From contig VFZE01000008.1 of NCBI GenBank assembly GCA_016871315.1, positions 62,001-126,000 of the forward strand: a stretch of DNA of 64,000 nucleotides, written 5' to 3'. Positions 1 through 64,000 of this stretch are shown here, in pieces. The stretch comes from Acidimicrobiia bacterium (lineage in GTDB: Bacteria > Acidobacteriota > Terriglobia > Bryobacterales > Bryobacteraceae). The notes below the pieces were generated by a model. It saw only the letters and a list, made by a program, of their open reading frames with translations, made no database searches and was not told the origin of the DNA. Every line of letters begins with the position of its first letter. The first letter of the stretch is position 1. The translations under genes and the position numbers were made by a program.

Positions 1-2
1 TC

Positions 3-998
3 GTCGCGTCGCAGATGACAACGCACGGCAAGTACGGCGGCGTGGTGCCCGAGCTTGCCTCGCGCGAACATCTGCGCGCGATCGTGCCCGTCGTTCGGGA
101 CGCATTAGAACAGGCCGGCTGCTCGCTAGCGGATTTGTCCGCGGTGGCCGTGACCGAAGGCCCCGGGCTGGTCGGTTCGCTGCTGGTCGGCATTACCTAC
201 GCCAAGTCGCTCTGCTTTGCAAAGTCCCTCCCGTTGATCGGAGTAAATCACATGGAAGGCCACATCCACGCGGTCTTGCTGGAAGCCGCCGCCGACGGCA
301 GGCAGGTATTGTTTCCGGTACTCGCGCTGGTGGCAAGCGGCGGACACACGCACCTGTTCGAAGTGCGAGAGCCTGGCCAGTACCGCCTGCTCGGCCGCAC
401 GCGCGATGACGCGGCGGGCGAAGCGTTCGATAAAGTCGCCAAGCTCCTTGGCTTCCCCTATCCCGGGGGCCCGATCATTGACCGGCTGGCGCCGCATGGC
501 GATCCTCACGGTGTCCGTTTCACGCTTGCCAAGATGAAGGGTAATCCGCTCGACTTCAGCTTCAGCGGCCTGAAGACCGCTGTTGTCCGCTGGGTGGAGC
601 AGCGCGACCTGGCCGCCGAAATCGAAACCCGCCGCGCATTGGTTCGTCACAACCCGGCGCCGGCGCGGGAAGATTGGCTCGCCGTCACTCCAAAATCGAC
701 CTTGGACCTGTTGGCCTCGTTTCAGCAGACCGTCGTCGATGAGCTGCTGCGCCGCGCGCTGGCCGCGGCCGAAGTGATGGACGCCGAGACGGTGATCATT
801 TCCGGCGGCGTGGCCTGCAATGCCGGCTTGCGCAAGGCTGCCGCATCGGCCCGCTTCGGCTGCCCGGTCTTGTTCCCCACGCCTGCGCTCTCCACCGACA
901 ACGCCGTCATGATCGCCGCCGCCGCTTTTCCCAAACTGGAGAGGAAACAGTTCGCCGGCTGGGACCTGCGCGCCCGCGCCCATTTGACTCTTGCCTGA
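3..998 (+). CDS. tsaD: tRNA N6-adenosine threonylcarbamoyltransferase TsaD (5' end outside window)
   Basis: This protein transfers threonylcarbamoyl from TC-AMP to A37 of ANN-decoding tRNAs, working with TsaB and TsaE in the cytoplasm. The visible part begins just before the conserved [12 protein letters not shown] stretch, and the metal-binding HMEGHIHA motif lies about 80 residues in. The ASGGHTHLF segment, the SFSGLKTAV segment and the late [10 protein letters not shown] loop all match the ASKHA/Kae1 fold. The reading frame is open to the window edge, so the first ATG at 15 is not the true start and a few tens of residues are missing. An insert of about 20 residues before the [10 protein letters not shown] helix is slightly longer than usual. 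The gene downstream starts 12 bases later and is unrelated. Confidence 0.97.
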
Positions 999-1010
999 GG
1001 AATCAATCTA

Positions 1011-3011
1011 ATGTTCTCCATGTCCCTGCGTTTCTGTCTCTACCTGCTCGCCTGTTGCTGGCTCGCCTTCCCGGCGGTCAAAAGCATCCACGTTACCGAG
1101 CGAAGCGATGTCTTGAAGGGTGCTCCCATGGGCTCGGCCGGCCCCTATGAGCGAATCGTTGCCCGCATGCTTTTCACTATCGACCCGAAGCTGGCTCCCA
1201 ACGCCATCATCACGGACCTGGCGCTGGCCCCTCGTAACGCCGAGGGCATGGTCGAGTTCGCCGCGGACCTTTATGTCCTGAAGCCCCGCGATCCCGCCAA
1301 AGGCAATGGCACGGTGCTCTTTGAGGTCTCCAACCGTGGGCGAAAAGGGATCGTATCCATGTTCAGCCGCGGCTCCTCCTCCCTCGACCCGCGAACCGAG
1401 CAGGACTTCGGCGACAAGTTTCTCATGGAGCGCGGCTACATGCTGGCCTGGGTCGGCTGGCAGTTCGATGTGCCTGACCAGCCGGAGTTGATGCGGCTGT
1501 TCACGCCGGTGGTGAGCGGCGCTGCGGTACAGGGTGTGGCGCGCGCCGAATTCGTACCGAATTCAAAAATCTTCGAGCATTCCCTCGCCGACCGTGACCA
1601 TATCGCCTACCGCGCCGTGACCACCGCCGAGGCGCAACTTACGGTGCGCGACCGCTGCGACGCTCAACGGCAAACCATTCCGCGCGCCGCCTGGAAATTC
1701 ACAGAAGACGCCACGGCCGTGCGCTACGAAACAGGTTTTGAGCCCGGCAAGGTCTACGAAGTGGTCTACACGACCAAGGACCCGGTGCTGGTCGGCCTTG
1801 GCCCCGCCGCTGTCCGCGACTTCATCTCGTACCTGAAATACGGCACTCGCACCGCTGGGATCAACGTGCTCGGCGATCAGCGCCGTTTTATCAAGCGCGC
1901 CATCGGCTTCGGCACATCGCAGAGCGGACGCTTTCTGCGGACGTTTCTCTACCACGGCTTCAATCAGGATGAACAGAACCGCAAGGTGTTCGACGGCGTT
2001 TGGGCGCACGTCGCCGGCGGCGGCCGCGGCAGTTTCAACCATCGCTTTGCGCAGCCCTCCCGCGACGGCCACCCGCACATGAACTGCCAGTACCCCACCG
2101 ACATCTTTCCGTTCACGGACTTGAAGCAGACCGATCCGCAAACGAATCTTAGCCTCGGCCTGCTTGACCGGGCCGCCACGGACAACGTGGTCCCGAAAAT
2201 CTTCTACACCAACAGCTCTTCGGAGTATTGGGGACGCTCGGCGGCGCTTACGCACATTTCACCGGACGGCAAACAGGACGCCCCGCTGCCGCCGACTACA
2301 CGCAGCTACATGCTGGCCGGCACCCAGCACGGGCCCGGTTCATTCCCGCCCTCAAAGAGCACTACCCAACATCTGGTCAACGGCAACGACTATCGCTGGC
2401 CCATGCGCGCTCTGCTGGTGGCGCTGAACGACTGGATCGCCTCCGGCAAGGAGCCGCCCGCTTCGCAGTACCCGCGGATCGACAAGGACCAGCTGGTCGC
2501 ACTTTCCGCGGTGCAGTGGCCGAAGATTCCTTCCACAAAGCTCCCACACCGCCCGCAACGTGCCTGGCGCGCCGACTACGGTCCGGACTTCGCAACCAAG
2601 GGCATCGTCACGCAGGAGCCGCCAAAACTCGGACCCGCCTTCCCGCTGCTGGTCCCCCAGGTGAACGCCGACGGCAATGAGACCTCGGGCATCCGCGCGC
2701 CGATGATCCAGGTGCCGCTGGTGACCTCTACCGGCTGGAACTTGCGCAGTCCCTCCATCGGCTCGCCGGAGGAGATGCAGAGCATGACAGGCTCGACCTT
2801 TCCACTCGCGCGCACCAAGGCCGAGCGGACAAAGACCGGCGATCCGCGCCCCTCCATCGAGGAACGGTACAAAACCAAGCAGGAGTTTCTGGACAAGTAC
2901 CGTGCCGCGGCGAACTCGCTTGCAGCGGCCGGTTATCTGCTCGAATCCGACGTCGACCGCATCGTCTCCGCTGGATCGGCGCAATGGGACGCCGTCATGC
3001 GCGCGAAATAG
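1011..3011 (+). CDS. Secreted alpha/beta-hydrolase domain protein (Abhydrolase_10-like)
   Basis: A 666-residue exported protein. The N-terminus is a signal peptide (hydrophobic RFCLYLLACCWLAF then a likely cut near residue 25). The beginning VTERSDVL...GPYERI and the segment ending EVSNRGRKG are typical of the large family of uncharacterised alpha/beta-hydrolase proteins common in Acidobacteria. A nucleophile elbow is visible near residue 302 (GFGTSQSGRF), and a candidate catalytic His lies near residue 440 (GTQHGPGSF). A GAGGAA ribosome-binding site 8 bases upstream supports the ATG at 1011. It is followed after 9 bases by another secreted esterase, and these two plus the ceramidase-like gene look like one transcript. 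The substrate is unknown. Confidence 0.85.
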   Translation: MFSMSLRFCLYLLACCWLAFPAVKSIHVTERSDVLKGAPMGSAGPYERIVARMLFTIDPKLAPNAIITDLALAPRNAEGMVEFAADLYVLKPRDPAKGNGTVLFEVSNRGRKGIVSMFSRGSSSLDPRTEQDFGDKFLMERGYMLAWVGWQFDVPDQPELMRLFTPVVSGAAVQGVARAEFVPNSKIFEHSLADRDHIAYRAVTTAEAQLTVRDRCDAQRQTIPRAAWKFTEDATAVRYETGFEPGKVYEVVYTTKDPVLVGLGPAAVRDFISYLKYGTRTAGINVLGDQRRFIKRAIGFGTSQSGRFLRTFLYHGFNQDEQNRKVFDGVWAHVAGGGRGSFNHRFAQPSRDGHPHMNCQYPTDIFPFTDLKQTDPQTNLSLGLLDRAATDNVVPKIFYTNSSSEYWGRSAALTHISPDGKQDAPLPPTTRSYMLAGTQHGPGSFPPSKSTTQHLVNGNDYRWPMRALLVALNDWIASGKEPPASQYPRIDKDQLVALSAVQWPKIPSTKLPHRPQRAWRADYGPDFATKGIVTQEPPKLGPAFPLLVPQVNADGNETSGIRAPMIQVPLVTSTGWNLRSPSIGSPEEMQSMTGSTFPLARTKAERTKTGDPRPSIEERYKTKQEFLDKYRAAANSLAAAGYLLESDVDRIVSAGSAQWDAVMRAK

Positions 3012-3020
3012 AACGACACG

Positions 3021-4748
3021 ATGAAACCTCTCCCTTTTCTTCTTCTCCTTCTTCTCACCGCCGCGTCGGCCCAGGAGTACCCACTCGGCCCAGATTCGCA
3101 GCCGCAACCTGGCGTCCCCAAGGGCGCCGTTACGCAGCACAAGTGGACCTCGACGATCTTCCCCGGCACCGTGCGCGACTACTGGGTCTACGTTCCCGCT
3201 CAACACGACGCCGCCCGCCCGGCGCCCGTAATGATCTTCCAGGACGGCGGGGGCTTCGTTGGCGAGAAAAGCCGCTGGCGCGCCAACATCGTGCTCGACA
3301 ATCTGATTCACAAGATGCAGATCCCGCCGGTGATCGGCATCTTTATCGATCCCGGCGTCCTGCCTGCCGAGTCGCCGCAACATCAGCCGCGCTTCAACCG
3401 GAGCTTTGAATATGACGCGCTTGGTGACCGTTACGCGCGATTTCTGATCGAGGAGATTCTGCCCGAAGTCGCCAAGCGGCATAGCCTGTCCAGCGATCCT
3501 AACGACCGTGGCATTGCCGGCTCCAGCTCCGGCGCCATTGCCGCCTTCACCGCCGCCTGGAACCGGCCCGACGCTTTCCGGCGCGTCCTCAGCTTCATCG
3601 GCAGCTACACCAATCTCCGCGGCGGCAACATTTATCCCTCGCTTATCCGCAAGACGGAGCCCAAACCGCTACGCGTGTACCTGCAGGACGGCAGGAACGA
3701 TCTCAACATCTATTCCGGCAGCTGGTGGATCGGCAACCAGGACATGGCGGCGGCGCTCGAGTATGCCGGTTACGACTCCACCTTCGTCACCGGCAATGAG
3801 GCCCACAACAACATCCATGGCTCGGCGATTCTCCCGCACGCGCTTCGCTGGTTGTGGCGCGATCATCCGGCGCCGATTGCCACGCTCACTCCCAAAGCCG
3901 AACGTCATTTCGTGCGCGAGATTCTCGATCCCGCTTCAGGCTGGGAGTTGCTCAGCCAGGATCACAAGTTCACCGAAGGACCCACCGTGGCGCCCTCCGG
4001 CGATGTTTATTTCACCGACATTCCGAACAACAGGATTCACAGGATTGACGCCTCCGGAAAGGTCACCGTTTTCAAGGAGGACACCGGCGCGGCCAACGGC
4101 CTGATGTTCGGTCCCGACGGCCGGCTCTACGCCTGCCAGAACGGGCGCAAACGCATCGTCGCCTACACCATCACCGGCGGGGCTGAGCATGTCATCGCCG
4201 AGGATGTGAACTCCAACGATCTGGTCGTAACCGCCAATGGTGAAATCTATTTCACCGATCCGGGCAACCAGCAGGTGTGGCACATCGACGCGCGCGGCAA
4301 CAAGCGCGTGGCGCACAAAGGCATCGAGCGGCCGAACGGAATCATGCTCTCGCCCGATCAATCGCTGCTCACCGTTGCCGATTCTCGCGGCAAATGGGTC
4401 TGGTCGTTTCAGATTCAATCCGACGGATCGCTCGCCCATGGCCAGCCCTTCTACCGGCTGGAGACGCCGGATGAATCCAGCGTCAGCACCGCCGACGGCA
4501 TGACGATCGATTCCGAAGGACACCTCTACGTCACCACGCGCATCGGGCTGCAAATCTGCGATCAGCCCGGCCGCGTCGTCGGCATCGTCAACAAGCCGCA
4601 CGCGGGTTCGCTTTCGAACGCGGTCTTCGCTGGACCGGAACTGGCCTACCTCTACGTGACCGCCGGCGACAAGGTGTACCGCCGCAAGACGCGCCGCAAA
4701 GGCGTCCTGCCCTGGCAAGTGTCGCAACTGCCGAGGCCGAGGCTATAG
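3021..4748 (+). CDS. Secreted fusion: enterochelin-esterase-like domain + SMP-30/gluconolactonase domain
   Basis: A 575-residue protein with a short signal peptide (PFLLLLLLTAASA). Residues about 40-290 form an esterase-D/Fes-like alpha/beta hydrolase with the nucleophile motif GIAGSSSG near residue 168 and the EILPEVAKR segment. Residues about 305-560 form a six-bladed SMP-30/gluconolactonase propeller: EGPTVAPSGDVYFTD carries the metal-binding Glu, NGLMFGPDG and NGIMLSPD the Asn positions, and DGMTIDSEG the Asp. Each half resembles proteins usually found alone. The fusion suggests successive hydrolysis of an ester and a lactone on one periplasmic molecule, which is inference. It sits 9 bases after the previous hydrolase and 2 bases before the next gene. 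Confidence 0.88.
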   Translation: MKPLPFLLLLLLTAASAQEYPLGPDSQPQPGVPKGAVTQHKWTSTIFPGTVRDYWVYVPAQHDAARPAPVMIFQDGGGFVGEKSRWRANIVLDNLIHKMQIPPVIGIFIDPGVLPAESPQHQPRFNRSFEYDALGDRYARFLIEEILPEVAKRHSLSSDPNDRGIAGSSSGAIAAFTAAWNRPDAFRRVLSFIGSYTNLRGGNIYPSLIRKTEPKPLRVYLQDGRNDLNIYSGSWWIGNQDMAAALEYAGYDSTFVTGNEAHNNIHGSAILPHALRWLWRDHPAPIATLTPKAERHFVREILDPASGWELLSQDHKFTEGPTVAPSGDVYFTDIPNNRIHRIDASGKVTVFKEDTGAANGLMFGPDGRLYACQNGRKRIVAYTITGGAEHVIAEDVNSNDLVVTANGEIYFTDPGNQQVWHIDARGNKRVAHKGIERPNGIMLSPDQSLLTVADSRGKWVWSFQIQSDGSLAHGQPFYRLETPDESSVSTADGMTIDSEGHLYVTTRIGLQICDQPGRVVGIVNKPHAGSLSNAVFAGPELAYLYVTAGDKVYRRKTRRKGVLPWQVSQLPRPRL

Positions 4749-4750
4749 CG

Positions 4751-6013
4751 ATGCGCCCCTTATTGCTGGTTCTCATCACTCTTCCCGCGCTGGCGCAGGA
4801 ATTAACGCTACGCGCCGGCTTGGCGCGCGTAGACATCACCCCTTCGGCGTTCGGCCCCATGTATGGTTACGCGAACCGTAAGTGCGGGCCGGCCGTAGCC
4901 ACGCACGATCCGCTGTTTGCAAAGGCGCTGGTGCTCGAGTCGGGCGAGACCCGCATGGCCATCGTTACACTCGATCTCGGCAGCATGTCCAGCACCACTC
5001 TGTTCCGGCGCGCCAAGGAAGAGCTGAACATTCCGCTCCTGCTGCTGGCCTCCTCGCACACCCACTCCGCGCCCGCTTTTCTGCCCCCCTCCGTACCGGA
5101 GCCCGCGCCCTATCTGGCGGAGGTCGAAGAGAAGATCTTCCAGGCATTACGGCAGGCGCAGAGTTCGATGTTCCCGGCGCGGCTTGCCGTCGGGCGTGGA
5201 TCCATGCGGCTTGGCTACAACCGCCTCCTGCTCCGCGATGACGGCCGCGCGCGTGCCGTTTTCGATAATCTCGAGCGCATCCCCTACGGCCCTCTGGATC
5301 CGGAATTCGTACTCGTGCAGGTGCTCGATGAGCAGGGAAAGTCTCGAGCGATGCTGGTGCACTACGCCGTGCACGCGGTGGTGCTTGGCCCCACAAACTG
5401 CAAGTACTCGGCCGACTATCCGGGCGTGCTGCAGGCCAAGGTAGAGACGGCCTTGGAAGGCACGCAGTGCATGTTCGTGCAGGGCGGCGCCGGCGACATC
5501 AATCCGTTGTTCCTCGCGCGGACGGGAATGGATGACCCCGATTTCGCCACAGTCGACAAGATGGGTAATCTGCTCGCCGAAGAGGTGCTGCGCGCCTCGA
5601 AACGAATGGCGCCGGCCAATCCCATCACGGATCCCATCCGATACACCACCGAGACGCTGAGCTTCGGCGAGCGTTGGGAGAAGGGTAAGACGATGCCGGT
5701 CGGTATTAGCACCATCCTGATCAACCGCGAGTTCGCCATCGCCACCGTCCCCGGCGAGCCGCTCCACAAGCTGCAAACCGCCTGGAAGCAACGCGCCGAG
5801 GCGCCGGTTCCGCTCTTTTACGGTTACACGCAGACGACGCCCGGCCCGTGGCCAGGCTACATCCCGGATCTCCGTTCGGCGGCTTTCGGCGGCTACGGCG
5901 CCGACGTCACCACACGCATCGAAGTGGGCGCCGGCGAGCGCATCATGGAGCGCCACCTGTTCAATCTCTACCAGCTGCTCGGCATGTGGCGCGATCAGCC
6001 GGGAAGGCCTTAA
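4751..6013 (+). CDS. Neutral/alkaline ceramidase N-terminal-like secreted hydrolase
   Basis: A 420-residue exported protein with a signal peptide cut near LPALAQ. The opening LRAGLARVDITPS and GYANRK, the metal-type SSHTHSAP motif near residue 100 and the GGAGDINPLF segment near residue 245 are hallmarks of the neutral ceramidase (PF04734) superfamily. It is clearly shorter than true ceramidases (around 700 residues) and lacks their C-terminal domain. Such short forms are common in Acidobacteria and Planctomycetes and have no proven substrate. The start is two bases after the previous stop, so translation is probably coupled. Confidence 0.88.
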   Translation: MRPLLLVLITLPALAQELTLRAGLARVDITPSAFGPMYGYANRKCGPAVATHDPLFAKALVLESGETRMAIVTLDLGSMSSTTLFRRAKEELNIPLLLLASSHTHSAPAFLPPSVPEPAPYLAEVEEKIFQALRQAQSSMFPARLAVGRGSMRLGYNRLLLRDDGRARAVFDNLERIPYGPLDPEFVLVQVLDEQGKSRAMLVHYAVHAVVLGPTNCKYSADYPGVLQAKVETALEGTQCMFVQGGAGDINPLFLARTGMDDPDFATVDKMGNLLAEEVLRASKRMAPANPITDPIRYTTETLSFGERWEKGKTMPVGISTILINREFAIATVPGEPLHKLQTAWKQRAEAPVPLFYGYTQTTPGPWPGYIPDLRSAAFGGYGADVTTRIEVGAGERIMERHLFNLYQLLGMWRDQPGRP

Positions 6014-6040
6014 CCGGGCCGCTTGCTAGAATCATAAGGA

Positions 6041-6874
6041 ATGACCCCAAACCCGGCTGCCGAGCAGCCCAAACAGCCCATCCCTGGTATTCGCAACCTC
6101 ATCGCAGTCGGCTCCGGCAAAGGCGGTGTCGGCAAGACCACGGTTGCGGTGAACCTCGCCATTTCTCTCGCCAAGCTCGGCCATAAGGCCGGCCTGCTCG
6201 ACGCCGATGTCTATGGTCCGAACGTGCCGCTCATGATGGGCGTGCAGCAGACGCCGATGGCCGTCGACAACCGCATCATCCCCTTGGAGAAGGATGGCGT
6301 GAAGATGATGTCGATGGGATTCCTGAATCCCGGCGACAAGCCGCTCGTTTGGCGCGGACCGATGCTGCACAGCGTCATCCAGCAGTTTCTCCGCGGCGTC
6401 GATTGGGGCGAACTCGACCACTTGGTGATCGACCTGCCGCCGGGCACCGGCGACGTCGCGCTGTCGCTGATTCAAACCGCGCCGATCACCGGAGCCATCG
6501 TCGTCACCACGCCGTCTGACGTATCGCTCGAGGACGCCCGCAAAGCCGTCAACATGTTCCGCCAGGTGCGCGTGGAAGTGCTGGGCCTGGTGGAGAACAT
6601 GAGCTACCTGATCGCGCCGAAATCCGGTGAGCGCATTGACGTCTTCGGCTCCGGCGGCGGCAAGCGCACCGCCGACGCGATGCAGGTGCATTTCCTCGGC
6701 GAGCTTCCCCTAGACCCGCAAGTACGCATCGGCGGCGACTCCGGCAAGCCGGTCGCGTGGGGGGAAACCTCCGATCCGCACGCGGCGGTGTTTCATGAGC
6801 TTGCGCAGAACACCGTCGGGCGGCTGGATGAAGTCGCGGGAAAGAGCGGTCCCAGTATTTCGATCGAGGACTGA
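6041..6874 (+). CDS. mrp: Mrp/ApbC-type P-loop ATPase lacking the CxxC pair
   Basis: A 277-residue cytoplasmic ATPase of the Mrp/NBP35 group, whose members deliver Fe-S clusters to apoproteins. The deviant Walker A GKGGVGKTT near residue 26, the DADVYGPNVP switch, and the IDLPPGTGD motif near residue 130 are intact. The usual N-terminal DUF59 domain is absent. The region that normally reads ENMSYF-C-x-x-C has Ala and Ser at the two Cys positions (ENMSYLIAPKSGE), so the bridging Fe-S cluster could not form there in the ordinary way. Comparable cysteine-less forms are known in other phyla. The stop lies one base from the stop of the convergent gene. The AAGGA motif directly abuts the ATG. Confidence 0.9.
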   Translation: MTPNPAAEQPKQPIPGIRNLIAVGSGKGGVGKTTVAVNLAISLAKLGHKAGLLDADVYGPNVPLMMGVQQTPMAVDNRIIPLEKDGVKMMSMGFLNPGDKPLVWRGPMLHSVIQQFLRGVDWGELDHLVIDLPPGTGDVALSLIQTAPITGAIVVTTPSDVSLEDARKAVNMFRQVRVEVLGLVENMSYLIAPKSGERIDVFGSGGGKRTADAMQVHFLGELPLDPQVRIGGDSGKPVAWGETSDPHAAVFHELAQNTVGRLDEVAGKSGPSISIED

Positions 6875-6875
6875 G

Positions 6876-7229
6876 CTACTCCGCCGCCGCCACCGTCTTC
6901 AACCCAACTCCCTTAACGCCGCCCTTCTCGAACAGCGTTCCCGTCACCGCCACCCGCTTCTCGATAAACGGCATCAGCTTCTCGTTGGGATTCTTGTGAT
7001 CCACGGCCACGACCAAGTAGACCGTCCCTGTCTTCTCCTCTAGGATCGCCAGCGGCACGCCGGCCTTGGCACAAGCCGTGGCGCACTTGATGTGCTTCTC
7101 ACCCTTGGTGTCGTGAGACAGGTAACATCCCGTGTCCACCACGAGACCGGTAAGTGAAATCGGGCGCGGTTTGGCATCCTGCGCCGCCGCCACAGCGAAC
7201 ACGGAAATCAGCATGAATGCAATACGCAT
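6876..7229 (-). CDS. Small secreted protein with conserved Cys/His motif
   Basis: A 117-residue exported protein of no known function. After the signal peptide (MRIAFMLISVFAVAAA) comes a compact domain with three conserved-looking cysteines and a His: VDTGCYLSHDTKGEKHIKC followed by ATACAKAGVP, then a predicted beta-rich tail (TGTVYLVVAVDH, VAVTGTLFEKGG). I recall similar small proteins in Acidobacteria and Planctomycetes, sometimes near redox or metal genes, but cannot assign a role. There are two possible ATGs. The AGGAG at 7238-7242 lies 8 bases from the inner ATG but only 2 from the outer one at 7235, so I chose the inner. It follows guaD by 16 bases and probably shares its transcript. 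Confidence 0.75.
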   Translation of the reverse strand: MRIAFMLISVFAVAAAQDAKPRPISLTGLVVDTGCYLSHDTKGEKHIKCATACAKAGVPLAILEEKTGTVYLVVAVDHKNPNEKLMPFIEKRVAVTGTLFEKGGVKGVGLKTVAAAE

Positions 7230-7237
7230 AAACATGA

Positions 7238-7242
7238 CTCCT
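7238..7242 (-). promoter_or_regulatory. Ribosome-binding site that decides the start at 7229
   Basis: AGGAG on the minus strand is 8 bases from the ATG ending at 7229 and 2 bases from the in-frame ATG ending at 7235. Normal spacing favours the inner start. Confidence 0.6.
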
Positions 7243-7245
7243 TTA

Positions 7246-7716
7246 TCAGTAGGGTACTTTCACTGGAGACTCGCTCCATTCCAGAAACGCGGAAAGCCCC
7301 TCTTCCCGCATCATCGACTCAGTGGGTAGCTCACGCTCCCCAGGCGCCAGCGGAATCTGGTCGTAGATGAAACCGTCGTCGAAGCCCGCCTCGGCTGCGT
7401 CGTTTCGCGTGCAGGCGAAATACAGGCTCCCGATGCGCGACCAATAGATACCCCCGAGACACATCGGACACGGCTCGCAACTCGTGTAGATCGCGCAGTC
7501 GCGCAACTCGAAATGGCCCAGCCGCCGGCAGGCTTCGCGAATCGCGACGATTTCAGCGTGCGCGGTGGGATCCAAAGTACCGGTCACCTGGTTTGTGCCC
7601 TCGGCGATAATCTCGCCGTGATGCACGATGACGGCTCCGAATGGCCCGCCGCGCCCCCTGCGCGCATTCTCCACCGCCAGAGCGATGGCGTGCTTCATGT
7701 AATGGCTGGGTTCCAA
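7246..7716 (-). CDS. guaD: Guanine deaminase, cytidine-deaminase fold
   Basis: A 156-residue zinc hydrolase that converts guanine to xanthine in purine salvage and degradation. The zinc motifs TAHAE (proton-shuttling Glu) and PCPMC are intact. The C-terminal half, with AEAGFDDGFIYDQI and a final aromatic VPY, matches Bacillus subtilis GuaD rather than the tRNA adenosine deaminases. The start is probably TTG at 7716, because it gives the same length and N-terminal register as the Bacillus enzyme; the first ATG, at 7698, would remove six residues. It lies 21 bases after sodA on the same strand. Confidence 0.88.
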   Translation of the reverse strand: MEPSHYMKHAIALAVENARRGRGGPFGAVIVHHGEIIAEGTNQVTGTLDPTAHAEIVAIREACRRLGHFELRDCAIYTSCEPCPMCLGGIYWSRIGSLYFACTRNDAAEAGFDDGFIYDQIPLAPGERELPTESMMREEGLSAFLEWSESPVKVPY

Positions 7717-7737
7717 TCAGCTCTCTTTGGACGCCGC

Positions 7738-8349
7738 TTACTTTTTGCTGTTGAAGCGCGCCTCCACCGCCTGCCAGTTGACGACGTTCCACCAGGCCGC
7801 AATGTAGTCGGCGCGGCGATTCTGATAATTCAGATAATAGGCATGCTCCCAGACGTCGATGCCGAGCAGCGGGAACTTGCCCTCCATGATCGGCGTGTCC
7901 TGGTTCGGCGTGGAAGTGATCGCCAGGTTTGACCCGTCGGCGATCAGCCACGCCCAGCCGGAGCCGAACCGGCCCATCCCCGCGGCGGCGAACTTCTCCT
8001 TGAAATTGTCCAAACTGGAAAACGCGCTGTTGATGGCCGCGCCCAGATTGCCGCCCGGCGCGCCGCCCGCATTGGGACCCATGATCTCCCAGAACATGGC
8101 GTGATTGCTGTGGCCGCCGCCGTTGTTGCGCACCGCGGTGCGGATCGCCTCCGGCACGGCCGCGCAATTGTTGGCGAGCAGATCGTCGAGCGATTTTCCG
8201 GCCAGCTCCGGCGCCGATTCCAGCGCCTTGTTCAGGTTCGTCACATAGGCGGCGTGGTGCTTGCCGTGGTGGATCTGCATCGTCGTCGTGTCGATCGACG
8301 GGTTCAACGCATCGTGAGCGTATGGTAGAGCGGGTAGTTCAAATGGCAT
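7738..8349 (-). CDS. sodA: Superoxide dismutase, Mn/Fe family (Mn-like signature)
   Basis: A 203-residue cytoplasmic superoxide dismutase. The metal ligands are visible: His27 in [12 protein letters not shown], the second His in [10 protein letters not shown], and Asp and His in [15 protein letters not shown]. The Gln in TPNQDTP together with Gly-His-Ser-Asn before the second His gives the manganese-type arrangement, although cambialistic use cannot be excluded. There is no signal peptide. A strong AAGGAGG ribosome-binding site lies at 8355-8361, five bases from the ATG. Genes on either side run in the same direction (gatA 41 bases upstream, guaD 21 bases downstream). Confidence 0.96.
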
Positions 8350-8390
8350 TCTGGCCTCCTTCGTTTCTTCTTATTGTAGTAAACAGCCTC

Positions 8391-9824
8391 TTATTGCACG
8401 GCTCTTTCATAAGCGCGAGCCAGGCGAAACATCGTCGGTTCGGCGAAATGGTTGGCGAGGATCTGCATACCCACGGGCAGGCCCGTACCCGTCACCCCGC
8501 AGGGCACGCTCATGCAGGGAATGCCGGCCAGATCGCCGGTGATCGTGTAAATGTCGGAGAGATACATCTCCATCGGATCGGCCATCTTCTCGCCCAGCTT
8601 GAACGCCGGGAACGGCGATACCGGCGTGATGAGCGCGTCCACTTTCTCAAACGCCTGAGAAAAATCCCGCGCGATGAGATTGCGCACCCGCTGCGCTTTC
8701 AGATAGTAAGCGTCGTAATAGCCGGCGCTCAACACATACGTCCCGAGCATGATCCGGCGCTTGCATTCCGCGCCGAATCCTTCACCACGCGTCGCGCGGT
8801 ACATGTCGATCAGCGTTTCGCCCTTTTCGGACCTCGTTGTGTAACGCACGCCGTCGTAGCGCGCGAGGTTCGAGCTGGCCTCCGCCGTGCAGATGATGTA
8901 GTAGCAGGAGATTGCGTAGTCGGTGTGAGGCAGGCTCACCTCCACCACTTCGCACCCGAGTTTCTTCAGCTGATCCACCGCCGCCATCACCAAGTCGCCG
9001 GTTTCCCGAGCAAGCCCCGCAAAATACTCCTTCGGCAGCCCGATCTTCATCCCCTTGACCGGTTTCTCCATCTCCGCAAGGTAGTCCGGCACAGGCGCAA
9101 AAGCCGAGGTGGAATCCATCGGATCCCGCCCCGCCGTCACTTGCAGCAGCAGCGCGGCGTCTTCCACATTCCGCCCGAACGGGCCGATATGGTCGAGCGA
9201 ACTGGCAAACGCCACCAGCCCATAGCGCGACACGCGCCCGTAGGTCGGCGTCACGCCTACGACGCCGCAGAACGAAGCCGGCTGGCGTATCGATCCGCCC
9301 GTGTCCGATCCAAGCGACACCACCGCCGTGCCCTGCGCCACCACCGCCGCGGGACCGCCGCTGGATCCCCCCGGCACGCGTTCCAGATCAACCGGGTTCC
9401 GCACCGGACCGTAGGCCGAATTCTCGTTCGACGATCCCATCGCGAACTCGTCGCAGTTCGTCTTGCCCAGCACCAGCCCGCCCGCCGCCTCCAGACGCTC
9501 CACCGCCGTCGCGTTGTAAGGAGGAACGTAGCGCTCCAGCAGCTTCGATCCGCAAGTGCTGACCAGGCCCTCGGTAAGGATGACGTCCTTCACCGCAACG
9601 GGCACGCCCGCTAGCAGACCCGCGCCTTTTCCCTCGGCGATGGCGGCGTCCACCTTCTCCGCGGCCTGCATCGCGCGTTCCGGACACAGCCGCAGATAAG
9701 CGTTGGTCTTCGGATTCTCCGCTTCGGCAAATTGCAGGGCCTGCCCGGCCAGTTCCTTCGCGCTGAAGCGTTTCGCCTTAAGGCCGGAGCGAATCTCTCC
9801 AATGGTGAGCTTTGCGATGTCCAT
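8391..9824 (-). CDS. gatA: Asp/Glu-tRNA amidotransferase subunit A
   Basis: This subunit releases ammonia from glutamine to transamidate Glu-tRNA(Gln) or Asp-tRNA(Asn). The amidase-signature triad is present: Lys79 in VPVAVKD, the cis-Ser in GGSSGGPAA near residue 154 and the nucleophile Ser in SDTGGSIRQP near residue 178. The 477-residue length is normal. I chose the ATG at 9824, giving MDIAKLTIGE; a TTG at 9848, overlapping the gatC stop, is the alternative and adds eight residues. It forms a unit with gatC. No gatB is visible, so that subunit must be encoded elsewhere. Confidence 0.96.
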   Translation of the reverse strand: MDIAKLTIGEIRSGLKAKRFSAKELAGQALQFAEAENPKTNAYLRLCPERAMQAAEKVDAAIAEGKGAGLLAGVPVAVKDVILTEGLVSTCGSKLLERYVPPYNATAVERLEAAGGLVLGKTNCDEFAMGSSNENSAYGPVRNPVDLERVPGGSSGGPAAVVAQGTAVVSLGSDTGGSIRQPASFCGVVGVTPTYGRVSRYGLVAFASSLDHIGPFGRNVEDAALLLQVTAGRDPMDSTSAFAPVPDYLAEMEKPVKGMKIGLPKEYFAGLARETGDLVMAAVDQLKKLGCEVVEVSLPHTDYAISCYYIICTAEASSNLARYDGVRYTTRSEKGETLIDMYRATRGEGFGAECKRRIMLGTYVLSAGYYDAYYLKAQRVRNLIARDFSQAFEKVDALITPVSPFPAFKLGEKMADPMEMYLSDIYTITGDLAGIPCMSVPCGVTGTGLPVGMQILANHFAEPTMFRLARAYERAVQ

Positions 9825-9844
9825 CGAAAATTCCTGGCCCCGCC

Positions 9845-10144
9845 TCAACGTTCAATCACGAGAGGCACCTTGAAGAAGCCCGCCCCGGAATTGGCCGCAT
9901 TGGCCACCGCCTTCTCGCTGCCGAGCCCCGGCCGCTCCTCATCGGCACGCAGCGTGGCGGTCTCTTCGGCTTCGTACAGCACCTGCGCCATCGGCTCCAC
10001 TCCCGAGGTGTCCAGCTCATTCAGCTTGTCCATGTGGGTGAGGATCTCATCCATATCGTGCGCCATGCGCGCGATCTCCTCCTCGCTCAACTCCAGGTTG
10101 GCCAGGTTGGCGACGTAGCGGACTTCCTTTTCGGTGATCTTCAA
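9845..10144 (-). CDS. gatC: Asp/Glu-tRNA amidotransferase subunit C
   Basis: A 99-residue subunit that stabilises the GatA-GatB complex. The opening KITEKEVRYVANLANLEL, the EEIARMAHDMDEIL helix and the DTSGVEP turn are typical GatC features, as is the C-terminal FFKVPLVIER. The ATG overlaps the TGA of the upstream dciA-like gene in an ATGA, which suggests translational coupling, and gatA follows directly. Confidence 0.96.
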   Translation of the reverse strand: MKITEKEVRYVANLANLELSEEEIARMAHDMDEILTHMDKLNELDTSGVEPMAQVLYEAEETATLRADEERPGLGSEKAVANAANSGAGFFKVPLVIER

Positions 10145-10560
10145 GCGGTTGGCCTCTTCGTTTCTCTTGCCCGCGATGCCCGGTAGATCCGGCTCAGCAC
10201 GGGATCTTCAATCGCATCGGCTTCATCGCGCACCGGGCGCGTTTCGATTGCCGGCTGCATCCGCCGAGGCGCTACGCGGAATTCCAGCTCTCCGACAAAG
10301 CCAGGGCCGAGCACCTTGTCATAGTTGGCCAGAATCTGCGTGCGCAGCGAATAGAGCTGCTTCTGCCAGACCGCGTCATCCACCTCCACCACCAGGCGCT
10401 GCCTCACCAGCCGGCTGGCGCGCGTGTGGACGGCGATCTTCTTGCCCACCGCAGCCGCCCACGAGGCGATAACCAGCTGCTCCGGCGTTGCGCATCGCGC
10501 CGCCAGCTTGGATTGCCCCAGCAGCTTCCCGGCTCTTTCCATGTGCGGTTGAACCCCCAT
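10141..10560 (-). CDS. dciA: DUF721 / DciA-like protein
   Basis: A 139-residue protein of the DUF721 family. Members called DciA load or assist the replicative helicase DnaB. The core WAAAVGKKIAVHTRASRLVRQ followed by LVVEVDDAVWQKQL is characteristic (a predicted KH-like fold). The C-terminal 45 residues are basic and probably disordered. ATG at 10560 is the first start; a second ATG at 10542 is possible. The gene overlaps gatC by four bases. The region between it and the divergent ROK kinase gene is under 40 bases, so promoters for both directions must be packed there or lie inside the genes. Confidence 0.82.
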   Translation of the reverse strand: MGVQPHMERAGKLLGQSKLAARCATPEQLVIASWAAAVGKKIAVHTRASRLVRQRLVVEVDDAVWQKQLYSLRTQILANYDKVLGPGFVGELEFRVAPRRMQPAIETRPVRDEADAIEDPVLSRIYRASRARETKRPTA

Positions 10561-10598
10561 TTTAGCATGCGCTCCCCGGATGGTATTCTACGGTGTCT

Positions 10599-11510
10599 AT
10601 GGCCGAATATTCGATTGGCGTGGACCTTGGTGGCACCAACCTGCGCGCCGCCGCGGTGAACCGCGATGGCAAGATGCTCGACAAGATCGCCATCTCCACC
10701 AACCTCGGCGCAGGCCGCGACACCGTCATCAACGATATTGTCACCGCCATCCGCAAGCTGCGCAGAAAGATGGCCGGCGGCTCCCTCGTCGGCGTCGGCA
10801 TCGGCGTTCCGGGCTTCATCCTCATCGAAAAAGGCATGATTGTCGGCTCGCACAACATGCCCGGCTTCGACAATTTCCCCGTCCGCGATGAGATCAGCCG
10901 CCTGCTCGGTTCCCCCGTCATTCTCGAAAACGACGCCAACGCCGCCGCGATGGGGGAAAAGTGGATGGGCGCAGGCCGCGGCGTCGACGATCTTATCCTC
11001 CTTACACTCGGTACCGGCATCGGCGGAGGCATTATCTCCGGCGGCAAGGTCCTGCACGGCAGCGTCGGCATGGCCGGCGAGCTCGGCCACATCACCATCA
11101 TCCCGTCCGGCAATGTCTGTGGCTGCGGCAATCATGGCTGCCTCGAAAAGCATGCTTCCGCCACGGCCATTGAATCGATGGCGAACCTTCTCGCGCTCGG
11201 CGAGAATCTCAGCGCACGCGATGTCTACGAGCTGGCCCAGGGTGGTAATGACAACGCCAGGCGCATTTTTCAAAGCATGGGTACCGCGCTCGGACTCGGC
11301 TTGGCCACCCTCATCAACATTTTCAATTTCCCGCTCTACCTGCTGAGCGGCGGTGTGCTGCCGGCCTGGGAGTTCTTCGCCCCGCCGATGATGGAGCAAG
11401 TGCGCAAGCGCTCCTTCACTTTCCGCAACGCCGAAACCAGAATCGAGCCCGCCATTCTTGGCAACGAGGCCGGTCTCTACGGCGCCGCCTGCCTGCCATT
11501 TCAATCGTAA
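10599..11510 (+). CDS. ROK-family sugar kinase (glucokinase-like)
   Basis: A protein of about 303 residues of the ROK family, probably an ATP-dependent glucokinase or related hexose kinase. The phosphate motif GVDLGGTNLR is at the N-terminus. ENDANAAAMGE carries the catalytic Asp, LTLGTGIGGG forms the second phosphate loop, and the ROK zinc site is ELGH followed by CGCGNHGCLE. ATG at 10599 is assumed; a GTG at 10593 would add two residues. It is followed by a xylulokinase gene 13 bases later, which points to a small sugar-phosphorylation operon. The sugar specificity cannot be read from the sequence. Confidence 0.9.
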   Translation: MAEYSIGVDLGGTNLRAAAVNRDGKMLDKIAISTNLGAGRDTVINDIVTAIRKLRRKMAGGSLVGVGIGVPGFILIEKGMIVGSHNMPGFDNFPVRDEISRLLGSPVILENDANAAAMGEKWMGAGRGVDDLILLTLGTGIGGGIISGGKVLHGSVGMAGELGHITIIPSGNVCGCGNHGCLEKHASATAIESMANLLALGENLSARDVYELAQGGNDNARRIFQSMGTALGLGLATLINIFNFPLYLLSGGVLPAWEFFAPPMMEQVRKRSFTFRNAETRIEPAILGNEAGLYGAACLPFQS

Positions 11511-11523
11511 AGGAACTCTGATC

Positions 11524-13023
11524 ATGTACTGGATGGGGATTGACGTGGGCACCGGCGGCACACGCGCGCTATTGGTAAACGACAAAGGCGAAGTAAGGCA
11601 CGGCTTCACCTCCCCTCATGACGAGATGCGCATGGAGCGGCCGATGTGGGCCGAGCAGCGCCCGGAAAACTGGTGGGACGCTTCTCAGGCCGCCATGCAA
11701 GGGGTGCTCAAGCATGCAGATGCCAAAGGCTCTGACGTGCGCGGCATCGGCCTCTCCGGCCAGATGCACGGCCTCGTCATGATGGATGAAGCGGGTAAGG
11801 TCATCCGTCCCTCGCTCATCTGGTGCGACCAGCGCAGCCAGCCGCAAGTCGATTGGATCAACGAAAGGGCAGGGAAGCAGAACGTCGTCGCCTGGACCGC
11901 CAATCCCGTGCTCACCGGATTTACTCTGCCGAAACTGCTCTGGGTGCGCGATCATGAACCGGCTCACTACGGCCGCCTGCGCCGTATGCTGCTGCCGAAG
12001 GACTATCTCCGTTACCAGCTCACCGGCGAGTATGCCACCGAAGTAAGCGACGCCAGCGGCACCGCGCTGCTCGACGTAGTCAACCGGCGCTGGTCAACCG
12101 CTCTCCTGGAAAAACTCGGCCTCGACGCATCCATTCTCCCCAAGGTGCATGAGTCGCCTGACGTCACCGGCCAACTAACCAAAGCCGCCGCACAGGCCAC
12201 CGGACTCGCGGAAGGAACGCCGGTAGTAGGCGGCGGCGGCGATCAGGCCGCAAGCGCCGTGGGTAACGGAATCGTCTCCGCGGGCATCGCTTCCTGCACC
12301 GTCGGCACCTCCGGCGTCGTCTTCGCCCATCTGGATAAGCCGAGCTACGACGCGCCGGGCCGCGTGCACACCTTCTGCCATGCCGTCCCCGGCGCTTGGC
12401 ACGTCATGGGTGTCACCCAGGGCGCCGGGCTCAGTTTGCAGTGGTTCCGCAACCAGCTTGCACCCGGCGCCGATTACGACGCCCTCACCGCAGAGGCGGC
12501 GAAAGCTCCTCCGGCATCGCAAGGCTTGTTCTGGCTGCCCTACCTGATGGGCGAACGCACGCCCCACTTGGACGCCAATGCGCGCGGCGGCTGGATCGGG
12601 CTGACGGCTAAACATACGCGCGCCGATCTCATCCGATCGCTGCTGGAAGGCGTCTCTTTCTCCCAGAAGGATTGCCTGACGATCATTGAGCAAATGGGTG
12701 TCCGCATCTCCTCGGTGCGGCTGTCCGGGGGAGGCGCGCGCAGCGAATTCTGGCGCCGCATGTTCGCGAACATCTTCGACCGCCGCGTCGCCACGCTCGC
12801 CAGCCAGGAGGGTTCCGCGTATGGGGCCGCGCTGCTCGCCATGGTCGGCACCGGCGCATTCGCCTCCGTGCCCGAGGCTTGTAGCCGTGTGATTCGCGAA
12901 ACCGCCTCCGTGGACCCGAACCAGGACGAGGCCAGGACCTACGGCGCCGCCTACGAGATTTACCAGTCGCTTTATCCTGCCCTCAAGGCCGTCTATCCGG
13001 CCATTCAGGGCATGCGGTCGTAA
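11524..13023 (+). CDS. xylB: Xylulokinase (FGGY family)
   Basis: A 499-residue kinase that phosphorylates D-xylulose to D-xylulose 5-phosphate, feeding the pentose phosphate pathway. Evidence is the N-terminal GIDVGTGGTRALL, the substrate motif LSGQMHGLV with IWCDQRS, the catalytic-Asp motif GGGGDQAASAVGNG and the late RLSGGGARSEFW. The ATG at 11524 has AAAGGA about 9 bases upstream, so in-frame codons before it belong to the end of the ROK gene region. Its 3' end overlaps the convergent membrane-protein gene by 19 bases. Confidence 0.93.
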   Translation: MYWMGIDVGTGGTRALLVNDKGEVRHGFTSPHDEMRMERPMWAEQRPENWWDASQAAMQGVLKHADAKGSDVRGIGLSGQMHGLVMMDEAGKVIRPSLIWCDQRSQPQVDWINERAGKQNVVAWTANPVLTGFTLPKLLWVRDHEPAHYGRLRRMLLPKDYLRYQLTGEYATEVSDASGTALLDVVNRRWSTALLEKLGLDASILPKVHESPDVTGQLTKAAAQATGLAEGTPVVGGGGDQAASAVGNGIVSAGIASCTVGTSGVVFAHLDKPSYDAPGRVHTFCHAVPGAWHVMGVTQGAGLSLQWFRNQLAPGADYDALTAEAAKAPPASQGLFWLPYLMGERTPHLDANARGGWIGLTAKHTRADLIRSLLEGVSFSQKDCLTIIEQMGVRISSVRLSGGGARSEFWRRMFANIFDRRVATLASQEGSAYGAALLAMVGTGAFASVPEACSRVIRETASVDPNQDEARTYGAAYEIYQSLYPALKAVYPAIQGMRS

Positions 13024-14273
13024 CAGAAGTCGGCTGCCGGCTGGTCCGATGCCTCTTCAAAGAAGACCGTCTCCGGATCGCGGTTGGCGCCCACTTCCAG
13101 TGTGCGCAACGCGATCTCCTGGCTGTAGGGGAAGCACCGCACCACAATCGCGCCGTTATGCGAGCGGCCGGCGCGTACCAGCTCCTCCGTAGGCTCCGCG
13201 CGTGCCAGATATTGCCGCTGTTTCTTCGTCCACAGGTATCCCACGTTGTGCAGCACAAGTCCGGCGCTTAACGCCGCGGTTATCCCCCATCGCCGCCGTT
13301 CGGCCACCGCCATGAAGGCCAGCCCCGCGATCAGCGCCAGTCCCGCGCTCGCTAGGTATGTATGCCGGCTGGGCACTCTTGGCATGTACGCAATGAAGCT
13401 GTACGGCAGGAACGTGATCACGACCCACACCGCCGATGCCGGCACCAGAAGCTTCCATCGCGCTGGCCGCAACCCCGCAATCGCCACCAGGCTCAGCAGC
13501 CCCCAGAACCAGAACATCCGCCCGATGCTGTTGGCAAGCGTCACCCACACCGGCGCCGTCACCGAAAATGTCCCGTCATGGAAATGCTGATGCTCCGCCT
13601 TGCCGGCGAAACTGGCGGCCGTGTACAGCGCCGACACGGCAAGCATAGGCAACGTAGCCGCGGCGATCCGCCTCCATCTTTCCATGTGCAAAGCAGCAGT
13701 GACCAGAAACACCGCCGGCATCACCACCCCCGATTCCTTGCTCAGCAGCGCCAGCAGAAAAGCCCCGCCTGCTGCCGACGGCAACACCCAGCCGCGGCAG
13801 TCCCGCTCCAGCCATAGCAGCCACATCACCAGACTCGCCAGCCCGAAAAAGAACACTAGCAACTCCGGCACCGCCGCGAACCAGACCACCGCCTCCTGAT
13901 GCCCTTCGTACACCGCGAAGAACCCCGCCGCCACCGTCGATACCCGCCACCCGATCGGCTTCCAGATCCCCAGCGCCAGCACCAGCCAGGTGTTCAGCAC
14001 GTGCAGCGCCAGGCTCACGACATTGAATGCCAGCGGCGACAATCCGGCCGCCTTCTCCAGCCAATAGGTAAGCGGCATCGATGTCGCCCGCGTCCGGTAG
14101 AGCGCATCCGTTGCCAGATTGCCCCACCCGCTCATCGGCCCGAACTTCCGCCCATGCGCGATCTGCAAGTAATCGTCGCTAATAAATGGCAGCCCCAACG
14201 CGGGGAGATAGGCGATGCAGGCGAGCAAGCCTGTTACCCCCATCGCGATCAGCAGATGTTTTCGAGAGGTCAT
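13005..14273 (-). CDS. Multi-pass membrane protein, GT-C glycosyltransferase-like
   Basis: A protein of about 422 residues with roughly ten hydrophobic segments. After the first helix comes the loop ALGLPFISDDY with paired acidic residues, in the position of the catalytic Asp pair in GT-C enzymes such as PMT/ArnT. The middle contains the FFAVYEGHQEAVVWFAAVPE loop, and the last 80 residues are soluble. This fits a polyprenyl-phosphate-sugar-dependent glycosyltransferase, but no specific family can be proved. ATG at 14273 has GGAG 8 bases upstream; GTG at 14291 is an alternative. The 3' end overlaps xylB by 19 bases. Confidence 0.65.
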   Translation of the reverse strand: MTSRKHLLIAMGVTGLLACIAYLPALGLPFISDDYLQIAHGRKFGPMSGWGNLATDALYRTRATSMPLTYWLEKAAGLSPLAFNVVSLALHVLNTWLVLALGIWKPIGWRVSTVAAGFFAVYEGHQEAVVWFAAVPELLVFFFGLASLVMWLLWLERDCRGWVLPSAAGGAFLLALLSKESGVVMPAVFLVTAALHMERWRRIAAATLPMLAVSALYTAASFAGKAEHQHFHDGTFSVTAPVWVTLANSIGRMFWFWGLLSLVAIAGLRPARWKLLVPASAVWVVITFLPYSFIAYMPRVPSRHTYLASAGLALIAGLAFMAVAERRRWGITAALSAGLVLHNVGYLWTKKQRQYLARAEPTEELVRAGRSHNGAIVVRCFPYSQEIALRTLEVGANRDPETVFFEEASDQPAADFCYDRMP

Positions 14274-14351
14274 CCCCGTTGCTCCACGCACTCCTCACCC
14301 AGAAGTGCGGATGAAATATATTTAACAGAACTAGGGGGGATTTAGCAACTG

Positions 14352-15581
14352 TTACTTTCCACGGAGTTCCAGGATCGGCTCCACAGGCTTGCCCTCTGCC
14401 GATACCAGCCGCACCGGCTCCGGGCCCAGCGCTTTGATCTCCATACGGTCCCCGCGGATCTCCACCGCGAGGAAATGCCGCTGTGCCGTCCAGGCGGCGA
14501 TGCCGCTCGACTTCACCGTTTTCGATATATCCCCCTCGCGTAGCTTTCCGCCCGATCCGGTCAGAACATACTGAACCGGTCCGGTAACGGCGGTCTTTTC
14601 CGCGATTTGCAGATTATGCTCATGGCCGTTGAACACCACCTGTACGCCATACCGGCGGAACAGCTCCACCCAATGCCGCAGCTTTTCCAGGCTTGGCTCG
14701 TGTTGCGGCCCGGCGGTGAACGGCGGGTGGTGAAAGTAGACGATCTTCCACCGCGCCCGCGAGGCTTTCAGCGCCTCCTCAAGCCATGCGGTCTGGGGGC
14801 TGCCGGGCCCGTACCCAGGCTCCGGGTAGCCATCCATTCGGTTCACCGTCGAATCCAGCGCGAAGAAGTCGGCCAGCCCGCCGTAGGAAAACTTGTAATA
14901 GCGCGCCGGCTTTCCTCCGGGAAAAAAGAAATTGTCGAGGTAAACCGCCAGGTCTTCGCTGCGCTCCGATTCGTTGCCGTCATGGTTGCCCAGCGAGGGG
15001 AAAAACGGAATGCGCCGCAGGATCTCCCGGTACGGCGTGAAGAATCGCGACTCCCAATCGCTATCCTTGTTTCCCGTCCCCCAAAGGAAAAGTGAGAACC
15101 CCCGGCCATAAATGTTGTCTCCAGTGGTCAGCACAAAGCGCGCCGGATTGTCCGTCCGGTATTGCCTCTGCAACTGCCGCCGCATCGCCTCGGCCACTTC
15201 GAACTGCTCTTTCTTCCCGCTCCCGTAATCTCCGATCACAAAGAACGACAGCCGCTCCGCCTTCATGGGCCAGGTGCGCAGCTCCCCTTCACCGGCAGCA
15301 TTCCCGTCGATCGTCAGCTGGTACGCGTAATCCCGATCGGGAGCCAGTCCATTCACCCGAATCCAGTTCTTGCTTGTGGAATGTTGCTTTCCACCAATCG
15401 TTACCACCGCCTTCCCATGAGAACGGGAATCGCGGCCGATGGTATTGCCCGAACCGGATGTCGTGCCCCAGGCGATCAGCGCCGAATCAGGCCCGGCGTC
15501 TCCCACGTAGGTTGTGATTGTCTGGCCGCTCAGCAGCAGACACCCGCACAGGATCAGGCTCAGCCTACCAGGTCCGTTCAA
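14352..15581 (-). CDS. Secreted purple-acid-phosphatase-like metallophosphoesterase
   Basis: A 409-residue exported protein. It has a signal peptide (LSLILCGCLLLSG), a fibronectin-III-like N-terminal domain (residues about 25-105) and a calcineurin-type catalytic domain. Metal-binding motifs are all present: GDYG at 117-120, GDN at 154-156, GNHD at 198-201, then YFHHPPF and GHEHN. This arrangement is that of purple acid phosphatases, which hydrolyse phosphomonoesters with a dinuclear metal centre outside the cytoplasm. The start appears to be TTG at 15581 and lies inside the 3' end of the decayed upstream gene by 17 bases. Confidence 0.87.
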   Translation of the reverse strand: MNGPGRLSLILCGCLLLSGQTITTYVGDAGPDSALIAWGTTSGSGNTIGRDSRSHGKAVVTIGGKQHSTSKNWIRVNGLAPDRDYAYQLTIDGNAAGEGELRTWPMKAERLSFFVIGDYGSGKKEQFEVAEAMRRQLQRQYRTDNPARFVLTTGDNIYGRGFSLFLWGTGNKDSDWESRFFTPYREILRRIPFFPSLGNHDGNESERSEDLAVYLDNFFFPGGKPARYYKFSYGGLADFFALDSTVNRMDGYPEPGYGPGSPQTAWLEEALKASRARWKIVYFHHPPFTAGPQHEPSLEKLRHWVELFRRYGVQVVFNGHEHNLQIAEKTAVTGPVQYVLTGSGGKLREGDISKTVKSSGIAAWTAQRHFLAVEIRGDRMEIKALGPEPVRLVSAEGKPVEPILELRGK

Positions 15582-16259
15582 TGCCCACCACTTTCCAACT
15601 CGCTCTCGCTCCCATCAAATAGACTGTCACGCTCTTTGCCCCATCCTCCGCGGTAATCTTAGCCGACAGATTACCACCCTCCGCCGCCGGAATGGCAAAC
15701 CCGGCGGCGCCGGCCAGCGGACTGCTCTTTTCCGTGTGATTATCGAAAACCGCCCACTCCACCTGGTAGTTTCTGCTGCGGCGGAAGCCATGCTTCACTT
15801 CCAGATCCACGAACACCAGCTTGCCATCCTGCACCGCAAACCCGTCTAGTGGCAGTACGCGCGAGAAAAAGCCGCGCCCGATCTTGTCGCGCCGCTTGAT
15901 CAGCGAATCGGCGATCCAGTCCTCGCTCGAACGCTTTGAACCCAGCCAGGCGCAGAACACGCTCAGCCCGCGCAGGTCACGCCGGTGCTCGTGCGGAGTC
16001 ACGTCGTTGGGATCATCCCGCCGCGTCCCGTAATATTTGAACGGTCCCAGCGGCTTGCCCGGCAAGTACAGGCTGGCACCGCCGCGGTACTTATCATCAC
16101 GCTTCGGCACATCCATCAGCTGATCTTCCGCCGCACCGCCTTGGATGCGTCGCGTGGCGTCGGCTCCTTGAGCAGCGGATCATCCGGGTAAAATCGCTGC
16201 CCATCCAAACTAGTCGCCGCAACCACAGCCACAACGAAAATGTACCGGGCCAGTCTCAT
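15565..16259 (-). pseudogene. Internally deleted remnant of a secreted Acidobacteria protein (RFYPDDPL family)
   Basis: Three separated blocks of a protein I recall as about 550-600 residues long are joined here. Block 1 (start at 16259) is a signal peptide and RFYPDDPLLKEPTPRDASKAVRRKIS. It ends at a TGA, and the frame then changes. Block 2 (from 16116) begins MDVPKRDDKYRG and runs to DLRGLSVFCAWLG. Block 3 begins about SEDWIADSLIKRRDKIG and ends GIERTW. In the full-length proteins, block 1 normally continues YYD..., and block 2 continues HDDSRAIN... for some 150 residues. Both continuations are missing. The frame shift between blocks 1 and 2 overlaps stop and start (TGATG), so short peptides might still be made. 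The comparison is from memory. Confidence 0.62.
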
Positions 16260-16309
16260 CGTCTTAGAACAGGTGCGGCGCCGTGGAAGTGCCCGGCGGC
16301 CGCTGCGCG

Positions 16310-16556
16310 AAACGGCAAACCCGCCGCCGGTGGGCATGCCGCCCAGCTTCACGCGAAAGCCGGCGATCCCCGCGCTGATCCGTTCCAGAATCTTCTTGTC
16401 CTTCATGTAGATCAAGCGCTGCTCCCATGGATGTGGCGTGTCCGGCTCCAGCCGCGTTGTCTTCTCTTCGCGTGCCTTCTCGATCTGTTCTGCGCGCGTG
16501 CTTACCTGTGCGCTTGAGATCGCGAGCGTGAACAATTTGACCAACAGTGGAAACAT
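16310..16556 (-). pseudogene. 5' remnant of a BamA/surface-antigen-like outer membrane protein gene
   Basis: About 82 codons encode a signal peptide (LLVKLFTLAISSAQ) and the segment EKAREEKTTRLEP...YMKDKKILERISAGIAGFRVKLGGMPTGGGFA. In related genomes, as I recall them, this starts a beta-barrel protein of around 400 residues that is encoded next to the RFYPDDPL-type protein. After GGGFA the similarity stops and the frame runs as basic low-sense sequence straight into the start of the next remnant at 16259. The whole barrel is therefore missing. There is no insertion sequence at the junction. Confidence 0.55.
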
Positions 16557-16648
16557 CGCGTCTTTTCCAGATTCCCAGGTTCGGCCGCTTTACGCAGCGC
16601 GGGACCGGGACGAAGAGAGTACGCCGAAAGCCATACACTGGATCTAGG

Positions 16649-18064
16649 ATGAAGCTGACATTTTGGGGCGCCGTCCGCACCGTCACCGGGTCCATGCATG
16701 AGCTCACGGCAAATGGAAAGCGCTATCTGCTCGACTGCGGCATGTTCCAGGGCCGCCGCCAGGAGGCCTTCGAGCGCAACCGCAACCTGCCGTGGTCCGC
16801 GCGCAATGTGGACGCGGTCCTGCTCAGCCACGCCCACATCGACCATTCCGGCAACCTGCCCTCTCTCGCCAAGGGCGGCTTCGCGGGCCCCGTCCATGCC
16901 ACCTCCGCCACCGCCGATCTCTGCGCCGCCATGCTGCCGGACTCCGCCCACATCCAGGAACGCGACGTCGAGTTCGTGAAGAAGCGCCGCGCGCGGCGCC
17001 GGCGAATCCTCGAACAGGACAACAACAACCACATCGAGCCGCTCTACACGCAGCAGGACGTCGAGAACATCCTGCCGCTGTTTCAGCACGCCGCCTATGG
17101 CGAGCAGAAGCCTCTCGCCGATGAGCTCACCTTTGAGATGCATGACGCCGGCCACCTGCTCGGCTCCGCCTCCATCCACCTCCGCTACAAACACCACGGC
17201 AAAAACCTCCGCCTCACCTTCTCCGGCGACGTCGGCCGTTGCTGCCTCCCCATCCTGCGCGACCCCCAGCCCATGCCCGCGTCCGATTACCTCATTCTCG
17301 AAAGCACCTACGGCAACAGGCTTCACAAACAGGATGAGCTTGTCATCGGCAAACTTGCCGAGGTCGTCAATCGCACCGCCGCCCGCGGCGGCCGCGTCAT
17401 CGTACCTGCCTTTGCCGTCGGCAGAACCCAGCAACTCGTCCTCATGCTCCACCAGCTTTGTGAGCGCGAGGCCATTCCCAACATCCCCATCTTCGTCGAC
17501 AGTCCGCTCGCCGTGAACGCCACCGAAGTCTACCGCCGTCATCCCGAATGTTATGACGAGGAGACCTGCCAGTTTGTCAACGATGGCAAGGACCCGTTCG
17601 GCTTCAAGCGCCTCCGCTACATTCGCGATGTCGGCGACTCCAAGGCGCTCAACGACCTTCACGGTCCCTTCATCGTCATCTCCGCTTCCGGCATGTGCGA
17701 AGCCGGCCGCATCCTCCACCACCTCCGGAACAACATCGAGGACCGCCGCAGCACCGTCCTCATCGTCGGCTTCCAGGCCGAACACACTTTAGGCCGCCGC
17801 ATCGTCGAAAAGCGCCCCGAAGTGCCCATCTTCGGTGACCCCATGCGGCTCCGCGCCGAAGTCGTCGTCATCAACGAACTCAGCGGACACGCCGACCAGC
17901 GCGAATTATTGGACTGGATCAGGCCCAACGCGAATTCCTTGAAGGGCGTTTTCCTCGTACATGGAGAGGTGACGCAATGTGAACCTCTGGCGGCCCTCAT
18001 CCGGGAAACCTATGGCGTCGATGTCCACATTCCCAGCCGCGGCCAGAGCTTTGCGCTAGAATGA
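16649..18064 (+). CDS. Beta-CASP metallo-beta-lactamase nuclease (CPSF/RNase J-like)
   Basis: A 471-residue predicted zinc-dependent RNA nuclease. The MBL core motifs are LSHAHIDHSGNLP, SAHIQERDVEF, DAGHLLGSASI and FSGDVGR. The beta-CASP part has VPAFAVGRTQQ with FVDSPLA, the ISASGMCEAGRILHHL motif, GFQAEHTLGR and the final LSGHADQREL. These are the hallmarks of CPSF73-like bacterial proteins such as TTHA0252. The start at 16649 gives the usual MKLTFWGAVRTVTGS beginning; the frame is open upstream to 16547, but that part overlaps the remnant on the other strand and is not conserved in character. Confidence 0.92.
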   Translation: MKLTFWGAVRTVTGSMHELTANGKRYLLDCGMFQGRRQEAFERNRNLPWSARNVDAVLLSHAHIDHSGNLPSLAKGGFAGPVHATSATADLCAAMLPDSAHIQERDVEFVKKRRARRRRILEQDNNNHIEPLYTQQDVENILPLFQHAAYGEQKPLADELTFEMHDAGHLLGSASIHLRYKHHGKNLRLTFSGDVGRCCLPILRDPQPMPASDYLILESTYGNRLHKQDELVIGKLAEVVNRTAARGGRVIVPAFAVGRTQQLVLMLHQLCEREAIPNIPIFVDSPLAVNATEVYRRHPECYDEETCQFVNDGKDPFGFKRLRYIRDVGDSKALNDLHGPFIVISASGMCEAGRILHHLRNNIEDRRSTVLIVGFQAEHTLGRRIVEKRPEVPIFGDPMRLRAEVVVINELSGHADQRELLDWIRPNANSLKGVFLVHGEVTQCEPLAALIRETYGVDVHIPSRGQSFALE

Positions 18065-18080
18065 GCCGCTGGGATCCCCG

Positions 18081-19397
18081 ATGAGCACAATTTCGATCGG
18101 TGAGCCGGAGCGCAAGCCCGATCTGTTGGACCGCTTCCTTTCCCTCTTCTCCGAGGTCCGTCCCTCCGAAGGGCTGACCGCGATTCTCCTCGCCGCCAAC
18201 GTCTTCCTGCTCCTGGCCACCTACTACGCCTTGAAGACCATCCGCGACGCCCTCATCCTCGACGTCAAGGGCGGCGCGGAGGTCAAGAGCTACTCCGCCG
18301 CCGGGCTCGCCCTGCTGTTCCTCATCATCGTCCCGATGTACAGCGCCTTCGCCTCCCGCGTGGATCGCGTCAAGCTGGTCGGTGGAGTCACTCTCTTCTT
18401 CATCTCCAACCTGTTCGTCTTCTACCTGCTCGGCATGACGGGAATGCGCATTGGCATCCCCTATTTCTTCTGGGTCGGCATATTCAACATGCTCATCGTT
18501 GCCCAGTTCTGGGGATTCGCCAACGATATCTACTCCGAGGAGCAGGGCAAACGCCTTTTCCCCATCGTCGGCGTCGGCGCCTCGCTCGGCGCCTGGATCG
18601 GCTCGCTCACCACCAAGCAGGTCTACCGCGAAATGGGGCCCTACAACCTCATGCTTGCCTCCGCCGCCGGCCTCGCCATCTGCATTGTGCTGACCCTCAT
18701 CGTCCACCGCCGCCAGACCCCAGAGGCCAGATCCCTCGATAAGAAGCCCCAGGAGCCCATGGAGAAAAGCGGCGCCTTTCAACTCCTCTTCCAAAACCGC
18801 TACCTCCTGCTGATCGCCTTCCTCGTCTTTCTCCTCAACTGCGTCAACACCACCGGCGGTTACATCCTCGACAAGTTCATCGAACTCGAAGCACAAAAAC
18901 TCCCCCAGGCTGAGCGTGGCCCCTTCATCGGCGAATTCGTAGGAGGCTTTTTCGGCTACGTCAACCTCCTCGGCTTCCTCATTCAGACATTCCTCGTTTC
19001 CCGCCTGTTCAAATGGATCGGCGTCCGCGGCGCTCTTTTCATCCTGCCCTTCATCGCCCTCGGCGGTTACGGCATCCTCGCCTTCTTCCCCGTTCTGACC
19101 ATTGTGCTGGTGGCCAAAGTCCTCGAAAACAGTACGGACTATTCGCTGAACAATACCGTCCGCCACGCCCTCTATCTGCCCACCAGCCGCGACGCCAAGT
19201 ACAAGGCAAAAGCCGCCACCGACACCTTCTTTGTCCGCGCCGGCGATATGACGCAAGCCGCCATTGTCTTCGGCGGCGTCCAGCTCGGCTTCGGTGTCAG
19301 CCAGTTCGCCGCGGTGAACTTGGTCATGGTGGGAATCTGGCTTGCCATTGCCGCGGCCATTTACCGGCATCACAAGCGTATCGCCACGCAGGCCTGA
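18081..19397 (+). CDS. Npt1/Npt2-family (ATP/ADP-translocase-like) membrane transporter
   Basis: A 438-residue inner membrane protein with about twelve hydrophobic segments. The beginning resembles the nucleotide transporter family of obligate intracellular bacteria and plastids: SEGLTAILLAANVFLLLATYYALKTIRDALIL. The segment FYLLGMTGMRIGIPYFFWVGIFNMLIV also fits. Free-living Acidobacteria and Bacteroidetes carry distant members whose substrates are untested, so import of ATP should not be assumed. It begins 16 bases after the nuclease gene. Its stop is one base from the stop of the convergent remnant. Confidence 0.78.
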   Translation: MSTISIGEPERKPDLLDRFLSLFSEVRPSEGLTAILLAANVFLLLATYYALKTIRDALILDVKGGAEVKSYSAAGLALLFLIIVPMYSAFASRVDRVKLVGGVTLFFISNLFVFYLLGMTGMRIGIPYFFWVGIFNMLIVAQFWGFANDIYSEEQGKRLFPIVGVGASLGAWIGSLTTKQVYREMGPYNLMLASAAGLAICIVLTLIVHRRQTPEARSLDKKPQEPMEKSGAFQLLFQNRYLLLIAFLVFLLNCVNTTGGYILDKFIELEAQKLPQAERGPFIGEFVGGFFGYVNLLGFLIQTFLVSRLFKWIGVRGALFILPFIALGGYGILAFFPVLTIVLVAKVLENSTDYSLNNTVRHALYLPTSRDAKYKAKAATDTFFVRAGDMTQAAIVFGGVQLGFGVSQFAAVNLVMVGIWLAIAAAIYRHHKRIATQA

Positions 19398-19398
19398 A

Positions 19399-19785
19399 TC
19401 AGTTGGCCTTGGAGTGGTAGCTGGACTGGTGCCGCAAATCGCTTAACCGCGTCGTCATCTCGCTCGACATGTTCTTCACCAGCATCACCCGCGCGTCGAA
19501 CTTCATCGCTTGCCGCGTCATCGCCCACAACCCTTCGCCTATCCTCGTCGGTTCCAGCTCAAACCGCGTCCCCTTCTCGATCTTCGCCACCAGTCCCCAT
19601 CCAATCGACACCGTGTCGAACGCCACTCCTTCCGCCCGCCGGATCTCCCGCTCCGCCTTGTCCAGCCAGATCCGTCCCCGGACCTTCTCAAACAGCCTCG
19701 CCCGGCTGCCTTTCGCCTTATAGCCCGGCCGCGGCTGCAGATCCCTGCCGCTCTTTCTCCGCCAGCGGCTTGCCGTCCCTTTCAT
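19399..19785 (-). pseudogene. C-terminal remnant of a secreted Acidobacteria protein
   Basis: A 128-codon frame without a signal peptide. From about residue 14, RDLQPRPGYKAKG...EKVRGRIWLDKAEREIRRAEG through LEPTRIGEGLWAMTRQAM resembles the last 110 residues of a family of exported proteins of roughly 250 residues that I recall from Acidobacteria (outer-membrane-lipoprotein-sorting-like fold). Their signal peptide and first half are absent, and the first dozen residues here (MKGTASRWRRKSG) are basic and unlike an export signal. The simplest reading is a 5'-truncated gene; a genuine short cytoplasmic protein is possible. Confidence 0.5.
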
Positions 19786-19800
19786 CGCTTTTTGGTTCCT

Positions 19801-20022
19801 TCACTGTTTCTTCTTCTCCAGGTTCCACAGCTGCCGGGACAGCGCCCGCCCGCAAAACGGACAGTAGTTGATCCCCACGTAGCTCGGCCGCTCCTCACCG
19901 AACACCAAGAAGTACTCGGTATCGATCTCGGTCAGGATTCTGCCGTCCCGCAGGGCTGTCATCGGAGCCACCCGCGCCAGTTCGCGGTCCACCATCCCGG
20001 ACAGTTCGCTGCAACAAAACAT
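19801..20022 (-). CDS. Small zinc-ribbon-like protein
   Basis: A 73-residue protein with an FCCSE start and a C-terminal YCPFCGRALS motif. Together these four cysteines could bind zinc, although only the CPFC pair is a standard ribbon knuckle. The middle (GRILTEIDTEYFLVFGEERPSYVGINYCPFCG) resembles small uncharacterised Acidobacteria proteins. No function can be given. It lies directly upstream of the truncated gene on the same strand and diverges from the MoxR operon across about 135 bases. Confidence 0.55.
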   Translation of the reverse strand: MFCCSELSGMVDRELARVAPMTALRDGRILTEIDTEYFLVFGEERPSYVGINYCPFCGRALSRQLWNLEKKKQ

Positions 20023-20156
20023 GACTACCTCGTGCGCGTCCTGGACGCCCGATTCGGGTTATTTCTCGGGTGCCGGTTGCCTTTTTTCTTCTTCATGCGT
20101 CTGTATCAGTATGCGATGTTGCGTGTGCTATCGTAAAGGCAGTTAGGGGCTACCTG

Positions 20157-20960
20157 ATGAGGCTCCGTGTATACATTCCGCTCCTTTTGATTGCTTCTAC
20201 CCTCGGGAGCGCGATGTTCGCCTTTCAGCGGGGCTTCCGCTCCTTTCTCGAGGAAGAGGACAATCCCGCCCCTTTCCCCGTCGACGGTCTCGAGAAAACC
20301 GAATTCGTTTTCGCCCGCCTCCGCTACCCCATGATGCGCAACGGCTACTTCGGCCGCGCAGGCGGTAGCTGGGCCACCGATTACCCCAAGGCCGACCGCC
20401 AGTTCGTCCAGGGAGTCCGCCGCCTCACCCGCATTCATACCCGCTCCACAGAGCAGGTTGTCGATCTGGACAGCGATGAAATATTCAACTGGCCCTGGAT
20501 TTACTCCACCGAAGTCGGCCGTTGGGATCTCAATGACCGCCAGGTCAAGCGCCTTCGCGAATACCTCCTCAAAGGCGGCTTCATGATGACCGACGACTTC
20601 CACGGCACTTTTGAATGGGACGTTTTTATCGCCAGCATGCAGCGCGTTTTTCCCGATCGTCCGATGGTCGAACTGGATAACAAAGAAGCCGTTTTTCACG
20701 TCCTTTATGACCTGGATGAGCGCTTCCAGGTGCCGGGCATCCAAATGTTCTTTACCGGAAATATTTATGAAAATGATGGGATCGAGGCTCGCTGGCGCGG
20801 CATCCACGACGAGAAGGGACGTCTCATGGTCGCCATCTGTCACAACATGGATCTCGGCGACGCCTGGGAGTGGGCTGATCATCCCCGCTACCCGGAAAAA
20901 TATGCCTCGTTGGCCTATCGTGTCGGAGTGAACTACATCATCTATGCCATGACCCATTGA
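20157..20960 (+). CDS. DUF4159 protein, first gene of the MoxR operon
   Basis: A 267-residue protein with an N-terminal membrane anchor or signal (RVYIPLLLIASTLGSAMF). The body begins EFVFARLRYP. It contains DLNDRQVKRLREYLLKGGFMMTDDFHGTFEWD and ends GVNYIIYAMTH, all typical of DUF4159, a family almost always found beside MoxR, DUF58 and vWA genes. The fold is thought to resemble a glutamine-amidotransferase-like Rossmann domain without catalytic residues. The ATG at 20157 has AGGGG about 6 bases upstream; the frame is open to 20070, but that part lacks a usual start context. Confidence 0.85.
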   Translation: MRLRVYIPLLLIASTLGSAMFAFQRGFRSFLEEEDNPAPFPVDGLEKTEFVFARLRYPMMRNGYFGRAGGSWATDYPKADRQFVQGVRRLTRIHTRSTEQVVDLDSDEIFNWPWIYSTEVGRWDLNDRQVKRLREYLLKGGFMMTDDFHGTFEWDVFIASMQRVFPDRPMVELDNKEAVFHVLYDLDERFQVPGIQMFFTGNIYENDGIEARWRGIHDEKGRLMVAICHNMDLGDAWEWADHPRYPEKYASLAYRVGVNYIIYAMTH

Positions 20961-20993
20961 TCCGCTGCTTGTGTTTGAATCGCTCTCGAAATA

Positions 20994-23252
20994 ATGTTTG
21001 AACTTCTCTTCCAGCATTCGCCATCCGTTTTCGCCAAGGGCGAGTTTGTGCTGCTCGGCTCGATGCCCGTCTGGGTGATGGTGCTGCTTGGTCTTCTCAT
21101 CGCCGGCGGTTTGGGCTGGGCCATTCGCGCCCGTCTCGCCAAGGCTCCCTCCGGCGTCAGCGGCGTTCGCCCTGTTATCCTCTGGGCGCTTCAATCCACT
21201 GTCGTCGCCGTCGTACTGCTGCTGCTGTGGAACCCCGCCATGATGGTCTCTGAGCTCAAGCCGCAGCAGAATATCGTCGCCGTTCTGGTCGACGATTCCC
21301 GCAGCATGTCGCTGACCGACGACGGCAAGACCCTGCGCGATCGCGCCGTCGCGGTGCTCGAATCCGGCCTCCTGGCCGGGCTTGAGAAGAAATTCCAGAT
21401 CCGCCTCTACCGCGCCGCCGACACCCTCCAACGCATCGCTTCCCCTCAGGAGCTCACTGCCGCTCGCCCCGCCACCCGGTTGGGCGATTCCCTCAAACAG
21501 GTCGCTTCCGAATCGGCCGGCCTGCCCATCGGCGCCGTCATGCTGCTCTCCGACGGCTCCGATAATTCCGGCGGCATTGACCTGGACACCATCGCCGAGC
21601 TCCGCAACCGCCGCCTCCCCGTCCACACCATCGGCTTCGGTAAACTCAAGCCCGGCCGCGACCTGGAGATCTCCGACGTTCAGCTGGCGCCACGCGCCAT
21701 GGCCGATTCCCGCCTCGCCGCTCAGGTCACTTTTTTTCAGCACGGCTATGCCGGTCAAAAAGCCAAGCTCTCCCTAAGGGAGTCCGGCAAGGTGCTGGCC
21801 TCCCAAAATGTCACTCTCGCCCCCGATGGCCGCATGCAAACCGAGACCATGCTGTTCAACGCCGGCACCGCTGCCGCCAAGTCGTTGCACTTCTCCCTCG
21901 AGCCGCTCTCCGGCGAAGAGAACCAGTTCAACAACTCCACCACGCGGCTGCTCAACGTCGAAGCAGGCAAGCGGCGCATCCTTTATGTCGAAGGCGAACC
22001 GCGCTGGGAGTTCAAGTTCATCCGCAGAGCCCACCAGGATGACCGCTCCATTCAACTGGTCACCATGCTGCGCACCACCCAGAACAAGATCTACCGCCAG
22101 GACATCGACAATCCCGCGGAACTCGCCGAAGGCTTCCCGGGCCGCGTCGAAGAGCTGTTCGGCTATCACGCCCTCATCATTGGCTCGGTCGAACTCGGCT
22201 ACTTCACTTCCGCCCAGCAGGAGCTCATCCGGCAGTTTGTCGATCGCCGCGGCGGCGGCCTGCTCTTGCTCGCCGGCCGCGCTGCCCTTTCCGAAGGCGG
22301 CTGGGCCAAATCCTCGCTCGCGGAACTCCTCCCCGTCTCCCTCCCCGACCGCAAAGCCACTTTTCACCGCGAGCCGGCCACCGCTTCCCTTACACCCGCC
22401 GGCGCCGAAAGTCTCATTTGCCGCTTGGTGGAGGATCCGGCACGCAACGCCGAGCGTTGGAAAAAGATGCCGCACTTGATGGACTTCCAGGAAATCGGCG
22501 AACCCAAACCCGGCGCCGCCGTCTTAATGGACATGACCGCCGGGCAGCGCAAGCTTCCCCTGCTCGTCACCCAGAACTACGGCCGCGGCCGCTCCGCGGT
22601 AATGGCCAGCTCCGGCACCTGGCGCTGGCAGATGAGCCAGCCGTTGGAAGATCAAACCCACGAGATGTTCTGGCAGCAGCTCCTGCGCTGGCTCGCTTCC
22701 GACACGCCCGGCCGCGTCGTCGCCTCCACCCCGCGCCAGATGCTGTTTGACGACGGGCGTCTCGCCCTCACCGCAGAACTCCGCGACAAGAACTACCTGC
22801 CCGCTTCCGACGCCCGCGTGGAGGCGCGCATTCTCGGCCCGGAAGGGCTCGCCGCACAGGTCGAACTGACCCCCGACGCCTCCAATCCCGGTCTCTTCCA
22901 CGCCGACTGGGCCGCCGAAAAGCCCGGTTCCTATCTCGCCGAGATCCTTGCCAAGCGCGGCGACGAGGAAGTCGGCCGCGACGTGCTCACCTTCCAGCGG
23001 CAAGACGGCGTCGCCGAAAATTTCCGTACCGGTCAGAACAGGGAGCTGCTCGAAAAACTCGCCGCACAAACCGGCGGACGCTACTGGCAGATGGAAGAGC
23101 TCAACAAGCTGCCCGGCGAGATCGCCTATTCCGAAGCGGGCATTACCGTGCGGCAGGCCAAGCCGCTGTGGAGCATGCCCGCCATTTTCCTGTTCATTCT
23201 GCTGGTCAAAGCCGTCGAGTGGATTCTGAGGAGGAGGTGGGGAGTAGTATGA
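20994..23252 (+). CDS. vWA / glutamine-amidotransferase-like membrane protein of the MoxR operon
   Basis: A 752-residue inner membrane protein with helices at about residues 18-40 and 60-80 and a last one near 730. Residues about 95-220 form a von Willebrand A-type domain: VLVDDSRSMS is a MIDAS-like D-x-S-x-S and MLLSDGSDNSGG the second acidic loop. Residues about 325-500 look like the class I amidotransferase-like domain (ILYVEGEPRWEFKFIRRA, then GGGLLLLAGRAAL) seen in these operons, lacking an obvious catalytic Cys. An Ig-like region follows. The protein probably faces the periplasm and works with the MoxR/DUF58 products. The next gene overlaps it by ATGA. Confidence 0.82.
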   Translation: MFELLFQHSPSVFAKGEFVLLGSMPVWVMVLLGLLIAGGLGWAIRARLAKAPSGVSGVRPVILWALQSTVVAVVLLLLWNPAMMVSELKPQQNIVAVLVDDSRSMSLTDDGKTLRDRAVAVLESGLLAGLEKKFQIRLYRAADTLQRIASPQELTAARPATRLGDSLKQVASESAGLPIGAVMLLSDGSDNSGGIDLDTIAELRNRRLPVHTIGFGKLKPGRDLEISDVQLAPRAMADSRLAAQVTFFQHGYAGQKAKLSLRESGKVLASQNVTLAPDGRMQTETMLFNAGTAAAKSLHFSLEPLSGEENQFNNSTTRLLNVEAGKRRILYVEGEPRWEFKFIRRAHQDDRSIQLVTMLRTTQNKIYRQDIDNPAELAEGFPGRVEELFGYHALIIGSVELGYFTSAQQELIRQFVDRRGGGLLLLAGRAALSEGGWAKSSLAELLPVSLPDRKATFHREPATASLTPAGAESLICRLVEDPARNAERWKKMPHLMDFQEIGEPKPGAAVLMDMTAGQRKLPLLVTQNYGRGRSAVMASSGTWRWQMSQPLEDQTHEMFWQQLLRWLASDTPGRVVASTPRQMLFDDGRLALTAELRDKNYLPASDARVEARILGPEGLAAQVELTPDASNPGLFHADWAAEKPGSYLAEILAKRGDEEVGRDVLTFQRQDGVAENFRTGQNRELLEKLAAQTGGRYWQMEELNKLPGEIAYSEAGITVRQAKPLWSMPAIFLFILLVKAVEWILRRRWGVV

Positions 23253-24172
23253 AAATCTTTCTCGCGATGGCTCTCTTCGCCTTATGCCTGCCCGCAACCG
23301 TTCACTATCTCACCGTTTCCGGCCTCGGCGGTGAGCCCGATTATGAGCTACGCTTCACCGCCCTCGCAGCCGATCTCGACAAGCTCCTCAAAGCCTCCCC
23401 CGGCGAGGTGGCCGTCCACACCCTCTCCGGCAAACAAGCCACCAAGGCCCAACTCACCTCGATCATGGCCCTCATCGCCGGCGCCGCTAAGAATGACGAT
23501 TCCCTCGTTGTCCTCCTCATCGGCCATGGCAGCTTTGACGGCCACGACTACAAGTTCAATCTTGTCGGCCCCGATATCTCGGCCGTGGAACTGGCCGCCC
23601 TGTGCGACCGTGTCTCCGCTTCCCGCCAGCTCGTCGTCAACATGACCAGCTCCTCTGGAGCCGCCATTCCCGCTCTTCAGAAAAAAGGCCGCGCCGTCAT
23701 CACCGCCACCAAGAGCGGCACCGAAAAGAACGCCACCGTTTTCGCCCGCTATTGGGTGGATGCACTCCGCGACCCTGCCGCCGACACCGACAAAAACGAC
23801 GTCATTTCGGCCCTGGAAGCCTTCCACTTCGCCGTCAAAAAAACCACCGGCTTCTACGAAACCCAGAAGCGTATTGCCACCGAACACGCCATGCTCGAAG
23901 ATGTCGGCGATGGCGACGCCGTTCGCGACCCTTCTCCTCAAAACGGCCAGGGCCTCCTCGCCGGCGCCTTCCCGGTCCTCCGCCTCGGCGCTTCCCATCA
24001 AGCGGTCCTCGATCCCGCCAAGCAAAAGCTGCTTGCCCGAAAGGAACAAATCGAACAGGGCATTGATAAGTTGAAATACGAGAAAGCCGCCATGCCGCTT
24101 GAGGAATATCGCAAACAGTTGACCACCCTGCTGCTCGAGCTGGCGCGCATTCAGGAGGAACTCGACAAGTGA
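23249..24172 (+). CDS. Secreted caspase/C13-fold protein with Ser at the nucleophile position
   Basis: A 307-residue exported protein (signal FLAMALFALCLPA). The segment LVVLLIGHGSFDG places a His (residue 93) like the catalytic His of the caspase/legumain clan. Where that clan has its Cys (A-C-H-S-G), this protein reads NMTSSSG (residues 131-137), with Ser134 at the Cys position. VITATKSGTEKN and the acidic DTDKNDVISALEAF follow as in C13-like bacterial proteins. The last 45 residues form a charged helix. It may be a serine variant or a dead protease. The start ATG overlaps the preceding TGA and the next GTG overlaps its TGA, so three genes are translationally coupled. Confidence 0.75.
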   Translation: MKIFLAMALFALCLPATVHYLTVSGLGGEPDYELRFTALAADLDKLLKASPGEVAVHTLSGKQATKAQLTSIMALIAGAAKNDDSLVVLLIGHGSFDGHDYKFNLVGPDISAVELAALCDRVSASRQLVVNMTSSSGAAIPALQKKGRAVITATKSGTEKNATVFARYWVDALRDPAADTDKNDVISALEAFHFAVKKTTGFYETQKRIATEHAMLEDVGDGDAVRDPSPQNGQGLLAGAFPVLRLGASHQAVLDPAKQKLLARKEQIEQGIDKLKYEKAAMPLEEYRKQLTTLLLELARIQEELDK

Positions 24173-26379
24173 GGCTCCCCATTGCCGCGCTCGTCATGGC
24201 CGCGTCCCTGTCCGCTGCCGGCCACGAAGATTGCCACCGCCTCCTCAACTCCGGCAAACGCGCCGAAGCCCGAACCTGCTACCAGCAGCTCACCCTCACG
24301 CGCGATCCTTATCTCCGCGCCGAAGGCCTCTGGGGATTGGTACTTTACAAGGACGCCAACGATCAGTTCCGCCTTGCCGTCGATCAAGCCCCTAAAAACC
24401 CCGACTATCGCGTGCGTTGGGGCCGCCTCTTCCTGGAACGCTTTAACCCTGATGATGCCGGGAAGCTGTTCACCGAAGCGCTGGCTATCAAGGAAAACCA
24501 CCCCGGCGCGCTGCTCGGTCTCGCCCTGGTCGCCAGTGACGGTTTCGACGCCAAGGCCGTCGAACTCGCCGAAAAGGCCCTCGCCGCCGATCCCAAGCTC
24601 GTTGAAGCCCAGGAACTGCTCGCCTCCCTCGCCCTCGAGGACGCCAATCCAGCCAAGGCCGCCGAACAGGCTCACAAGGCACTCAAGATCTCCCCGCAGG
24701 CGCTCGACGCTCTCGCCATCCTGGCCTCCGTGGAAATCCTCGCCGACCGCCCCGGAGACCAATGGCTCGCCCGTATCGCCTCCCTCAATCCCTCCTACGC
24801 TCGCGGCCACGCCCTCATCGCCCATCACCTCGTGATCAATCGCCGCTACAAGGAAGCCGTCGACTTCTACCGCCGTGCCATCGCCGCAGACCCCAACTTC
24901 TGGGAGGCCCGCTCCAAGCTTGGCATCAACCTTCTCCGTCTCGGTCAGGATCAGGAAGCCAGCCAACAACTGCAAATGGCCTTCGAGAACGGCTACGCCG
25001 ACCTGCCCACCAAAAACACCCTCCGCCTCATCGACAAGTTCAAGGAGATGGTCACCTTCAAGACCGAAAACACCGTCGTGAAGTTTGACCCCAAGGAAGC
25101 ACAGCTCCTCCGCCTCTACTTTGAAGAGGAGCTCAAGAAGGCCATCGCCACCTATGAGAAGAAGTACAAGGTGAAGCTCGCCGGTCCCGTTCAGCTGGAA
25201 GTCTACTCCAACCACGATGACTTCGCCGTCCGCACGCTCGGCCTGCCCGGTGTCGGTATTCTCGGCGTCGCATTCGGTGATGTCGTCGCCATGGACAGCC
25301 CCTCCGGCCGAAGGCCGGGCGCCTTCCACTGGGCCAGCACTCTGTGGCATGAGTTGAGCCACGTCTTCGTCCTCTCCGCCACCCGCCATCGCGTGCCCCG
25401 CTGGTTTACCGAAGGGCTCGCCGTACATGAGGAGACCGCCGCCTCGCCGGATTGGGGCGACCGCCTAACCCCGGACATGATCCTCGCCGTCCGCGATAAG
25501 AAGCTGCTTCCCGTCGCCGATCTCGACCGTGGCTTCATCCGCCCCAGCTATCCCGGCCAGGTTCCTGTCAGCTATTTCCAGGCCGGCCGCATCTGCGATT
25601 ACATTGCCGGGCGCTGGGGTTTCGACAAGCTCCTCGGCATGATGCACTCTTTCGCCCAGCGCGCCACCACCGCCGAAGTGATTGAGCAGCACCTCGGCAT
25701 GAAGCCCGACCAGTTCGACAAGCAGTTCTTCGCCTGGCTGGAGAACGACGTCGGCAAGATCGCCGGCGCATTTGACGAGTGGCGCAAGCGCGCCCGCGCC
25801 CTCGCCGAGTTGGCCAAGGCCGGCAAGCATGACGAGGTCATCCAGGAAGGTACGCAGGTGCGCGACCTCTTCCCGGAATACGTCGAAGCCGCCAACGCCT
25901 ATGAGTTCATCGTCGAAGCTCATCTCGCCAAGGGCGACAAGCCAAAGGCCGTGCAAGTCCTGGAACACTACTCCAAGGTAGGCGGACGCTCCCCGGAAAT
26001 GCTCAAGAAGCTCGCCACCCTCCAGCAGCAACTCGGCAAGCCCACCGATGCTGCCGCCACCCTCAACCGCCTCAACTACATCTACCCCGTCAACGACGAG
26101 GATTTGCACCGCCGCCTCGGCGACCTCTGGTTCAGCCAAGGCAACATCCATGGCGCCATTCGCGAATACCAGGCCCTCGTCGCCATGAACCCTCAGGACA
26201 AGGCCACTGCTCATTACAATCTGGCCCGCGCCTTTGTCGCCGCCAAACAGAATGACAAGGCCAAGATCCACGTCCTGGAGGCGCTGGAAACCGCCAAGGG
26301 CTACCGCCCGGCGCTCCAGCTCCTCTTACAGCTTCACGACGGCAACACCCAAGAGACCCCACAACAGAAACGGAAATAA
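24169..26379 (+). CDS. TPR protein with gluzincin-type (peptidase MA-like) domain
   Basis: A 736-residue exported protein starting at GTG 24169 in a GTGA overlap. After the signal peptide (LPIAALVMAASLSAAG), residues about 25-290 are tetratricopeptide repeats. Residues about 310-560 form a zinc peptidase domain with H394-E-L-S-H398 and the downstream Glu in WFTEGLAVHEE. That pattern fits the MA-like family of PF13485. More TPRs occupy residues about 600-725. The combination suggests a periplasmic peptidase recruited through protein contacts. Position between the caspase-like gene and MoxR implies it acts in the same process. Confidence 0.85.
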   Translation: MRLPIAALVMAASLSAAGHEDCHRLLNSGKRAEARTCYQQLTLTRDPYLRAEGLWGLVLYKDANDQFRLAVDQAPKNPDYRVRWGRLFLERFNPDDAGKLFTEALAIKENHPGALLGLALVASDGFDAKAVELAEKALAADPKLVEAQELLASLALEDANPAKAAEQAHKALKISPQALDALAILASVEILADRPGDQWLARIASLNPSYARGHALIAHHLVINRRYKEAVDFYRRAIAADPNFWEARSKLGINLLRLGQDQEASQQLQMAFENGYADLPTKNTLRLIDKFKEMVTFKTENTVVKFDPKEAQLLRLYFEEELKKAIATYEKKYKVKLAGPVQLEVYSNHDDFAVRTLGLPGVGILGVAFGDVVAMDSPSGRRPGAFHWASTLWHELSHVFVLSATRHRVPRWFTEGLAVHEETAASPDWGDRLTPDMILAVRDKKLLPVADLDRGFIRPSYPGQVPVSYFQAGRICDYIAGRWGFDKLLGMMHSFAQRATTAEVIEQHLGMKPDQFDKQFFAWLENDVGKIAGAFDEWRKRARALAELAKAGKHDEVIQEGTQVRDLFPEYVEAANAYEFIVEAHLAKGDKPKAVQVLEHYSKVGGRSPEMLKKLATLQQQLGKPTDAAATLNRLNYIYPVNDEDLHRRLGDLWFSQGNIHGAIREYQALVAMNPQDKATAHYNLARAFVAAKQNDKAKIHVLEALETAKGYRPALQLLLQLHDGNTQETPQQKRK

Positions 26380-26382
26380 TTC

Positions 26383-27407
<1,025 letters not shown>

Positions 27408-27411
<4 letters not shown>

Positions 27412-28304
27412 TCCCCGTGCTCCAGCGTTTCCTGAATCCGTCGGTGCTGGCCGGTATCAGCGGCCTCGACCTGGTCGCCAAGACCGTCGTCGACGGATTC
27501 GTCTCCGGTTTGCACCGCTCTCCTGATTTCGGATTCAGTCAGGAATTCGCCGAATACCGCGCCTACACGCCCGGCGACGACCTGCGCCACGTCGATTGGA
27601 ACGTCTTCGCCCGCACCGAGCGCTGCTACCTCAAGCGCTACCGCGGGGAAACCAACACCCTGCTCACCGTTCTCGTCGACGCCAGCGCCTCCATGGGCTA
27701 TTCCTCCCACCAAGTCTCCAAGATCGACTATGCGCGCTTCGCCGCCGCCTCCATCTTCTATCTCGCCCATCAGCAGCGCGACGCCGCCGGCCTCATCGTC
27801 TTTGACGACGAAGTCCGTAACTACATCAAACCCTCCACCCGCCAGGGCCAGCTTCACCGCCTTCTCCATGGCATCGAACACGCCGAACCCGGCGCCCGTA
27901 CCGACTTCGCAAAGCCCTTCCTCCATTTCCAGGAGTTCCTCAAGCGCCGCGGTATTGTCGTCGTCATGTCTGATTTCTACGAAACTCCGGAGCGCATCGT
28001 CAAAACCGTCGAGCCGCTCCGCTACCACGGCAATGAGCTCATCCTGTTCCACGTTCTCGATCCCAACGAGATCCGCCCCAAGCTCCGTGAACCGGTCATC
28101 CTCGTCGACCTCGAAACGCAGCAGAGCATGGAAGTCTCCCCCGACTACGCCAACCACGAATACACCCGGAAGATGGACTCCCACATCGAGGAGCTCAAAA
28201 CGCTCGCCCAGCGCTCCGGTATCGACTACTATCTGATGTCCACCGACCGTCCCCTGGATGGCGCACTCCGCGAATACTTAAGCATCAGGCAAGGAAGAAT
28301 GTAG
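27408..28304 (+). CDS. DUF58 protein
   Basis: A 298-residue protein of the DUF58 family, the constant partner of MoxR. The motif EYRAYTPGDDLRHVDWNVFARTERCYLKRYRGE (residues about 45-77) is diagnostic. A vWA-type segment follows: VLVDASASMGY supplies D-x-S-x-S, and VVMSDFYE is the later acidic loop. It has no transmembrane segment, so it is probably cytoplasmic or membrane-associated through partners. Its start overlaps the MoxR stop, and its stop is directly followed by the next ATG. Confidence 0.93.
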
Positions 28305-30323
28305 ATGGCATTTCTCGCCCCTTGGTTTCTCGCCGGACTCGCCGCCGTCGGCCTGCCCATCTACCTTCATCTGCTCCGCCAGCACAAATCCACGCCGCTC
28401 CCCTTCAGCTCCCTCATGTTCTTTGAAAGGCGCACGCAAAGCTCCATCAAGCACCGCCGCCTGCGCTATCTTCTGTTGCTTGCTCTCCGCCTGGCTCTCC
28501 TCATCCTGCTTGCCCTGGCCTTTGCCAACCCCTTCATCAACCGTCCGCCGGAATCGCTCCGCAGCGACCAGCTGATGGTCCTTGTCCTGGATGAATCCTT
28601 CAGCATGCACGCCGCGGGCTGGCTGGCTGAAGCGCGCACCCAGGCCGCTTCTCTGCTTGCTTCCCGGCCCCCCACGCGCCGCGCGCAGGTTATGGCGCTC
28701 GGCGGTCAACTGCGCGTCCTCACGCAGCCCACGCTCGATCCCGGCGAGCTCCGCGCAGCCCTCGAAAGTGTCAAGGGCTCCGGCTCCCGCGCCTCCTACG
28801 GCGAACTGGCACGCGCCATCCGTTCCCTCGCCCAAACCGTGAAGACTCCCATCCAGGTCCACCTGTTCTCCGACATGCAGAAGACCGCGTTGCCCGCCGC
28901 CTTCTCCGAGCTTCAGTTCCCGGAAAACGCCACCCTCAGCCTGCATCCGGTCTCCCAGAAAGCCGAACCCAACTGGACTGTCGAAACCGTCAGCGCACCC
29001 GGTCTTGTCTGGGAGCCCAAGCGCGCCCGCGTGCTCGCTACCATCGCCGGATATTCCACCCCGGCCGCTGACCGCACCGTTTCCCTCGTCATCAACGGCA
29101 AGGTTGCCGCCTCGAAATCCGTTTCCATTCCCGCCGCCGGCCGCGCCACCGCCGAATTCCAGGGCCTCGAGGTTCCCTACGGTTTCGCCCGCTGCGAGAT
29201 CCGCATTGATTCGGCCGACTCCCTCCGCGAAGATGACCGCGCCCTGTTCGCCGTCGAGCGCTCCGACCCCCGCCGCGTCCTGCTCGTCCATGAGCCGCGC
29301 GACTCCCGCTCCGCTCTCTACTTCCGCGCCGCCCTTGCCGCCGCCGCCGAATCCAGTTTCCAGCTCGAACCCGTTTCCGTCGACCAGGCCGCCAATCTCC
29401 AGCCCAGCCGCTACGCCTTCGTCGTCCTTGCCGACCTGCTCTCCATTCCCGCCCCGCTCGAAGATGAGCTGCGCAAGTATGTCCGCAACGGCGGCAGTCT
29501 CTGGATCGCCGCCGGTCCTGCCACGGCCCGCCGCCCCCGCGTTCCTGTTTTCGACGAGCCCGTCAAGGAGGCGCGCTACTACTCCCGCGGCGGCCAGCGC
29601 TTTCTCTCCGTCGGCGATGCCGATGCCACCCACCCCTCCCTCCGCCGCGCCTCGCGCTGGGAAGGGGTGAAGTTTTACTACGCCGTCGCTGTCGAGCCCG
29701 GCAGCGCCCGCGTCGCCGCCAGGCTCACCGATGAAACCCCGCTTCTTTTGGACAAGAAGCTCGGCGAAGGCCGTGTCCTGCTGCTCACCTCCGGCCTCGA
29801 CAATCTCACCAACGACTTTCCGCTTCATCCCGTCTTCGTCCCCTTCGTCGAACAGACCGCACGCTATCTCTCCGGTATTGAGCAGCGCCGCGGCCCGCGC
29901 ACCGTCGATTCGTTCCTTGAATTGCGCTCGGCCCGCGAACAAGCTGTCGGCGTCGAAGTCATCGGACCCGGCGGCAACCGCGCCCTTTCGCTCAACGAGG
30001 CCGCTTCCCAGCAGTCCTTCGCCCTCAACCGCGAAGGCTTCTATGAACTCCGCCGCGCCGATGGCCGCCATGAAATGGTCGCCGTCAATGCCGACCGCCG
30101 TGAATCGGATCTCGGCATCATCCCTCAAGAGACGCTCGCTCTCTGGATGGGCCAAGGGGAACAACCATCCTCTGCCACCGCCGGCCCCGCAGCCGCGCCC
30201 GCGCAGCAGGTTCCTTTTTCCATCTGGTGGTATGTCATGCTGGTAGTCGCGGCCGCTGTGCTTGCGGAATCTTTTCTGGCTAGTCGATATCTGGCTGTAG
30301 GGACCGAGGAGGGAGCAGGGTAA
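28305..30323 (+). CDS. BatA-like membrane protein with vWA-type domain
   Basis: A 672-residue membrane protein. It opens with the BatA N-terminal double-transmembrane region (FLAPWFLAGLAAVGLPIYLHLLRQH, then LRYLLLLALRLALLILLALAFANPF). A vWA-like domain (VLVLDESFSMHAAGW) is followed by a long periplasmic part with Ig-like strands and an amidotransferase-like fold (RKYVRNGGSLWIAAGP). A last membrane helix lies near residue 645. It is the usual fourth member of MoxR operons. It starts immediately after the DUF58 stop and overlaps the next gene by one base (TAATG). Confidence 0.88.
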   Translation: MAFLAPWFLAGLAAVGLPIYLHLLRQHKSTPLPFSSLMFFERRTQSSIKHRRLRYLLLLALRLALLILLALAFANPFINRPPESLRSDQLMVLVLDESFSMHAAGWLAEARTQAASLLASRPPTRRAQVMALGGQLRVLTQPTLDPGELRAALESVKGSGSRASYGELARAIRSLAQTVKTPIQVHLFSDMQKTALPAAFSELQFPENATLSLHPVSQKAEPNWTVETVSAPGLVWEPKRARVLATIAGYSTPAADRTVSLVINGKVAASKSVSIPAAGRATAEFQGLEVPYGFARCEIRIDSADSLREDDRALFAVERSDPRRVLLVHEPRDSRSALYFRAALAAAAESSFQLEPVSVDQAANLQPSRYAFVVLADLLSIPAPLEDELRKYVRNGGSLWIAAGPATARRPRVPVFDEPVKEARYYSRGGQRFLSVGDADATHPSLRRASRWEGVKFYYAVAVEPGSARVAARLTDETPLLLDKKLGEGRVLLLTSGLDNLTNDFPLHPVFVPFVEQTARYLSGIEQRRGPRTVDSFLELRSAREQAVGVEVIGPGGNRALSLNEAASQQSFALNREGFYELRRADGRHEMVAVNADRRESDLGIIPQETLALWMGQGEQPSSATAGPAAAPAQQVPFSIWWYVMLVVAAAVLAESFLASRYLAVGTEEGAG

Positions 30324-33300
30324 TGTACTCTTTAGACCGTCTCAACGCCTATTTGCACCGCCTGGAGCGCAGGCTGCGCTTCGGCGCTTTTCTTCGCGGC
30401 GCTGCCGCCATGGCCTTGGCCGCGGCTCTGGCCACCCTCATTCTGGTCTTCATCACGAATGCCTTCGCCTTCTCCGGAACCAGCATCACCAGTGCCCGCG
30501 TTTTCCTCTTCCTCGTCCTCGCTTTTGCCCTCGGCTTCGGCATCGCTCTTCCGTTGCTCCGTCTCAACCGCAAGCGCGCAGCCGGCCGCGCCGAATCCGC
30601 CTTCCCCGAATTCGAACAGCGCCTGGTCACTTTCGCCGAACGCGAGGATTCCACCCCCGATCCTTTCCTGGAGCTGCTCGCCGCCGACACCCTCCAAGTC
30701 GCCGAAAATGCCGAACCGGCCCGCGTCCTCACCTGGCCCAAGCTTGCCGCCAGCCTCGGCGCCGCTACCGCCGGCATCGGTTTCCTCCTCTGGATGATCA
30801 CTGCCGCTCCCGGCTTCCTCGGCCATGGAGCCGCCCTCTTGTGGGCCGGTCCAGGCCATGATCAAGCCCAGCCCTTCTACGACATCAAGGTCCATCCCGG
30901 TGACGCCGCCGTCCGCCGCCGCTCCGACCTCATGGTCACCGCCCACCTCGTCGGCATGCAGACCAGCAAGGTCCGCCTCTTCGCCCGCTACCACAGCACC
31001 ACCCGCTGGGAGCAGGTGCAGATGCAGCCGCAGCCCTCCGGCGCAGGATTCGAATTCCTCTTTGCCGGTCTGCCCGAAAACGTCGAATACTACGTCGAAG
31101 CCGGCCGCGTTCGCTCCCCCCATTTCAACCTCCGCGTTCTCGACCTGCCCTCCGTCAAGAGCATCAAGGTCACCTATCGCTTCCCCGGTTGGATGAGCAT
31201 GGCCAGCGTCGTCGAAGAGCAAGGCGGCGACCTGCGCGCCGTGGAAGGCACCGAAGCCGACCTCGAGATCCTCACTGACCGGCCCCTCAAGGACGGCGTG
31301 TTGGTCCTCGACTCCGGCCAGCAGATCCGCCTCTCCGGCGGTGACGGCAACCGTTACCGCGGCTCCATCCGCATGGAAATGGATGGACTCTACCATGTCG
31401 CCGCCGTCGATCAGAACCAGACTGTACGCCTCACCGAGGACTTCTTTATCGAAGCCCGCAAGGAAACCGGCCCCAACGTCAAGATTGCCCGTCCCGGACG
31501 CGACTACCGCTCCAGCCCCATTGAAGAGGTCACTATCGCCGTTCGCGCCGACGACGATTTCGGCCTCCACGAGATGAACCTCCATTACTCCGTCAATGGC
31601 GGTCCGGAAAAAGTCGTCTCCATGCTTCCGGGCAAAGGCACAAAAGAAGCCGAATCCTCCACCGTCATCGCTCTGGAAGACTACAACCTCGTGCCCGGCG
31701 ACCTCGTCAGTTTCTACGCCACGGCCCGCGACGCACGCGCCACCACCCGTTCCGACATGTTCTTCATCGAAGCGCAGCCCTTTGAAAAGGAATACTCGCA
31801 GTCCCAGCAGGAAGGCGGCGGCGGAGGCGGCGGCGGTGAGCAGGATCAGAACCGCATCTCCGCGCGTCAGAAGGAAATCATCGCCGCCACCTGGAACCAG
31901 CAGCGCGACAAAACCGCCACGCGCCAGGAGACCGCCGACACCGGACGCTTCCTTTCCGAAGTCCAATCCAAGCTCAAGGAACAGGCCCAATCCCTCGCCC
32001 GCCGCATGCAAAGCCGCGAGCTCTCCACCCAGAACCAGGAGTTCTCCTCCTTCACCAAGGACATGAATGAAGCGGCCAAGGCCATGGACGCGGCCGCCGA
32101 AAAGCTAAAAGCCACAAAGTGGATGGAAGCCCTCCCGCATGAGCAGAAGGCCCTCCAGCACATCCTCCGCGCCGAAGCCACCTTCCGTCAGATTCAGGTC
32201 GCCTTCGGCAGCCGCGGCGGTGGTGGCGGCGGCGGTGGCGCCGGCCGCGATCTGGAAAACCTGTTCGATCTAGAACTCGATACCGAGAAAAACCAATACG
32301 AAACCGGACAGCGATCCGCCTCCCAGAACCAGCAGTCCCGCGAAATCGACGAAGCCCTCCAAAAGCTCGAGCAGCTTGCCCGCCGCCAGCAGGAACTCGC
32401 CCAACAGCAGCGCCAGAATCGCCAGAACTTCCAGCAGCGCTGGCAGCAGGAGATGCTGCGCCGCGAAGCCGAACAGCTCCAGCGCCGCATGGAGGAACTC
32501 TCCCGCGGCCAGAGCTCCCAGCAGCAATCCTCCTCGCAAGGTCAGAGCGGGCAGCAGGGCCAGTCCGCCTCCAGTTCCTCCCGGCAGGGACAAAGTGGAC
32601 AACAACAACAGGGCAGGCCACAACGCTCCCAGCAACAGCAGTCGGCCCGCAACCAGAGCAATCTCGATCCCCGCGTCGAGCGCGCCATTGAACGTCTCCG
32701 CCAGGCCACCGAGGACATGCGCCGCGCCTCCAGCCAGGAGAATGCCGGCAGCGACGCCGAATCACGCCGTGCCGCCGAACGCCTCCAGGAGGCCAAGGAT
32801 CTGCTCGGTGGTATGCGCCGCCAGGAAGCTTCCGATCAAATGTCGGAAATCGCACGCCAGGCCGAGCGCCTGGCCGAGCAGCAGAAACAGCAGGCCAATG
32901 AGCTGCGCCAGATGTACGGCTCCCAGCCCCAGGGCCAGACCCCTGGCGCCCAGCCGCGCCTCCCCAATGTCAGCCGCGAACAGATGGAACGCCTCGCCGG
33001 TCAGCGCCAGCAGTTGGCTCAAGATCTGGAGCGGCTTGAAAAGGAGATGCAGTCCGCCGTTCGCGAATTGGCCCAGAGCCAGCGCGCCGCCTCCAGCAAG
33101 CTCCGCGAGGCGCTCGGCGAAATGCAGCAGAACGAACTCGGCCTGCGCCTCAAGTATAGCGGGGAATGGATCCGCCGCGGCCTCGGCCAATACTCCTGGC
33201 TCCGCGAACAGCCGGTCACCCAGGCCATGGAGCGCCTGAAGGAGCAGGTCCGCCAGGCCCAAAACGCCATGCAGGGCGAAGGCGGCCAGCCCGGTTTGGA

Positions 33301-33955
33301 GAGCGCTCTGGAACGCGTCGAGCGGCTCCGGAACCAGATGGAGAATCTCGCGCGGAATCTAGGCCAGCAAGGCCAGCGCGGGCAGCAGGGCCAAAGGGTC
33401 CAGCAAGGTCAGCAGCAAGGCCAACAAGGCCAACAAGGCCAACAAGGCCAGCAGGGCCAGGGTCAGCAAGGACAGCAAGCCCAGGGCCGAGGAGGTCAAT
33501 TCGGTGGACCCGAGGAAGCCCGCCAAGGCGGCGGCGAACGAGGCGACTACGATTTCTCCGCCATGAATCGCGGAGGTTATCGTCCCGAAGTCGGTTCCGC
33601 GCCCGGTGCCCCATTCGGTCCCGGCGGCGCCGAGCGCGCTTATCGCGAGGGGCTCCGTGACCTCTCCACCCTGCGCCAGGCCGTGCGCTACAATCCCGAT
33701 CTGTCCCGCGACATCCAGAACCTCATTCGTGAAATGCAGAGTCTGGATCCCAGCCGCTTCCCCGGCAATCCGGAACTGGTCGACCGTCTCCGCACTCAGG
33801 TCCTCACCGGACTCGAGCAACTCGAGCTGCAACTGCGCCGCCAGCTGGAAGAGAACCAGTCCGGCCAGGTACGCAGCGGCGATACCCGCCCCGTTCCCAG
33901 CGGTTATCAGGAATCGGTGGCCGAATACTTCCGCCGCCTCAGCAAGGGCAAATAG
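30323..33955 (+). CDS. Large DUF4175-like membrane protein with Gln-rich coiled coil and GQQ repeats
   Basis: A 1210-residue protein, last of the MoxR operon. Two or three membrane helices lie in residues about 20-170. An Ig-like periplasmic region follows to about residue 490. The rest is a long, strongly charged, glutamine-rich coiled coil interrupted by glycine tracts (about 500 and 635) and a Ser/Gln-rich spacer (about 735-775). A collagen-like (Gly-Gln-Gln)n tract is encoded at 33362-33490. The C-terminal 120 residues are folded-looking (GPGGAERAYREGLRDLSTLRQAV). The layout matches DUF4175-type proteins known from MoxR operons. Its stop is one base from the convergent phosphodiesterase stop. 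Confidence 0.8.
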   Translation: MYSLDRLNAYLHRLERRLRFGAFLRGAAAMALAAALATLILVFITNAFAFSGTSITSARVFLFLVLAFALGFGIALPLLRLNRKRAAGRAESAFPEFEQRLVTFAEREDSTPDPFLELLAADTLQVAENAEPARVLTWPKLAASLGAATAGIGFLLWMITAAPGFLGHGAALLWAGPGHDQAQPFYDIKVHPGDAAVRRRSDLMVTAHLVGMQTSKVRLFARYHSTTRWEQVQMQPQPSGAGFEFLFAGLPENVEYYVEAGRVRSPHFNLRVLDLPSVKSIKVTYRFPGWMSMASVVEEQGGDLRAVEGTEADLEILTDRPLKDGVLVLDSGQQIRLSGGDGNRYRGSIRMEMDGLYHVAAVDQNQTVRLTEDFFIEARKETGPNVKIARPGRDYRSSPIEEVTIAVRADDDFGLHEMNLHYSVNGGPEKVVSMLPGKGTKEAESSTVIALEDYNLVPGDLVSFYATARDARATTRSDMFFIEAQPFEKEYSQSQQEGGGGGGGGEQDQNRISARQKEIIAATWNQQRDKTATRQETADTGRFLSEVQSKLKEQAQSLARRMQSRELSTQNQEFSSFTKDMNEAAKAMDAAAEKLKATKWMEALPHEQKALQHILRAEATFRQIQVAFGSRGGGGGGGGAGRDLENLFDLELDTEKNQYETGQRSASQNQQSREIDEALQKLEQLARRQQELAQQQRQNRQNFQQRWQQEMLRREAEQLQRRMEELSRGQSSQQQSSSQGQSGQQGQSASSSSRQGQSGQQQQGRPQRSQQQQSARNQSNLDPRVERAIERLRQATEDMRRASSQENAGSDAESRRAAERLQEAKDLLGGMRRQEASDQMSEIARQAERLAEQQKQQANELRQMYGSQPQGQTPGAQPRLPNVSREQMERLAGQRQQLAQDLERLEKEMQSAVRELAQSQRAASSKLREALGEMQQNELGLRLKYSGEWIRRGLGQYSWLREQPVTQAMERLKEQVRQAQNAMQGEGGQPGLESALERVERLRNQMENLARNLGQQGQRGQQGQRVQQGQQQGQQGQQGQQGQQGQGQQGQQAQGRGGQFGGPEEARQGGGERGDYDFSAMNRGGYRPEVGSAPGAPFGPGGAERAYREGLRDLSTLRQAVRYNPDLSRDIQNLIREMQSLDPSRFPGNPELVDRLRTQVLTGLEQLELQLRRQLEENQSGQVRSGDTRPVPSGYQESVAEYFRRLSKGK
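33362..33490 (+). repeat. Coding tandem repeat, GQQ triplets
   Basis: The DNA repeats a 9-base unit encoding Gly-Gln-Gln. Three copies of ggccaacaa (33419-33445) are identical, and flanking copies vary by a few bases. It is inside the DUF4175-like gene and in frame throughout, so copy-number change by slippage would lengthen or shorten the protein without a frameshift. Confidence 0.9.
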
Positions 33956-33956
33956 T

Positions 33957-35717
33957 TCAGGCCCCTGCGGAGCGGAACAATTTCAAAGTGTCCCGGGCAT
34001 GCCTGGGCTCGCTCATGTAATTCCCTTGAGCGCACTCGCACCCCAAGCTCTGTAGCATCTCCAGCTGTTTGGCCGATTCCACCCCTTCTGCAACCACCTG
34101 CATCCCGAGGTCCCTTCCCAGATCCACGATCGCCTTCACGATCCGCGTGGCGCGTTCCACTTCACACATTCGCGACACGAACCGCCCGTCAATCTTCAGA
34201 GCTTTGATTGGAAAATCGCTTAGCCGGCTGAGCGAAGAGTAGCCTGTGCCGAAGTCATCCAGCATCACGGCAATCCCGGCCGTCTCCAGATCCCTCAGCG
34301 TTCGCGCCACCGGTTCCGTGCTGCCCATGATCACCGTTTCGGTCATCTCCAGGCGGAGACATTTCGCCTCCAGCCCGGTCTCCCGCAGCAACGCGCGCAG
34401 TTCCGGTACCAGATCCGGATCGCAGAATTGTTTCCCCGACAGGTTCACACTCACGTACATATCCGCTCCCACGATCTGTCGCGCTCTCCATATCATCATC
34501 TGTTGTGCGGCTTGGAGCAGCGTCCATCGGCCCAGCGGAATAATCAGACCGCCGCCTTCTGCCTCCTCCAGAAACTCCTCCGGCAGCAACAGTCCTCGTG
34601 TCGGATGGTTCCACCGGACTAGGGCTTCCAGTCCTTGCATCCGGTGAGTGTGCAAGGAGTAGATCGGCTGGTAGTACAGCGCGAATTCTCCCCGGTCCAG
34701 CGCTCCACGCAACGCCGCTTCCGTCGATAGTTGTTCCCGCAGGCGGGCGTGTATCCGCTCGTCGAATATCTGACAGGAGCCCCGCTGGTTATTCCGCGCC
34801 CTTTGCAGGGCTACGGCTGCGTCCCGCAGCATGGCTCCTGCCGTGCCGTAGCCGGTCTGGCTCACCGCGATTCCGATCGTCACAAGTGTCACCACCGCCG
34901 GTATCAGCGCCAACGGCTCGCGGAACGATTCCTGCATCTGTCCGGCTATATCCAGAAGTTGGCTCCCGTCCCCTATCCCATCGCCCAGTACAACAAACTC
35001 GCCTCCGGAGACACGGAACAGGCGGTCTCTCGGACGGAGGTTCCTCTGCAATCGCAGGGTTGCCATGCTAACCAGCTGTTCTCCGGCGCTTTGCCCTAGG
35101 CTCTCTCTTACCATCTGGTACCGGTCCAGTTCCAGATGCAGAACGGCAAAATGGTAGTCCTTCTGCTGTTGCACCAGGATCAACGCATGGTCAAGCTCTT
35201 CCAATAGCAGGCCATGGCTGCTTCCCATCACCTCCCACTCAGCCTCCAGCGCGGCACGCGGCTGCGCCACCCGCAGTATGCATTCCACCCATGCCGCATC
35301 GGGCACCGCTCCCCCATGACAGACCAGCAACGCGCCCACCGCTTCACCGCCGGCCCCGGTCAATGCCGTCCCCATGCAGCAGGTTGCTCCCGTGATGCGC
35401 AGCAACTCATCCTCCGGGAAATCCTTTTCCACCTCTGCCGCAAAGTGCGTAACCTGGGAGGAAATCAGTTCCGAGGCGACGCTATTTCCTAACAAATAGC
35501 TGAATAAAGGTGTCGGCTTGCCGCCCTGCCATATCCCCGCCGCCGTGCCCCATCCGCGGCAGTGGGGAGGGAACAAAATCACGCAAACCCAGTCCAGTTC
35601 CAGTGCCGTGCTCAAGAGCCGGCACAGCGATTCCAAATAACCGCTTCCCATCGGTTTGCGCGCCATTTCAGACAACTCAGAAAGGACCTTTCTGTAGAGG
35701 TCTGCACGCGTCGGCAT
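33957..35717 (-). CDS. GAF-GGDEF-EAL protein, probable c-di-GMP phosphodiesterase
   Basis: A 586-residue signalling protein. Residues about 20-150 look like a GAF sensor domain. The next domain is a GGDEF fold whose signature is degenerate (SGGEF in FRVSGGEFVVL), so it should not make c-di-GMP. The EAL domain is intact: QPIYSL, GLEALVRWNHP, the metal-binding DDFGTGYSSLSRL and AEGVES. Hydrolysis of c-di-GMP to pGpG is the likely activity, perhaps with the dead GGDEF as a GTP sensor. I chose the ATG at 35717 (MPTRADLY), downstream of a good promoter match; the frame is open to 35810 but those codons lie in the promoter. Confidence 0.88.
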   Translation of the reverse strand: MPTRADLYRKVLSELSEMARKPMGSGYLESLCRLLSTALELDWVCVILFPPHCRGWGTAAGIWQGGKPTPLFSYLLGNSVASELISSQVTHFAAEVEKDFPEDELLRITGATCCMGTALTGAGGEAVGALLVCHGGAVPDAAWVECILRVAQPRAALEAEWEVMGSSHGLLLEELDHALILVQQQKDYHFAVLHLELDRYQMVRESLGQSAGEQLVSMATLRLQRNLRPRDRLFRVSGGEFVVLGDGIGDGSQLLDIAGQMQESFREPLALIPAVVTLVTIGIAVSQTGYGTAGAMLRDAAVALQRARNNQRGSCQIFDERIHARLREQLSTEAALRGALDRGEFALYYQPIYSLHTHRMQGLEALVRWNHPTRGLLLPEEFLEEAEGGGLIIPLGRWTLLQAAQQMMIWRARQIVGADMYVSVNLSGKQFCDPDLVPELRALLRETGLEAKCLRLEMTETVIMGSTEPVARTLRDLETAGIAVMLDDFGTGYSSLSRLSDFPIKALKIDGRFVSRMCEVERATRIVKAIVDLGRDLGMQVVAEGVESAKQLEMLQSLGCECAQGNYMSEPRHARDTLKLFRSAGA

Positions 35718-35781
35718 AGCGTTGTATTCTGTGATTCTTCGAGGCTGAAACGTCCGACCCGAAACGTCACCTGCGCTCTGG

Positions 35782-35810
35782 AGTATAGTGCAATGTACGA
35801 TAAAATGCAA
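35782..35810 (-). promoter_or_regulatory. Sigma-70-type promoter for the EAL gene
   Basis: On the minus strand TTGCAT (35805-35810) and TATACT (35782-35787) are separated by exactly 17 bases, with an AT-rich stretch upstream that could act as an UP element. The predicted transcript start is near 35775, about 58 bases before the ATG at 35717. Confidence 0.55.
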
Positions 35811-35816
35811 TAAAAT

Positions 35817-35845
35817 AATTAGAATTAATTGTCACAATTCTAATT
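35817..35845 (-). terminator. AT-rich hairpin after the amidase gene
   Basis: Perfect 10-base arms AATTAGAATT (35817-35826) and AATTCTAATT (35836-35845) enclose a 9-base loop. The right arm contains the TAG stop of the amidase gene. On the minus strand the hairpin is followed by TTATTTTATTGCATTTT, as in an intrinsic terminator, although the stem is AT-only. An alternative shorter palindrome, AATTGT-C-ACAATT (35827-35839), overlaps it. Confidence 0.5.
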
Positions 35846-37759
35846 GGTACAAATCGAAGTCAGTGCCGGCCTTTCACTCGCCCCAGCCACCGAAACTTGG
35901 ACCTCTTGATCTCCGCCCGGTACACCGTCCGGCACCACAATATTGGCCTGATACACTCCCGCCATCCCCGGCGCCAGCCCGATGAACAGCACGTTCGCCG
36001 TCCGGTTCCCGATCCTCACCTCCACCGGCGATCGCAACGTGTGCAACACATCCAACGGCGCCGCCACACCCGCAGCGGGCGCGGCCGGACTCACCGCCCC
36101 GCCTCCGCTCAGATAAAAAGTCAACGCCGAGCCAGGACACGCTGGACCCTCAGGGCCATTCAACTTTCCGTCTGCGTGGTTCACCGCAATCGCCCGGCCG
36201 CCGGTACGGAACAACACCGGCGCCGCCTCGCTGATCCAGAACGGTGTCTCCGGCCCCGCTACGCCGCTTTTCTCCACCGCAATCATCGCCGTCCCGATGG
36301 CCGTATTCGCCGGAAGCTGGAAGTTGATCTGCCCGCTGCTCACGAACAACAACGGCACTGCGCGGCCGTTGATCAGCACCCGCACTCCTCCCAGTTCCAA
36401 CGGCAGCGGAAACGCCACCGCCGCAACCGCCTGTCCGCTCAAACCCGTTCCATAGGCGGAAACCAGCCCGTGCGGCGCCACGGGCCACAACTCTGCTCCT
36501 CCGGCGCTGATCACTCCATTCTCCACCACGCACGCCAGTTCCTCCACCCCCGCCTCCGCCTGCGTCAGCTCGAACTCTCTCCCCGCGATCCGCACCGCGG
36601 CAGTCCGCCTCGCGCCGCCGTTAGCGTCCCATTCCAACACCACCTCCCCCGCCTCTCCCCTCCTCGCACGCACCCAGCCCCCCGTCGCTTCCACTTCCCA
36701 GCCGCATCCCGCCGGCGCTGTCACCGTGATGCTGCCCCGTCCCGCTTCCCGTCTCAGGCAGCGCGGCGCACCCGATACTTTCACCGGACAGCTTCCCTCT
36801 AATCTCCTCCGCACACCTCCCCGCATCCCCGCCAGTGCGGTGTACAACCCGTTTCCCGGACACTCCGTCCGGCTCGTGGCTCTCGGCGATAGCCCCGCAT
36901 CCCGGTGTCCGCTAACTACGTTCAGCCGCAGTTGGCTCGCCGCATGCACTCGCTGTCCGCCTCCATCCAGACCCCACTTCGCCGCCTGCCATGCCAGTAC
37001 CTGCTCCAGCGCCGTCAGCGACTCCTCCCTCGGACTGACCGTCGAAAATGTGCCCATCAAACAAATACCCGACGTTCCGCTGTTCACACCCGAAAAATGC
37101 GCCCCCAGCACTCCATCTCCGCCCGCCCGCCCCTCGTACACCACCCCGTTCGGGTCAATCAGGTAGTTGTAGCCGATGTCGTTCCATCCGTTCCCCTCCA
37201 CATGCAGAATCCAGATCGCCCGCACCACCGCCGCCCAATCTGTGGCGTTGTTTGTCCCCGCCGAATGATGCACCACCAGGTGCGTCACCTGCGTGTAAGC
37301 CGGACTCCCCCGCACCGGACACGTCTGTGCCGTGCAGCCCCACTGTGCTCGCCCCACGATCGCCGGGCTCCCTGTTGTTTGCCGTGGCTGCGGCTTCGCT
37401 CCCGCTCCCGGATCGATGAACAACACCTGGAGCCCTTCTGCCTTCCCCGACACTACTTCAATCTCCAGGTACCTCCTCTCCTCATCGAAGTAGATCAGAT
37501 CCGTGCCCGCCCGGTCCCCCAGCTGGAACTCCTCATGCGTCTCCACCCACGGGCTCCACAGGACTCCGTCCGCCGATGCCCGAACCCGCAGCCGCGCCTC
37601 CCCGCTGTAGTAACACCCGATTCCACGGAACACCTCCCCCGTCTGCCAGCGGCTCAGCTCTCCCGCATGCTGAGTCCCGTTCCGTATAACCCGCCTGCTT
37701 GATCCCGGCGCTGCCATTCCTACCCATGCCGTCAGCGCCACCAAAACGATGCTCCGCAT
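35840..37759 (-). CDS. Secreted PGRP/amidase-2 protein with Solibacter-type C-terminal domain
   Basis: A 639-residue exported protein (signal IVLVALTAWVGMAAPG). Residues about 150-310 form a peptidoglycan-recognition/N-acetylmuramoyl-L-alanine amidase domain: LVVHHSAGTNNATDW carries the zinc His, and GWNDIGYNYLIDPNGVVYEGRAGG and GAHFSGVNSGTSGICLMG are typical. After a short region like a BACON/Ig repeat comes a C-terminal domain (residues about 430-639) with LPLELGGVRVLINGRAVPLLFVSSGQINFQLP and GVYQANIVVPDGVPGGDQEVQVSVAG. That is the TIGR03437 domain known from Solibacter. It may cleave murein of other cells, which is inference. The stop is TAG inside the hairpin. Confidence 0.9.
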   Translation of the reverse strand: MRSIVLVALTAWVGMAAPGSSRRVIRNGTQHAGELSRWQTGEVFRGIGCYYSGEARLRVRASADGVLWSPWVETHEEFQLGDRAGTDLIYFDEERRYLEIEVVSGKAEGLQVLFIDPGAGAKPQPRQTTGSPAIVGRAQWGCTAQTCPVRGSPAYTQVTHLVVHHSAGTNNATDWAAVVRAIWILHVEGNGWNDIGYNYLIDPNGVVYEGRAGGDGVLGAHFSGVNSGTSGICLMGTFSTVSPREESLTALEQVLAWQAAKWGLDGGGQRVHAASQLRLNVVSGHRDAGLSPRATSRTECPGNGLYTALAGMRGGVRRRLEGSCPVKVSGAPRCLRREAGRGSITVTAPAGCGWEVEATGGWVRARRGEAGEVVLEWDANGGARRTAAVRIAGREFELTQAEAGVEELACVVENGVISAGGAELWPVAPHGLVSAYGTGLSGQAVAAVAFPLPLELGGVRVLINGRAVPLLFVSSGQINFQLPANTAIGTAMIAVEKSGVAGPETPFWISEAAPVLFRTGGRAIAVNHADGKLNGPEGPACPGSALTFYLSGGGAVSPAAPAAGVAAPLDVLHTLRSPVEVRIGNRTANVLFIGLAPGMAGVYQANIVVPDGVPGGDQEVQVSVAGASERPALTSICTN

Positions 37760-37792
37760 TCAGCTTCAGTGTACCCGTTTAAATCTCCTTCC

Positions 37793-37804
37793 TGATCCGG
37801 ATCA
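37793..37804. promoter_or_regulatory. Perfect 12-base palindrome in a divergent intergenic region
   Basis: TGATCCGGATCA lies between the divergent amidase gene and the selenoprotein gene, directly before a TAGAAT sequence (37807-37812) that could be a -10 box for the latter. It could be an operator, but one copy in the window proves little. Confidence 0.25.
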
Positions 37805-37828
37805 TCTAGAATTGTGTAAGGAAACTCC

Positions 37829-38917
37829 GTGAAGTTAACAGTCATTGCTTCCGCCGCCGGCCTGCTCGCTGCCACACTCATGGCCCAAACCGACAACCGC
37901 CCGCGCCTCCGCCCCGTTCCTCAAGCCGGACAGAACATGAAAACCGGCCCCGAAGTCGGCGCCAGAATCCCTTCCTTCTCGCTCCCCGATCAGGACGGCA
38001 AGTCGCAAAGCCTGGAATCTCTCCGTGGACCCAATGGCCTCATGCTCGCCTTCGTCCGCTCCGCGGATTGGTGACCCTACTGCAAGGGCCAGCTCGTCGA
38101 GCTGGCGGAAAAGAAAAACCAGCTGGCCGCCCAAGGTCTCGGCCTCGCCGTCATCACCTATGACAGCCCCGAGATCCTCAAGCACTTCGCCCAGCGCATG
38201 AACATCAACCTCCCGCTGCTGTCGGACCGAGATTCCGCCGTTATCCGCGCCTTCGGCATCCTCAACGACAACGTTCCCGCCGGCACGCCTTTCCATGGTG
38301 TTCCTTTCCCCGGCACCTACATCGTCAATCCCGATGGCGTCGTCCAATCAAAATTCTTCGAGGATGACTACCGCGAGCGCTTCACCGCCGGAGCCATTCT
38401 CGAGCGTGTCTACAACGTCGCAGGCACCACCCGCACCGAAATCGAAACCAAACACTTGAAGCTCGCCAACTGGGCCAGCAACCAGACCGTCTTCGGTGGC
38501 AGCCGCGTCCGCCTCACCCTGGAAATCGACCTGCCCAAAGGCATGCACGTCTATGCCCCCGGCGTGCAATCTTCCTACATCCCCATTGATTGGAAGATCC
38601 CGGAATCGAAAGCCTGGCTCGCCTTCGACGCCATCTACCCCAAACCCAGAACCCTGCACCTGCCCGCCATCAAGGAATCGGCTCCGGTCTTTGAAGGCAA
38701 GTTCCGCCTCGAACGCGATCTCACCATCGCCCAAGCCAACGAACTCACCTCCTTGCTCACATCCGGGAACAACCTCACGGTCGAAGCCGCCTTCCGCTAC
38801 CAGGCCTGCGACGACAAACTCTGCTACACGCCCCAAACCGTCCCTCTGAAGTGGACCTTCACCGTCCAGCAATCCGACCGCCAACGCGTCCCCACTGAAC
38901 TCCGCAAGGTCAACTAG
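37829..38917 (+). CDS. Probable selenoprotein: secreted redoxin (Sec82) fused to DsbD-alpha-like domain
   Basis: One 362-residue protein read through a TGA at 38072-38074. A GTG start has AAGGA 7 bases upstream. Residues 1-20 are a signal peptide. Residues about 40-180 form an AhpC/TSA-type redoxin (GARIPSFSLPDQDGK, then FPGTYIVNPDGVVQ). The TGA falls exactly at the active site, giving RSADW-U-PYC, with Sec82 and Cys85 where thioredoxin-fold enzymes have CxxC. The frame stays open and homologous afterwards (KGQLVELAEKK). A SECIS-like hairpin follows at 38088-38106. Residues about 205-350 resemble the DsbD N-terminal alpha domain, with QACDDKLCYTP (Cys327, Cys332). The likely role is thiol or peroxide reduction outside the cytoplasm. 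A nonsense mutation is the alternative. Confidence 0.85.
38088..38106 (+). promoter_or_regulatory. Bacterial SECIS-like hairpin
   Basis: GCCAGCTC (38088-38095) pairs perfectly with GAGCTGGC (38099-38106) around the loop GTC. If the top C-G pair opens the loop is CGTCG. The first loop base is G followed by T, as bacterial SelB-binding hairpins usually show, and the loop begins 22 bases after the last base of the TGA, inside the distance expected for bacterial SECIS elements. Confidence 0.7.
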
Positions 38918-38932
38918 AGTAGAACAGTACTT

Positions 38933-40480
38933 GTGCTCCTTCTCCTGCTGGTCTGGATCCTGGTGGGCACGGCCGCCTGGGTCACGGGCGCGGCTCTCCT
39001 CCGTCTTTGCCCTATCCCCTCCTCCGAACCCGAAGACCGCTTCCTCGCCGCCGTCTGCCTCGGCCTCTTCTCCCTCGCCAGCCTGACACTGGCCGCTTCG
39101 ATCATCACCCACTTATCCGGCCTGCTTCCCGCCTTCGCCGCACCGCTGCTTCTCGCGCTCATCCCCTCCGTCCGCCGATCCCTGTGCGATAGCTCACCCT
39201 CACGCGGCCCGCTCCTGCTCCTCGCCGCCATCCTTCTCGCCACCGCCCTCAACTCCTCCGGACCCGTTACCCATCACGACACAGGCCTCTATCACTATCC
39301 GCTCATCCACTGGCTGGCCGGATTCGGCGCCGTGCCCGGTCTCGCTCTCGTTCACTACCGCTTTGGCTTCTCCTCTTCCTGGCTCGCCGCCTCCGCCGCC
39401 ATGGATGCCTCCGCCACTACCATCCTCAATGGTCTCCTCTTCGCTCTGATCGTTTTTCACTTCCTCCGCCTGCTCGCCCGGCCTAATCGAACCGCACATG
39501 ACTCCCTCCTTCTCTACGGCTATCCCGTCATCCTTCTCGCCAGCCTCGTCTATCGCCTCCACGTCTCCCCTTCGCCCAACCTCCCCGCCGCCCTCGGCAT
39601 CCTCCTCACCGCCTGGCTGCTACGTCTATCGCCGCCTCTTGCGCTCCTGGCTGCCGCCGTTGCCTTCCCCGTCAAGTCCTCCTCCGCCGCCGCGATTCCC
39701 GTGGCCTTGTTCCTCCTCGTCCGTTCCCAGCACCGCATCCTCCCCGCTCTCATTCCAGCCGCCCTCATCACCGCGCCGCTTCTCCTCGTCAATCTCCAGA
39801 CCTCGGGCTGTCCACTGTTCCCCTCATCGCTGGCCTGCTCGGAAAACACCACCGCTGTTGGACGCCAGGTCGCCGAAACCATCACTTGGGAAACCACCGC
39901 CTGGGCCCGCTACCTCGATCGCCTCCCCTCCCATGCCCGATTCTTTTCCCTCGACTGGCTGCCCCGCTGGATCATCCAGCCTTTCAACCTTTTGTTCGTC
40001 GCCGCCATCGCCGCCGCTAAGCTCACCTGCTGGCGCCGCAAATCAATTCCCGCGCCAGTAGTCCTCGGTCTGCTCGGCTCGGCCTACATCTTCATCGCCG
40101 CGCCCGACTTCCGTTTCGCCTTCGGCTACACCGCCGTCCTCGTCGGCTACACCGCATCCATACATCTCCGTCTCGCTCCGCGCCGCCTAGCCCCGCTCGC
40201 TATCGCGCTCATCCTGACAGATGCCGCCGCTCATGAAGCCTTCTACCGCCGCCTGCCCGAGATCCCGCGCACCAACCTCACCGGGCGCCGCCTCCTTGTC
40301 CCCACACCCCTCCGCGATGGAGTCCTCAGCCGCATCTCGGAACAAAACGGACTCCATCTGCGTATCCCCGTCGGCGATCAATGCTGGCATCTCGCCCAGC
40401 CCTGTACACCGTATGCCGCCGCGCCCTCCCTGCGCCTCTGCGATCCCGGTCAGGGCTTCCGTGCTGGCTTCTGCCGCTAA
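38933..40480 (+). CDS. LIC_10190-like multi-pass membrane protein
   Basis: A 515-residue membrane protein with around twelve hydrophobic segments, starting at GTG 38933. The loop PVTHHDTGLYHYPLIHWL near residue 115 and the C-terminal soluble piece with QCWHLAQPCTPYAAAPSLRL are features I associate with the LIC_10190-type family of uncharacterised membrane proteins. The family resembles GT-C glycosyltransferases in layout, with an acidic residue in the first large outer loop. No substrate is known. It follows the selenoprotein by 15 bases and may be cotranscribed. Its end overlaps the convergent gene by four bases. Confidence 0.65.
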   Translation: MLLLLLVWILVGTAAWVTGAALLRLCPIPSSEPEDRFLAAVCLGLFSLASLTLAASIITHLSGLLPAFAAPLLLALIPSVRRSLCDSSPSRGPLLLLAAILLATALNSSGPVTHHDTGLYHYPLIHWLAGFGAVPGLALVHYRFGFSSSWLAASAAMDASATTILNGLLFALIVFHFLRLLARPNRTAHDSLLLYGYPVILLASLVYRLHVSPSPNLPAALGILLTAWLLRLSPPLALLAAAVAFPVKSSSAAAIPVALFLLVRSQHRILPALIPAALITAPLLLVNLQTSGCPLFPSSLACSENTTAVGRQVAETITWETTAWARYLDRLPSHARFFSLDWLPRWIIQPFNLLFVAAIAAAKLTCWRRKSIPAPVVLGLLGSAYIFIAAPDFRFAFGYTAVLVGYTASIHLRLAPRRLAPLAIALILTDAAAHEAFYRRLPEIPRTNLTGRRLLVPTPLRDGVLSRISEQNGLHLRIPVGDQCWHLAQPCTPYAAAPSLRLCDPGQGFRAGFCR

Positions 40481-41610
40481 TCCAGCCTCAACCTCACAAT
40501 CTGCCCCCGCAGCTCCAGAATGAACAGATCCTTGGTCGAGTCATCATAGACCATGCTCACCGGCGTGATCAGCACCGGAACCATCACCCGCGCCCCTGTC
40601 GCGTCGAAGCGCATCAGCCGCCCCGGCGGCGCTGGCGTCGCGCTTTGATTCTGGCTGAACTCCAGAACATAGAATTGCCCGCCTCCATCCGGCATCGCCC
40701 GCCACAGCACATCGGTCGCGCTCGTCAGCCCGAAAATGAACGGTTCCACCGTCCGCGCACCCGGATTCACCGCCAACACCCGCGCATGCCCGGGAGGGAA
40801 GGGAAATCCCGACAGAAAACTCACCAGCACCTCATCTCCATAGATCCGAATGCTCGTAGGCACGCTGTCCAGCACCGGCGGCCCCACCGGCGTCGGATTG
40901 GGAATCGGCGCGAACCGTACTAGCCGCTGCCATCGCCCCGTTGCCAGATCCACTCGAGCCAGCGAATTCACCGACGCGTCGCTCACGTAAAGGCTCCGCC
41001 CATCCTCCGTCAGCGCCAATCCCCAAATATTCGAGAACCGGTAGATCACATTCGGCGCCGGCTCCGATATCGGAAACCGCGTCAGCACGGAAATCCGCGC
41101 CGTCGCCCCGCCCTCCTCGCTCAACTCCACCTCTCCTCCATCGTGCAGCGCCATCTGATGTTGCGGCGTCATCCGGAACGCTCCGCTGATCCCGTCCACA
41201 TCCCTGCTGAACCGGATCTCCAGAATCGAGCCGAACAGCGGCGAAGATGCCCCCGTTGGATTGTGCATCGATGTCCCAGGAGCCGTTCCTCTTCTCTCCA
41301 CATCGCCGGCGCCCAGCGCCAGGTACAGCGTCCGCCCACGCAGCGCCATTGCCGACGGCCCGCTTCCCCCCGCCAGCGTCACCTCCGTCCCCGACGGCAG
41401 CCCCTCCAGCAGACTCCGCCGCGTCCCACTCCGCGTCACCAGCGAAACCCGCCCCGAGTTTGCGTTCATGCTCGGCTCGGCAACCAGCAGGTTTCCCTGT
41501 TCGCTCAAGATCATCTTGTGCGGCGCCTGCAGCCCGGTCACCACCACTTGTGGCTGGCACCATGCCGCTGCCGCCAGTAGCCCGATACAGAATAGGTTTC
41601 TTGTCTTCAT
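40477..41610 (-). CDS. ScyD/ScyE-like secreted beta-propeller protein
   Basis: A 377-residue exported protein with signal peptide NLFCIGLLAAAAWC. The beginning VVVTGLQAPHKMILSEQGNLLVAEPSMNANSGRVSLV and the repeated pattern of SNIWGLALTEDGRSLYVSD fit the ScyD/ScyE family, predicted propellers first named in cyanobacterial scytonemin clusters. Here there is no such cluster, so the name only denotes the fold. I chose the ATG at 41610 because it precedes the signal peptide directly; the frame is open to 41673 with basic residues. Confidence 0.72.
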   Translation of the reverse strand: MKTRNLFCIGLLAAAAWCQPQVVVTGLQAPHKMILSEQGNLLVAEPSMNANSGRVSLVTRSGTRRSLLEGLPSGTEVTLAGGSGPSAMALRGRTLYLALGAGDVERRGTAPGTSMHNPTGASSPLFGSILEIRFSRDVDGISGAFRMTPQHQMALHDGGEVELSEEGGATARISVLTRFPISEPAPNVIYRFSNIWGLALTEDGRSLYVSDASVNSLARVDLATGRWQRLVRFAPIPNPTPVGPPVLDSVPTSIRIYGDEVLVSFLSGFPFPPGHARVLAVNPGARTVEPFIFGLTSATDVLWRAMPDGGGQFYVLEFSQNQSATPAPPGRLMRFDATGARVMVPVLITPVSMVYDDSTKDLFILELRGQIVRLRLD

Positions 41611-41699
41611 GCGCCGGAGTCTAGCTCCCCGCCGCATTCCCTTTCCATGCTTTTTAGCTTCCTTCCTCCTCACTCCGGAACTTGTTGTCGCCGCAAGGG

Positions 41700-41728
41700 T
41701 TATCGCCCACCCTCATTTCTGCTAAACT
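41700..41728 (+). promoter_or_regulatory. Possible sigma-70 promoter for the wHTH-TolB gene
   Basis: TTATCG (41700-41705) and TAAACT (41723-41728) are 17 bases apart and lie just upstream of the ATG at 41750. The -35 match is poor (three of six). Confidence 0.3.
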
Positions 41729-41749
41729 CTCAAGGGTCAGCTCTTTCCT

Positions 41750-43933
41750 ATGGGTTCTCAGCCGATTCCCTCCGCATCACGAGTCGTCTTCGGCCCCTTT
41801 GAGTTCGACTCCGTCTCAGGCGATCTCCGCAAGCTCGGAACCCGCATTCGCCTCCAAGGCAAGCCTCTCCAGATCCTCACCCTCCTCACCGAACGTCCCG
41901 GCCAGCTCCTCACCCGCGAAGAACTCCAGCGCCACCTCTGGGCCGGAACCACCTTCGTCGATTTCGAGCAAGGCCTCAACGCCGCCGTCAACAAGCTCCG
42001 CCAAGCTCTCGGTGATTCCGCCGGCCAGCCCCGCTATATCGAAACCCTACCCGGCCGCGGCTACCGCTTCATCGGTCCCATCCAGCGCTCAGCCAAACTA
42101 GTGCTCGAGATGGCCCCGCCCGCCTCACGCACAAGCCCATCCCGCCGCTCATGGCTCCCCTGGACCGCCGGCCTTGCCCTGCTCGCCGCCGCGCTCGCCG
42201 GCTTCTGGATGGGCTCACGCTCCACTTCCACCGCCCTCAAGCCCTCCCGCTTCACCGTCTCGCCTCCCGCCGGTTTCGCCCTCGAAGGGGCATCCAGCCG
42301 CCAGGCCTTTGCCCTCTCTCCCGACGGAACCAGCATCGCCTTCACCGCCATGGATGCCAGCGGCACCCTCAGCATCTTCCTGCGTAAGTTCTCCTCCCTC
42401 GATACCCGCCTCCTTCCCGAAAGCCAGGGCGCGCACACCATGTTCTGGTCTCCTGACTCTCGCTCGCTTTTCTTCACCGCGCGCGGTCAGCTTCGCCGCG
42501 CCTGGCTGAATGGCAACCCCCAGGTCATCCTCTCCCGCTCGCCCGCCTTTCTTTTTTCGGGAGCCTGGCTGAGCCCGGAGAAGCTTCTGCTGTCCCGCAA
42601 AATGAACTCCTTCACCATTTCTCCCTCCGGCGGACAGATGGAATCCGTCGCCGGCCTTTACTGCTGGCCGCAAACCCTGCCCGGCGCCAAGCTCCTCTAC
42701 ACCGTCTGGGACGAGAAGGCTGCTCGCCACCGCGCCCACCTCGCCTCCGTAAACGACCTCTCCTCCTCAACCGGCTTGCTTGAAGCCGACTCCCGCGTCA
42801 TGTACATGCCCTCGGCCCGCAACCGCGGCACAGGCCATCTCTTCTACGTCCGCTCCGGCGCGCTGCTGGCCCAGCCTTTCCACCTCCCCTCCGCCAAGAT
42901 CACCGGAGAAGCCATCCCCATCGTCAGCAAGCTCTACTCCTTCTTCCCCACCGGCGCCGCCGACTTCTCCGTCTCCGATAACGGATCCATAGCCTACATG
43001 AGCTATTCCAGCCGCTCCCAACTCGCCTGGGTAGACCGTCAGGGCCGCCAGCTCTCCACCATCGGCCCCGCCGGAATCAACGTAAAGTCCGGCCGCCTCT
43101 CCCCAGACGGCCGCCGCCTCGTCGCCGCCATCTACGATGTCCAAAAAGGCTATCAGAATCTCTGGCTCTTCGACACCGCCTCCGGTGCAGGCCGCCTTAT
43201 CACCCCAGCCGTAGGTTTGCGCGATGGCCCCGTCTGGTCCCCGGACTCCGCCCGCCTGGCCTATATGCTCAACCCCGATGGCGCTCGTCCTCCCGGCATC
43301 GCCCTCCGCGGCGCCGGGGAGAACCACCCGGAAACCTTCCTCGGAACCGGAGACTTTCAGCTCCCCACGGACTGGTCGCCCGACGGCCGCTTCCTCCTGT
43401 TCGCCAACACCGGCATCCCTCTGTATTCCAATGAAACCCAAAGCGACGCCTGGCTGCTGGACTTGGCCCGCGGCAACAAAACAATCCCCCTCCTCAACTC
43501 CCCCTTCCACGAAGCCAACGCCGTCTTCTCCCCCGACGGCAGGTGGCTCGCCTTCACCTCCAATGAATCCGGTCGCTCCGAACTCTACATCCAAAGCCTC
43601 CATTTATCCGATAGCCCGAAAATGGCCGGCGAACGCCACCTCGTTTCCCGCGCCGGAGCCCTCGCCGTCCGCTGGCGCCGCGACGGCAAGGAGATCTACT
43701 ACCTCGGCTGGGACGGCCGCGTTCACGCCGTCCCTGTCACCCTTTCCCCAAAGCCAACCTTCGGCGCTTCCCAGGCTCTGTTCACCATCGGCTCCGATGC
43801 CCGCGCTAATATCCATTCCCTCACAGGATTCGACGTCTCTCCCCACGGCCGGCGCTTTCTCATCCCCATCACCGGCCCCGGCGAGCCGCCTTCCATCATC
43901 GTCATCCAAAACTGGGAGGCCGCTACACCCTAG
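41750..43933 (+). CDS. CadC-like transmembrane regulator: winged helix + TolB/PD40 propeller
   Basis: A 727-residue protein. Residues about 12-105 form an OmpR/PhoB-type winged-helix DNA-binding domain (FGPFEFDSVSGDLRK, then LTREELQRHLWAGTTFVDFEQGLNAAVNKLRQAL and YIETLPGRGYRFIG). A single membrane helix follows at about residues 137-157. The periplasmic remainder is a WD40-like PD40/TolB propeller, with repeats such as FALSPDGTSIAFTAMD, WSPDSARLAYML and FSPDGRWLAFTSNESGRSELYIQ. This architecture is abundant in Acidobacteria and presumably couples an external signal to transcription without phosphorylation. No target gene can be named. It is monocistronic. Confidence 0.92.
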   Translation: MGSQPIPSASRVVFGPFEFDSVSGDLRKLGTRIRLQGKPLQILTLLTERPGQLLTREELQRHLWAGTTFVDFEQGLNAAVNKLRQALGDSAGQPRYIETLPGRGYRFIGPIQRSAKLVLEMAPPASRTSPSRRSWLPWTAGLALLAAALAGFWMGSRSTSTALKPSRFTVSPPAGFALEGASSRQAFALSPDGTSIAFTAMDASGTLSIFLRKFSSLDTRLLPESQGAHTMFWSPDSRSLFFTARGQLRRAWLNGNPQVILSRSPAFLFSGAWLSPEKLLLSRKMNSFTISPSGGQMESVAGLYCWPQTLPGAKLLYTVWDEKAARHRAHLASVNDLSSSTGLLEADSRVMYMPSARNRGTGHLFYVRSGALLAQPFHLPSAKITGEAIPIVSKLYSFFPTGAADFSVSDNGSIAYMSYSSRSQLAWVDRQGRQLSTIGPAGINVKSGRLSPDGRRLVAAIYDVQKGYQNLWLFDTASGAGRLITPAVGLRDGPVWSPDSARLAYMLNPDGARPPGIALRGAGENHPETFLGTGDFQLPTDWSPDGRFLLFANTGIPLYSNETQSDAWLLDLARGNKTIPLLNSPFHEANAVFSPDGRWLAFTSNESGRSELYIQSLHLSDSPKMAGERHLVSRAGALAVRWRRDGKEIYYLGWDGRVHAVPVTLSPKPTFGASQALFTIGSDARANIHSLTGFDVSPHGRRFLIPITGPGEPPSIIVIQNWEAATP

Positions 43934-44016
43934 CTCATCACCTTTAGAAAGCCCGCCTCAAACCACTCCATTTCGCGCTCTGTCCTCACCGTCACCCGCA
44001 TCTGCCGTTGATCACC

Positions 44017-44535
44017 CTACGGCGTCTTCTCCGCGTGCGCCGCCTTCCCCAGATGCCGGTAGAACCCCATATCCTCCCCCGTCGCCAACTTCGTCGCAAA
44101 GATAATCTGCCCCGCGTGTCCGCAGAAATGCTCCACCACGTGGTAGATCACCTCCAGCACCGACTTCTCATACCCCTGCACCGTCACCCGCTCCGTCAGC
44201 CGCTCCGCGGTCACCCCGCGAATAATCCCCGCCGCGTCCTCCGCTGCCCCCGCTAGCCGCTCTTTCAACTCCCCAACCTGTATATCGCCCCGCGCCGCGA
44301 ACTCGCGATCCCGCACCCGCACATCCGGCTTCCCCGCCACTCCCGTCCCGATCCACTGCCGCAGATTCCCGCACAAGTGCAGCACCAGGTTCCCCACCGC
44401 ATTCTCATTCTCGGAATGCCGCAGCCACACCTGCTCATAACTCAGCTTGTCCAGGCACGCTGCGATCCGCCCCGCCATCTGTTCCAGCTTCTCCGCCGAA
44501 AACTCGATAAACAGCCGATCCGTCGTCTCCGCCAT
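44017..44535 (-). CDS. DUF1572 / DinB-superfamily protein
   Basis: A 172-residue cytoplasmic four-helix-bundle protein of the DinB superfamily. Metal-type histidines are visible in NLVLHLCGNLRQWIG and in VIYHVVEHFCGHAGQI. Some relatives are bacillithiol- or mycothiol-dependent enzymes, but DUF1572 members have no assigned reaction. It is the last gene of the lpdA-lipB-E2-Gfo/Idh run, three bases after the preceding stop. Confidence 0.85.
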   Translation of the reverse strand: MAETTDRLFIEFSAEKLEQMAGRIAACLDKLSYEQVWLRHSENENAVGNLVLHLCGNLRQWIGTGVAGKPDVRVRDREFAARGDIQVGELKERLAGAAEDAAGIIRGVTAERLTERVTVQGYEKSVLEVIYHVVEHFCGHAGQIIFATKLATGEDMGFYRHLGKAAHAEKTP

Positions 44536-44538
44536 GAC

Positions 44539-45624
44539 TCACAGCTTCACGATGCGATGCTTCTCGCCGGCCTCCCGCGCCCCCAGCACAATCTGGTGCC
44601 CGCGGTAAATCTCTTTCCAGCTAAGCGACATCGGCTTGTTGTTGTAGATCCAGTCGAGAAACTCGACAAAAAGAGAACCCTCCGCTGGCAGATCGCGGAC
44701 CACCTCCTGCGCCCGTGCGTTGCTCACCACCGTCACCCCCGTCGCCGCCATATACTCGGCGATCCCCTTTGTCCCCGCCAGCCTTAGCCGGTCGTCCCCA
44801 TGCGTCACCGCCTTCTGCGGCCGCAGATAATCCATCCGCAATAGCGCAACCCCGCCGTTATCCATCCGGAAGACCGTGCCCGTTACGTTCTCCGTATCGC
44901 CGGTCTCGGGAAACCCGATGTGATTCTGAAACGTCGCCGCTTCCACCAAATCCCGGCCTGATGTGAACAGCATCAGGTCCACCATGTGTATGCCGATCCA
45001 CGGCAGCGTCCCGCCGTAGGTCTCGCGCTGATACCACCACGGCAGCCGGTTGCCCACCTTATAGGACTTCTGCGCGTCCATCTGAACCACTTCCCCGATC
45101 TCCCCGGAATCCACAATCTTCTTCAGCGCCTTGTAGGGCGCGGAATAACGCATCGGATGCATCGACGTCAGCCGCGCCGGACCCTTCTCCACCGCCGCAC
45201 GGATCCGTTCCAGATCCTTGAACTCGGTTGCGATCGGCTTCTCCGCGATTACGTGCAGCCCGCGCCCCATGCACTCCAGAATCGCTTGCGCATGCTCATG
45301 GTTCCGGTTGCACACCCCCACCACGTCCAGCTGCTCTTTATCCAGCATTTGCCGCGCGTCGCTATAGCTGCGCCCCTTCGCCAAGGCCGCGTTCCGCGAG
45401 AATCGCTGCACCAGCGACGGCTCCTGATCGTAGTACGCTACCACCTCTACGTCCGGCAGCTGCTTCAATGGACCGAGAACCTCCCCCGTGTGACCTTCAA
45501 GACCCAGGAGGGCGACGCGTATCTTGCGCGGCAAACGGACCACGGGCGAAGCCGTATCCGCTCCTGCTGCCGCGGCCAGCACCGCGGGCATCCCGGTCAG
45601 CAGGTCTCGGCGGGAGGTTCTCAT
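44539..45624 (-). CDS. Gfo/Idh/MocA-family oxidoreductase with Tat-like signal
   Basis: A 361-residue NAD(P)-dependent oxidoreductase, probably of a sugar or inositol derivative. The N-terminus TSRRDLLTGMPAVLAAAAGA has a twin Arg and a hydrophobic stretch, so export by Tat is likely. The Rossmann start is IRVALLGLEGHTGEVLG. EKPIA with the catalytic-region Lys follows near residue 130, and GIHMVDLMLF carries the conserved His. It follows the E2 gene by 11 bases on the same strand, though a metabolic link to 2-oxoacid oxidation is not evident. Confidence 0.85.
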   Translation of the reverse strand: MRTSRRDLLTGMPAVLAAAAGADTASPVVRLPRKIRVALLGLEGHTGEVLGPLKQLPDVEVVAYYDQEPSLVQRFSRNAALAKGRSYSDARQMLDKEQLDVVGVCNRNHEHAQAILECMGRGLHVIAEKPIATEFKDLERIRAAVEKGPARLTSMHPMRYSAPYKALKKIVDSGEIGEVVQMDAQKSYKVGNRLPWWYQRETYGGTLPWIGIHMVDLMLFTSGRDLVEAATFQNHIGFPETGDTENVTGTVFRMDNGGVALLRMDYLRPQKAVTHGDDRLRLAGTKGIAEYMAATGVTVVSNARAQEVVRDLPAEGSLFVEFLDWIYNNKPMSLSWKEIYRGHQIVLGAREAGEKHRIVKL

Positions 45625-45635
45625 GGTGGTTTAGA

Positions 45636-46889
45636 TTATAGAACCTGTTCCGACCAGTTTTCCAGCACACTCTTGATCTTCTGGCAGAACTGATCCGCCA
45701 GCGCCCCGTCCACCAGCCGGTGGTCGAACGTCAGCGCCAGGTGCGCTACCGACCGGATTGCGATGGCGTCATCCACCACCACCGGAACCTTCTCCACTGC
45801 TCCCACGCCCAGAATCGCCACCTGCGGCTGATTGATCACCGGCGTCGCGAAGATGCTGCCGAACGTGCCGAAATTCGTGATCGAAAACGTCCCACCCTGC
45901 ACCTCGTCGGGCTTCAGCTGCTTGCTCCGCGCGCGCGCCGCCAGGTCCACAATCGACCGTTGCAGCCCCACCACGTTCTTCTCATCGGCGTCCTTGATCA
46001 CCGGAACGATCAGCCCCAGCCCGCCGTCCAGCGCCACCGCGATCCCCAGGTTGATGTTCGAGTGGTGAATTATGTTGGTCCCTTCGATCGAGGCGTTCAG
46101 CAGCGGATAGGCGCGCAACGCCTCCGCCGTCGCCCGCGCCACAAACGAAAGGAACGTCAGCCCGAAGCCATACCGCGCCTGGAAATCCTCCTTCACGCGC
46201 GAACGCAGCTTCGCGATCTTCGTGAAGTCCACCTTGTGTACCGTCGTCACGTGCGCCGAAGTGCGTTTCGAAAAGACCATGTGCTCGGCAATCTTTTGCC
46301 GCATCACGCTCATCGGCTCCACGCGCGTCTTGGCCGGTTCGGTTCGCCCCAGCGGAGCCATCGGGGCAGGGGAGGGAACCGCAGCCGCCGGAGCCGCAGC
46401 CGCGGTCCGTCCGCCCAGATACGCTTCCATGTCCTGTTTCGTCACCCGTCCACCCGCCCCCGTTCCGGACACCTGGCTCACGTCCACGCCATGCTCGCGC
46501 GCCATCTTCCGGACCAGCGGCGAAATTGGACCTGCCGTCTCCACCACCGCCGCCGGAGCCGCCACCAGCGCCGCACCCGCAACAAGAGCCGCTACAGGTG
46601 GCGGAGCTGGCGCTTCCACCGCCGCCGGCTGCGGCGTGGCGGCAGCCGCCCCACTTCCATCACTAATCCGGCCGACCACCGTGTTGATCGCCACCGTCGC
46701 GCCTTCCTCCACCAGAATCTCGCTCAGCACGCCCGCCGATGGCGACGGAATCTCGCTATCCACCTTGTCCGTCGAGATCTCAAACAGCGGCTCGTCCCGC
46801 TCCACCTTCTCGCCCGGCTTCTTCAGCCACTTCGTCAGCGTGCCTTCTACTATGCTTTCCCCCATCTGGGGCATCACAACGTCGGTCAT
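45636..46889 (-). CDS. 2-oxoacid dehydrogenase E2 (dihydrolipoyl acyltransferase)
   Basis: A 417-residue E2 subunit with one lipoyl domain (FEISTDKVDSEIPSP, lipoylated Lys near residue 43), an Ala/Pro-rich linker, the peripheral subunit-binding domain (ISPLVRKMAREHGVDVSQVSG) and a catalytic domain ending DHRLVDGALADQF. It passes the acyl group from E1 to CoA. Whether the substrate is pyruvate, branched-chain oxoacids or 2-oxoglutarate cannot be told. The ATG at 46889 overlaps the lipB TGA in an ATGA and gives MTDVVMPQMGESI. No E1 gene is present in the window. Confidence 0.93.
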   Translation of the reverse strand: MTDVVMPQMGESIVEGTLTKWLKKPGEKVERDEPLFEISTDKVDSEIPSPSAGVLSEILVEEGATVAINTVVGRISDGSGAAAATPQPAAVEAPAPPPVAALVAGAALVAAPAAVVETAGPISPLVRKMAREHGVDVSQVSGTGAGGRVTKQDMEAYLGGRTAAAAPAAAVPSPAPMAPLGRTEPAKTRVEPMSVMRQKIAEHMVFSKRTSAHVTTVHKVDFTKIAKLRSRVKEDFQARYGFGLTFLSFVARATAEALRAYPLLNASIEGTNIIHHSNINLGIAVALDGGLGLIVPVIKDADEKNVVGLQRSIVDLAARARSKQLKPDEVQGGTFSITNFGTFGSIFATPVINQPQVAILGVGAVEKVPVVVDDAIAIRSVAHLALTFDHRLVDGALADQFCQKIKSVLENWSEQVL

Positions 46890-47545
46890 GCCATCGTCTC
46901 CTGCACTATCTCTGTCTGGAATGCAAAGACCTTTGCGAACTGCTCCACTACCGCCTCGCGAACCTCGCCCATCGAGGCGCCGCAGCCCAGCTCCTTCATG
47001 GAAGTCACCGGCTTCGTCAATCCGCATGGAACAATGTAGCGGAAATAATTCAGGTCCGTATCCACGTTCAGCGCCAGCCCGTGCGAGGTCACCCATCGCG
47101 ACAGGTGCACCCCGATCGCCGCCACCTTCGCCTCCCCTACCCACACCCCGGTGCAGCCTTCCTGCTGCCGCGCCTCGATCCCGAACCCCGCCAGCGCAGC
47201 TATCATCACCTGCTCCAGTCCCCGGACATAGGCAACCACGTCGCGCTTCCATTCCCGCAAATCGAAAATCGGATACGCCACTAGCTGCCCCGGGCCATGA
47301 TACGTCACATCACCCCCGCGGTCCGTCTCGTGCAACTCGATCCCGTTCCGCGACAACACCTCTTCGCTCGCCAGCAGGTTCCGCTCCTCGGCGTTCCGCC
47401 CCAGCGTGATCACGTGCGCATGCTCCAGCAGCAGCAGCTGATCCGCGATCAGCCCCTTCTTCCGGCTCTCCACCAGCTCCCTCTGCAACGCATAAGCCTC
47501 GCCGAATCCCATCCGACCCAGCTCCCGTACTTCGCAACTACGCAT
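46886..47545 (-). CDS. lipB: Octanoyl-ACP:protein octanoyltransferase
   Basis: A 219-residue enzyme that transfers octanoate from ACP to lipoyl domains, the first step of lipoate assembly. RGGDVTYHGPGQLVAYPI, the catalytic-Lys region GEAKVAAIGVHLSRWVTSHG and the catalytic Cys in YIVPCGLTKPVTS are intact. I chose the ATG at 47545 (MRSCEVREL), which overlaps the end of lpdA by 8 bases; further upstream codons belong to lpdA. Its place between lpdA and E2 links lipoylation to its acceptor and its recycling enzyme. Confidence 0.96.
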   Translation of the reverse strand: MRSCEVRELGRMGFGEAYALQRELVESRKKGLIADQLLLLEHAHVITLGRNAEERNLLASEEVLSRNGIELHETDRGGDVTYHGPGQLVAYPIFDLREWKRDVVAYVRGLEQVMIAALAGFGIEARQQEGCTGVWVGEAKVAAIGVHLSRWVTSHGLALNVDTDLNYFRYIVPCGLTKPVTSMKELGCGASMGEVREAVVEQFAKVFAFQTEIVQETMA

Positions 47546-48935
47546 GGATTGCCTGTCCGTATACCGCGTTGAACGCCTCGCCCACCGCTTCATACAGCGT
47601 CGGATGCGCGTGGATCGTCGCGATCATCGTCTCCACCGTCGCCTCGGCCTCCATCGCCGCCACCGCCTCCGCGATCAGCTCATACGCATGCGGCCCGATG
47701 ATGTGCACACCCAGAATCTCCCCGTACTTCTCATCCGCAACCACCTTCACGAATCCATCGTGGCTTCCCAGAATCGTCGCCTTGCTGTTGCCGAGGAAAG
47801 GAAACTTCCCTACCTTCACCTTGTATCCCTTCTCGCGAGCCTGCGCCTCCGTCAGCCCCACCGATCCGATCCCCGGCTCCGTATACGTCGCTCCGGGAAT
47901 CCGGTTCTTGTTCACCGGCCGCCACGGCTTGCCCGCCATGTGCGCCACCGCCACCATCCCTTCCATTGTCGCTACGTGCGCCAGCTGCGGCGTTCCGGCA
48001 ACCACATCCCCGATTGCGTACAGCCCTGGCTCCCCCGTCTGCTGATACTCGTTCACCTTCAAGAACCCGCCATCCGTCTCCGCCCGCGTATTCTCCAGCC
48101 CGATCTTGTCCGTGTTCGGCTTGCGACCCACCGCCACCAGCAGCTTCTCCGCCTCAATCGTCTCCTGCTTGCCCGTTTTCAGCGTCACCGTCAGCCTCAC
48201 GCCCCTGGCAGTCTTCTCCACCTTTTCCACACGCGCACCCGTCTCGCACGCGATCCCCTGCTTCTTGAAGCTCCGCTCCAGCTCCTTGCTGACATCCTCG
48301 TCCTCCACCGGAACCAGCCGCGGCAGCATCTCCAGCACCGTCACCTTCGATCCGAACCGCGCGAAAATCGACGCGAACTCCACTCCCACCGCCCCCGCGC
48401 CGATCACCGCCAGCCTCGCCGGCACCTGCTTCATCTCCAGGATCTCGACGTTCGTCAGTATTCGCTCCGGATCAGCCTCCAGCCCCGGTAGCATCCGCGC
48501 CTCTGATCCACTCGCCACAATAATGTGGCGCCCTTCCAACATCCGCGTGCCCGTCGCCGTCTGCACCTCCACGCGCCCTTTCCCCTTCAGCGTCCCAAAC
48601 CCCGCCACCGTCTCCACCTTGTTCTTCTTCATCAGGAACTCGATGCCCTTGGCATGCTTGTCCACGATCCCCGTCTTGCGCTTCAGCACCCCAGGCAGAT
48701 CCAGCCGCGGATTCTCGCAATGGATCCCCTGCTCGGCCGAATGCTGAAAATAGTCCCATACCTCAGCCGTATGCAGCAGCGCCTTGGTCGGGATGCAGCC
48801 CACGTGCAGACACGTCCCGCCAAGCTTCGGAAATTTCTCAATTAAAGCGGTTTTCAGGCCGTACTGGCCGGCTCGTATGGCTGCGGAATAGCCTCCAGGC
48901 CCGCTGCCAATCACAATCAAATCATGGGACACCAT
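47538..48935 (-). CDS. lpdA: Dihydrolipoyl dehydrogenase (E3)
   Basis: A 465-residue FAD enzyme that reoxidises dihydrolipoyl groups with NAD+. The FAD-binding IVIGSGPGGYSAAIRAGQ, the redox disulfide GGTCLHVGCIPTKALLH (Cys pair near residues 42 and 47), the NAD-binding AVIGAGAVGVEFASIFARFGSKVTVLE and the C-terminal dimer HAHPTLYEAVGEA (active-site His) are all present. It is first in the run lpdA-lipB-E2-Gfo/Idh-DUF1572, with the divergent POTRA gene about 70 bases away. Confidence 0.96.
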   Translation of the reverse strand: MVSHDLIVIGSGPGGYSAAIRAGQYGLKTALIEKFPKLGGTCLHVGCIPTKALLHTAEVWDYFQHSAEQGIHCENPRLDLPGVLKRKTGIVDKHAKGIEFLMKKNKVETVAGFGTLKGKGRVEVQTATGTRMLEGRHIIVASGSEARMLPGLEADPERILTNVEILEMKQVPARLAVIGAGAVGVEFASIFARFGSKVTVLEMLPRLVPVEDEDVSKELERSFKKQGIACETGARVEKVEKTARGVRLTVTLKTGKQETIEAEKLLVAVGRKPNTDKIGLENTRAETDGGFLKVNEYQQTGEPGLYAIGDVVAGTPQLAHVATMEGMVAVAHMAGKPWRPVNKNRIPGATYTEPGIGSVGLTEAQAREKGYKVKVGKFPFLGNSKATILGSHDGFVKVVADEKYGEILGVHIIGPHAYELIAEAVAAMEAEATVETMIATIHAHPTLYEAVGEAFNAVYGQAIHA

Positions 48936-49003
48936 AACATTCTACCAGTCCCACGTTTGGAAACCTGACGCGCTTGTATCGCATCTCACTACATAATTGA
49001 TCT

Positions 49004-50275
49004 ATGTGGTCCGCACTGTTCGCCGCCCTCCTCTTTGCCCAGGCCCCCGTTAACTTTCCCATCAAGTCCATCCGCGTCGAAGGCAGCCTGCTCTTTTCCC
49101 AGGAAAAGCTCGTCCAGGCCACCGGACTCAAGATCGGTGACCCCGGCACGCCCGACAGATTCGAAGCTGCCAAGGATCGCCTCATTCAGTCCAACGCCTT
49201 TGGCAGCGTCGGCTACCGATATGAACCCTCCTCGGACGGCCGCGGCTATGCCGTCACCTATGAAGTCGCCGACATCGAACAGCTCTACCCGTTCCGCTTC
49301 GAGCGCCTTCAAGCCGACGACCACGCCCTCCGCGCCCATCTCAAGCAACGCTTCCCTCTTTTTGAGGACCGCATCCCCGGCAGCCGCGAATTGATGGACC
49401 GTTACCGGGAAGCAATCAGCGCCTTCCTCAACAACGCCCCCATCACTGCCCGCCTCACCGGAGACCGTCCCGACCAGCTTTACATCATGTTCCACCCCTC
49501 CGGCACGCCCCCTGTCGTCGCCGAAGTTGACTTTCGCGGCAATGACGTCATCCCCACAACCGTCCTCCAACTGGCCATTCACGGTGTTGCCGTAGGCATC
49601 GAATACCGCGAAAGCCGCTTCCGCGAGTTGCTCGGCACCAGCGTCCGGCCCTTGTACGAAGCCCGCGGCCGCGTCGCTGTCGATTTCCCCAAGATCCAGG
49701 CCGAACCCGTCTCCTCTGTCAAAGGCCTTAAAATCACCGTTGACGTCGTCGAAGGCCCAACCTACTCCTTCGGCCACATCACCGTCGAAGGCACACATAC
49801 CCTCAACGAGGAACTCGTCAATGTCGCAGGACTCAAGGAAGACGACCTCGCCAACTTCGACCAGGTCCGTGAAGCCCAACAGCGTATCCACCTCGCCATG
49901 CGCCGCAACGGCTACATGAAAGTCGCCTCTAGCTTCGAGCGCAAACTCGATGACCGCAAAAAAACCGTCGACCTCACCTTCCACGTCACCCCCGGCCCCG
50001 AATACCGCTTCGGCAAGCTCTTCATCAAGGGCCTCGACCTCCACGCCGAGCACGAAATGCGCCGCATCTGGGGCATGCAGGCCGATCAACTTTTCAACGC
50101 CGACTACCCCGACTTCTTCCTCAACCGCCTCCGCGAAGATCAGATCCTCGAAAACCTCGGCGAAAATACCCGCTCCCGCCTCGCCGTCGACGAGAAAACC
50201 CTCAAAGTCGACGTCACCCTCGAATTCGCCCCCGAACCTCCCCAGGAAAAAAAGCGCCCCGGACAGCCAGACTAG
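49004..50275 (+). CDS. POTRA-domain protein without a beta-barrel
   Basis: A 423-residue exported protein made of several POTRA-like modules of the BamA/TamA type. The opening VNFPIKSIRVEGSLLFSQEKLVQATGLKIGD is one; TYSFGHITVEGTHTLNEELVNVAGLKEDD and TPGPEYRFGKLFIKGLDLHAEHEM are others. The chain ends in a charged tail (EPPQEKKRPGQPD) soon after the last module and has no 16-strand barrel. It could act as a periplasmic partner of a barrel encoded elsewhere, or bind client proteins. It is separated by only 35 bases from the nuclease remnant. Confidence 0.8.
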   Translation: MWSALFAALLFAQAPVNFPIKSIRVEGSLLFSQEKLVQATGLKIGDPGTPDRFEAAKDRLIQSNAFGSVGYRYEPSSDGRGYAVTYEVADIEQLYPFRFERLQADDHALRAHLKQRFPLFEDRIPGSRELMDRYREAISAFLNNAPITARLTGDRPDQLYIMFHPSGTPPVVAEVDFRGNDVIPTTVLQLAIHGVAVGIEYRESRFRELLGTSVRPLYEARGRVAVDFPKIQAEPVSSVKGLKITVDVVEGPTYSFGHITVEGTHTLNEELVNVAGLKEDDLANFDQVREAQQRIHLAMRRNGYMKVASSFERKLDDRKKTVDLTFHVTPGPEYRFGKLFIKGLDLHAEHEMRRIWGMQADQLFNADYPDFFLNRLREDQILENLGENTRSRLAVDEKTLKVDVTLEFAPEPPQEKKRPGQPD

Positions 50276-50310
50276 ACTCCCCCTCAAAAGGCCCACCGAA
50301 CCCGTATCAC

Positions 50311-50619
50311 TTGCCCCTCATGAACTCCTCCCTCACCACCTCAACCGCGGAAGCCGTTTTCGTATTCACCGGCCCCATCTTTGATTCCCAGGAAATCGAT
50401 GTCATCGGCCCCGGCCGCGTTGCCGTCCCCACCCATTTCTTCAAAGTGATCCTCGTCCTGCGCCCCCACGACAGAACTCTCCACGCTTCCATCCTTCCCA
50501 ATCTCGATCCCATCCCCCAGCCACTCGATGCCTTCTTTGTTTCCGCCGATGAAGTGGAACGACGCACCGGCCTTGGCTTCTTCTCCTCGCTCGATGACTC
50601 CGCCATGCTTCAGCGCTGA
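50311..50619 (+). pseudogene. C-terminal fragment of a DNA/RNA non-specific (NUC1-type) endonuclease
   Basis: About 100 codons. From residue 14 on, AVFVFTGPIFDSQEIDVIGPGRVAVPTHFFKVIL, then ILPN, VSADEVERRTGLGFF match the last third of secreted ENDO_NUC1 nucleases. The catalytic DRGH motif, the signal peptide and the rest of the fold are missing. The frame opens at TTG 50311 just behind the preceding gene, so the 5' part has been lost rather than shifted in frame nearby. The end overlaps the convergent gene by ten bases. Confidence 0.6.
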
Positions 50620-51545
50620 GCCGCCGCCCGCAGATCCGCCGCCGTCGGCGGATGCAGCCGGTTCGCATACCCGCTCAGCCGTGGCAGCAGCCGCAGCACC
50701 GGAGCCGCCAGCCGGAACACATCCCTCGCATCCACCCGCACGTCAAATCCCGCTCCCGGCAGCAGTTCATCGGCCAGCCCGTACAACGATTCCAGCTCGC
50801 TTGGGTCCTCCACAGGCAGCCGCGTCCGCGTCGGCCGGCTCTCATCCCGCACCGCAACCACCCCGATCTCGGAAAACAAATAGCACATCCTCGCCACATG
50901 CGAAGGTTCCAGATCAGCCGCCCGCGAAACATACGCCAGGTTCGTCTTCGTGATATCCAGCTGATGCGGCTGCACGAACAGCGGCACCGGCGCGAACGCC
51001 GCATGCGCCGACTCATGCCCAATATCGGAATCCCAATCCCAATCCTGCCCCAGCTTCCGCGCCGTCACCAGCCACACATCCGGCTCTCCGCTCTCTCCAC
51101 TCCTCCACGCAACCCCATGGTTCCGCATCGTCGAGCACGGCACAATCCCCCGCCGCGACTCCGCTGTCAGCAACGGCTCCTCATCCAACCGCAACCCGCC
51201 GTCGGAAGAATAGTAAATCGCCCACGGCTGCACATGCGTCCGCCAAGTCAGTATCTCCTCAATTTCCTCCTCCCCCACCAGCCCCTGCGACACCATCGCA
51301 TCCCGCCGCGCCAGCCGGTTCGGTATCTCCCGCTTCAGATACTCCCCGCAATTCTCCACGAATCGCTCCACCCGCTCCGGCTCCACATCCAGATCCGCAT
51401 ACAGGCTGATCGATGCCGGCAAATAGACATCCAGCCCCGAAGCCAGCCCCGAAGCCAGGCGCTCCCGCACGCCCTCTACCACATGCACCGTCGTCTCATT
51501 CCACGGCAACCGCTTAGGCCGGGAAGCTGTGAACAAGCAATTCAT
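50610..51545 (-). CDS. Uncharacterised protein with HExxH motif, last gene of the ABC/TIR-like operon
   Basis: A 311-residue cytoplasmic-looking protein without recognisable family. The only catalytic-type motif is DIGHESAHAAF near residue 180, an HExxH zinc-peptidase pattern in a plausible helix. The N-terminal 100 residues are helical (EPERVERFVENCGEYLKREIPNRL) and contain the segment ILTWRTHVQPWAIYYSSDG. The C-terminal part is rich in Arg and Leu. The start at 51545 overlaps the ABC ATPase gene by 32 bases, and the order suggests a role connected to the importer or the TIR-like protein. A chance HExxH cannot be ruled out. Confidence 0.6.
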   Translation of the reverse strand: MNCLFTASRPKRLPWNETTVHVVEGVRERLASGLASGLDVYLPASISLYADLDVEPERVERFVENCGEYLKREIPNRLARRDAMVSQGLVGEEEIEEILTWRTHVQPWAIYYSSDGGLRLDEEPLLTAESRRGIVPCSTMRNHGVAWRSGESGEPDVWLVTARKLGQDWDWDSDIGHESAHAAFAPVPLFVQPHQLDITKTNLAYVSRAADLEPSHVARMCYLFSEIGVVAVRDESRPTRTRLPVEDPSELESLYGLADELLPGAGFDVRVDARDVFRLAAPVLRLLPRLSGYANRLHPPTAADLRAAAQR

Positions 51546-52275
51546 AGATCTCCAGAAATTCCGGCGTCTTCATCTGCTCCCGCGTCCGCGGCTTCGCAAG
51601 CGTCGAATCGATCACCTTCAAAATCCGCCCCGGCCGCGGCTTCAACAACACCACCCGATCGGCAAGCAGCACCGATTCGCGCAGGTCATGCGTCACCAGA
51701 ATCACCGTACATTTAGTCTGACGCACCGCCTTCAACAGCAGTTGCTGCATGCTGTCACGCCTCGTCTCATCCAGCGCCCCGAACGGCTCATCCAGCAACA
51801 GCAGTCGCGGCTCCACGATCATCGTCCGCGCGATCGCCAGCCGCTGCCTCATCCCCCCAGACAGCGCCTTCGGAAACGAATCGGCGAATTCGCTCAGCCC
51901 CATGAACTCCAGCCACTCCTTCACCTTTCCGTTCGCGCACTCTCCCTTCTCCTGCAACCCGAACGCCACGTTCTCCCGCACCGTCAGCCACGGAAACGCG
52001 TTGTAGGACTGAAACACCAGTCCCCGCTGTGGCGACGGCCCTTCTATACACCGCCCCTCAAACCACACCTTGCCCGTAGTCGGCGAATCCAAACCCGCCG
52101 CCAGTCGCAGCAGCGTCGACTTCCCGCATCCGGACGGTCCCACCAGCGAAATGAACTCGCCCTCCAAAATCGTCAGGTTGATCTCCTCGGCCGCCGTGAT
52201 CGAGCCGCCTCTCTCATCCAGGAACACTCGCGTGACATCTTCAAACCGCAACGCCGCATTGTCGGTCACTGCCAT
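51514..52275 (-). CDS. NitT/TauT-type ABC importer ATPase
   Basis: A 253-residue ATPase subunit. Walker A GPSGCGKST near residue 43, the Q-loop LVFQSYNAFPWLTV, the signature LSGGMRQRLAIARTM, Walker B LLLLDEPFGALDE and the switch His in VTHDLRESVLLAD are complete. It belongs with SsuB/TauB/NrtD-type importers of sulfonates, nitrate, thiamine precursors and similar small molecules; the substrate here is unknown. It overlaps the permease gene by 10 bases and the HExxH gene by 32 bases. Confidence 0.94.
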   Translation of the reverse strand: MAVTDNAALRFEDVTRVFLDERGGSITAAEEINLTILEGEFISLVGPSGCGKSTLLRLAAGLDSPTTGKVWFEGRCIEGPSPQRGLVFQSYNAFPWLTVRENVAFGLQEKGECANGKVKEWLEFMGLSEFADSFPKALSGGMRQRLAIARTMIVEPRLLLLDEPFGALDETRRDSMQQLLLKAVRQTKCTVILVTHDLRESVLLADRVVLLKPRPGRILKVIDSTLAKPRTREQMKTPEFLEIYELLVHSFPA

Positions 52276-53030
52276 CGGAACATTCTGCCTGCACCCAGTT
52301 TAAACATCCGGTCCGTCAGCAACCCAAGCAACCCGATAAAGAGGATTCCCGCAAATACCCGGTCCGTCTCCAAATACCGCTGCGACTGAATCACGAAGTA
52401 GCCGATCCCCTTGTTCCCCGCCACCAGCTCCGCCAGCACCAGGTACGACCATGCCCACCCCGCCGCGATCCGCATATCGTCCCAAATCGCCGGCATCGCC
52501 CACGGCAGCACGATCCGCCGGATGATCTCGAACTCGCTCAGCCCGAACGTCCGCCCCGCCTCCACCAGATCACCCGGCACCGTCCGCGCATCGTCGGCAA
52601 ACAGCAGCACCTGCTGAAACACCAGCCCAATTGTGATCACCGCCATCTTCTGCAAATCATCGATCCCGAACCACAGAATGCACAGCGGCACCAGCGCCGC
52701 CACAGGCAGATACCTCGTGAACCCGCACAGCGGGTGAATCACCCGCGCCATCCAATCCACCCGCGCCGTCATGATCCCCAGCGGAAACGCAACCAGCGTC
52801 GAAAACAAAAATGCTCCGCCAACTCGCACTATGCTTGGCCAGAGGTGCCCCTGCAAAAAATCCACCGTCAGCAGCTTCCGGAATCCCGCCAGCGTCTCCG
52901 CCGGACCCGGCAAAAACACAGGATCCACCGTCCCTGTCTCCGTCAGCCCCACCCACAGCGCGGCCAGAAACACCAACGGCGCCGCCGTCATCACCCGCCG
53001 CTGCCAGATTCCCATGGCCGCATGTTCCAT
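52266..53030 (-). CDS. NitT/TauT-type ABC importer permease
   Basis: A 254-residue inner membrane protein with about six helices. The coupling segment DLVEAGRTFGLSEFEIIRRIVLPWAMPAI is the EAA loop of BPD-type permeases, and the N-terminal region FLPGPAETLAGFRKLL is typical of SsuC/TauC relatives. It starts 6 bases after the TIR-like gene ends and overlaps the ATPase gene. The partner binding protein is encoded on the far side of the TIR-like gene. Confidence 0.93.
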   Translation of the reverse strand: MEHAAMGIWQRRVMTAAPLVFLAALWVGLTETGTVDPVFLPGPAETLAGFRKLLTVDFLQGHLWPSIVRVGGAFLFSTLVAFPLGIMTARVDWMARVIHPLCGFTRYLPVAALVPLCILWFGIDDLQKMAVITIGLVFQQVLLFADDARTVPGDLVEAGRTFGLSEFEIIRRIVLPWAMPAIWDDMRIAAGWAWSYLVLAELVAGNKGIGYFVIQSQRYLETDRVFAGILFIGLLGLLTDRMFKLGAGRMFRWQ

Positions 53031-53036
53031 AGGATG

Positions 53037-54203
53037 CTAATTGCCCGCCGCAGCTCCCACCGGCGTTTGCCCGAAGCAGTACTTCCTTAGCTCAGCATGA
53101 ATCGCCGGATCAAACTCCTGCTTCAGCCGCTGCCAGATCTTCTCTCCGTTGCCGTTCTCCTCCAGCTTGAACGCATTCGTCGATTGAAATATCGAGGATG
53201 TCGGACCCTCGGGCGGTTCGATGTAGTTCACTTTGATGTCTTCTGCCGTGTCGTAAGCTCGATCCTTCTCCAGCCACGTCACAAACTTCCCCTCCAGATG
53301 CTTGCGCATGTAGCATTTCGCAAACAATTCACTGTCTGCGTTGTGGATGCAAAAATCGAATGGCCCATGCGGAAGGATGCAGATCGTCATCGACTCCTTC
53401 AGTAGCTCCAAGTTCTTGATCACGTCCTCTTTCTTCTCCTTGGTCAGCCTCCTCCGGTCGGCGGTGTTCTTTCCACCCAATCCCGCCGTGGCCAGCGTTT
53501 GCAGGAACTTCGATGTGACTGAATGATTCTGGCTTTCCCTCAGGAAGTACATGTACCGGACCCCGGTCTTCATGTTGCCCAATGCATGATCGGCAAACTC
53601 CCCGTCGCTTTCAATCGGTTGCCCCGTCCGCACGATCACCTCGCTTCCATCCTGCAACTGCCCCGGCGTGATCGACTTCAGCTGCTCATACGCCATCAGC
53701 ACCGCCGCATCCACGTAAGTGAATTCCGGCCGCACATAAACATCCTTCTCATCCATCACACCCTGGATCATGACGGCGGCGTCCTTCAATGCCTCCCGGC
53801 ATGCCGCCGGTGTCAGCTGCCCCGGCTGCTCGAAATGCACGAATGTCCTTCCGGCAAGATCGCTCGGCACATCGTCGCGGTCCACCGAGGCGATCATGAA
53901 ACACCGCTCCGGCTGAAGTCCCAGGCCCCCCATGAACAATCCCAACTCGAAGATGCAGTTGTCCCGCGGGACGATCTTCGCCTCCCCGCGCTGCTCGGTC
54001 GGATCATCCGGTGTCAGAAGCACCGCGAAAAAGTCCACTTCCTTGCACGCATCCAGCAACGATTGCAGTGTCTCCGTGCTCGGCGCGAACGTGTCTCTTT
54101 CCCAAATCTGCACATCCACACTGCCTTGCAGATGAAACTGCAGCGCCCGGGCCAGCGGTGCGCTCCTCCCGCTCGATGCAACGAACATTCTCTTTTTCCG
54201 CAT
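53037..54203 (-). CDS. TIR-like (PF10137 / CAP12-PCTIR type) protein with novel C-terminal domain
   Basis: A 388-residue cytoplasmic protein. Residues about 5-135 match the prokaryotic TIR-like nucleotide-binding domain: MFVASSGRSAPLARALQFHL, VQIWERDTFAPSTETLQSLL, DFFAVLLTPDD and PRDNCIFELGLFMGGLG. Glu86 in FELG is at the NADase catalytic position. Relatives degrade NAD+ in antiphage systems such as CBASS and Pycsar. Residues about 150-388 (GVRYMYFLRESQNHSV, ICILPHGPFDFCIHN) are not STING, SAVED or any sensor I recognise. The gene sits 6 bases from an ABC binding-protein gene on one side and 6 bases from the permease on the other. No cyclase is nearby. Confidence 0.85.
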   Translation of the reverse strand: MRKKRMFVASSGRSAPLARALQFHLQGSVDVQIWERDTFAPSTETLQSLLDACKEVDFFAVLLTPDDPTEQRGEAKIVPRDNCIFELGLFMGGLGLQPERCFMIASVDRDDVPSDLAGRTFVHFEQPGQLTPAACREALKDAAVMIQGVMDEKDVYVRPEFTYVDAAVLMAYEQLKSITPGQLQDGSEVIVRTGQPIESDGEFADHALGNMKTGVRYMYFLRESQNHSVTSKFLQTLATAGLGGKNTADRRRLTKEKKEDVIKNLELLKESMTICILPHGPFDFCIHNADSELFAKCYMRKHLEGKFVTWLEKDRAYDTAEDIKVNYIEPPEGPTSSIFQSTNAFKLEENGNGEKIWQRLKQEFDPAIHAELRKYCFGQTPVGAAAGN

Positions 54204-54209
54204 TTTTTT

Positions 54210-55193
54210 CTACCTCGCTGCTTTATGGATAAATCCAGGATCAACCACCGAATCCGCCTTCACCGCTCGCCCAATCACTCCCGCCTCTTTCCATATCTCC
54301 GCCGCCCGCTCCGCCACCTGATACACCGGCCCACGCACGCCCTCTGCTCCAAAGTAAGACCGGTTCCTCTCCAAATCACAAAACTTCGCCCCGCTAAGGA
54401 TCGCCCCATACTTCGCCGCGTCCACCTGGAAATGCGGCGCCATCACCTGGTTGGCTTCCGCCGCGTTCGCCTTCCAATAAGCAATCGCCTTCAAAAGCGC
54501 ATTCACTATCTTCTGCACGTCTTCACGCGACGATGCCATCACCTCGTTGTTGAACGCCAGGCAATCCACGATCAGATCCGGGTGATCGCTCGTCGAAGCC
54601 AAAATGTGACCCCCGCCCTCCTCACGCGCCATCGTCAGCCACGGCTCCCAGATCGCCGCCGCATCCACCTTGTTCGTAATGAACGCCGCCCCCGCTTCCG
54701 ATGTTTCCATATCCACCGTATTCAAATCCTCCACCTTCAGGCCATGCTGCCGCAACATCGCCCGCACAAAGAATTCGCTCGGCAACCCCCGCTGAAACGC
54801 CAGCCTCTTACCCCTCAAGTCCTCGAACTTTTGAATCCCTTTTTTCGCTACGATCCCGTCACCGCCCGTGGATTCATCAATCGCCATCACGACTTTCGTC
54901 TCCAGGTTGTTCCCCGCCGACATCACGAAATAATCCACCGGCGCCGCCAACCCGTCAATCCGCCCCGCCTTCAGCGCGCTGTTCCGCTCCGCCACTCCCG
55001 TCAGCACAATCAGATCCACATCCACTCCCGCCTCGCGAAAGAAGCCCTTTTCCTTCGCCAGGTAGAAAGGTCCGAACCCCACCCACGGTCCAAGCCCGAT
55101 TCGGTACATCTTTGTTTGCGGCTTGGAACCGCAGCTGGCCAGCAAAATGATCAGCACGAAGAATGCACCAGATGCATGTCGGAAAGTTCTCAT
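54210..55193 (-). CDS. SsuA/THI5-like substrate-binding lipoprotein
   Basis: A 327-residue exported lipoprotein (lipobox LIILLASC, Cys near residue 21). The NMT1/SsuA fold is shown by GPWVGFGPFYLAKEKGFFREAGVDVDLI at the start of the mature domain, DGLAAPVDYFVM and DLRGKRLAFQRGLPSEFFVRAML, and by VDAAAIWEPWL in the second lobe. It captures the substrate of the downstream permease/ATPase pair. It is the first gene of the five-gene operon, separated from the TIR-like gene by 6 bases. Confidence 0.93.
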   Translation of the reverse strand: MRTFRHASGAFFVLIILLASCGSKPQTKMYRIGLGPWVGFGPFYLAKEKGFFREAGVDVDLIVLTGVAERNSALKAGRIDGLAAPVDYFVMSAGNNLETKVVMAIDESTGGDGIVAKKGIQKFEDLRGKRLAFQRGLPSEFFVRAMLRQHGLKVEDLNTVDMETSEAGAAFITNKVDAAAIWEPWLTMAREEGGGHILASTSDHPDLIVDCLAFNNEVMASSREDVQKIVNALLKAIAYWKANAAEANQVMAPHFQVDAAKYGAILSGAKFCDLERNRSYFGAEGVRGPVYQVAERAAEIWKEAGVIGRAVKADSVVDPGFIHKAAR

Positions 55194-55251
55194 ATTCGCC
55201 CGGCCGGATTACGAGAAAGATATCACGGCGCAAGGAAAAAGAAAACTTGAT

Positions 55252-56679
55252 TTAAGCCGGACGGCTTCGCCCTTCCTTTTGATACCGCTCCAGTAACCCG
55301 CTCAAGTTCTTCACCATCTCCGGCTGCTTCAGATAAAGATTGTTCTCCTCCCCCGGATCCTGCGCCAGATTATAAAGCTGCCCCTCCGCCTCGCCCGGCT
55401 TCGCCTCCAGCTTCCTCGGTTCGCTGAACCCGCCAGACCCCAGCCCCAGCTCCAGCTTCCAATCCCCCTTCCGGATCGAAAACATCCCTTGCGAGGAATG
55501 ATGTACCACCGCATCCCGCGAACCCGCCTTCCCCTCCAGACACGGCAGCCACGAAAAGCTATCCTCCCCCGCATCCGCAGCCAACTTCACCCCGTCCATC
55601 TCCGCAACCGTCGCCAGCAGATCCGTCAAGCACGACAGCTGAGTGCTCACCACGCCCGCCTTCGCCTTACCCGGATACCTCACGATAAACGGAATCCGGT
55701 GCCCCGCCTCCCAAATATCCGCCTTCATCCCCCTCCAGTGCGCATTCGCCCGGTGCGGAAACTTCGCCTTATCCTCCGGCGTCCAGTGCGCCCCGTTATC
55801 CGAGGTAAACACCACCATCGTGTTCGACCCCAGCTTCTGCTCCTCCAGCGTCCGCAGCACTTGCCCCAGCAGTTCATCCACCTGCACCACAAAGTCCCCG
55901 TAAATCCCACCCTTGCTCTTGCCCTGAAACTGCTTCAGCGGTACCCACGGCGTGTGCGGCCCCGTCAGCGGCAAGTACAGGAAAAACGGCTTCGAAGCCT
56001 CGCGCGCACGCTCCCGCAAGTAACCCGTCGCCTGACGCGCCAGCACCGGCAGCACCTCTTCAATCTTGAACGACGGCGCCATTGGACCCTCCCGCCAGAA
56101 CACCCCGCGCGGCTGATTCCTCCCCGGCGTTTGATCCGTCGCCTGCTCCACCGCCCGGTCATTTTCCACATACAAGTACGGAGCCATATCCAGCGATGCC
56201 GGAATCCCGTAAAAATAATCGAACCCGTGATCGTTCGGATTTGGCCGCAGCGGTTTTGAATAATCGGCAGGCTCCTGATCCCCCAACCCGAGATGCCACT
56301 TCCCCACGCAGCCCGTATGATACCCGCGCGAGCGCAGCAAACTCGCCACCGTCATCCGCCCCGGCTCGATCAGGTTCTTCGAATACCCATTCAGCACCCC
56401 GCTCTTCAGCCGCGATCGCCAGCAGTAGCGCCCCGTCAGAATCCCGTACCGCGTCGGCGTACACACCGAGCTCGGCGAATGCATGTCCGTGAACCGCACA
56501 CCTTGCGCCGCCAGCTTGTCCGCATTCGGCGTTGGAATCTGCGAATCCTTGTTGTAGCACCGCAGATCTCCCCACCCCAGATCGTCGCAAAGCACATAAA
56601 CAATATTCGGCCGCGTCGCCGCTTTCAGTGGCAGCGCCGATGCGGCGGCCGCTTGCAAAAACTGCCGGCGGTTGCTCAC
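55252..56679 (-). CDS. Secreted sulfatase (formylglycine type)
   Basis: A 475-residue arylsulfatase-family enzyme. The N-terminus NRRQFLQAAAASALP is a Tat- or Sec-type signal. The metal ligands Asp32 and Asp33 are in YVLCDDLGWGD. The active-site motif is C73-T-P-T-R within SSVCTPTRYGILTGR, where Cys is converted to formylglycine by a maturation enzyme not encoded here. TSDNGAHW is the later metal/substrate motif. The target sulfate ester is unknown. It overlaps the DUF1080 gene (ATGA). Confidence 0.92.
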   Translation of the reverse strand: MSNRRQFLQAAAASALPLKAATRPNIVYVLCDDLGWGDLRCYNKDSQIPTPNADKLAAQGVRFTDMHSPSSVCTPTRYGILTGRYCWRSRLKSGVLNGYSKNLIEPGRMTVASLLRSRGYHTGCVGKWHLGLGDQEPADYSKPLRPNPNDHGFDYFYGIPASLDMAPYLYVENDRAVEQATDQTPGRNQPRGVFWREGPMAPSFKIEEVLPVLARQATGYLRERAREASKPFFLYLPLTGPHTPWVPLKQFQGKSKGGIYGDFVVQVDELLGQVLRTLEEQKLGSNTMVVFTSDNGAHWTPEDKAKFPHRANAHWRGMKADIWEAGHRIPFIVRYPGKAKAGVVSTQLSCLTDLLATVAEMDGVKLAADAGEDSFSWLPCLEGKAGSRDAVVHHSSQGMFSIRKGDWKLELGLGSGGFSEPRKLEAKPGEAEGQLYNLAQDPGEENNLYLKQPEMVKNLSGLLERYQKEGRSRPA

Positions 56680-57842
56680 TGTACCTTCTCCAATATTTCA
56701 ATGTCCTTGTAATAAACTTCCAGTTCGTTGCGCGGATTCAGTTGCAGCGCGAACCGCCCCTCTAGCGGCCCCGGATCATTCCGCACCTCAGACATCTTCA
56801 TCCCGTTCACATGCACAACCACGCGCCGCCCGTGCGCGGAAACCGTCATCCGGTTCCACTCCCCAACCTTATAATGCGGCGTCTCCGCCACAGGACCCGT
56901 ATGCACCAGCCACCCGCGCTTGCCCGGATGCTGCAACCCTCCCACGTCGCGAGTCGGGTCCACCTCCACCTCATACCCCATCGCCGGCGGCGCTCCCATC
57001 CGGAAAAAGAACCCGCTGTTGCCCTTCACCACCTTGTAATCCAGACGCACCGTCACATTCGAATACTCCGCCTCCGACATCAGAAACCCCCGTTGCCCCG
57101 CGCCCGGACCATGCGTACCCTTCACTGCTCCATCCACAATCGCCCAATCCCCGCCGCCATCCTTCTTCCAGCCGCTCAACGTCCGCCCGTCGAATATCCG
57201 CCGCCACTGGTGACGCCCCAACTCCGCGATCCGCAAATTCCGCCACCGCACCTCCGCCGGCGAATCCCCCTTGAACGAATGCACCTGCAGCCCGATAAAC
57301 CCCTCCAGATCCTCCGAATCCACCAAATCCGCGCACGGCACATGATTCACCCACGTCCGTATCCGGTCCCCGCGCGCCTCCACCAGATACTGATTCCACT
57401 GATTGTCCTTGAACGCCCCCTTGCACTCCGCATCCGAGGAAGTGTTGTGCACCCACCCCCGCCGCGCCTCATCGTAAATCCCACCAGACGCCCCCGACCG
57501 CTCGCTCGCGATCTCCACCTGGTACCCGTAAACCCGCCCCGGGTGATGACGCCCCACCGCCGTATCGTAAGCATGGCTCCGAACCTGCACTCCCGAATTC
57601 AGCCGCGGATCCACCTTCACCTCAAACTCAAGCAAAAAATCCCCATAACTCTTCCGCGTGCACAGGAACGTATTCGGACTCCCCTCCACCGTCGTCCCGA
57701 CAATCTCTCCATTCTCCAACCGGTAACTCGCCTTCCCGCTGCGAATCTCAAACTCGTCGAGATTCTTCCCATTGAACAGCGGAACCCAAGCCTCCGCTGC
57801 AAATCCGCTCCAGGCAACAATTACCATCCATACAAAGCGCAT
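56676..57842 (-). CDS. Secreted protein with two DUF1080 (3-keto-disaccharide hydrolase) domains
   Basis: A 388-residue exported protein (signal FVWMVIVAWSGFAAEA). Two concanavalin-like DUF1080 domains stand in tandem. The first is WVPLFNGKNLDEFEI to LQVHSFKGDSPAEVRWRNLRI (about residues 20-205), the second WRRIFDGRTLSGWKKDG to GRFALQLNPRNELEVYYKDIEI (about residues 210-385). Known members hydrolyse 3-keto glycosides made by Gfo/Idh-type dehydrogenases, and such a dehydrogenase is encoded just upstream. ATG at 57842 (MRFVWMV) precedes the signal peptide directly. The sulfatase start overlaps its stop. Confidence 0.9.
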   Translation of the reverse strand: MRFVWMVIVAWSGFAAEAWVPLFNGKNLDEFEIRSGKASYRLENGEIVGTTVEGSPNTFLCTRKSYGDFLLEFEVKVDPRLNSGVQVRSHAYDTAVGRHHPGRVYGYQVEIASERSGASGGIYDEARRGWVHNTSSDAECKGAFKDNQWNQYLVEARGDRIRTWVNHVPCADLVDSEDLEGFIGLQVHSFKGDSPAEVRWRNLRIAELGRHQWRRIFDGRTLSGWKKDGGGDWAIVDGAVKGTHGPGAGQRGFLMSEAEYSNVTVRLDYKVVKGNSGFFFRMGAPPAMGYEVEVDPTRDVGGLQHPGKRGWLVHTGPVAETPHYKVGEWNRMTVSAHGRRVVVHVNGMKMSEVRNDPGPLEGRFALQLNPRNELEVYYKDIEILEKVQ

Positions 57843-57904
57843 AGTGTGTTGAGTGTATCGCACACCGCATCTCCTGCTACCACCCAGAATCGTGCGTTGA
57901 TTCT

Positions 57905-57934
57905 ATCCGTGTTCATCTGTGTTTATCCGTGGCC
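57905..57934 (+). repeat. Intergenic ICVYPW-type repeat (10-base units)
   Basis: Three consecutive 10-base units, ATCCGTGTTC, ATCTGTGTTT and ATCCGTGGCC, lie in the 110-base gap between the Gfo/Idh and DUF1080 genes. Translated in one frame they read SVFICVYPW. I recall this phrase from dispersed intergenic repeats in many unrelated bacterial genomes, where it is often wrongly annotated as the end of short proteins. Nothing else is evident in the gap. Confidence 0.55.
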
Positions 57935-57953
57935 AATATTCTTTGTCCTCGAA

Positions 57954-59207
57954 CTAAACCCGATCCGCCACCACGTACGGCTTCCGATACTCCCGCCTCA
58001 ACATCCCATCCGCCGCCGCGTCATTCACGAACCGCATCGCCGCCGCGTCAAACCGCACCTCGCGCCCCAGCCGGTACGAAATATTCCCCAGATGACACAG
58101 CGCCGTCGACAAGTGCGTCTCCTCGATCTCCGCGTTCAACTCCTGCCACCGCCGCGACCTCACCGCATCCACGAAATTCTGCATGTGATCCTGATTCGCC
58201 GGATACTCCACCGCCGCCTCAGGCTTCTTGTTCCGCCCCAGCGTCACCTCGAACTCCCCATTCGCCCGGATATGCAAATGCCCCTTCGTCCCGAAGAAAT
58301 CCCAGCTCATCGGCTCCGCCGTATAATGCCCCCGGATCTCGCCCACGATGGATGACCCGTCCGCGTAACTCCACGTTACCGTCTGCGTATTCGGCGTCTC
58401 CGCCTGATCCTTGTACCCGAACCTCCCGCCGGTCGAATACACCCGCCCAGGCAGCCCCTTCTTCATGCCCCACCGCGAAATGTCCACCAGGTGAATCCCG
58501 TTGTTGCCCAGCTCCCCATTGCCGAAATCCCAAAACCAGTGCCAGTTATAGTGCACCAGGTTCTTGTGATACCTCTGCATCGGCGCCGGCCCCAGCCACA
58601 CATCCCAGTTCAGCCACGCCGGCGGCTCCGACGGCTGCTCGAACCCGATCGAATTCCGGTTCCCCGGAAAGAACCACTTCGCCTGATACACATCGCCCAC
58701 CACGCCCTCGTGCACCATCTGCACCGCCTTCCGGAACCGCCCCCAGCTACGCCGCTGCGTCCCGCCCTGCATCACGCGTTTATACTTCCGCGCCGCCTCC
58801 ACCAACTTCACACCCTCGAATATATTGTGCGAAACCGGCTTCTCCACATAAACATCCTTGCCCGCCTGACACGCCCAGATCCCCGCCAGCGCATGCCAGT
58901 GATTGCACGTCGCGATCAGCAGCGCATCCACTTCCTTGTCCTCCAGCGCCCGCCGCAGGTCTGACTCCAGCTTCGCCCGCTTGCCCGTCTTATCCAATAG
59001 CGTCTTCGCAGCCGCCTCCGTCCGATTCCCGTCCGGATCGATCAGCGTCGCCACCTCCACATGGGGAAGCGAAGAGCATTCCCGCAACAGATCGTTGCCG
59101 CGCCCTCCCATTCCCGCGATCGCCACACGCACGCGGTCATTCGCTCCCGCCCACGATGCCGAAGCAAGCGCCGAAGAAGATGCAAGCAGATATTGCCGTC
59201 GCGTCAT
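57954..59207 (-). CDS. Gfo/Idh/MocA-family oxidoreductase with Tat-like signal
   Basis: A 417-residue oxidoreductase. The N-terminus TRRQYLLASSSALASASW is a Tat-like signal. The Rossmann start is VRVAIAGMGGRGNDLL. EKPVSHNIFEGVKL follows near residue 120, and GNNGIHLVDISRWG has the conserved His. The C-terminal part ends with YRKPYVV. Together with the double DUF1080 protein it fits the pathway in which glycosides are oxidised at C3 and the 3-keto sugar is then eliminated outside the cytoplasm. The start at 59207 is chosen because the signal peptide begins there; a long open stretch upstream belongs to the M23 gene region. Confidence 0.9.
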   Translation of the reverse strand: MTRRQYLLASSSALASASWAGANDRVRVAIAGMGGRGNDLLRECSSLPHVEVATLIDPDGNRTEAAAKTLLDKTGKRAKLESDLRRALEDKEVDALLIATCNHWHALAGIWACQAGKDVYVEKPVSHNIFEGVKLVEAARKYKRVMQGGTQRRSWGRFRKAVQMVHEGVVGDVYQAKWFFPGNRNSIGFEQPSEPPAWLNWDVWLGPAPMQRYHKNLVHYNWHWFWDFGNGELGNNGIHLVDISRWGMKKGLPGRVYSTGGRFGYKDQAETPNTQTVTWSYADGSSIVGEIRGHYTAEPMSWDFFGTKGHLHIRANGEFEVTLGRNKKPEAAVEYPANQDHMQNFVDAVRSRRWQELNAEIEETHLSTALCHLGNISYRLGREVRFDAAAMRFVNDAAADGMLRREYRKPYVVADRV

Positions 59208-59227
59208 GATGGCGGTATTGTACCGCC

Positions 59228-60811
59228 TTACCGCTTTCGAACGGGGCCCGTGTTCACCGACACCCGTGCCCGGAACGTCATCGGGCGGTGTGAACCACGC
59301 GTCCCGATCACCGACATCCGCCACAGCCCCGCCTCCGGATTCGTCATGTCCCACCGCCTCGAAATCCGCCCAGGCGTGAAACCCATCTCCTCCGCACCAG
59401 GCCCGAACTGCCGCCCCGACGGACTCGTCAAATACAGCTCCAGCGTGTGCTTGTATTCGGACCACATCACGTGAACCCACGCCGATCGCGAATTCTTCGG
59501 CACCGTGAACTGTTCCGTCCACCACTGCTCAACCGCCACCGTTCCTTCGAACCGTTTCTCGATCGCCGGCCCCTCCGGTGGCTCACCCCTTTCCTCTGCC
59601 GGAGCGCCGCCCATCGCCAGCGCCGCTCCCGGCGCATGATTGCTCGACACCACCGTCGTCTGCGCTCGCGGCGCCTTCTGCGCAAACTCCTCGAACACAA
59701 ACGGTATGCTCTGGCTCGATATCTTCTCCCCGCGCGTCACGTGCACATGCAGGTGCGTCCCAAAACTGTAGCCGCTCGAACCCGCCGTCGCCAGTGCCTG
59801 CCCCTGCTGCACGATATCTCCCGTCCGCACGCGGACCGATCCCGCCAGCAGATGCGCATAGTGACTGTAGAAGCCGTCCCCATGATCAATCGTGACGTAG
59901 TTGCCGAACCCGCGCGTCCGCAGGTTCTGCCGCAGCCCAAGATCACGCGCCGTGACAATCCCGCCTCTCATCGCCACCACTTGTGCGTTGCCGCGCGGCG
60001 CAATGTCATAGGCGTGCAGACTGTTCCCCCAATGCGAAAAGCCCCCGCGCGGACCCTGCGTCACCACCCACGGCACCCCAGCCGGCGTCGGCAACTTGTA
60101 TCCATTCGTCGAAATCGCAAGCCGGAACGGCAAGCTCGATCCGCCCGTCGGCGAACTCACCAGTAACATATACTCGCCCGCCTCCAGCGTCGGATAGCTC
60201 ACCTCCAGCCGCTCCGCCGAACCCTCCTCCGCCAAGAGATGATGCAGATAATTCCACCCGCCCGACGCCGTGTACCGCGCGATATTCACCACCGACTCCC
60301 CGTGAAACCCGGAACCCGCAATCCGCAGCCGCGTCCGCCCCTCCCCATTTACCTGCTCCACCCCCGTCACCGTGGCCGCGCCCCTTTCCGCCGCTCCTTC
60401 TATCGTGAACGTGCCCTCCGCCATCCCCGCGTCATTCGCCAACACGCGCACCTTCCACCTGCCCGGCCGCGACGCCGCCGCAAAACCCGCAACCGGCATC
60501 TGCGTCACAAAGCACAACGCCTGAGCCGCCGCCGGCATCGCCGGATAACTCGTTCTCAGCGCCACTTGCCCGCCTGGCTCAATCCACTCCACTCCTACAA
60601 CATCGCCGCGCCTCAACCCGCCCGCCTGAAAACTCACAAACACCTGCGCATCCCGAACCTCGAACCTCTCCCCCTGCTTGGATACAGCGCACCCCCGGTC
60701 GTCCGCCTCCGCCCCCATTTGCAGCCTGCTCACCCTCGGCGCCCCGGCTAGCGTCGCCACCAGCCCCAATCCCGCCACCAACCTACCGCCGCGCATGCAT
60801 ACACGTGCCAT
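59228..60811 (-). CDS. Secreted M23-type metallopeptidase
   Basis: A 527-residue exported protein (signal RLVAGLGLVATLAGA). Residues about 30-255 look like Ig/IPT-type domains (VFVSFQAGGLRRGDVVGVEW, RLRIAGSGFHGESVVNIA). The lysostaphin-type M23 domain occupies about residues 265-395: NSLHAYDIAPRG holds the HxxxD zinc pair and GTHLHVHV the HxH. A C-terminal beta-sandwich follows. It probably cuts murein cross-bridges, its own or of competitors. I chose ATG 60811; nearby ATGs are possible. Confidence 0.87.
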   Translation of the reverse strand: MARVCMRGGRLVAGLGLVATLAGAPRVSRLQMGAEADDRGCAVSKQGERFEVRDAQVFVSFQAGGLRRGDVVGVEWIEPGGQVALRTSYPAMPAAAQALCFVTQMPVAGFAAASRPGRWKVRVLANDAGMAEGTFTIEGAAERGAATVTGVEQVNGEGRTRLRIAGSGFHGESVVNIARYTASGGWNYLHHLLAEEGSAERLEVSYPTLEAGEYMLLVSSPTGGSSLPFRLAISTNGYKLPTPAGVPWVVTQGPRGGFSHWGNSLHAYDIAPRGNAQVVAMRGGIVTARDLGLRQNLRTRGFGNYVTIDHGDGFYSHYAHLLAGSVRVRTGDIVQQGQALATAGSSGYSFGTHLHVHVTRGEKISSQSIPFVFEEFAQKAPRAQTTVVSSNHAPGAALAMGGAPAEERGEPPEGPAIEKRFEGTVAVEQWWTEQFTVPKNSRSAWVHVMWSEYKHTLELYLTSPSGRQFGPGAEEMGFTPGRISRRWDMTNPEAGLWRMSVIGTRGSHRPMTFRARVSVNTGPVRKR

Positions 60812-60902
60812 CAAACCATACTTAGCATCTTGGGGCAGCGAAGGCCCATCAGAGGAATCCCCTAATCCGCCTTGGCTGATTCGCCTTACGCCGCCCGCTC
60901 GC

Positions 60903-61526
60903 CTACCGGTCCCCCCACTGCTTCTCCAACATCCGCGCATATTCCCCAGACGCGTACAGCTCGAACTCAAACTCCCCCGCCGCTATCTCCGCAAACACCG
61001 TTGCATGCTGCCGGCACATATATAGATGATCCGAGTACCGGTAATAATGCCGCACGAACTCCTCCGTCAGCATCTCCCGCCCAGGAACCTCCGCTAGCAT
61101 GCAGTTCAGCCCGATCGCTCGCATGAAGATCGCCTTGTAATCCGCCACGCCCCACTGCGTCAGCTTCGTCACCACCTTCGCCGGTGTCTGATCCACCAGC
61201 ATCTGCGCGAAACTTTGAAACTTGTACCCCTTCACTCGGATCGCCGGCTCCGATTCGGCATAATCCAGGCACTGCTCAATCCACCGCGTCAGATCACGCC
61301 CCACATAAAACAGCATCCGCAATTCGCAATACCGCCCGTCCAGCAGCCTCTGCTCCAGCTCATCCTTGCTCAACTCACCCGTCGGCAGCAGCCCCTGCAG
61401 CATCAAGCTTGCCCGCGAACTCTCCACCAGCCGCCCAGGACCGCTCGAATCGGAAAACGGATGCAATATCAACGGCGGCAGTACACGTTTCCCGCTCCTC
61501 GGCCCCGTCAAGTCGGTCATCGCCAT
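60903..61526 (-). CDS. Uncharacterised cytoplasmic protein
   Basis: A 207-residue, mostly helical protein with no signal or membrane segment. Distinct stretches are LPPLILHPFSDSSGPGRLVESSRASLMLQGLLPTGELSKDELEQRLLDGRYCELRMLFYVGRDLTRW and the C-terminal LTEEFVRHYYRYSDHLYMCRQHATVFAEI. I recognise no family. A strong GGAGGGAGAA ribosome-binding site lies directly upstream of the ATG at 61526. It stands alone between two peptidase genes, all on the minus strand. Confidence 0.7.
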   Translation of the reverse strand: MAMTDLTGPRSGKRVLPPLILHPFSDSSGPGRLVESSRASLMLQGLLPTGELSKDELEQRLLDGRYCELRMLFYVGRDLTRWIEQCLDYAESEPAIRVKGYKFQSFAQMLVDQTPAKVVTKLTQWGVADYKAIFMRAIGLNCMLAEVPGREMLTEEFVRHYYRYSDHLYMCRQHATVFAEIAAGEFEFELYASGEYARMLEKQWGDR

Positions 61527-61574
61527 TTCTCCCTCCTCATCGGTTGTTCCGCGCGGGAATGTTAGGCTTTGCCC

Positions 61575-63383
61575 TTACTTCCTCGCCTCCAATACCACAT
61601 CCACTTCCACTGGCTTCCCATCTCGCAACACTTTCACCCGCACCGTCTCCCCTACCTTGCTCGAACGTAGTGCGTACGTAAAGTCGTACAGGTTCTGGAT
61701 CGCCTTCCCTCCGTATTCCACCAAGATATCTCCGCCCTTCAACCCTGCCTTCCCCGCCGGTGACCCCTCCCGCACATCCGAAAACCGAACCCCGCTCGGC
61801 GGCTCCGCAAAGTCCGGAATGCTCCCGAAATACGGCCCATACCCGGACCCCGTTCCCGACCCCGCCGATACCGGCCGCGCCGGCGCCTCCACCTTCACAA
61901 ACTTCGGCCGCTCCTCATCACCCGCCAGCCTCTCCGTCAGCCCCGCGATGAACCCCAGCAGCTCCGCCGCCTCCGCCCCCGCAATCTTGTCCCATGTATC
62001 GCTCGGCTTGTGATAATCCGCATGCAGTCCGCTGAAAAAGAACAGCACCGGAACCTGCTTCGCCGTGAACGACGTGTGATCGCTCGACCCATACCCCGTC
62101 TGATCGGAAAACTCAAACTTCAGCCCCGCTCCACCCGCCAGCTTCTCCACCGTTTCTTTAAACGTCGTCCCCGTCCCCAGTCCCCCCACGTACACCTTCT
62201 TATCCCTGATCCGCCCAATCATGTCCATGTTGATCATCGCCGCCGCACGCTCCAGCGGATACCGCGGATTGTTCACGTAGTAGCTCGAACCCAACAGCCC
62301 CAGCTCCTCCCCCGCGAACGTCATGAGCACCACGCCCCGCGTCATCCGTGGCCGCGACCCGAAATACCGCGCCAGTTCCAGCACCCCTGCTGTCCCGCTC
62401 GCATTATCATCGGCCCCCAGATGCGGCGTCCCCGCCTGCGACGGCGACAGCGAATGCTGATACCCCAGCCCCAGGTGATCGTAGTGCGCGCCAATCACCA
62501 CATGTTCATCGGTCGTTCCCGGCACGTAACCCACCACGTTATGCACCGTCCGCGTCTCCCGCTTCACTTCCACGTTCAGATTCAGCGTCAGCTTCCCCGC
62601 CAGCGGAAAACTCTGCGGCGTCAGATCCTTATCAATCGCTCCCAGCAGTTCCTTCAAATCCTTCCCCGCCGCCGACAGCCACTTCTCGGCCACCTCCGCC
62701 TTCACATGAATATACGGAATCCCCGCATTGCTCGGACCCACTGTCCGCGCAAACGTCTCCAGCTCATCGCCCGAATTCTCATGATTCGCGCTGTCGTTGA
62801 TGAAAATCACCCCGCGCGCACCGTGCATCTTCGCATTCACCGCCTTCGAAAAGAACTGCGAATGCTCCGTGTACACCTTCCCCGCAAACACACTCTTTTC
62901 ATCGAACTCCTGCGGCTCATGCCGCACTACCAGCACGAACTTGTCCTTTACATCCAAATGAAAGTAGTCGTCGTAGTTGTACTCCCGCGCCGTGATCCCG
63001 TATCCGGCAAACACCACCCCCGCCGAAAACGTTCCGCTCGCCGAAAAATTGAACGGCACATAATCCTTGTTCAACTCCAGCTTCTGCGCGCCCTTCTCCG
63101 TCACCGCTTCCAGCCGGTTGTTCTTTCCCAGCTTCGCGTTTGTCGTCACCTGGAACGGCTGCAAATACCCGCCGTCGCCCAGCGGCTGCAACCCGTAACT
63201 CTTGAACTGCTTCGCAATATAGTTCGCCGCCTTCTCCAACTCCGGCGTCCCCGAACCACGCCCCTTCATCTCCTCCGACGCCAGGTGCTTCACATGACCC
63301 ACATACCGCTGCGCGTCAAACGGCGGCGCCGAAGCCCCGCACAAAACCAATCCCGCCGCGAAAACCCCGATAATCCGTTTCAT
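61575..63383 (-). CDS. Secreted M28 aminopeptidase with PA and PDZ domains
   Basis: A 602-residue exported zinc peptidase (signal IIGVFAAGLVLCGASA). Residues about 90-260 contain a protease-associated insert (AGVVFAGYGITAREYNYDDY, GARGVIFINDSAN). The M28 core has IGAHYDHLG, HLGADDNASGTAGVLELAR, FAGEELGLLGS, INMDMIG and the last zinc His in YGSSDHTSF and ADYHKPSDTWDKI. A C-terminal PDZ domain (GVRFSDVREGSPAGKAGLKGGDILVEYGG) follows. ATG at 63383 precedes the signal directly; upstream codons overlap the DsbA-like gene. It probably trims peptides in the periplasm. Confidence 0.93.
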   Translation of the reverse strand: MKRIIGVFAAGLVLCGASAPPFDAQRYVGHVKHLASEEMKGRGSGTPELEKAANYIAKQFKSYGLQPLGDGGYLQPFQVTTNAKLGKNNRLEAVTEKGAQKLELNKDYVPFNFSASGTFSAGVVFAGYGITAREYNYDDYFHLDVKDKFVLVVRHEPQEFDEKSVFAGKVYTEHSQFFSKAVNAKMHGARGVIFINDSANHENSGDELETFARTVGPSNAGIPYIHVKAEVAEKWLSAAGKDLKELLGAIDKDLTPQSFPLAGKLTLNLNVEVKRETRTVHNVVGYVPGTTDEHVVIGAHYDHLGLGYQHSLSPSQAGTPHLGADDNASGTAGVLELARYFGSRPRMTRGVVLMTFAGEELGLLGSSYYVNNPRYPLERAAAMINMDMIGRIRDKKVYVGGLGTGTTFKETVEKLAGGAGLKFEFSDQTGYGSSDHTSFTAKQVPVLFFFSGLHADYHKPSDTWDKIAGAEAAELLGFIAGLTERLAGDEERPKFVKVEAPARPVSAGSGTGSGYGPYFGSIPDFAEPPSGVRFSDVREGSPAGKAGLKGGDILVEYGGKAIQNLYDFTYALRSSKVGETVRVKVLRDGKPVEVDVVLEARK

Positions 63384-63385
63384 AA

Positions 63386-64000
63386 TTATTTCTGCGTCGC
63401 CGCCGGCGACAAACTCACCTGGCAGCAATTCTCTCCTGCGTTCTTATGCACCGCCTGATACCCCAATTCCATATCGATCAGCTGCCGCAGCGCCTCCCAC
63501 TGCACCGATCCCGCCAGCCGCCGCCCATTCAAAAACATCGTCGGCGTCGAACTCACCATCAAACTCCGCGCCTCCGCCATCGATTTCTCCACCTCCGCCT
63601 CCGCCGCCTTCCCCGCCACGCACGCCTCAATCGCCGCCGCATTTAGCGACTTCGCCTTGTAAAACTCCCCCGCCTTCTCCTTGAAGTTTGCCTCCGTGAT
63701 CGATGCCTGGTTCTCAAACACCCAATCGTGGTAATCCCAAAACGCCACCGGCTTCTGCTGGAACACGCACCGCCCCGCCACCGCCGCCGGCTTTGCCCAC
63801 GCATGGATCTGCGTCAGCGGATAATCCTTGAAGTACAGCCGCACCTGCGTCGGATACGCCTTCAGCAGCTTCTCCCGCAGCATCTTCGCCTCTTCCCGGC
63901 AATACCCGCACTGAAAATCGCTGAACAGCACAATCACCACCGGAGCCCCTGCCGTCCCCATACTCGGCTGCAAATCCGTCTTCAGCTTGTCCAGTTCCGC
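63386..64000 (-). CDS. DsbA-like thioredoxin-fold protein (5' end outside window)
   Basis: At least 204 residues are visible, and the frame is open to the window edge, so the real start is beyond 64000; a TTG at 63973 is not a convincing start. The thioredoxin-4/DsbA-like fold is indicated by APVVIVLFSDFQCGYCREEAKML, where CGYC is the redox site, and by STPTMFLNGRRLAG, with the cis-Pro after Thr. It is probably a periplasmic disulfide oxidase or reductase. It ends 2 bases before the M28 peptidase start. Confidence 0.9.
   Translation of the reverse strand, partial: AELDKLKTDLQPSMGTAGAPVVIVLFSDFQCGYCREEAKMLREKLLKAYPTQVRLYFKDYPLTQIHAWAKPAAVAGRCVFQQKPVAFWDYHDWVFENQASITEANFKEKAGEFYKAKSLNAAAIEACVAGKAAEAEVEKSMAEARSLMVSSTPTMFLNGRRLAGSVQWEALRQLIDMELGYQAVHKNAGENCCQVSLSPAATQK

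Follow-up and report, generated by a model that had tools for sequence, protein, structure and literature searches.

A putative selenoprotein of the Bryobacterales combining a UxxC Prx-like domain with a DsbD-alpha-like domain

On the forward strand of the window (i.e., the whole stretch of 64,000 nucleotides analyzed here) standard-code ORF calling yields two open reading frames that share one frame: one with a GTG start at 37829..38074 (81 aa) and one with an ATG start at 38198..38917 (239 aa). When the TGA that ends the first of these is read through, positions 37829-38917 form a single open frame of 362 residues in which this is the only TGA, at residue 82 (context ...FVRSADW-U-PYCKGQLVEL...). 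The earlier note on this DNA had proposed that the two frames, which would be annotated separately, are one gene, that the TGA at 38072-38074 falls within the motif W-TGA-P-Y-C, and that redoxin sequence continues for 41 codons before the next ATG; our analysis confirms each of these points. The alignment with homologues from across the order continues past the TGA, and we annotate the whole gene at 37829..38917 (+ strand; 362 codons plus stop, GTG start), with the TGA at 38072..38074 (+ strand) as the putative selenocysteine codon, U82 of U-P-Y-C, based on the frame and on the TGA/Cys column of the homologues. A possible Shine-Dalgarno motif, AAGGA, can be read 6 nt upstream of the GTG start (37818..37822, + strand). 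Residues 1-20 (MKLTVIASAAGLLAATLMAQ; 37829..37888, + strand) resemble a signal peptide by inspection, in a part of the protein where model confidence is low, and export of the protein is likely. An open continuation by itself is weak evidence for readthrough, because 60 or more codons before the TGA and 200 or more after it are also found for 11 of the 739 ORFs of the window that end with TGA; two other frames that continue past a TGA in the window were inspected and bear no sign of a selenoprotein. It is homology, covariation and co-occurrence that carry the case for a selenocysteine (Sec) gene far beyond chance.

The N-terminal half of the predicted protein is an AhpC-TSA/redoxin domain (residues 43-174; 37955..38350, + strand), which matches PF00578 with an E-value of 4e-29 and 101.4 bits (Pfam cut-off 26) and contains U-P-Y-C as its UxxC motif. 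With this pfam00578 domain and UxxC motif it would belong to the Prx-like thiol:disulfide oxidoreductase selenoproteins, a family that is listed, with UxxC or UxxU, in the accessible text of PMC1794560, PMC9312934, and PMC13188914. The whole-protein AlphaFold2 model has a mean pLDDT of 92 and a pTM of 0.87, and the best PDB fold matches of the N-terminal domain comprise BcpB (Z 18.9), AhpE (Z 18.1), PrxQ, and ResA. Among the matches listed for the whole protein only peroxiredoxins occur, because the first domain fills the list. The second domain, DsbD_N (DsbD-alpha-like; residues 223-337; 38495..38839, + strand), matches PF11412 with an E-value of 2e-8 and 34.5 bits (cut-off 25). Modelled alone (pLDDT 91), it matches the N-terminal domain of ScsB (Z 13.0, 2.5 A over 126 residues) and DsbD-alpha (Z 11.7, 2.2 A over 106), where unrelated folds reach a Z of about 9, and its fold matches include the complexes 1jzd (DsbC-DsbD-alpha) and 1z5y; a PDB sequence search with this domain alone gave no match. 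It carries a Cys pair, C327-DDKL-C332 (38807..38824, + strand), in invariant alignment columns. Both domains are present in 38 of the 39 homologues. The earlier note had left the DsbD-alpha-like one unrecognized. DsbD_TM is absent from the protein, which is thus not a full-length DsbD. Of the NCBIfam models, that for the SelL-related redox protein (NF040769) scored 45.0 bits against a cut-off of 120 and WAxxUGC_long (NF041054) 36.5 bits against a cut-off of 300; the first family member reached the cut-off of none of the NCBIfam models, the best match being PrxQ. DsbD_N-like domains that are related to the C-terminal half described here also occur without a matching Sec redoxin half, at L134 (G105), at L135 (G073), and at C47:19724-20062 of G000, the assembly to which the window belongs.

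In the PDB sequence alignments U82 lies opposite the first Cys of the ResA CxxC motif and opposite the Ser of the PrxQ SxxC motif, and C85 (38081..38083, + strand), the partner Cys of the UxxC motif and invariant in the 39 homologues, lies opposite the peroxidatic Cys of peroxiredoxins (PrxQ). Consequently, U82 would be the attacking residue of a thioredoxin-type UxxC motif. The earlier note had referred to Sec at the peroxidatic or attacking position of a thioredoxin-fold protein as established chemistry; here the attacking position, that of the first Cys of a ResA-type CxxC, is upheld, and a peroxidatic Sec was rejected, since the alignment puts C85 at that place. In Sec peroxiredoxins, Sec occupies the peroxidatic place (TxxU), according to the accessible text of PMC13188914. 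A true peroxidase, i.e., a peroxiredoxin that is recycled by the DsbD-alpha-like domain after reduction of a peroxide, would agree with the peroxiredoxins at the top of the PDB fold matches and with PrxQ as the best NCBIfam match. The peroxiredoxin signature PxxxTxxC/U is, however, absent: residues 78-85 read SADWUPYC, without the first Pro and with U in place of Thr/Ser. Furthermore, every family score lies far under its cut-off, and the alignment with ResA makes U82 the first Cys of a CxxC motif. We therefore consider a peroxidase possible but rather unlikely, with the proviso that Sec at position 82 could also reduce peroxides and that the two functions are not exclusive. From its sequence, the protein is most likely an exported thiol:disulfide oxidoreductase that contains an electron-relay domain of its own.

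The closest homologues, which share 41-67% identity and come from the same genus, family or order, have TGA at codon 82 with both flanks conserved. Homologues with Cys at this position occur in other Acidobacteriota, and the redoxin domain alone is found, with Cys, in Proteobacteria and Opitutales. None of the aligned homologues terminates at column 82, which holds either Sec (TGA) or Cys, the alternatives that the earlier note had proposed to look for. In the alignment of 39 members U/C82, P83, and C85 are invariant. The tree requires four changes between Sec and Cys, at least two of which are forced by well-supported branches. A read error at 38072, which the earlier note had named as a possible refutation, does not apply, since the TGA is common to dozens of independent assemblies.

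Immediately downstream lies the hairpin GCCAGCTC-GTC-GAGCTGGC (38088-38106), which starts 14 nt 3' of the TGA. It was described before as a perfect 8-base hairpin with the loop GTC; this is exact for the present gene, with eight perfect pairs, but the outermost and innermost pairs vary in the homologues, and the eight-pair stem was rejected as the conserved element. As only six of the eight pairs are conserved, the conserved element has a stem of 6 bp and a loop of 5 nt, and GU is always present in the loop. We annotate a SECIS-like hairpin at 38088..38106 (+ strand; stem 38088-38095/38099-38106, loop 38096-38098, conserved core 38089-38094/38100-38105), based on folding, on covariation and on its absence in Cys homologues. 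The folding energy (-17 kcal/mol over 39 nt, z -2.07) is weak as stand-alone evidence, as z ranges from -2.07 to -1.36 depending on the stretch that is folded. Over the 26 gap-free Sec rows on average 5.85 of the six core pairs form, compared to 4.1 in the 26 Cys rows. Four stem pairs are constant in the Sec rows, columns 18/34 switch between C-G and G-C, and columns 21/31 are GC in 13, AT in 11, and other combinations in 2 rows. The changes in columns 21/31 are synonymous because base 3 of a Gln codon pairs with base 1 of a Leu codon. None of 500 shuffles of the Sec rows equals the observed covariation or pairing, and their consensus fold is the conserved stem. For the Cys rows pairing drops to 54%, all shuffles equal or nearly equal the observed values, and consensus folding of the 26 rows predicts no stem. 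The motif QLVxL is encoded in 26/26 Sec rows vs. 4/26 Cys rows, which suggests that the hairpin RNA constrains the protein sequence. The rows are related by descent, the peptide QLVEL alone favors a palindrome, and the Cys copies that share this peptide, only four in number, pair nearly as well. In a codon-shuffle control, Sec copies form 6.4 of 8 pairs where 4.9 are expected, and Cys copies 4.5 where 4.1 are expected.

These data bear on the possibility that the TGA is a real stop, in either a degraded gene or a pair of proteins of which the upstream one is a short truncated redoxin. The two ORFs obtained by standard calling and the long open continuations past TGA, which are not rare in the window, would agree with this. 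However, 61 genomes have TGA at this codon between flanking sequences that are conserved on both sides at 40-68% identity, the invariant residues C85, P83, and K86 lie 3' of it, the peptide that precedes the next ATG is redoxin sequence, and the covariation of the hairpin is confined to the copies with TGA. A real stop is, therefore, highly improbable.

The earlier note had suggested a search for selA, selB, selC, and selD in the same genome, and all four are indeed present in G000, an assembly of 6.25 Mb that is 98% complete. Its selC encodes a tRNA-Sec (69.5 bits, above the Rfam cut-off) with the anticodon TCA (UCA), and the matches to selA, selB, and selD score 485, 382, and 353 bits, respectively. 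The selD gene (L053, contig C12) itself contains an in-frame TGA in HAKAAG-TGA-ASK, the usual Sec site of SelD, so that the SelD of this genome is likely a selenoprotein as well. A peroxiredoxin gene with an in-frame TGA (AFTGG-U-TKEM) is found at C5:140500-144500 (L061) and likely encodes a Sec peroxiredoxin of the TxxU kind.

We surveyed 150 genomes of the order (Bryobacterales), 69 of which possess the gene family. The TGA copy occurs in 61 genomes, and 59 of these 61 also have selA. The two exceptions both possess a tRNA-Sec (G129 and G153) and one of them also selB (G129); they are, therefore, probably Sec users with incomplete assemblies. In one genus, the codon is TGC (Cys) in three genomes (G042, G071, and G119), which lack selA, selB, and tRNA-Sec, and a fourth genome of this genus (G154) has the TGA copy together with selA, selB, and tRNA-Sec. 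Three further genomes (G093, G019, and G149) carry Cys despite the presence of selA, which indicates that replacement of Sec by Cys does not require the pathway to be lost. Fisher's exact test for selA in 59/61 vs. 3/6 genomes gives p = 0.004, a value to be read with the relatedness of the genomes in mind, since sequences that share ancestry do not provide independent counts. Decoding of the TGA as another residue (Trp, or suppressor readthrough) is suggested by W81 directly before it and by TGA-to-Trp readthrough in other lineages, but seems scarcely credible given the Cys in all non-TGA homologues checked, the tRNA-Sec with UCA anticodon alongside a whole Sec pathway in the genome, and the Cys in the three relatives that lack this pathway.

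The Sec machinery, the homologues with TGA or Cys, and the TGA in dozens of assemblies thus support the selenoprotein that was proposed earlier, and the gene almost certainly encodes a protein with Sec at residue 82. What the sequence shows is the structure of the gene, the presence of the Sec machinery, a conserved codon and hairpin, and the two domains; from these we infer Sec insertion, export, electron flow, and substrate as follows. SelB bound to the hairpin just 3' of the UGA would bring Sec-tRNA-Sec, and selenocysteine would be inserted at residue 82. The mature protein would then consist of a Prx/TlpA-like thioredoxin-fold domain with U-P-Y-C and a DsbD-alpha-like domain of immunoglobulin fold, which has a separate Cys pair. 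U82 would attack the oxidized substrate and C85 would resolve the resulting bond, after which C327/C332 would return reducing electrons to the Sec centre, probably from the membrane protein DsbD. The DsbD-alpha of known systems is an electron donor to exported proteins that resemble thioredoxin. One complete DsbD, with DsbD_N and DsbD_TM in a single frame, is encoded on contig C52 of the genome. Among 25 loci no conserved neighbor that might point to a partner was found beyond the gene itself. The chances seem evenly balanced that the protein is a self-contained exported selenium relay, in which the DsbD-alpha-like domain, fed by DsbD, reduces the U-P-Y-C selenenylsulfide of the same chain, and that this design is common to the Bryobacterales and switches between Sec and Cys along with the machinery.

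Several known proteins resemble parts of this one. Like the Prx-like selenoproteins, including the "Prx-like 1" of an ocean survey (PMC2398784), it has a domain of the AhpC/TSA type whose UxxC motif begins with Sec, but it differs from them by the DsbD-alpha-like domain at the C-terminus of the chain and by the absence of an NCBIfam model that reaches its cut-off. With ResA/TlpA oxidoreductases it has in common the thioredoxin fold, the likely export, and the first position of CxxC, with which U82 is aligned, although it has Sec for Cys and the extra DsbD-alpha-like domain. The fold of the N-terminal domain is that of peroxiredoxin Q/AhpE, including Sec peroxiredoxins (TxxU), but PxxxTxxC is lacking and Sec takes the place of the Thr/Ser in TxxC, three residues N-terminal to the peroxidatic position. 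The C-terminal domain has the fold and the Cys pair of DsbD alpha and the ScsB N-terminal domain; in contrast to these, it has no membrane domain attached, its Cys spacing is CX4C, and it is fused behind a Sec redoxin. A fused redox domain bearing Cys is also found in TsoB (NF045694, a rhodanese/DsbD fusion-like selenoprotein) and in the Prx-like 3 fusion, which by their descriptions are set apart by a different Sec domain and by an unidentified fused CxxC domain, respectively. Prx-like selenoproteins fused to domains that bear Cys have been reported before (PMC2398784). The accessible text of the 2026 family list mentions DsbD only for TsoB and contains no combination of a redoxin with DsbD-alpha. 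A search of openly accessible literature on Solibacter, Bryobacter, and DsbD with selenoproteins yielded no account of the protein, and an earlier description in supplementary files or subscription papers is possible. As far as the accessible text of these sources goes, UxxC Prx-like selenoproteins are known and the fusion with a DsbD-alpha-like domain would be the new part.

An early survey reported four selenoproteins in three families for the Acidobacteriota (PMC1794560), to which a two-domain selenoprotein would now be added. Standard ORF calling splits such selenoprotein genes in two. Through the DsbD-alpha-like domain in the same chain, the source of electrons for an exported selenoenzyme can be tested directly, and, since close relatives have either Sec with the full pathway or Cys without it, matched pairs allow a test of the advantage that Sec gives in a single redox protein.

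Besides the gene in the window, G000 contains a paralogue that is 57% identical (L056, contig C27, - strand), with a TGA at locus position 2670 and the hairpin. Strongly diverged second Sec members with 30% identity occur in two genomes (L059 in G028 and L060 in G029) and share the two-domain layout and the shape of the hairpin. Two relatives in the order (L035 and L036) carry a different, single-domain family, FYRGYW-U-P[YF]C, with a TGA at the equivalent place. A contig titled as a Bifidobacterium breve MAG (L083) carries a Cys homologue of the Acidobacteriota type that falls within the Acidobacteriota in the tree, and its title is probably a binning or labelling error.

Follow-up and report, generated by a model that had tools for sequence, protein, structure and literature searches.

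A TIR protein gene within an ABC importer operon points to a rare, mobile and seemingly undescribed stress or immune module

The locus raises the question of why the gene for a TIR-like protein should stand inside the operon of an ABC importer. The window, which is the whole stretch of 64 000 nt that was analyzed, contains five co-directional open reading frames (ORFs) on the minus strand in the order substrate-binding protein (SBP), TIR protein (here called the slot protein), permease, ATPase and HExxH protein, in agreement with the preliminary description. The spacing reported there was reproduced exactly from the ORF coordinates: gaps of 6 nt between SBP and slot gene and of 6 nt between slot gene and permease are followed by overlaps of 10 nt between permease and ATPase and of 32 nt between ATPase and HExxH gene, the last value hinging on which start codon is taken for the HExxH gene. 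The features are as follows.

54210..55193, minus strand: SBP, a substrate-binding lipoprotein (NMT1/SsuA type) of 327 aa with lipobox LASC (Pfam PF09084, 1.8e-27)
53037..54203, minus strand: slot protein of 388 aa, with a TIR domain at the N-terminus and an orphan domain at the C-terminus (PF10137, 9.4e-23, residues 5-125)
53740..54203, minus strand: TIR domain of the slot protein, residues S11, R80, N82, E86 and D115 kept (SfSTING alignment, fold match)
53040..53741, minus strand: orphan C-terminal domain of the slot protein (profile search; without Pfam or PDB relative)
52266..53030, minus strand: ABC importer permease of 254 aa (PF00528, BPD_transp_1, 5.4e-25)
51514..52275, minus strand: ABC importer ATPase of 253 aa with Walker A and LSGGM signature (PF00005, ABC_tran, 5e-33)
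50610..51545, minus strand: HExxH protein, a predicted cytosolic metalloprotease of 311 aa with motif GHESAH and Glu226 (orphan family, weak gluzincin-like fold match)

SBP, permease and ATPase belong to the same families as those of the SsuA/TauA/NrtA-type importers (PF09084, PF00528 and PF00005), here in one operon, and the importer looks functional because Walker A and LSGGM are present in the ATPase sequence. Every NCBIfam importer model for a named substrate remained below its cut-off. The operon differs from SsuA/TauA/NrtA importers by two extra genes, namely the slot gene that separates SBP from permease and the downstream HExxH gene, and in a related importer on a Rhizobium plasmid the genes for SBP, permease and ATPase adjoin directly, unlike in the window. 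Upstream of the SBP gene and co-directional with it lie sulfatase, DUF1080-like and oxidoreductase genes (55252-59525), with the sulfatase gene ending 58 bases from the SBP gene. A scan for sigma-70 promoter patterns was uninformative, with counts close to the shuffle mean.

Nine modules with a recurring gene order

We scanned the SBP pair against about 85,000 species genomes and found eight close relatives at 56-63% identity, after which the next matches fall to 32%. Together with the window they make up nine modules from at least four named phyla, all of them from metagenome assemblies or fragmented genomes. The eight relatives are the following.

L022: LacPavin bacterium
L023: Calothrix (cyanobacterium)
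L024: Acidobacteriaceae bog_169 (contig identical to that of genome G307)
L025: Xenococcus (cyanobacterium)
L026: Nitrospira
L027: Magnetococcales
L028: Methylococcaceae
L029: Methylumidiphilus

In both Methylococcales the module is divided between two contigs. A slot gene with a common C-terminal domain was observed between SBP and permease in eight of the nine modules, and seven of these eight slot proteins carry a TIR domain. The eighth, from Calothrix, is a protein of 302 residues without TIR that starts with a short hydrophobic stretch. The Xenococcus module has no slot gene. Between its ATPase and HExxH genes (L025 11750-14533) lie two further genes, the first for a second SBP-like protein that is fused to an OmpA domain, the next for a GUN4 protein predicted to have a membrane segment at its N-terminus.

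Among 399 genomes sampled from the class of the window's genome, SBP relatives with E below 1e-25 numbered only three, the one in the window included, and full-length matches to the slot protein only two, from the window and from G307. The genome G307, from another family of the class, has the five genes in unchanged order, flanked by other genes, at 61% identity to the window for the SBP, 64% for the permease and 31% for the slot protein. The order recurs in the other phyla, where importer parts are 48-87% identical. In more distant importers (31-40%) the SBP gene directly adjoins the permease gene and there is no slot gene; 72 distant importer loci contained neither the C-terminal domain nor the HExxH family. 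The position of the slot gene is not due to chance, because the order recurs across phyla and the C-terminal domain and HExxH family are missing from these 72 loci. This gives good support to the earlier proposal that selection holds the TIR gene inside the importer operon, and the count of homologous neighborhoods places a TIR gene in related operons. A chance insertion of the gene into an importer operon would be in line with its rarity within the class; the probability that we leave to it is negligible, since it is refuted by the conserved order, with the gene in the identical place in eight of the nine modules from different phyla.

Searches with other parts of the module added little. Used as the only query against genomes, the TIR protein gave nothing that could be confirmed, and tblastn of the TIR protein against plasmids returned matches to the TIR part only. 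Neither the LacPavin C-terminal domain, the Calothrix slot protein nor the HExxH protein had a plasmid match; the LacPavin slot protein had none in the phage search, and no relative of the HExxH protein was confirmed on viral contigs. The sole SBP match on a viral contig (L103, 28%) was rejected as a module, as it belongs to a distant, ordinary-looking importer.

The slot protein and the HExxH protein

The Pfam assignment of the slot protein to the TIR-like family PF10137 that had been proposed was recovered at 9.4e-23, limited to residues 5-125. The catalytic Glu of SfSTING is E84, and D110 (from the dimer mate), S10, R78 and N80 are further residues named for this protein (PMC9402430). In the alignment these correspond to E86, D115, S11, R80 and N82 of the slot protein, with Glu86 lying within PRDNCIFELGLF. 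The catalytic Glu is present in all six complete TIR copies; the Magnetococcales TIR has ASYN in place of PRDN and has thereby lost Arg-Asp. By Pfam, PADLOC (PycTIR, 4.8e-23, TIR part only) and NCBIfam (Cap12 equivalog, 72 bits where the cut-off is 450, confined to residues 3-152), the sequence groups the window's TIR with the Cap12/PycTIR NADases over the TIR part only. The structure model of the slot protein was built from seven sequences (mean pLDDT 78), and its predicted TIR part aligns with TIR-STING at Z 14.3 and rmsd 3.8 over 142 residues. Residue set and predicted fold support NAD+ cleavage as the putative activity of the TIR.

The TIR fold is common to nucleoside 2'-deoxyribosyltransferases, and the TIR model also aligns with these enzymes (Z about 11). 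This agrees with a metabolic operon, in which a small, perhaps N-glycosidic, compound would be imported and the TIR-fold and HExxH proteins would be processing enzymes. The intact importer motifs, the strongly conserved SBP and the ordinary neighbors of four of the nine modules fit this explanation as well. We nevertheless regard it as unlikely: the TIR sequence groups with the Cap12/PycTIR NADases, a C-terminal domain without TIR as in Calothrix would be odd for an enzyme, and several modules are linked to TIR-caspase, STAND and 8xMP genes (see below).

The preliminary description was right about the identity of the TIR part and overlooked the orphan domain at the C-terminus; this domain accounts for over half of the slot protein and is the part that stays constant among the slot proteins. 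A profile of this domain built without Calothrix recovered the Calothrix copy at 4.3e-23 among 7509 ORFs from the collected loci and matched nothing outside the modules in this set. As Calothrix keeps the C-terminal domain without a TIR, we regard the TIR as exchangeable and the C-terminal domain as the part that persists. Sequence searches of Pfam and PDB gave no relative of the domain, and the structure-comparison matches span the TIR part only. Weak Foldseek matches of the C-terminal domain to F13 (9fhk) and TrmBL2 (5bpd), at E about 0.003-0.006, came without sequence support, and we do not claim a phospholipase D or TrmB-like domain.

For the HExxH protein no Pfam family was matched, and we do not assign it to a named peptidase family. 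Its family occurs in seven of the nine module genomes and always adjoins the importer; five copies run in the direction of the importer genes and those of the two Methylococcales converge on them, and in the Methylococcaceae a DDE transposase gene adjoins it (L124 3378-4636). All five aligned copies have H177-E178-x-x-H181 and the downstream Glu226 without change, and the best fold match, a weak one, is to collagenase H (Z 5.2, rmsd 5.5 over 158 residues). With the motif and a presumed downstream Glu ligand present, it is predicted to be a gluzincin-like metalloprotease. The two modules in which the HExxH gene is missing, LacPavin and Magnetococcales, are those with a ThsB-like TIR and caspase pair; the Magnetococcales contig stops about 400 bases past the ATPase gene, so an HExxH gene there may be lost from view. 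If the pattern holds, we infer that one or the other of two unrelated proteases may occupy the protease place.

The genes raise one more explanation, namely that the importer is paired with a TIR defence protein and brings in an NAD+ precursor or another compound for recovery. This would account for a conserved SBP, of NMT1 type, beside a predicted NADase. It appears very improbable to us: the named importer equivalogs are all below cut-off, no known NAD-precursor family was matched, and the HExxH gene would be left unexplained.

Neighborhood, divergence and meaning of the module

For better evaluation we compared the operon with known systems. It shares with Cap12/TIR-STING of CBASS (SfSTING, PDB 7un8) the N-terminal PF10137 TIR, the NADase residues and the cytosolic two-domain layout, but the C-terminal domain in the window is not called STING by Pfam or NCBIfam, an ABC importer belongs to the operon, and Pfam found no CD-NTase in a scan that covered the five operon proteins and two flanking ones. 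PycTIR of Pycsar likewise has a PF10137-type TIR; its domain order is reversed relative to the slot protein, where the TIR is N-terminal, only the TIR part matches, and the operon gave no Pfam match to a cyclic-nucleotide-binding domain or a pyrimidine cyclase. Type IV Thoeris consists of a TIR and a caspase, as described for Rousset et al. (2025) in PMC12847820. Such a pair, with a ThsB-like TIR, lies upstream of the SBP gene in LacPavin and Magnetococcales, whereas the window has neither gene, its TIR is of another Pfam family, and an importer is present. The NTP-dependent conflict systems of Kaur et al. (2020/2021; PMC7159879, PMC8195603) have in common with the modules the exchange of effector parts as well as TIR, caspase, GUN4 and 2TM membrane parts; a term search of these two articles returned neither an ABC importer nor a periplasmic binding component. 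The module thus resembles TIR-effector systems such as Cap12 and PycTIR, yet lies outside CBASS and Pycsar, and in the window also outside type IV Thoeris. No importer-TIR system was found in searches of the open literature.

Several modules have neighbors of the conflict type. At L022 7599-8969 and L027 7163-8654, directly upstream of the SBP gene, a ThsB-like TIR gene (PF08937) precedes a caspase gene (PF00656); the caspases of these two unrelated genomes are 43% identical. In LacPavin the caspase frame and the annotated SBP frame overlap, while in Magnetococcales 346 bases lie between them. Both Methylococcales have a fusion protein in which an 8xMP octameric membrane domain precedes the SBP (PF24838; L028 605-2038 and L029 7543-8973); the domain was detected at 4e-39 in L028, the L029 copy aligning along the L028 fusion. 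Methylumidiphilus also has a STAND-like DUF4062 protein upstream (L029 2670-5840) and a TIR_2 protein with a P-loop NTPase downstream (L116 6199-8929), and in LacPavin a TIR-Mrr protein is encoded downstream. No homologues of these neighbors were found in the 72 control importer loci (1.17 Mb), a control that is biased because the queries were taken from the modules. Ordinary neighbors surround the modules of the window, G307, Calothrix and Nitrospira. By tblastn with the proteins of both relatives, neither the ThsB-like TIR nor the caspase is present in the window; caspase genes of the window's genome are sited on contigs C1, C9 and C11, unlinked to the operon, and were rejected as module parts.

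The nine SBPs are about equidistant across phyla (55-65%), with exceptions at about 80% for Calothrix and Xenococcus and for the two Methylococcales, and the distance between the two Acidobacteriota SBPs is no smaller than that to SBPs of other phyla. In a genome of the same genus (G399, 86% complete) the lpd-POTRA flank is kept and the module with the adjoining sulfatase gene is absent, as are the DUF1080-like and oxidoreductase genes from the corresponding place. The C-terminal domain occurs in one of 396 genomes sampled from the phylum and in one of 242 from the class of Calothrix, each time in the module-bearing genome itself. The distances of the module genes covary (Mantel r 0.55-0.97, p 0.0004-0.014, TIR left out), and the genes therefore appear to travel together. 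Mean identity amounts to 61% for SBP and permease, 56% for the ATPase, 47% for the HExxH protein, 36% for the TIR and 27% for the C-terminal domain. A receptor with an effector under conflict would be expected to combine a conserved importer with an output that is exchangeable and changes fast, and the hydrophobic stretch that stands in for the TIR in Calothrix speaks against a catabolic operon, where such an exchange of enzymes is unexpected. The same data bear on a regulator of transport, in which the TIR-type protein would sense or make a nucleotide signal and gate the importer without killing. The slot inside the importer operon and the tight spacing in most copies agree with such a regulator, which we judge to be quite unlikely in view of the full set of NADase residues, the fast divergence of the slot protein and the loss of the TIR in Calothrix.

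Whether the five genes are a single conflict module that moves horizontally and serves immunity or cell suicide, with the importer as input and an exchangeable effector, is in our judgement an evenly balanced call on these sequence comparisons. In its favor are the gene order across nine genomes, the Calothrix C-terminal domain without TIR, the kept NADase residues, the associations with TIR/caspase, 8xMP, STAND-like, P-loop NTPase and TIR-Mrr genes, the patchy spread, the star-like distances and the faster divergence of the output parts (27% and 36%, compared to 56-61% for the importer). Against it stand the ordinary neighbors of four modules, the Xenococcus module without slot gene, the seemingly functional importer with its strongly conserved SBP, which would be equally expected of a metabolic importer, and the small number of only nine loci, all from metagenome assemblies or fragmented genomes. 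A role in defence is plausible from the exchange at the N-terminus, the TIR, caspase and STAND neighbors, the patchy distribution over phyla and the NADase residues.

In such a conflict module, SBP, permease and ATPase would be a complete importer serving as input, which senses the state of the envelope or of the extracellular space or imports a ligand. The slot protein would be the cytosolic output, its orphan C-terminal domain coupling it to the importer or to the importer's ligand, and the TIR, as a presumed NADase, would cleave NAD+ once clustered, like TIR-STING. The HExxH protein, if it is a protease, may act as activator, brake or second effector, a role that the ThsB-TIR and caspase pair may occupy in two relatives. 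Known triggers of TIR effectors are second messengers, Argonaute-guided nucleic acid, phage proteins and STAND-type sensors. We tentatively propose, as a possibility rather than a probability, that an ABC importer can be an immune receptor of an undescribed class, in which SBP and transporter control a cytosolic effector, mostly a TIR NADase, through the orphan domain and with a metalloprotease partner.

Taken together, our findings point to a rare, mobile and seemingly undescribed stress or immune module, and they add two orphan protein families, the C-terminal domain of the slot protein and the HExxH protein. If the link between importer and TIR is true, it would place the periplasm or solutes of the extracellular space upstream of an NAD+-depleting switch, and the five-gene operon would offer a testable handle on how bacteria tie the state of nutrients or of the envelope to programmed death.
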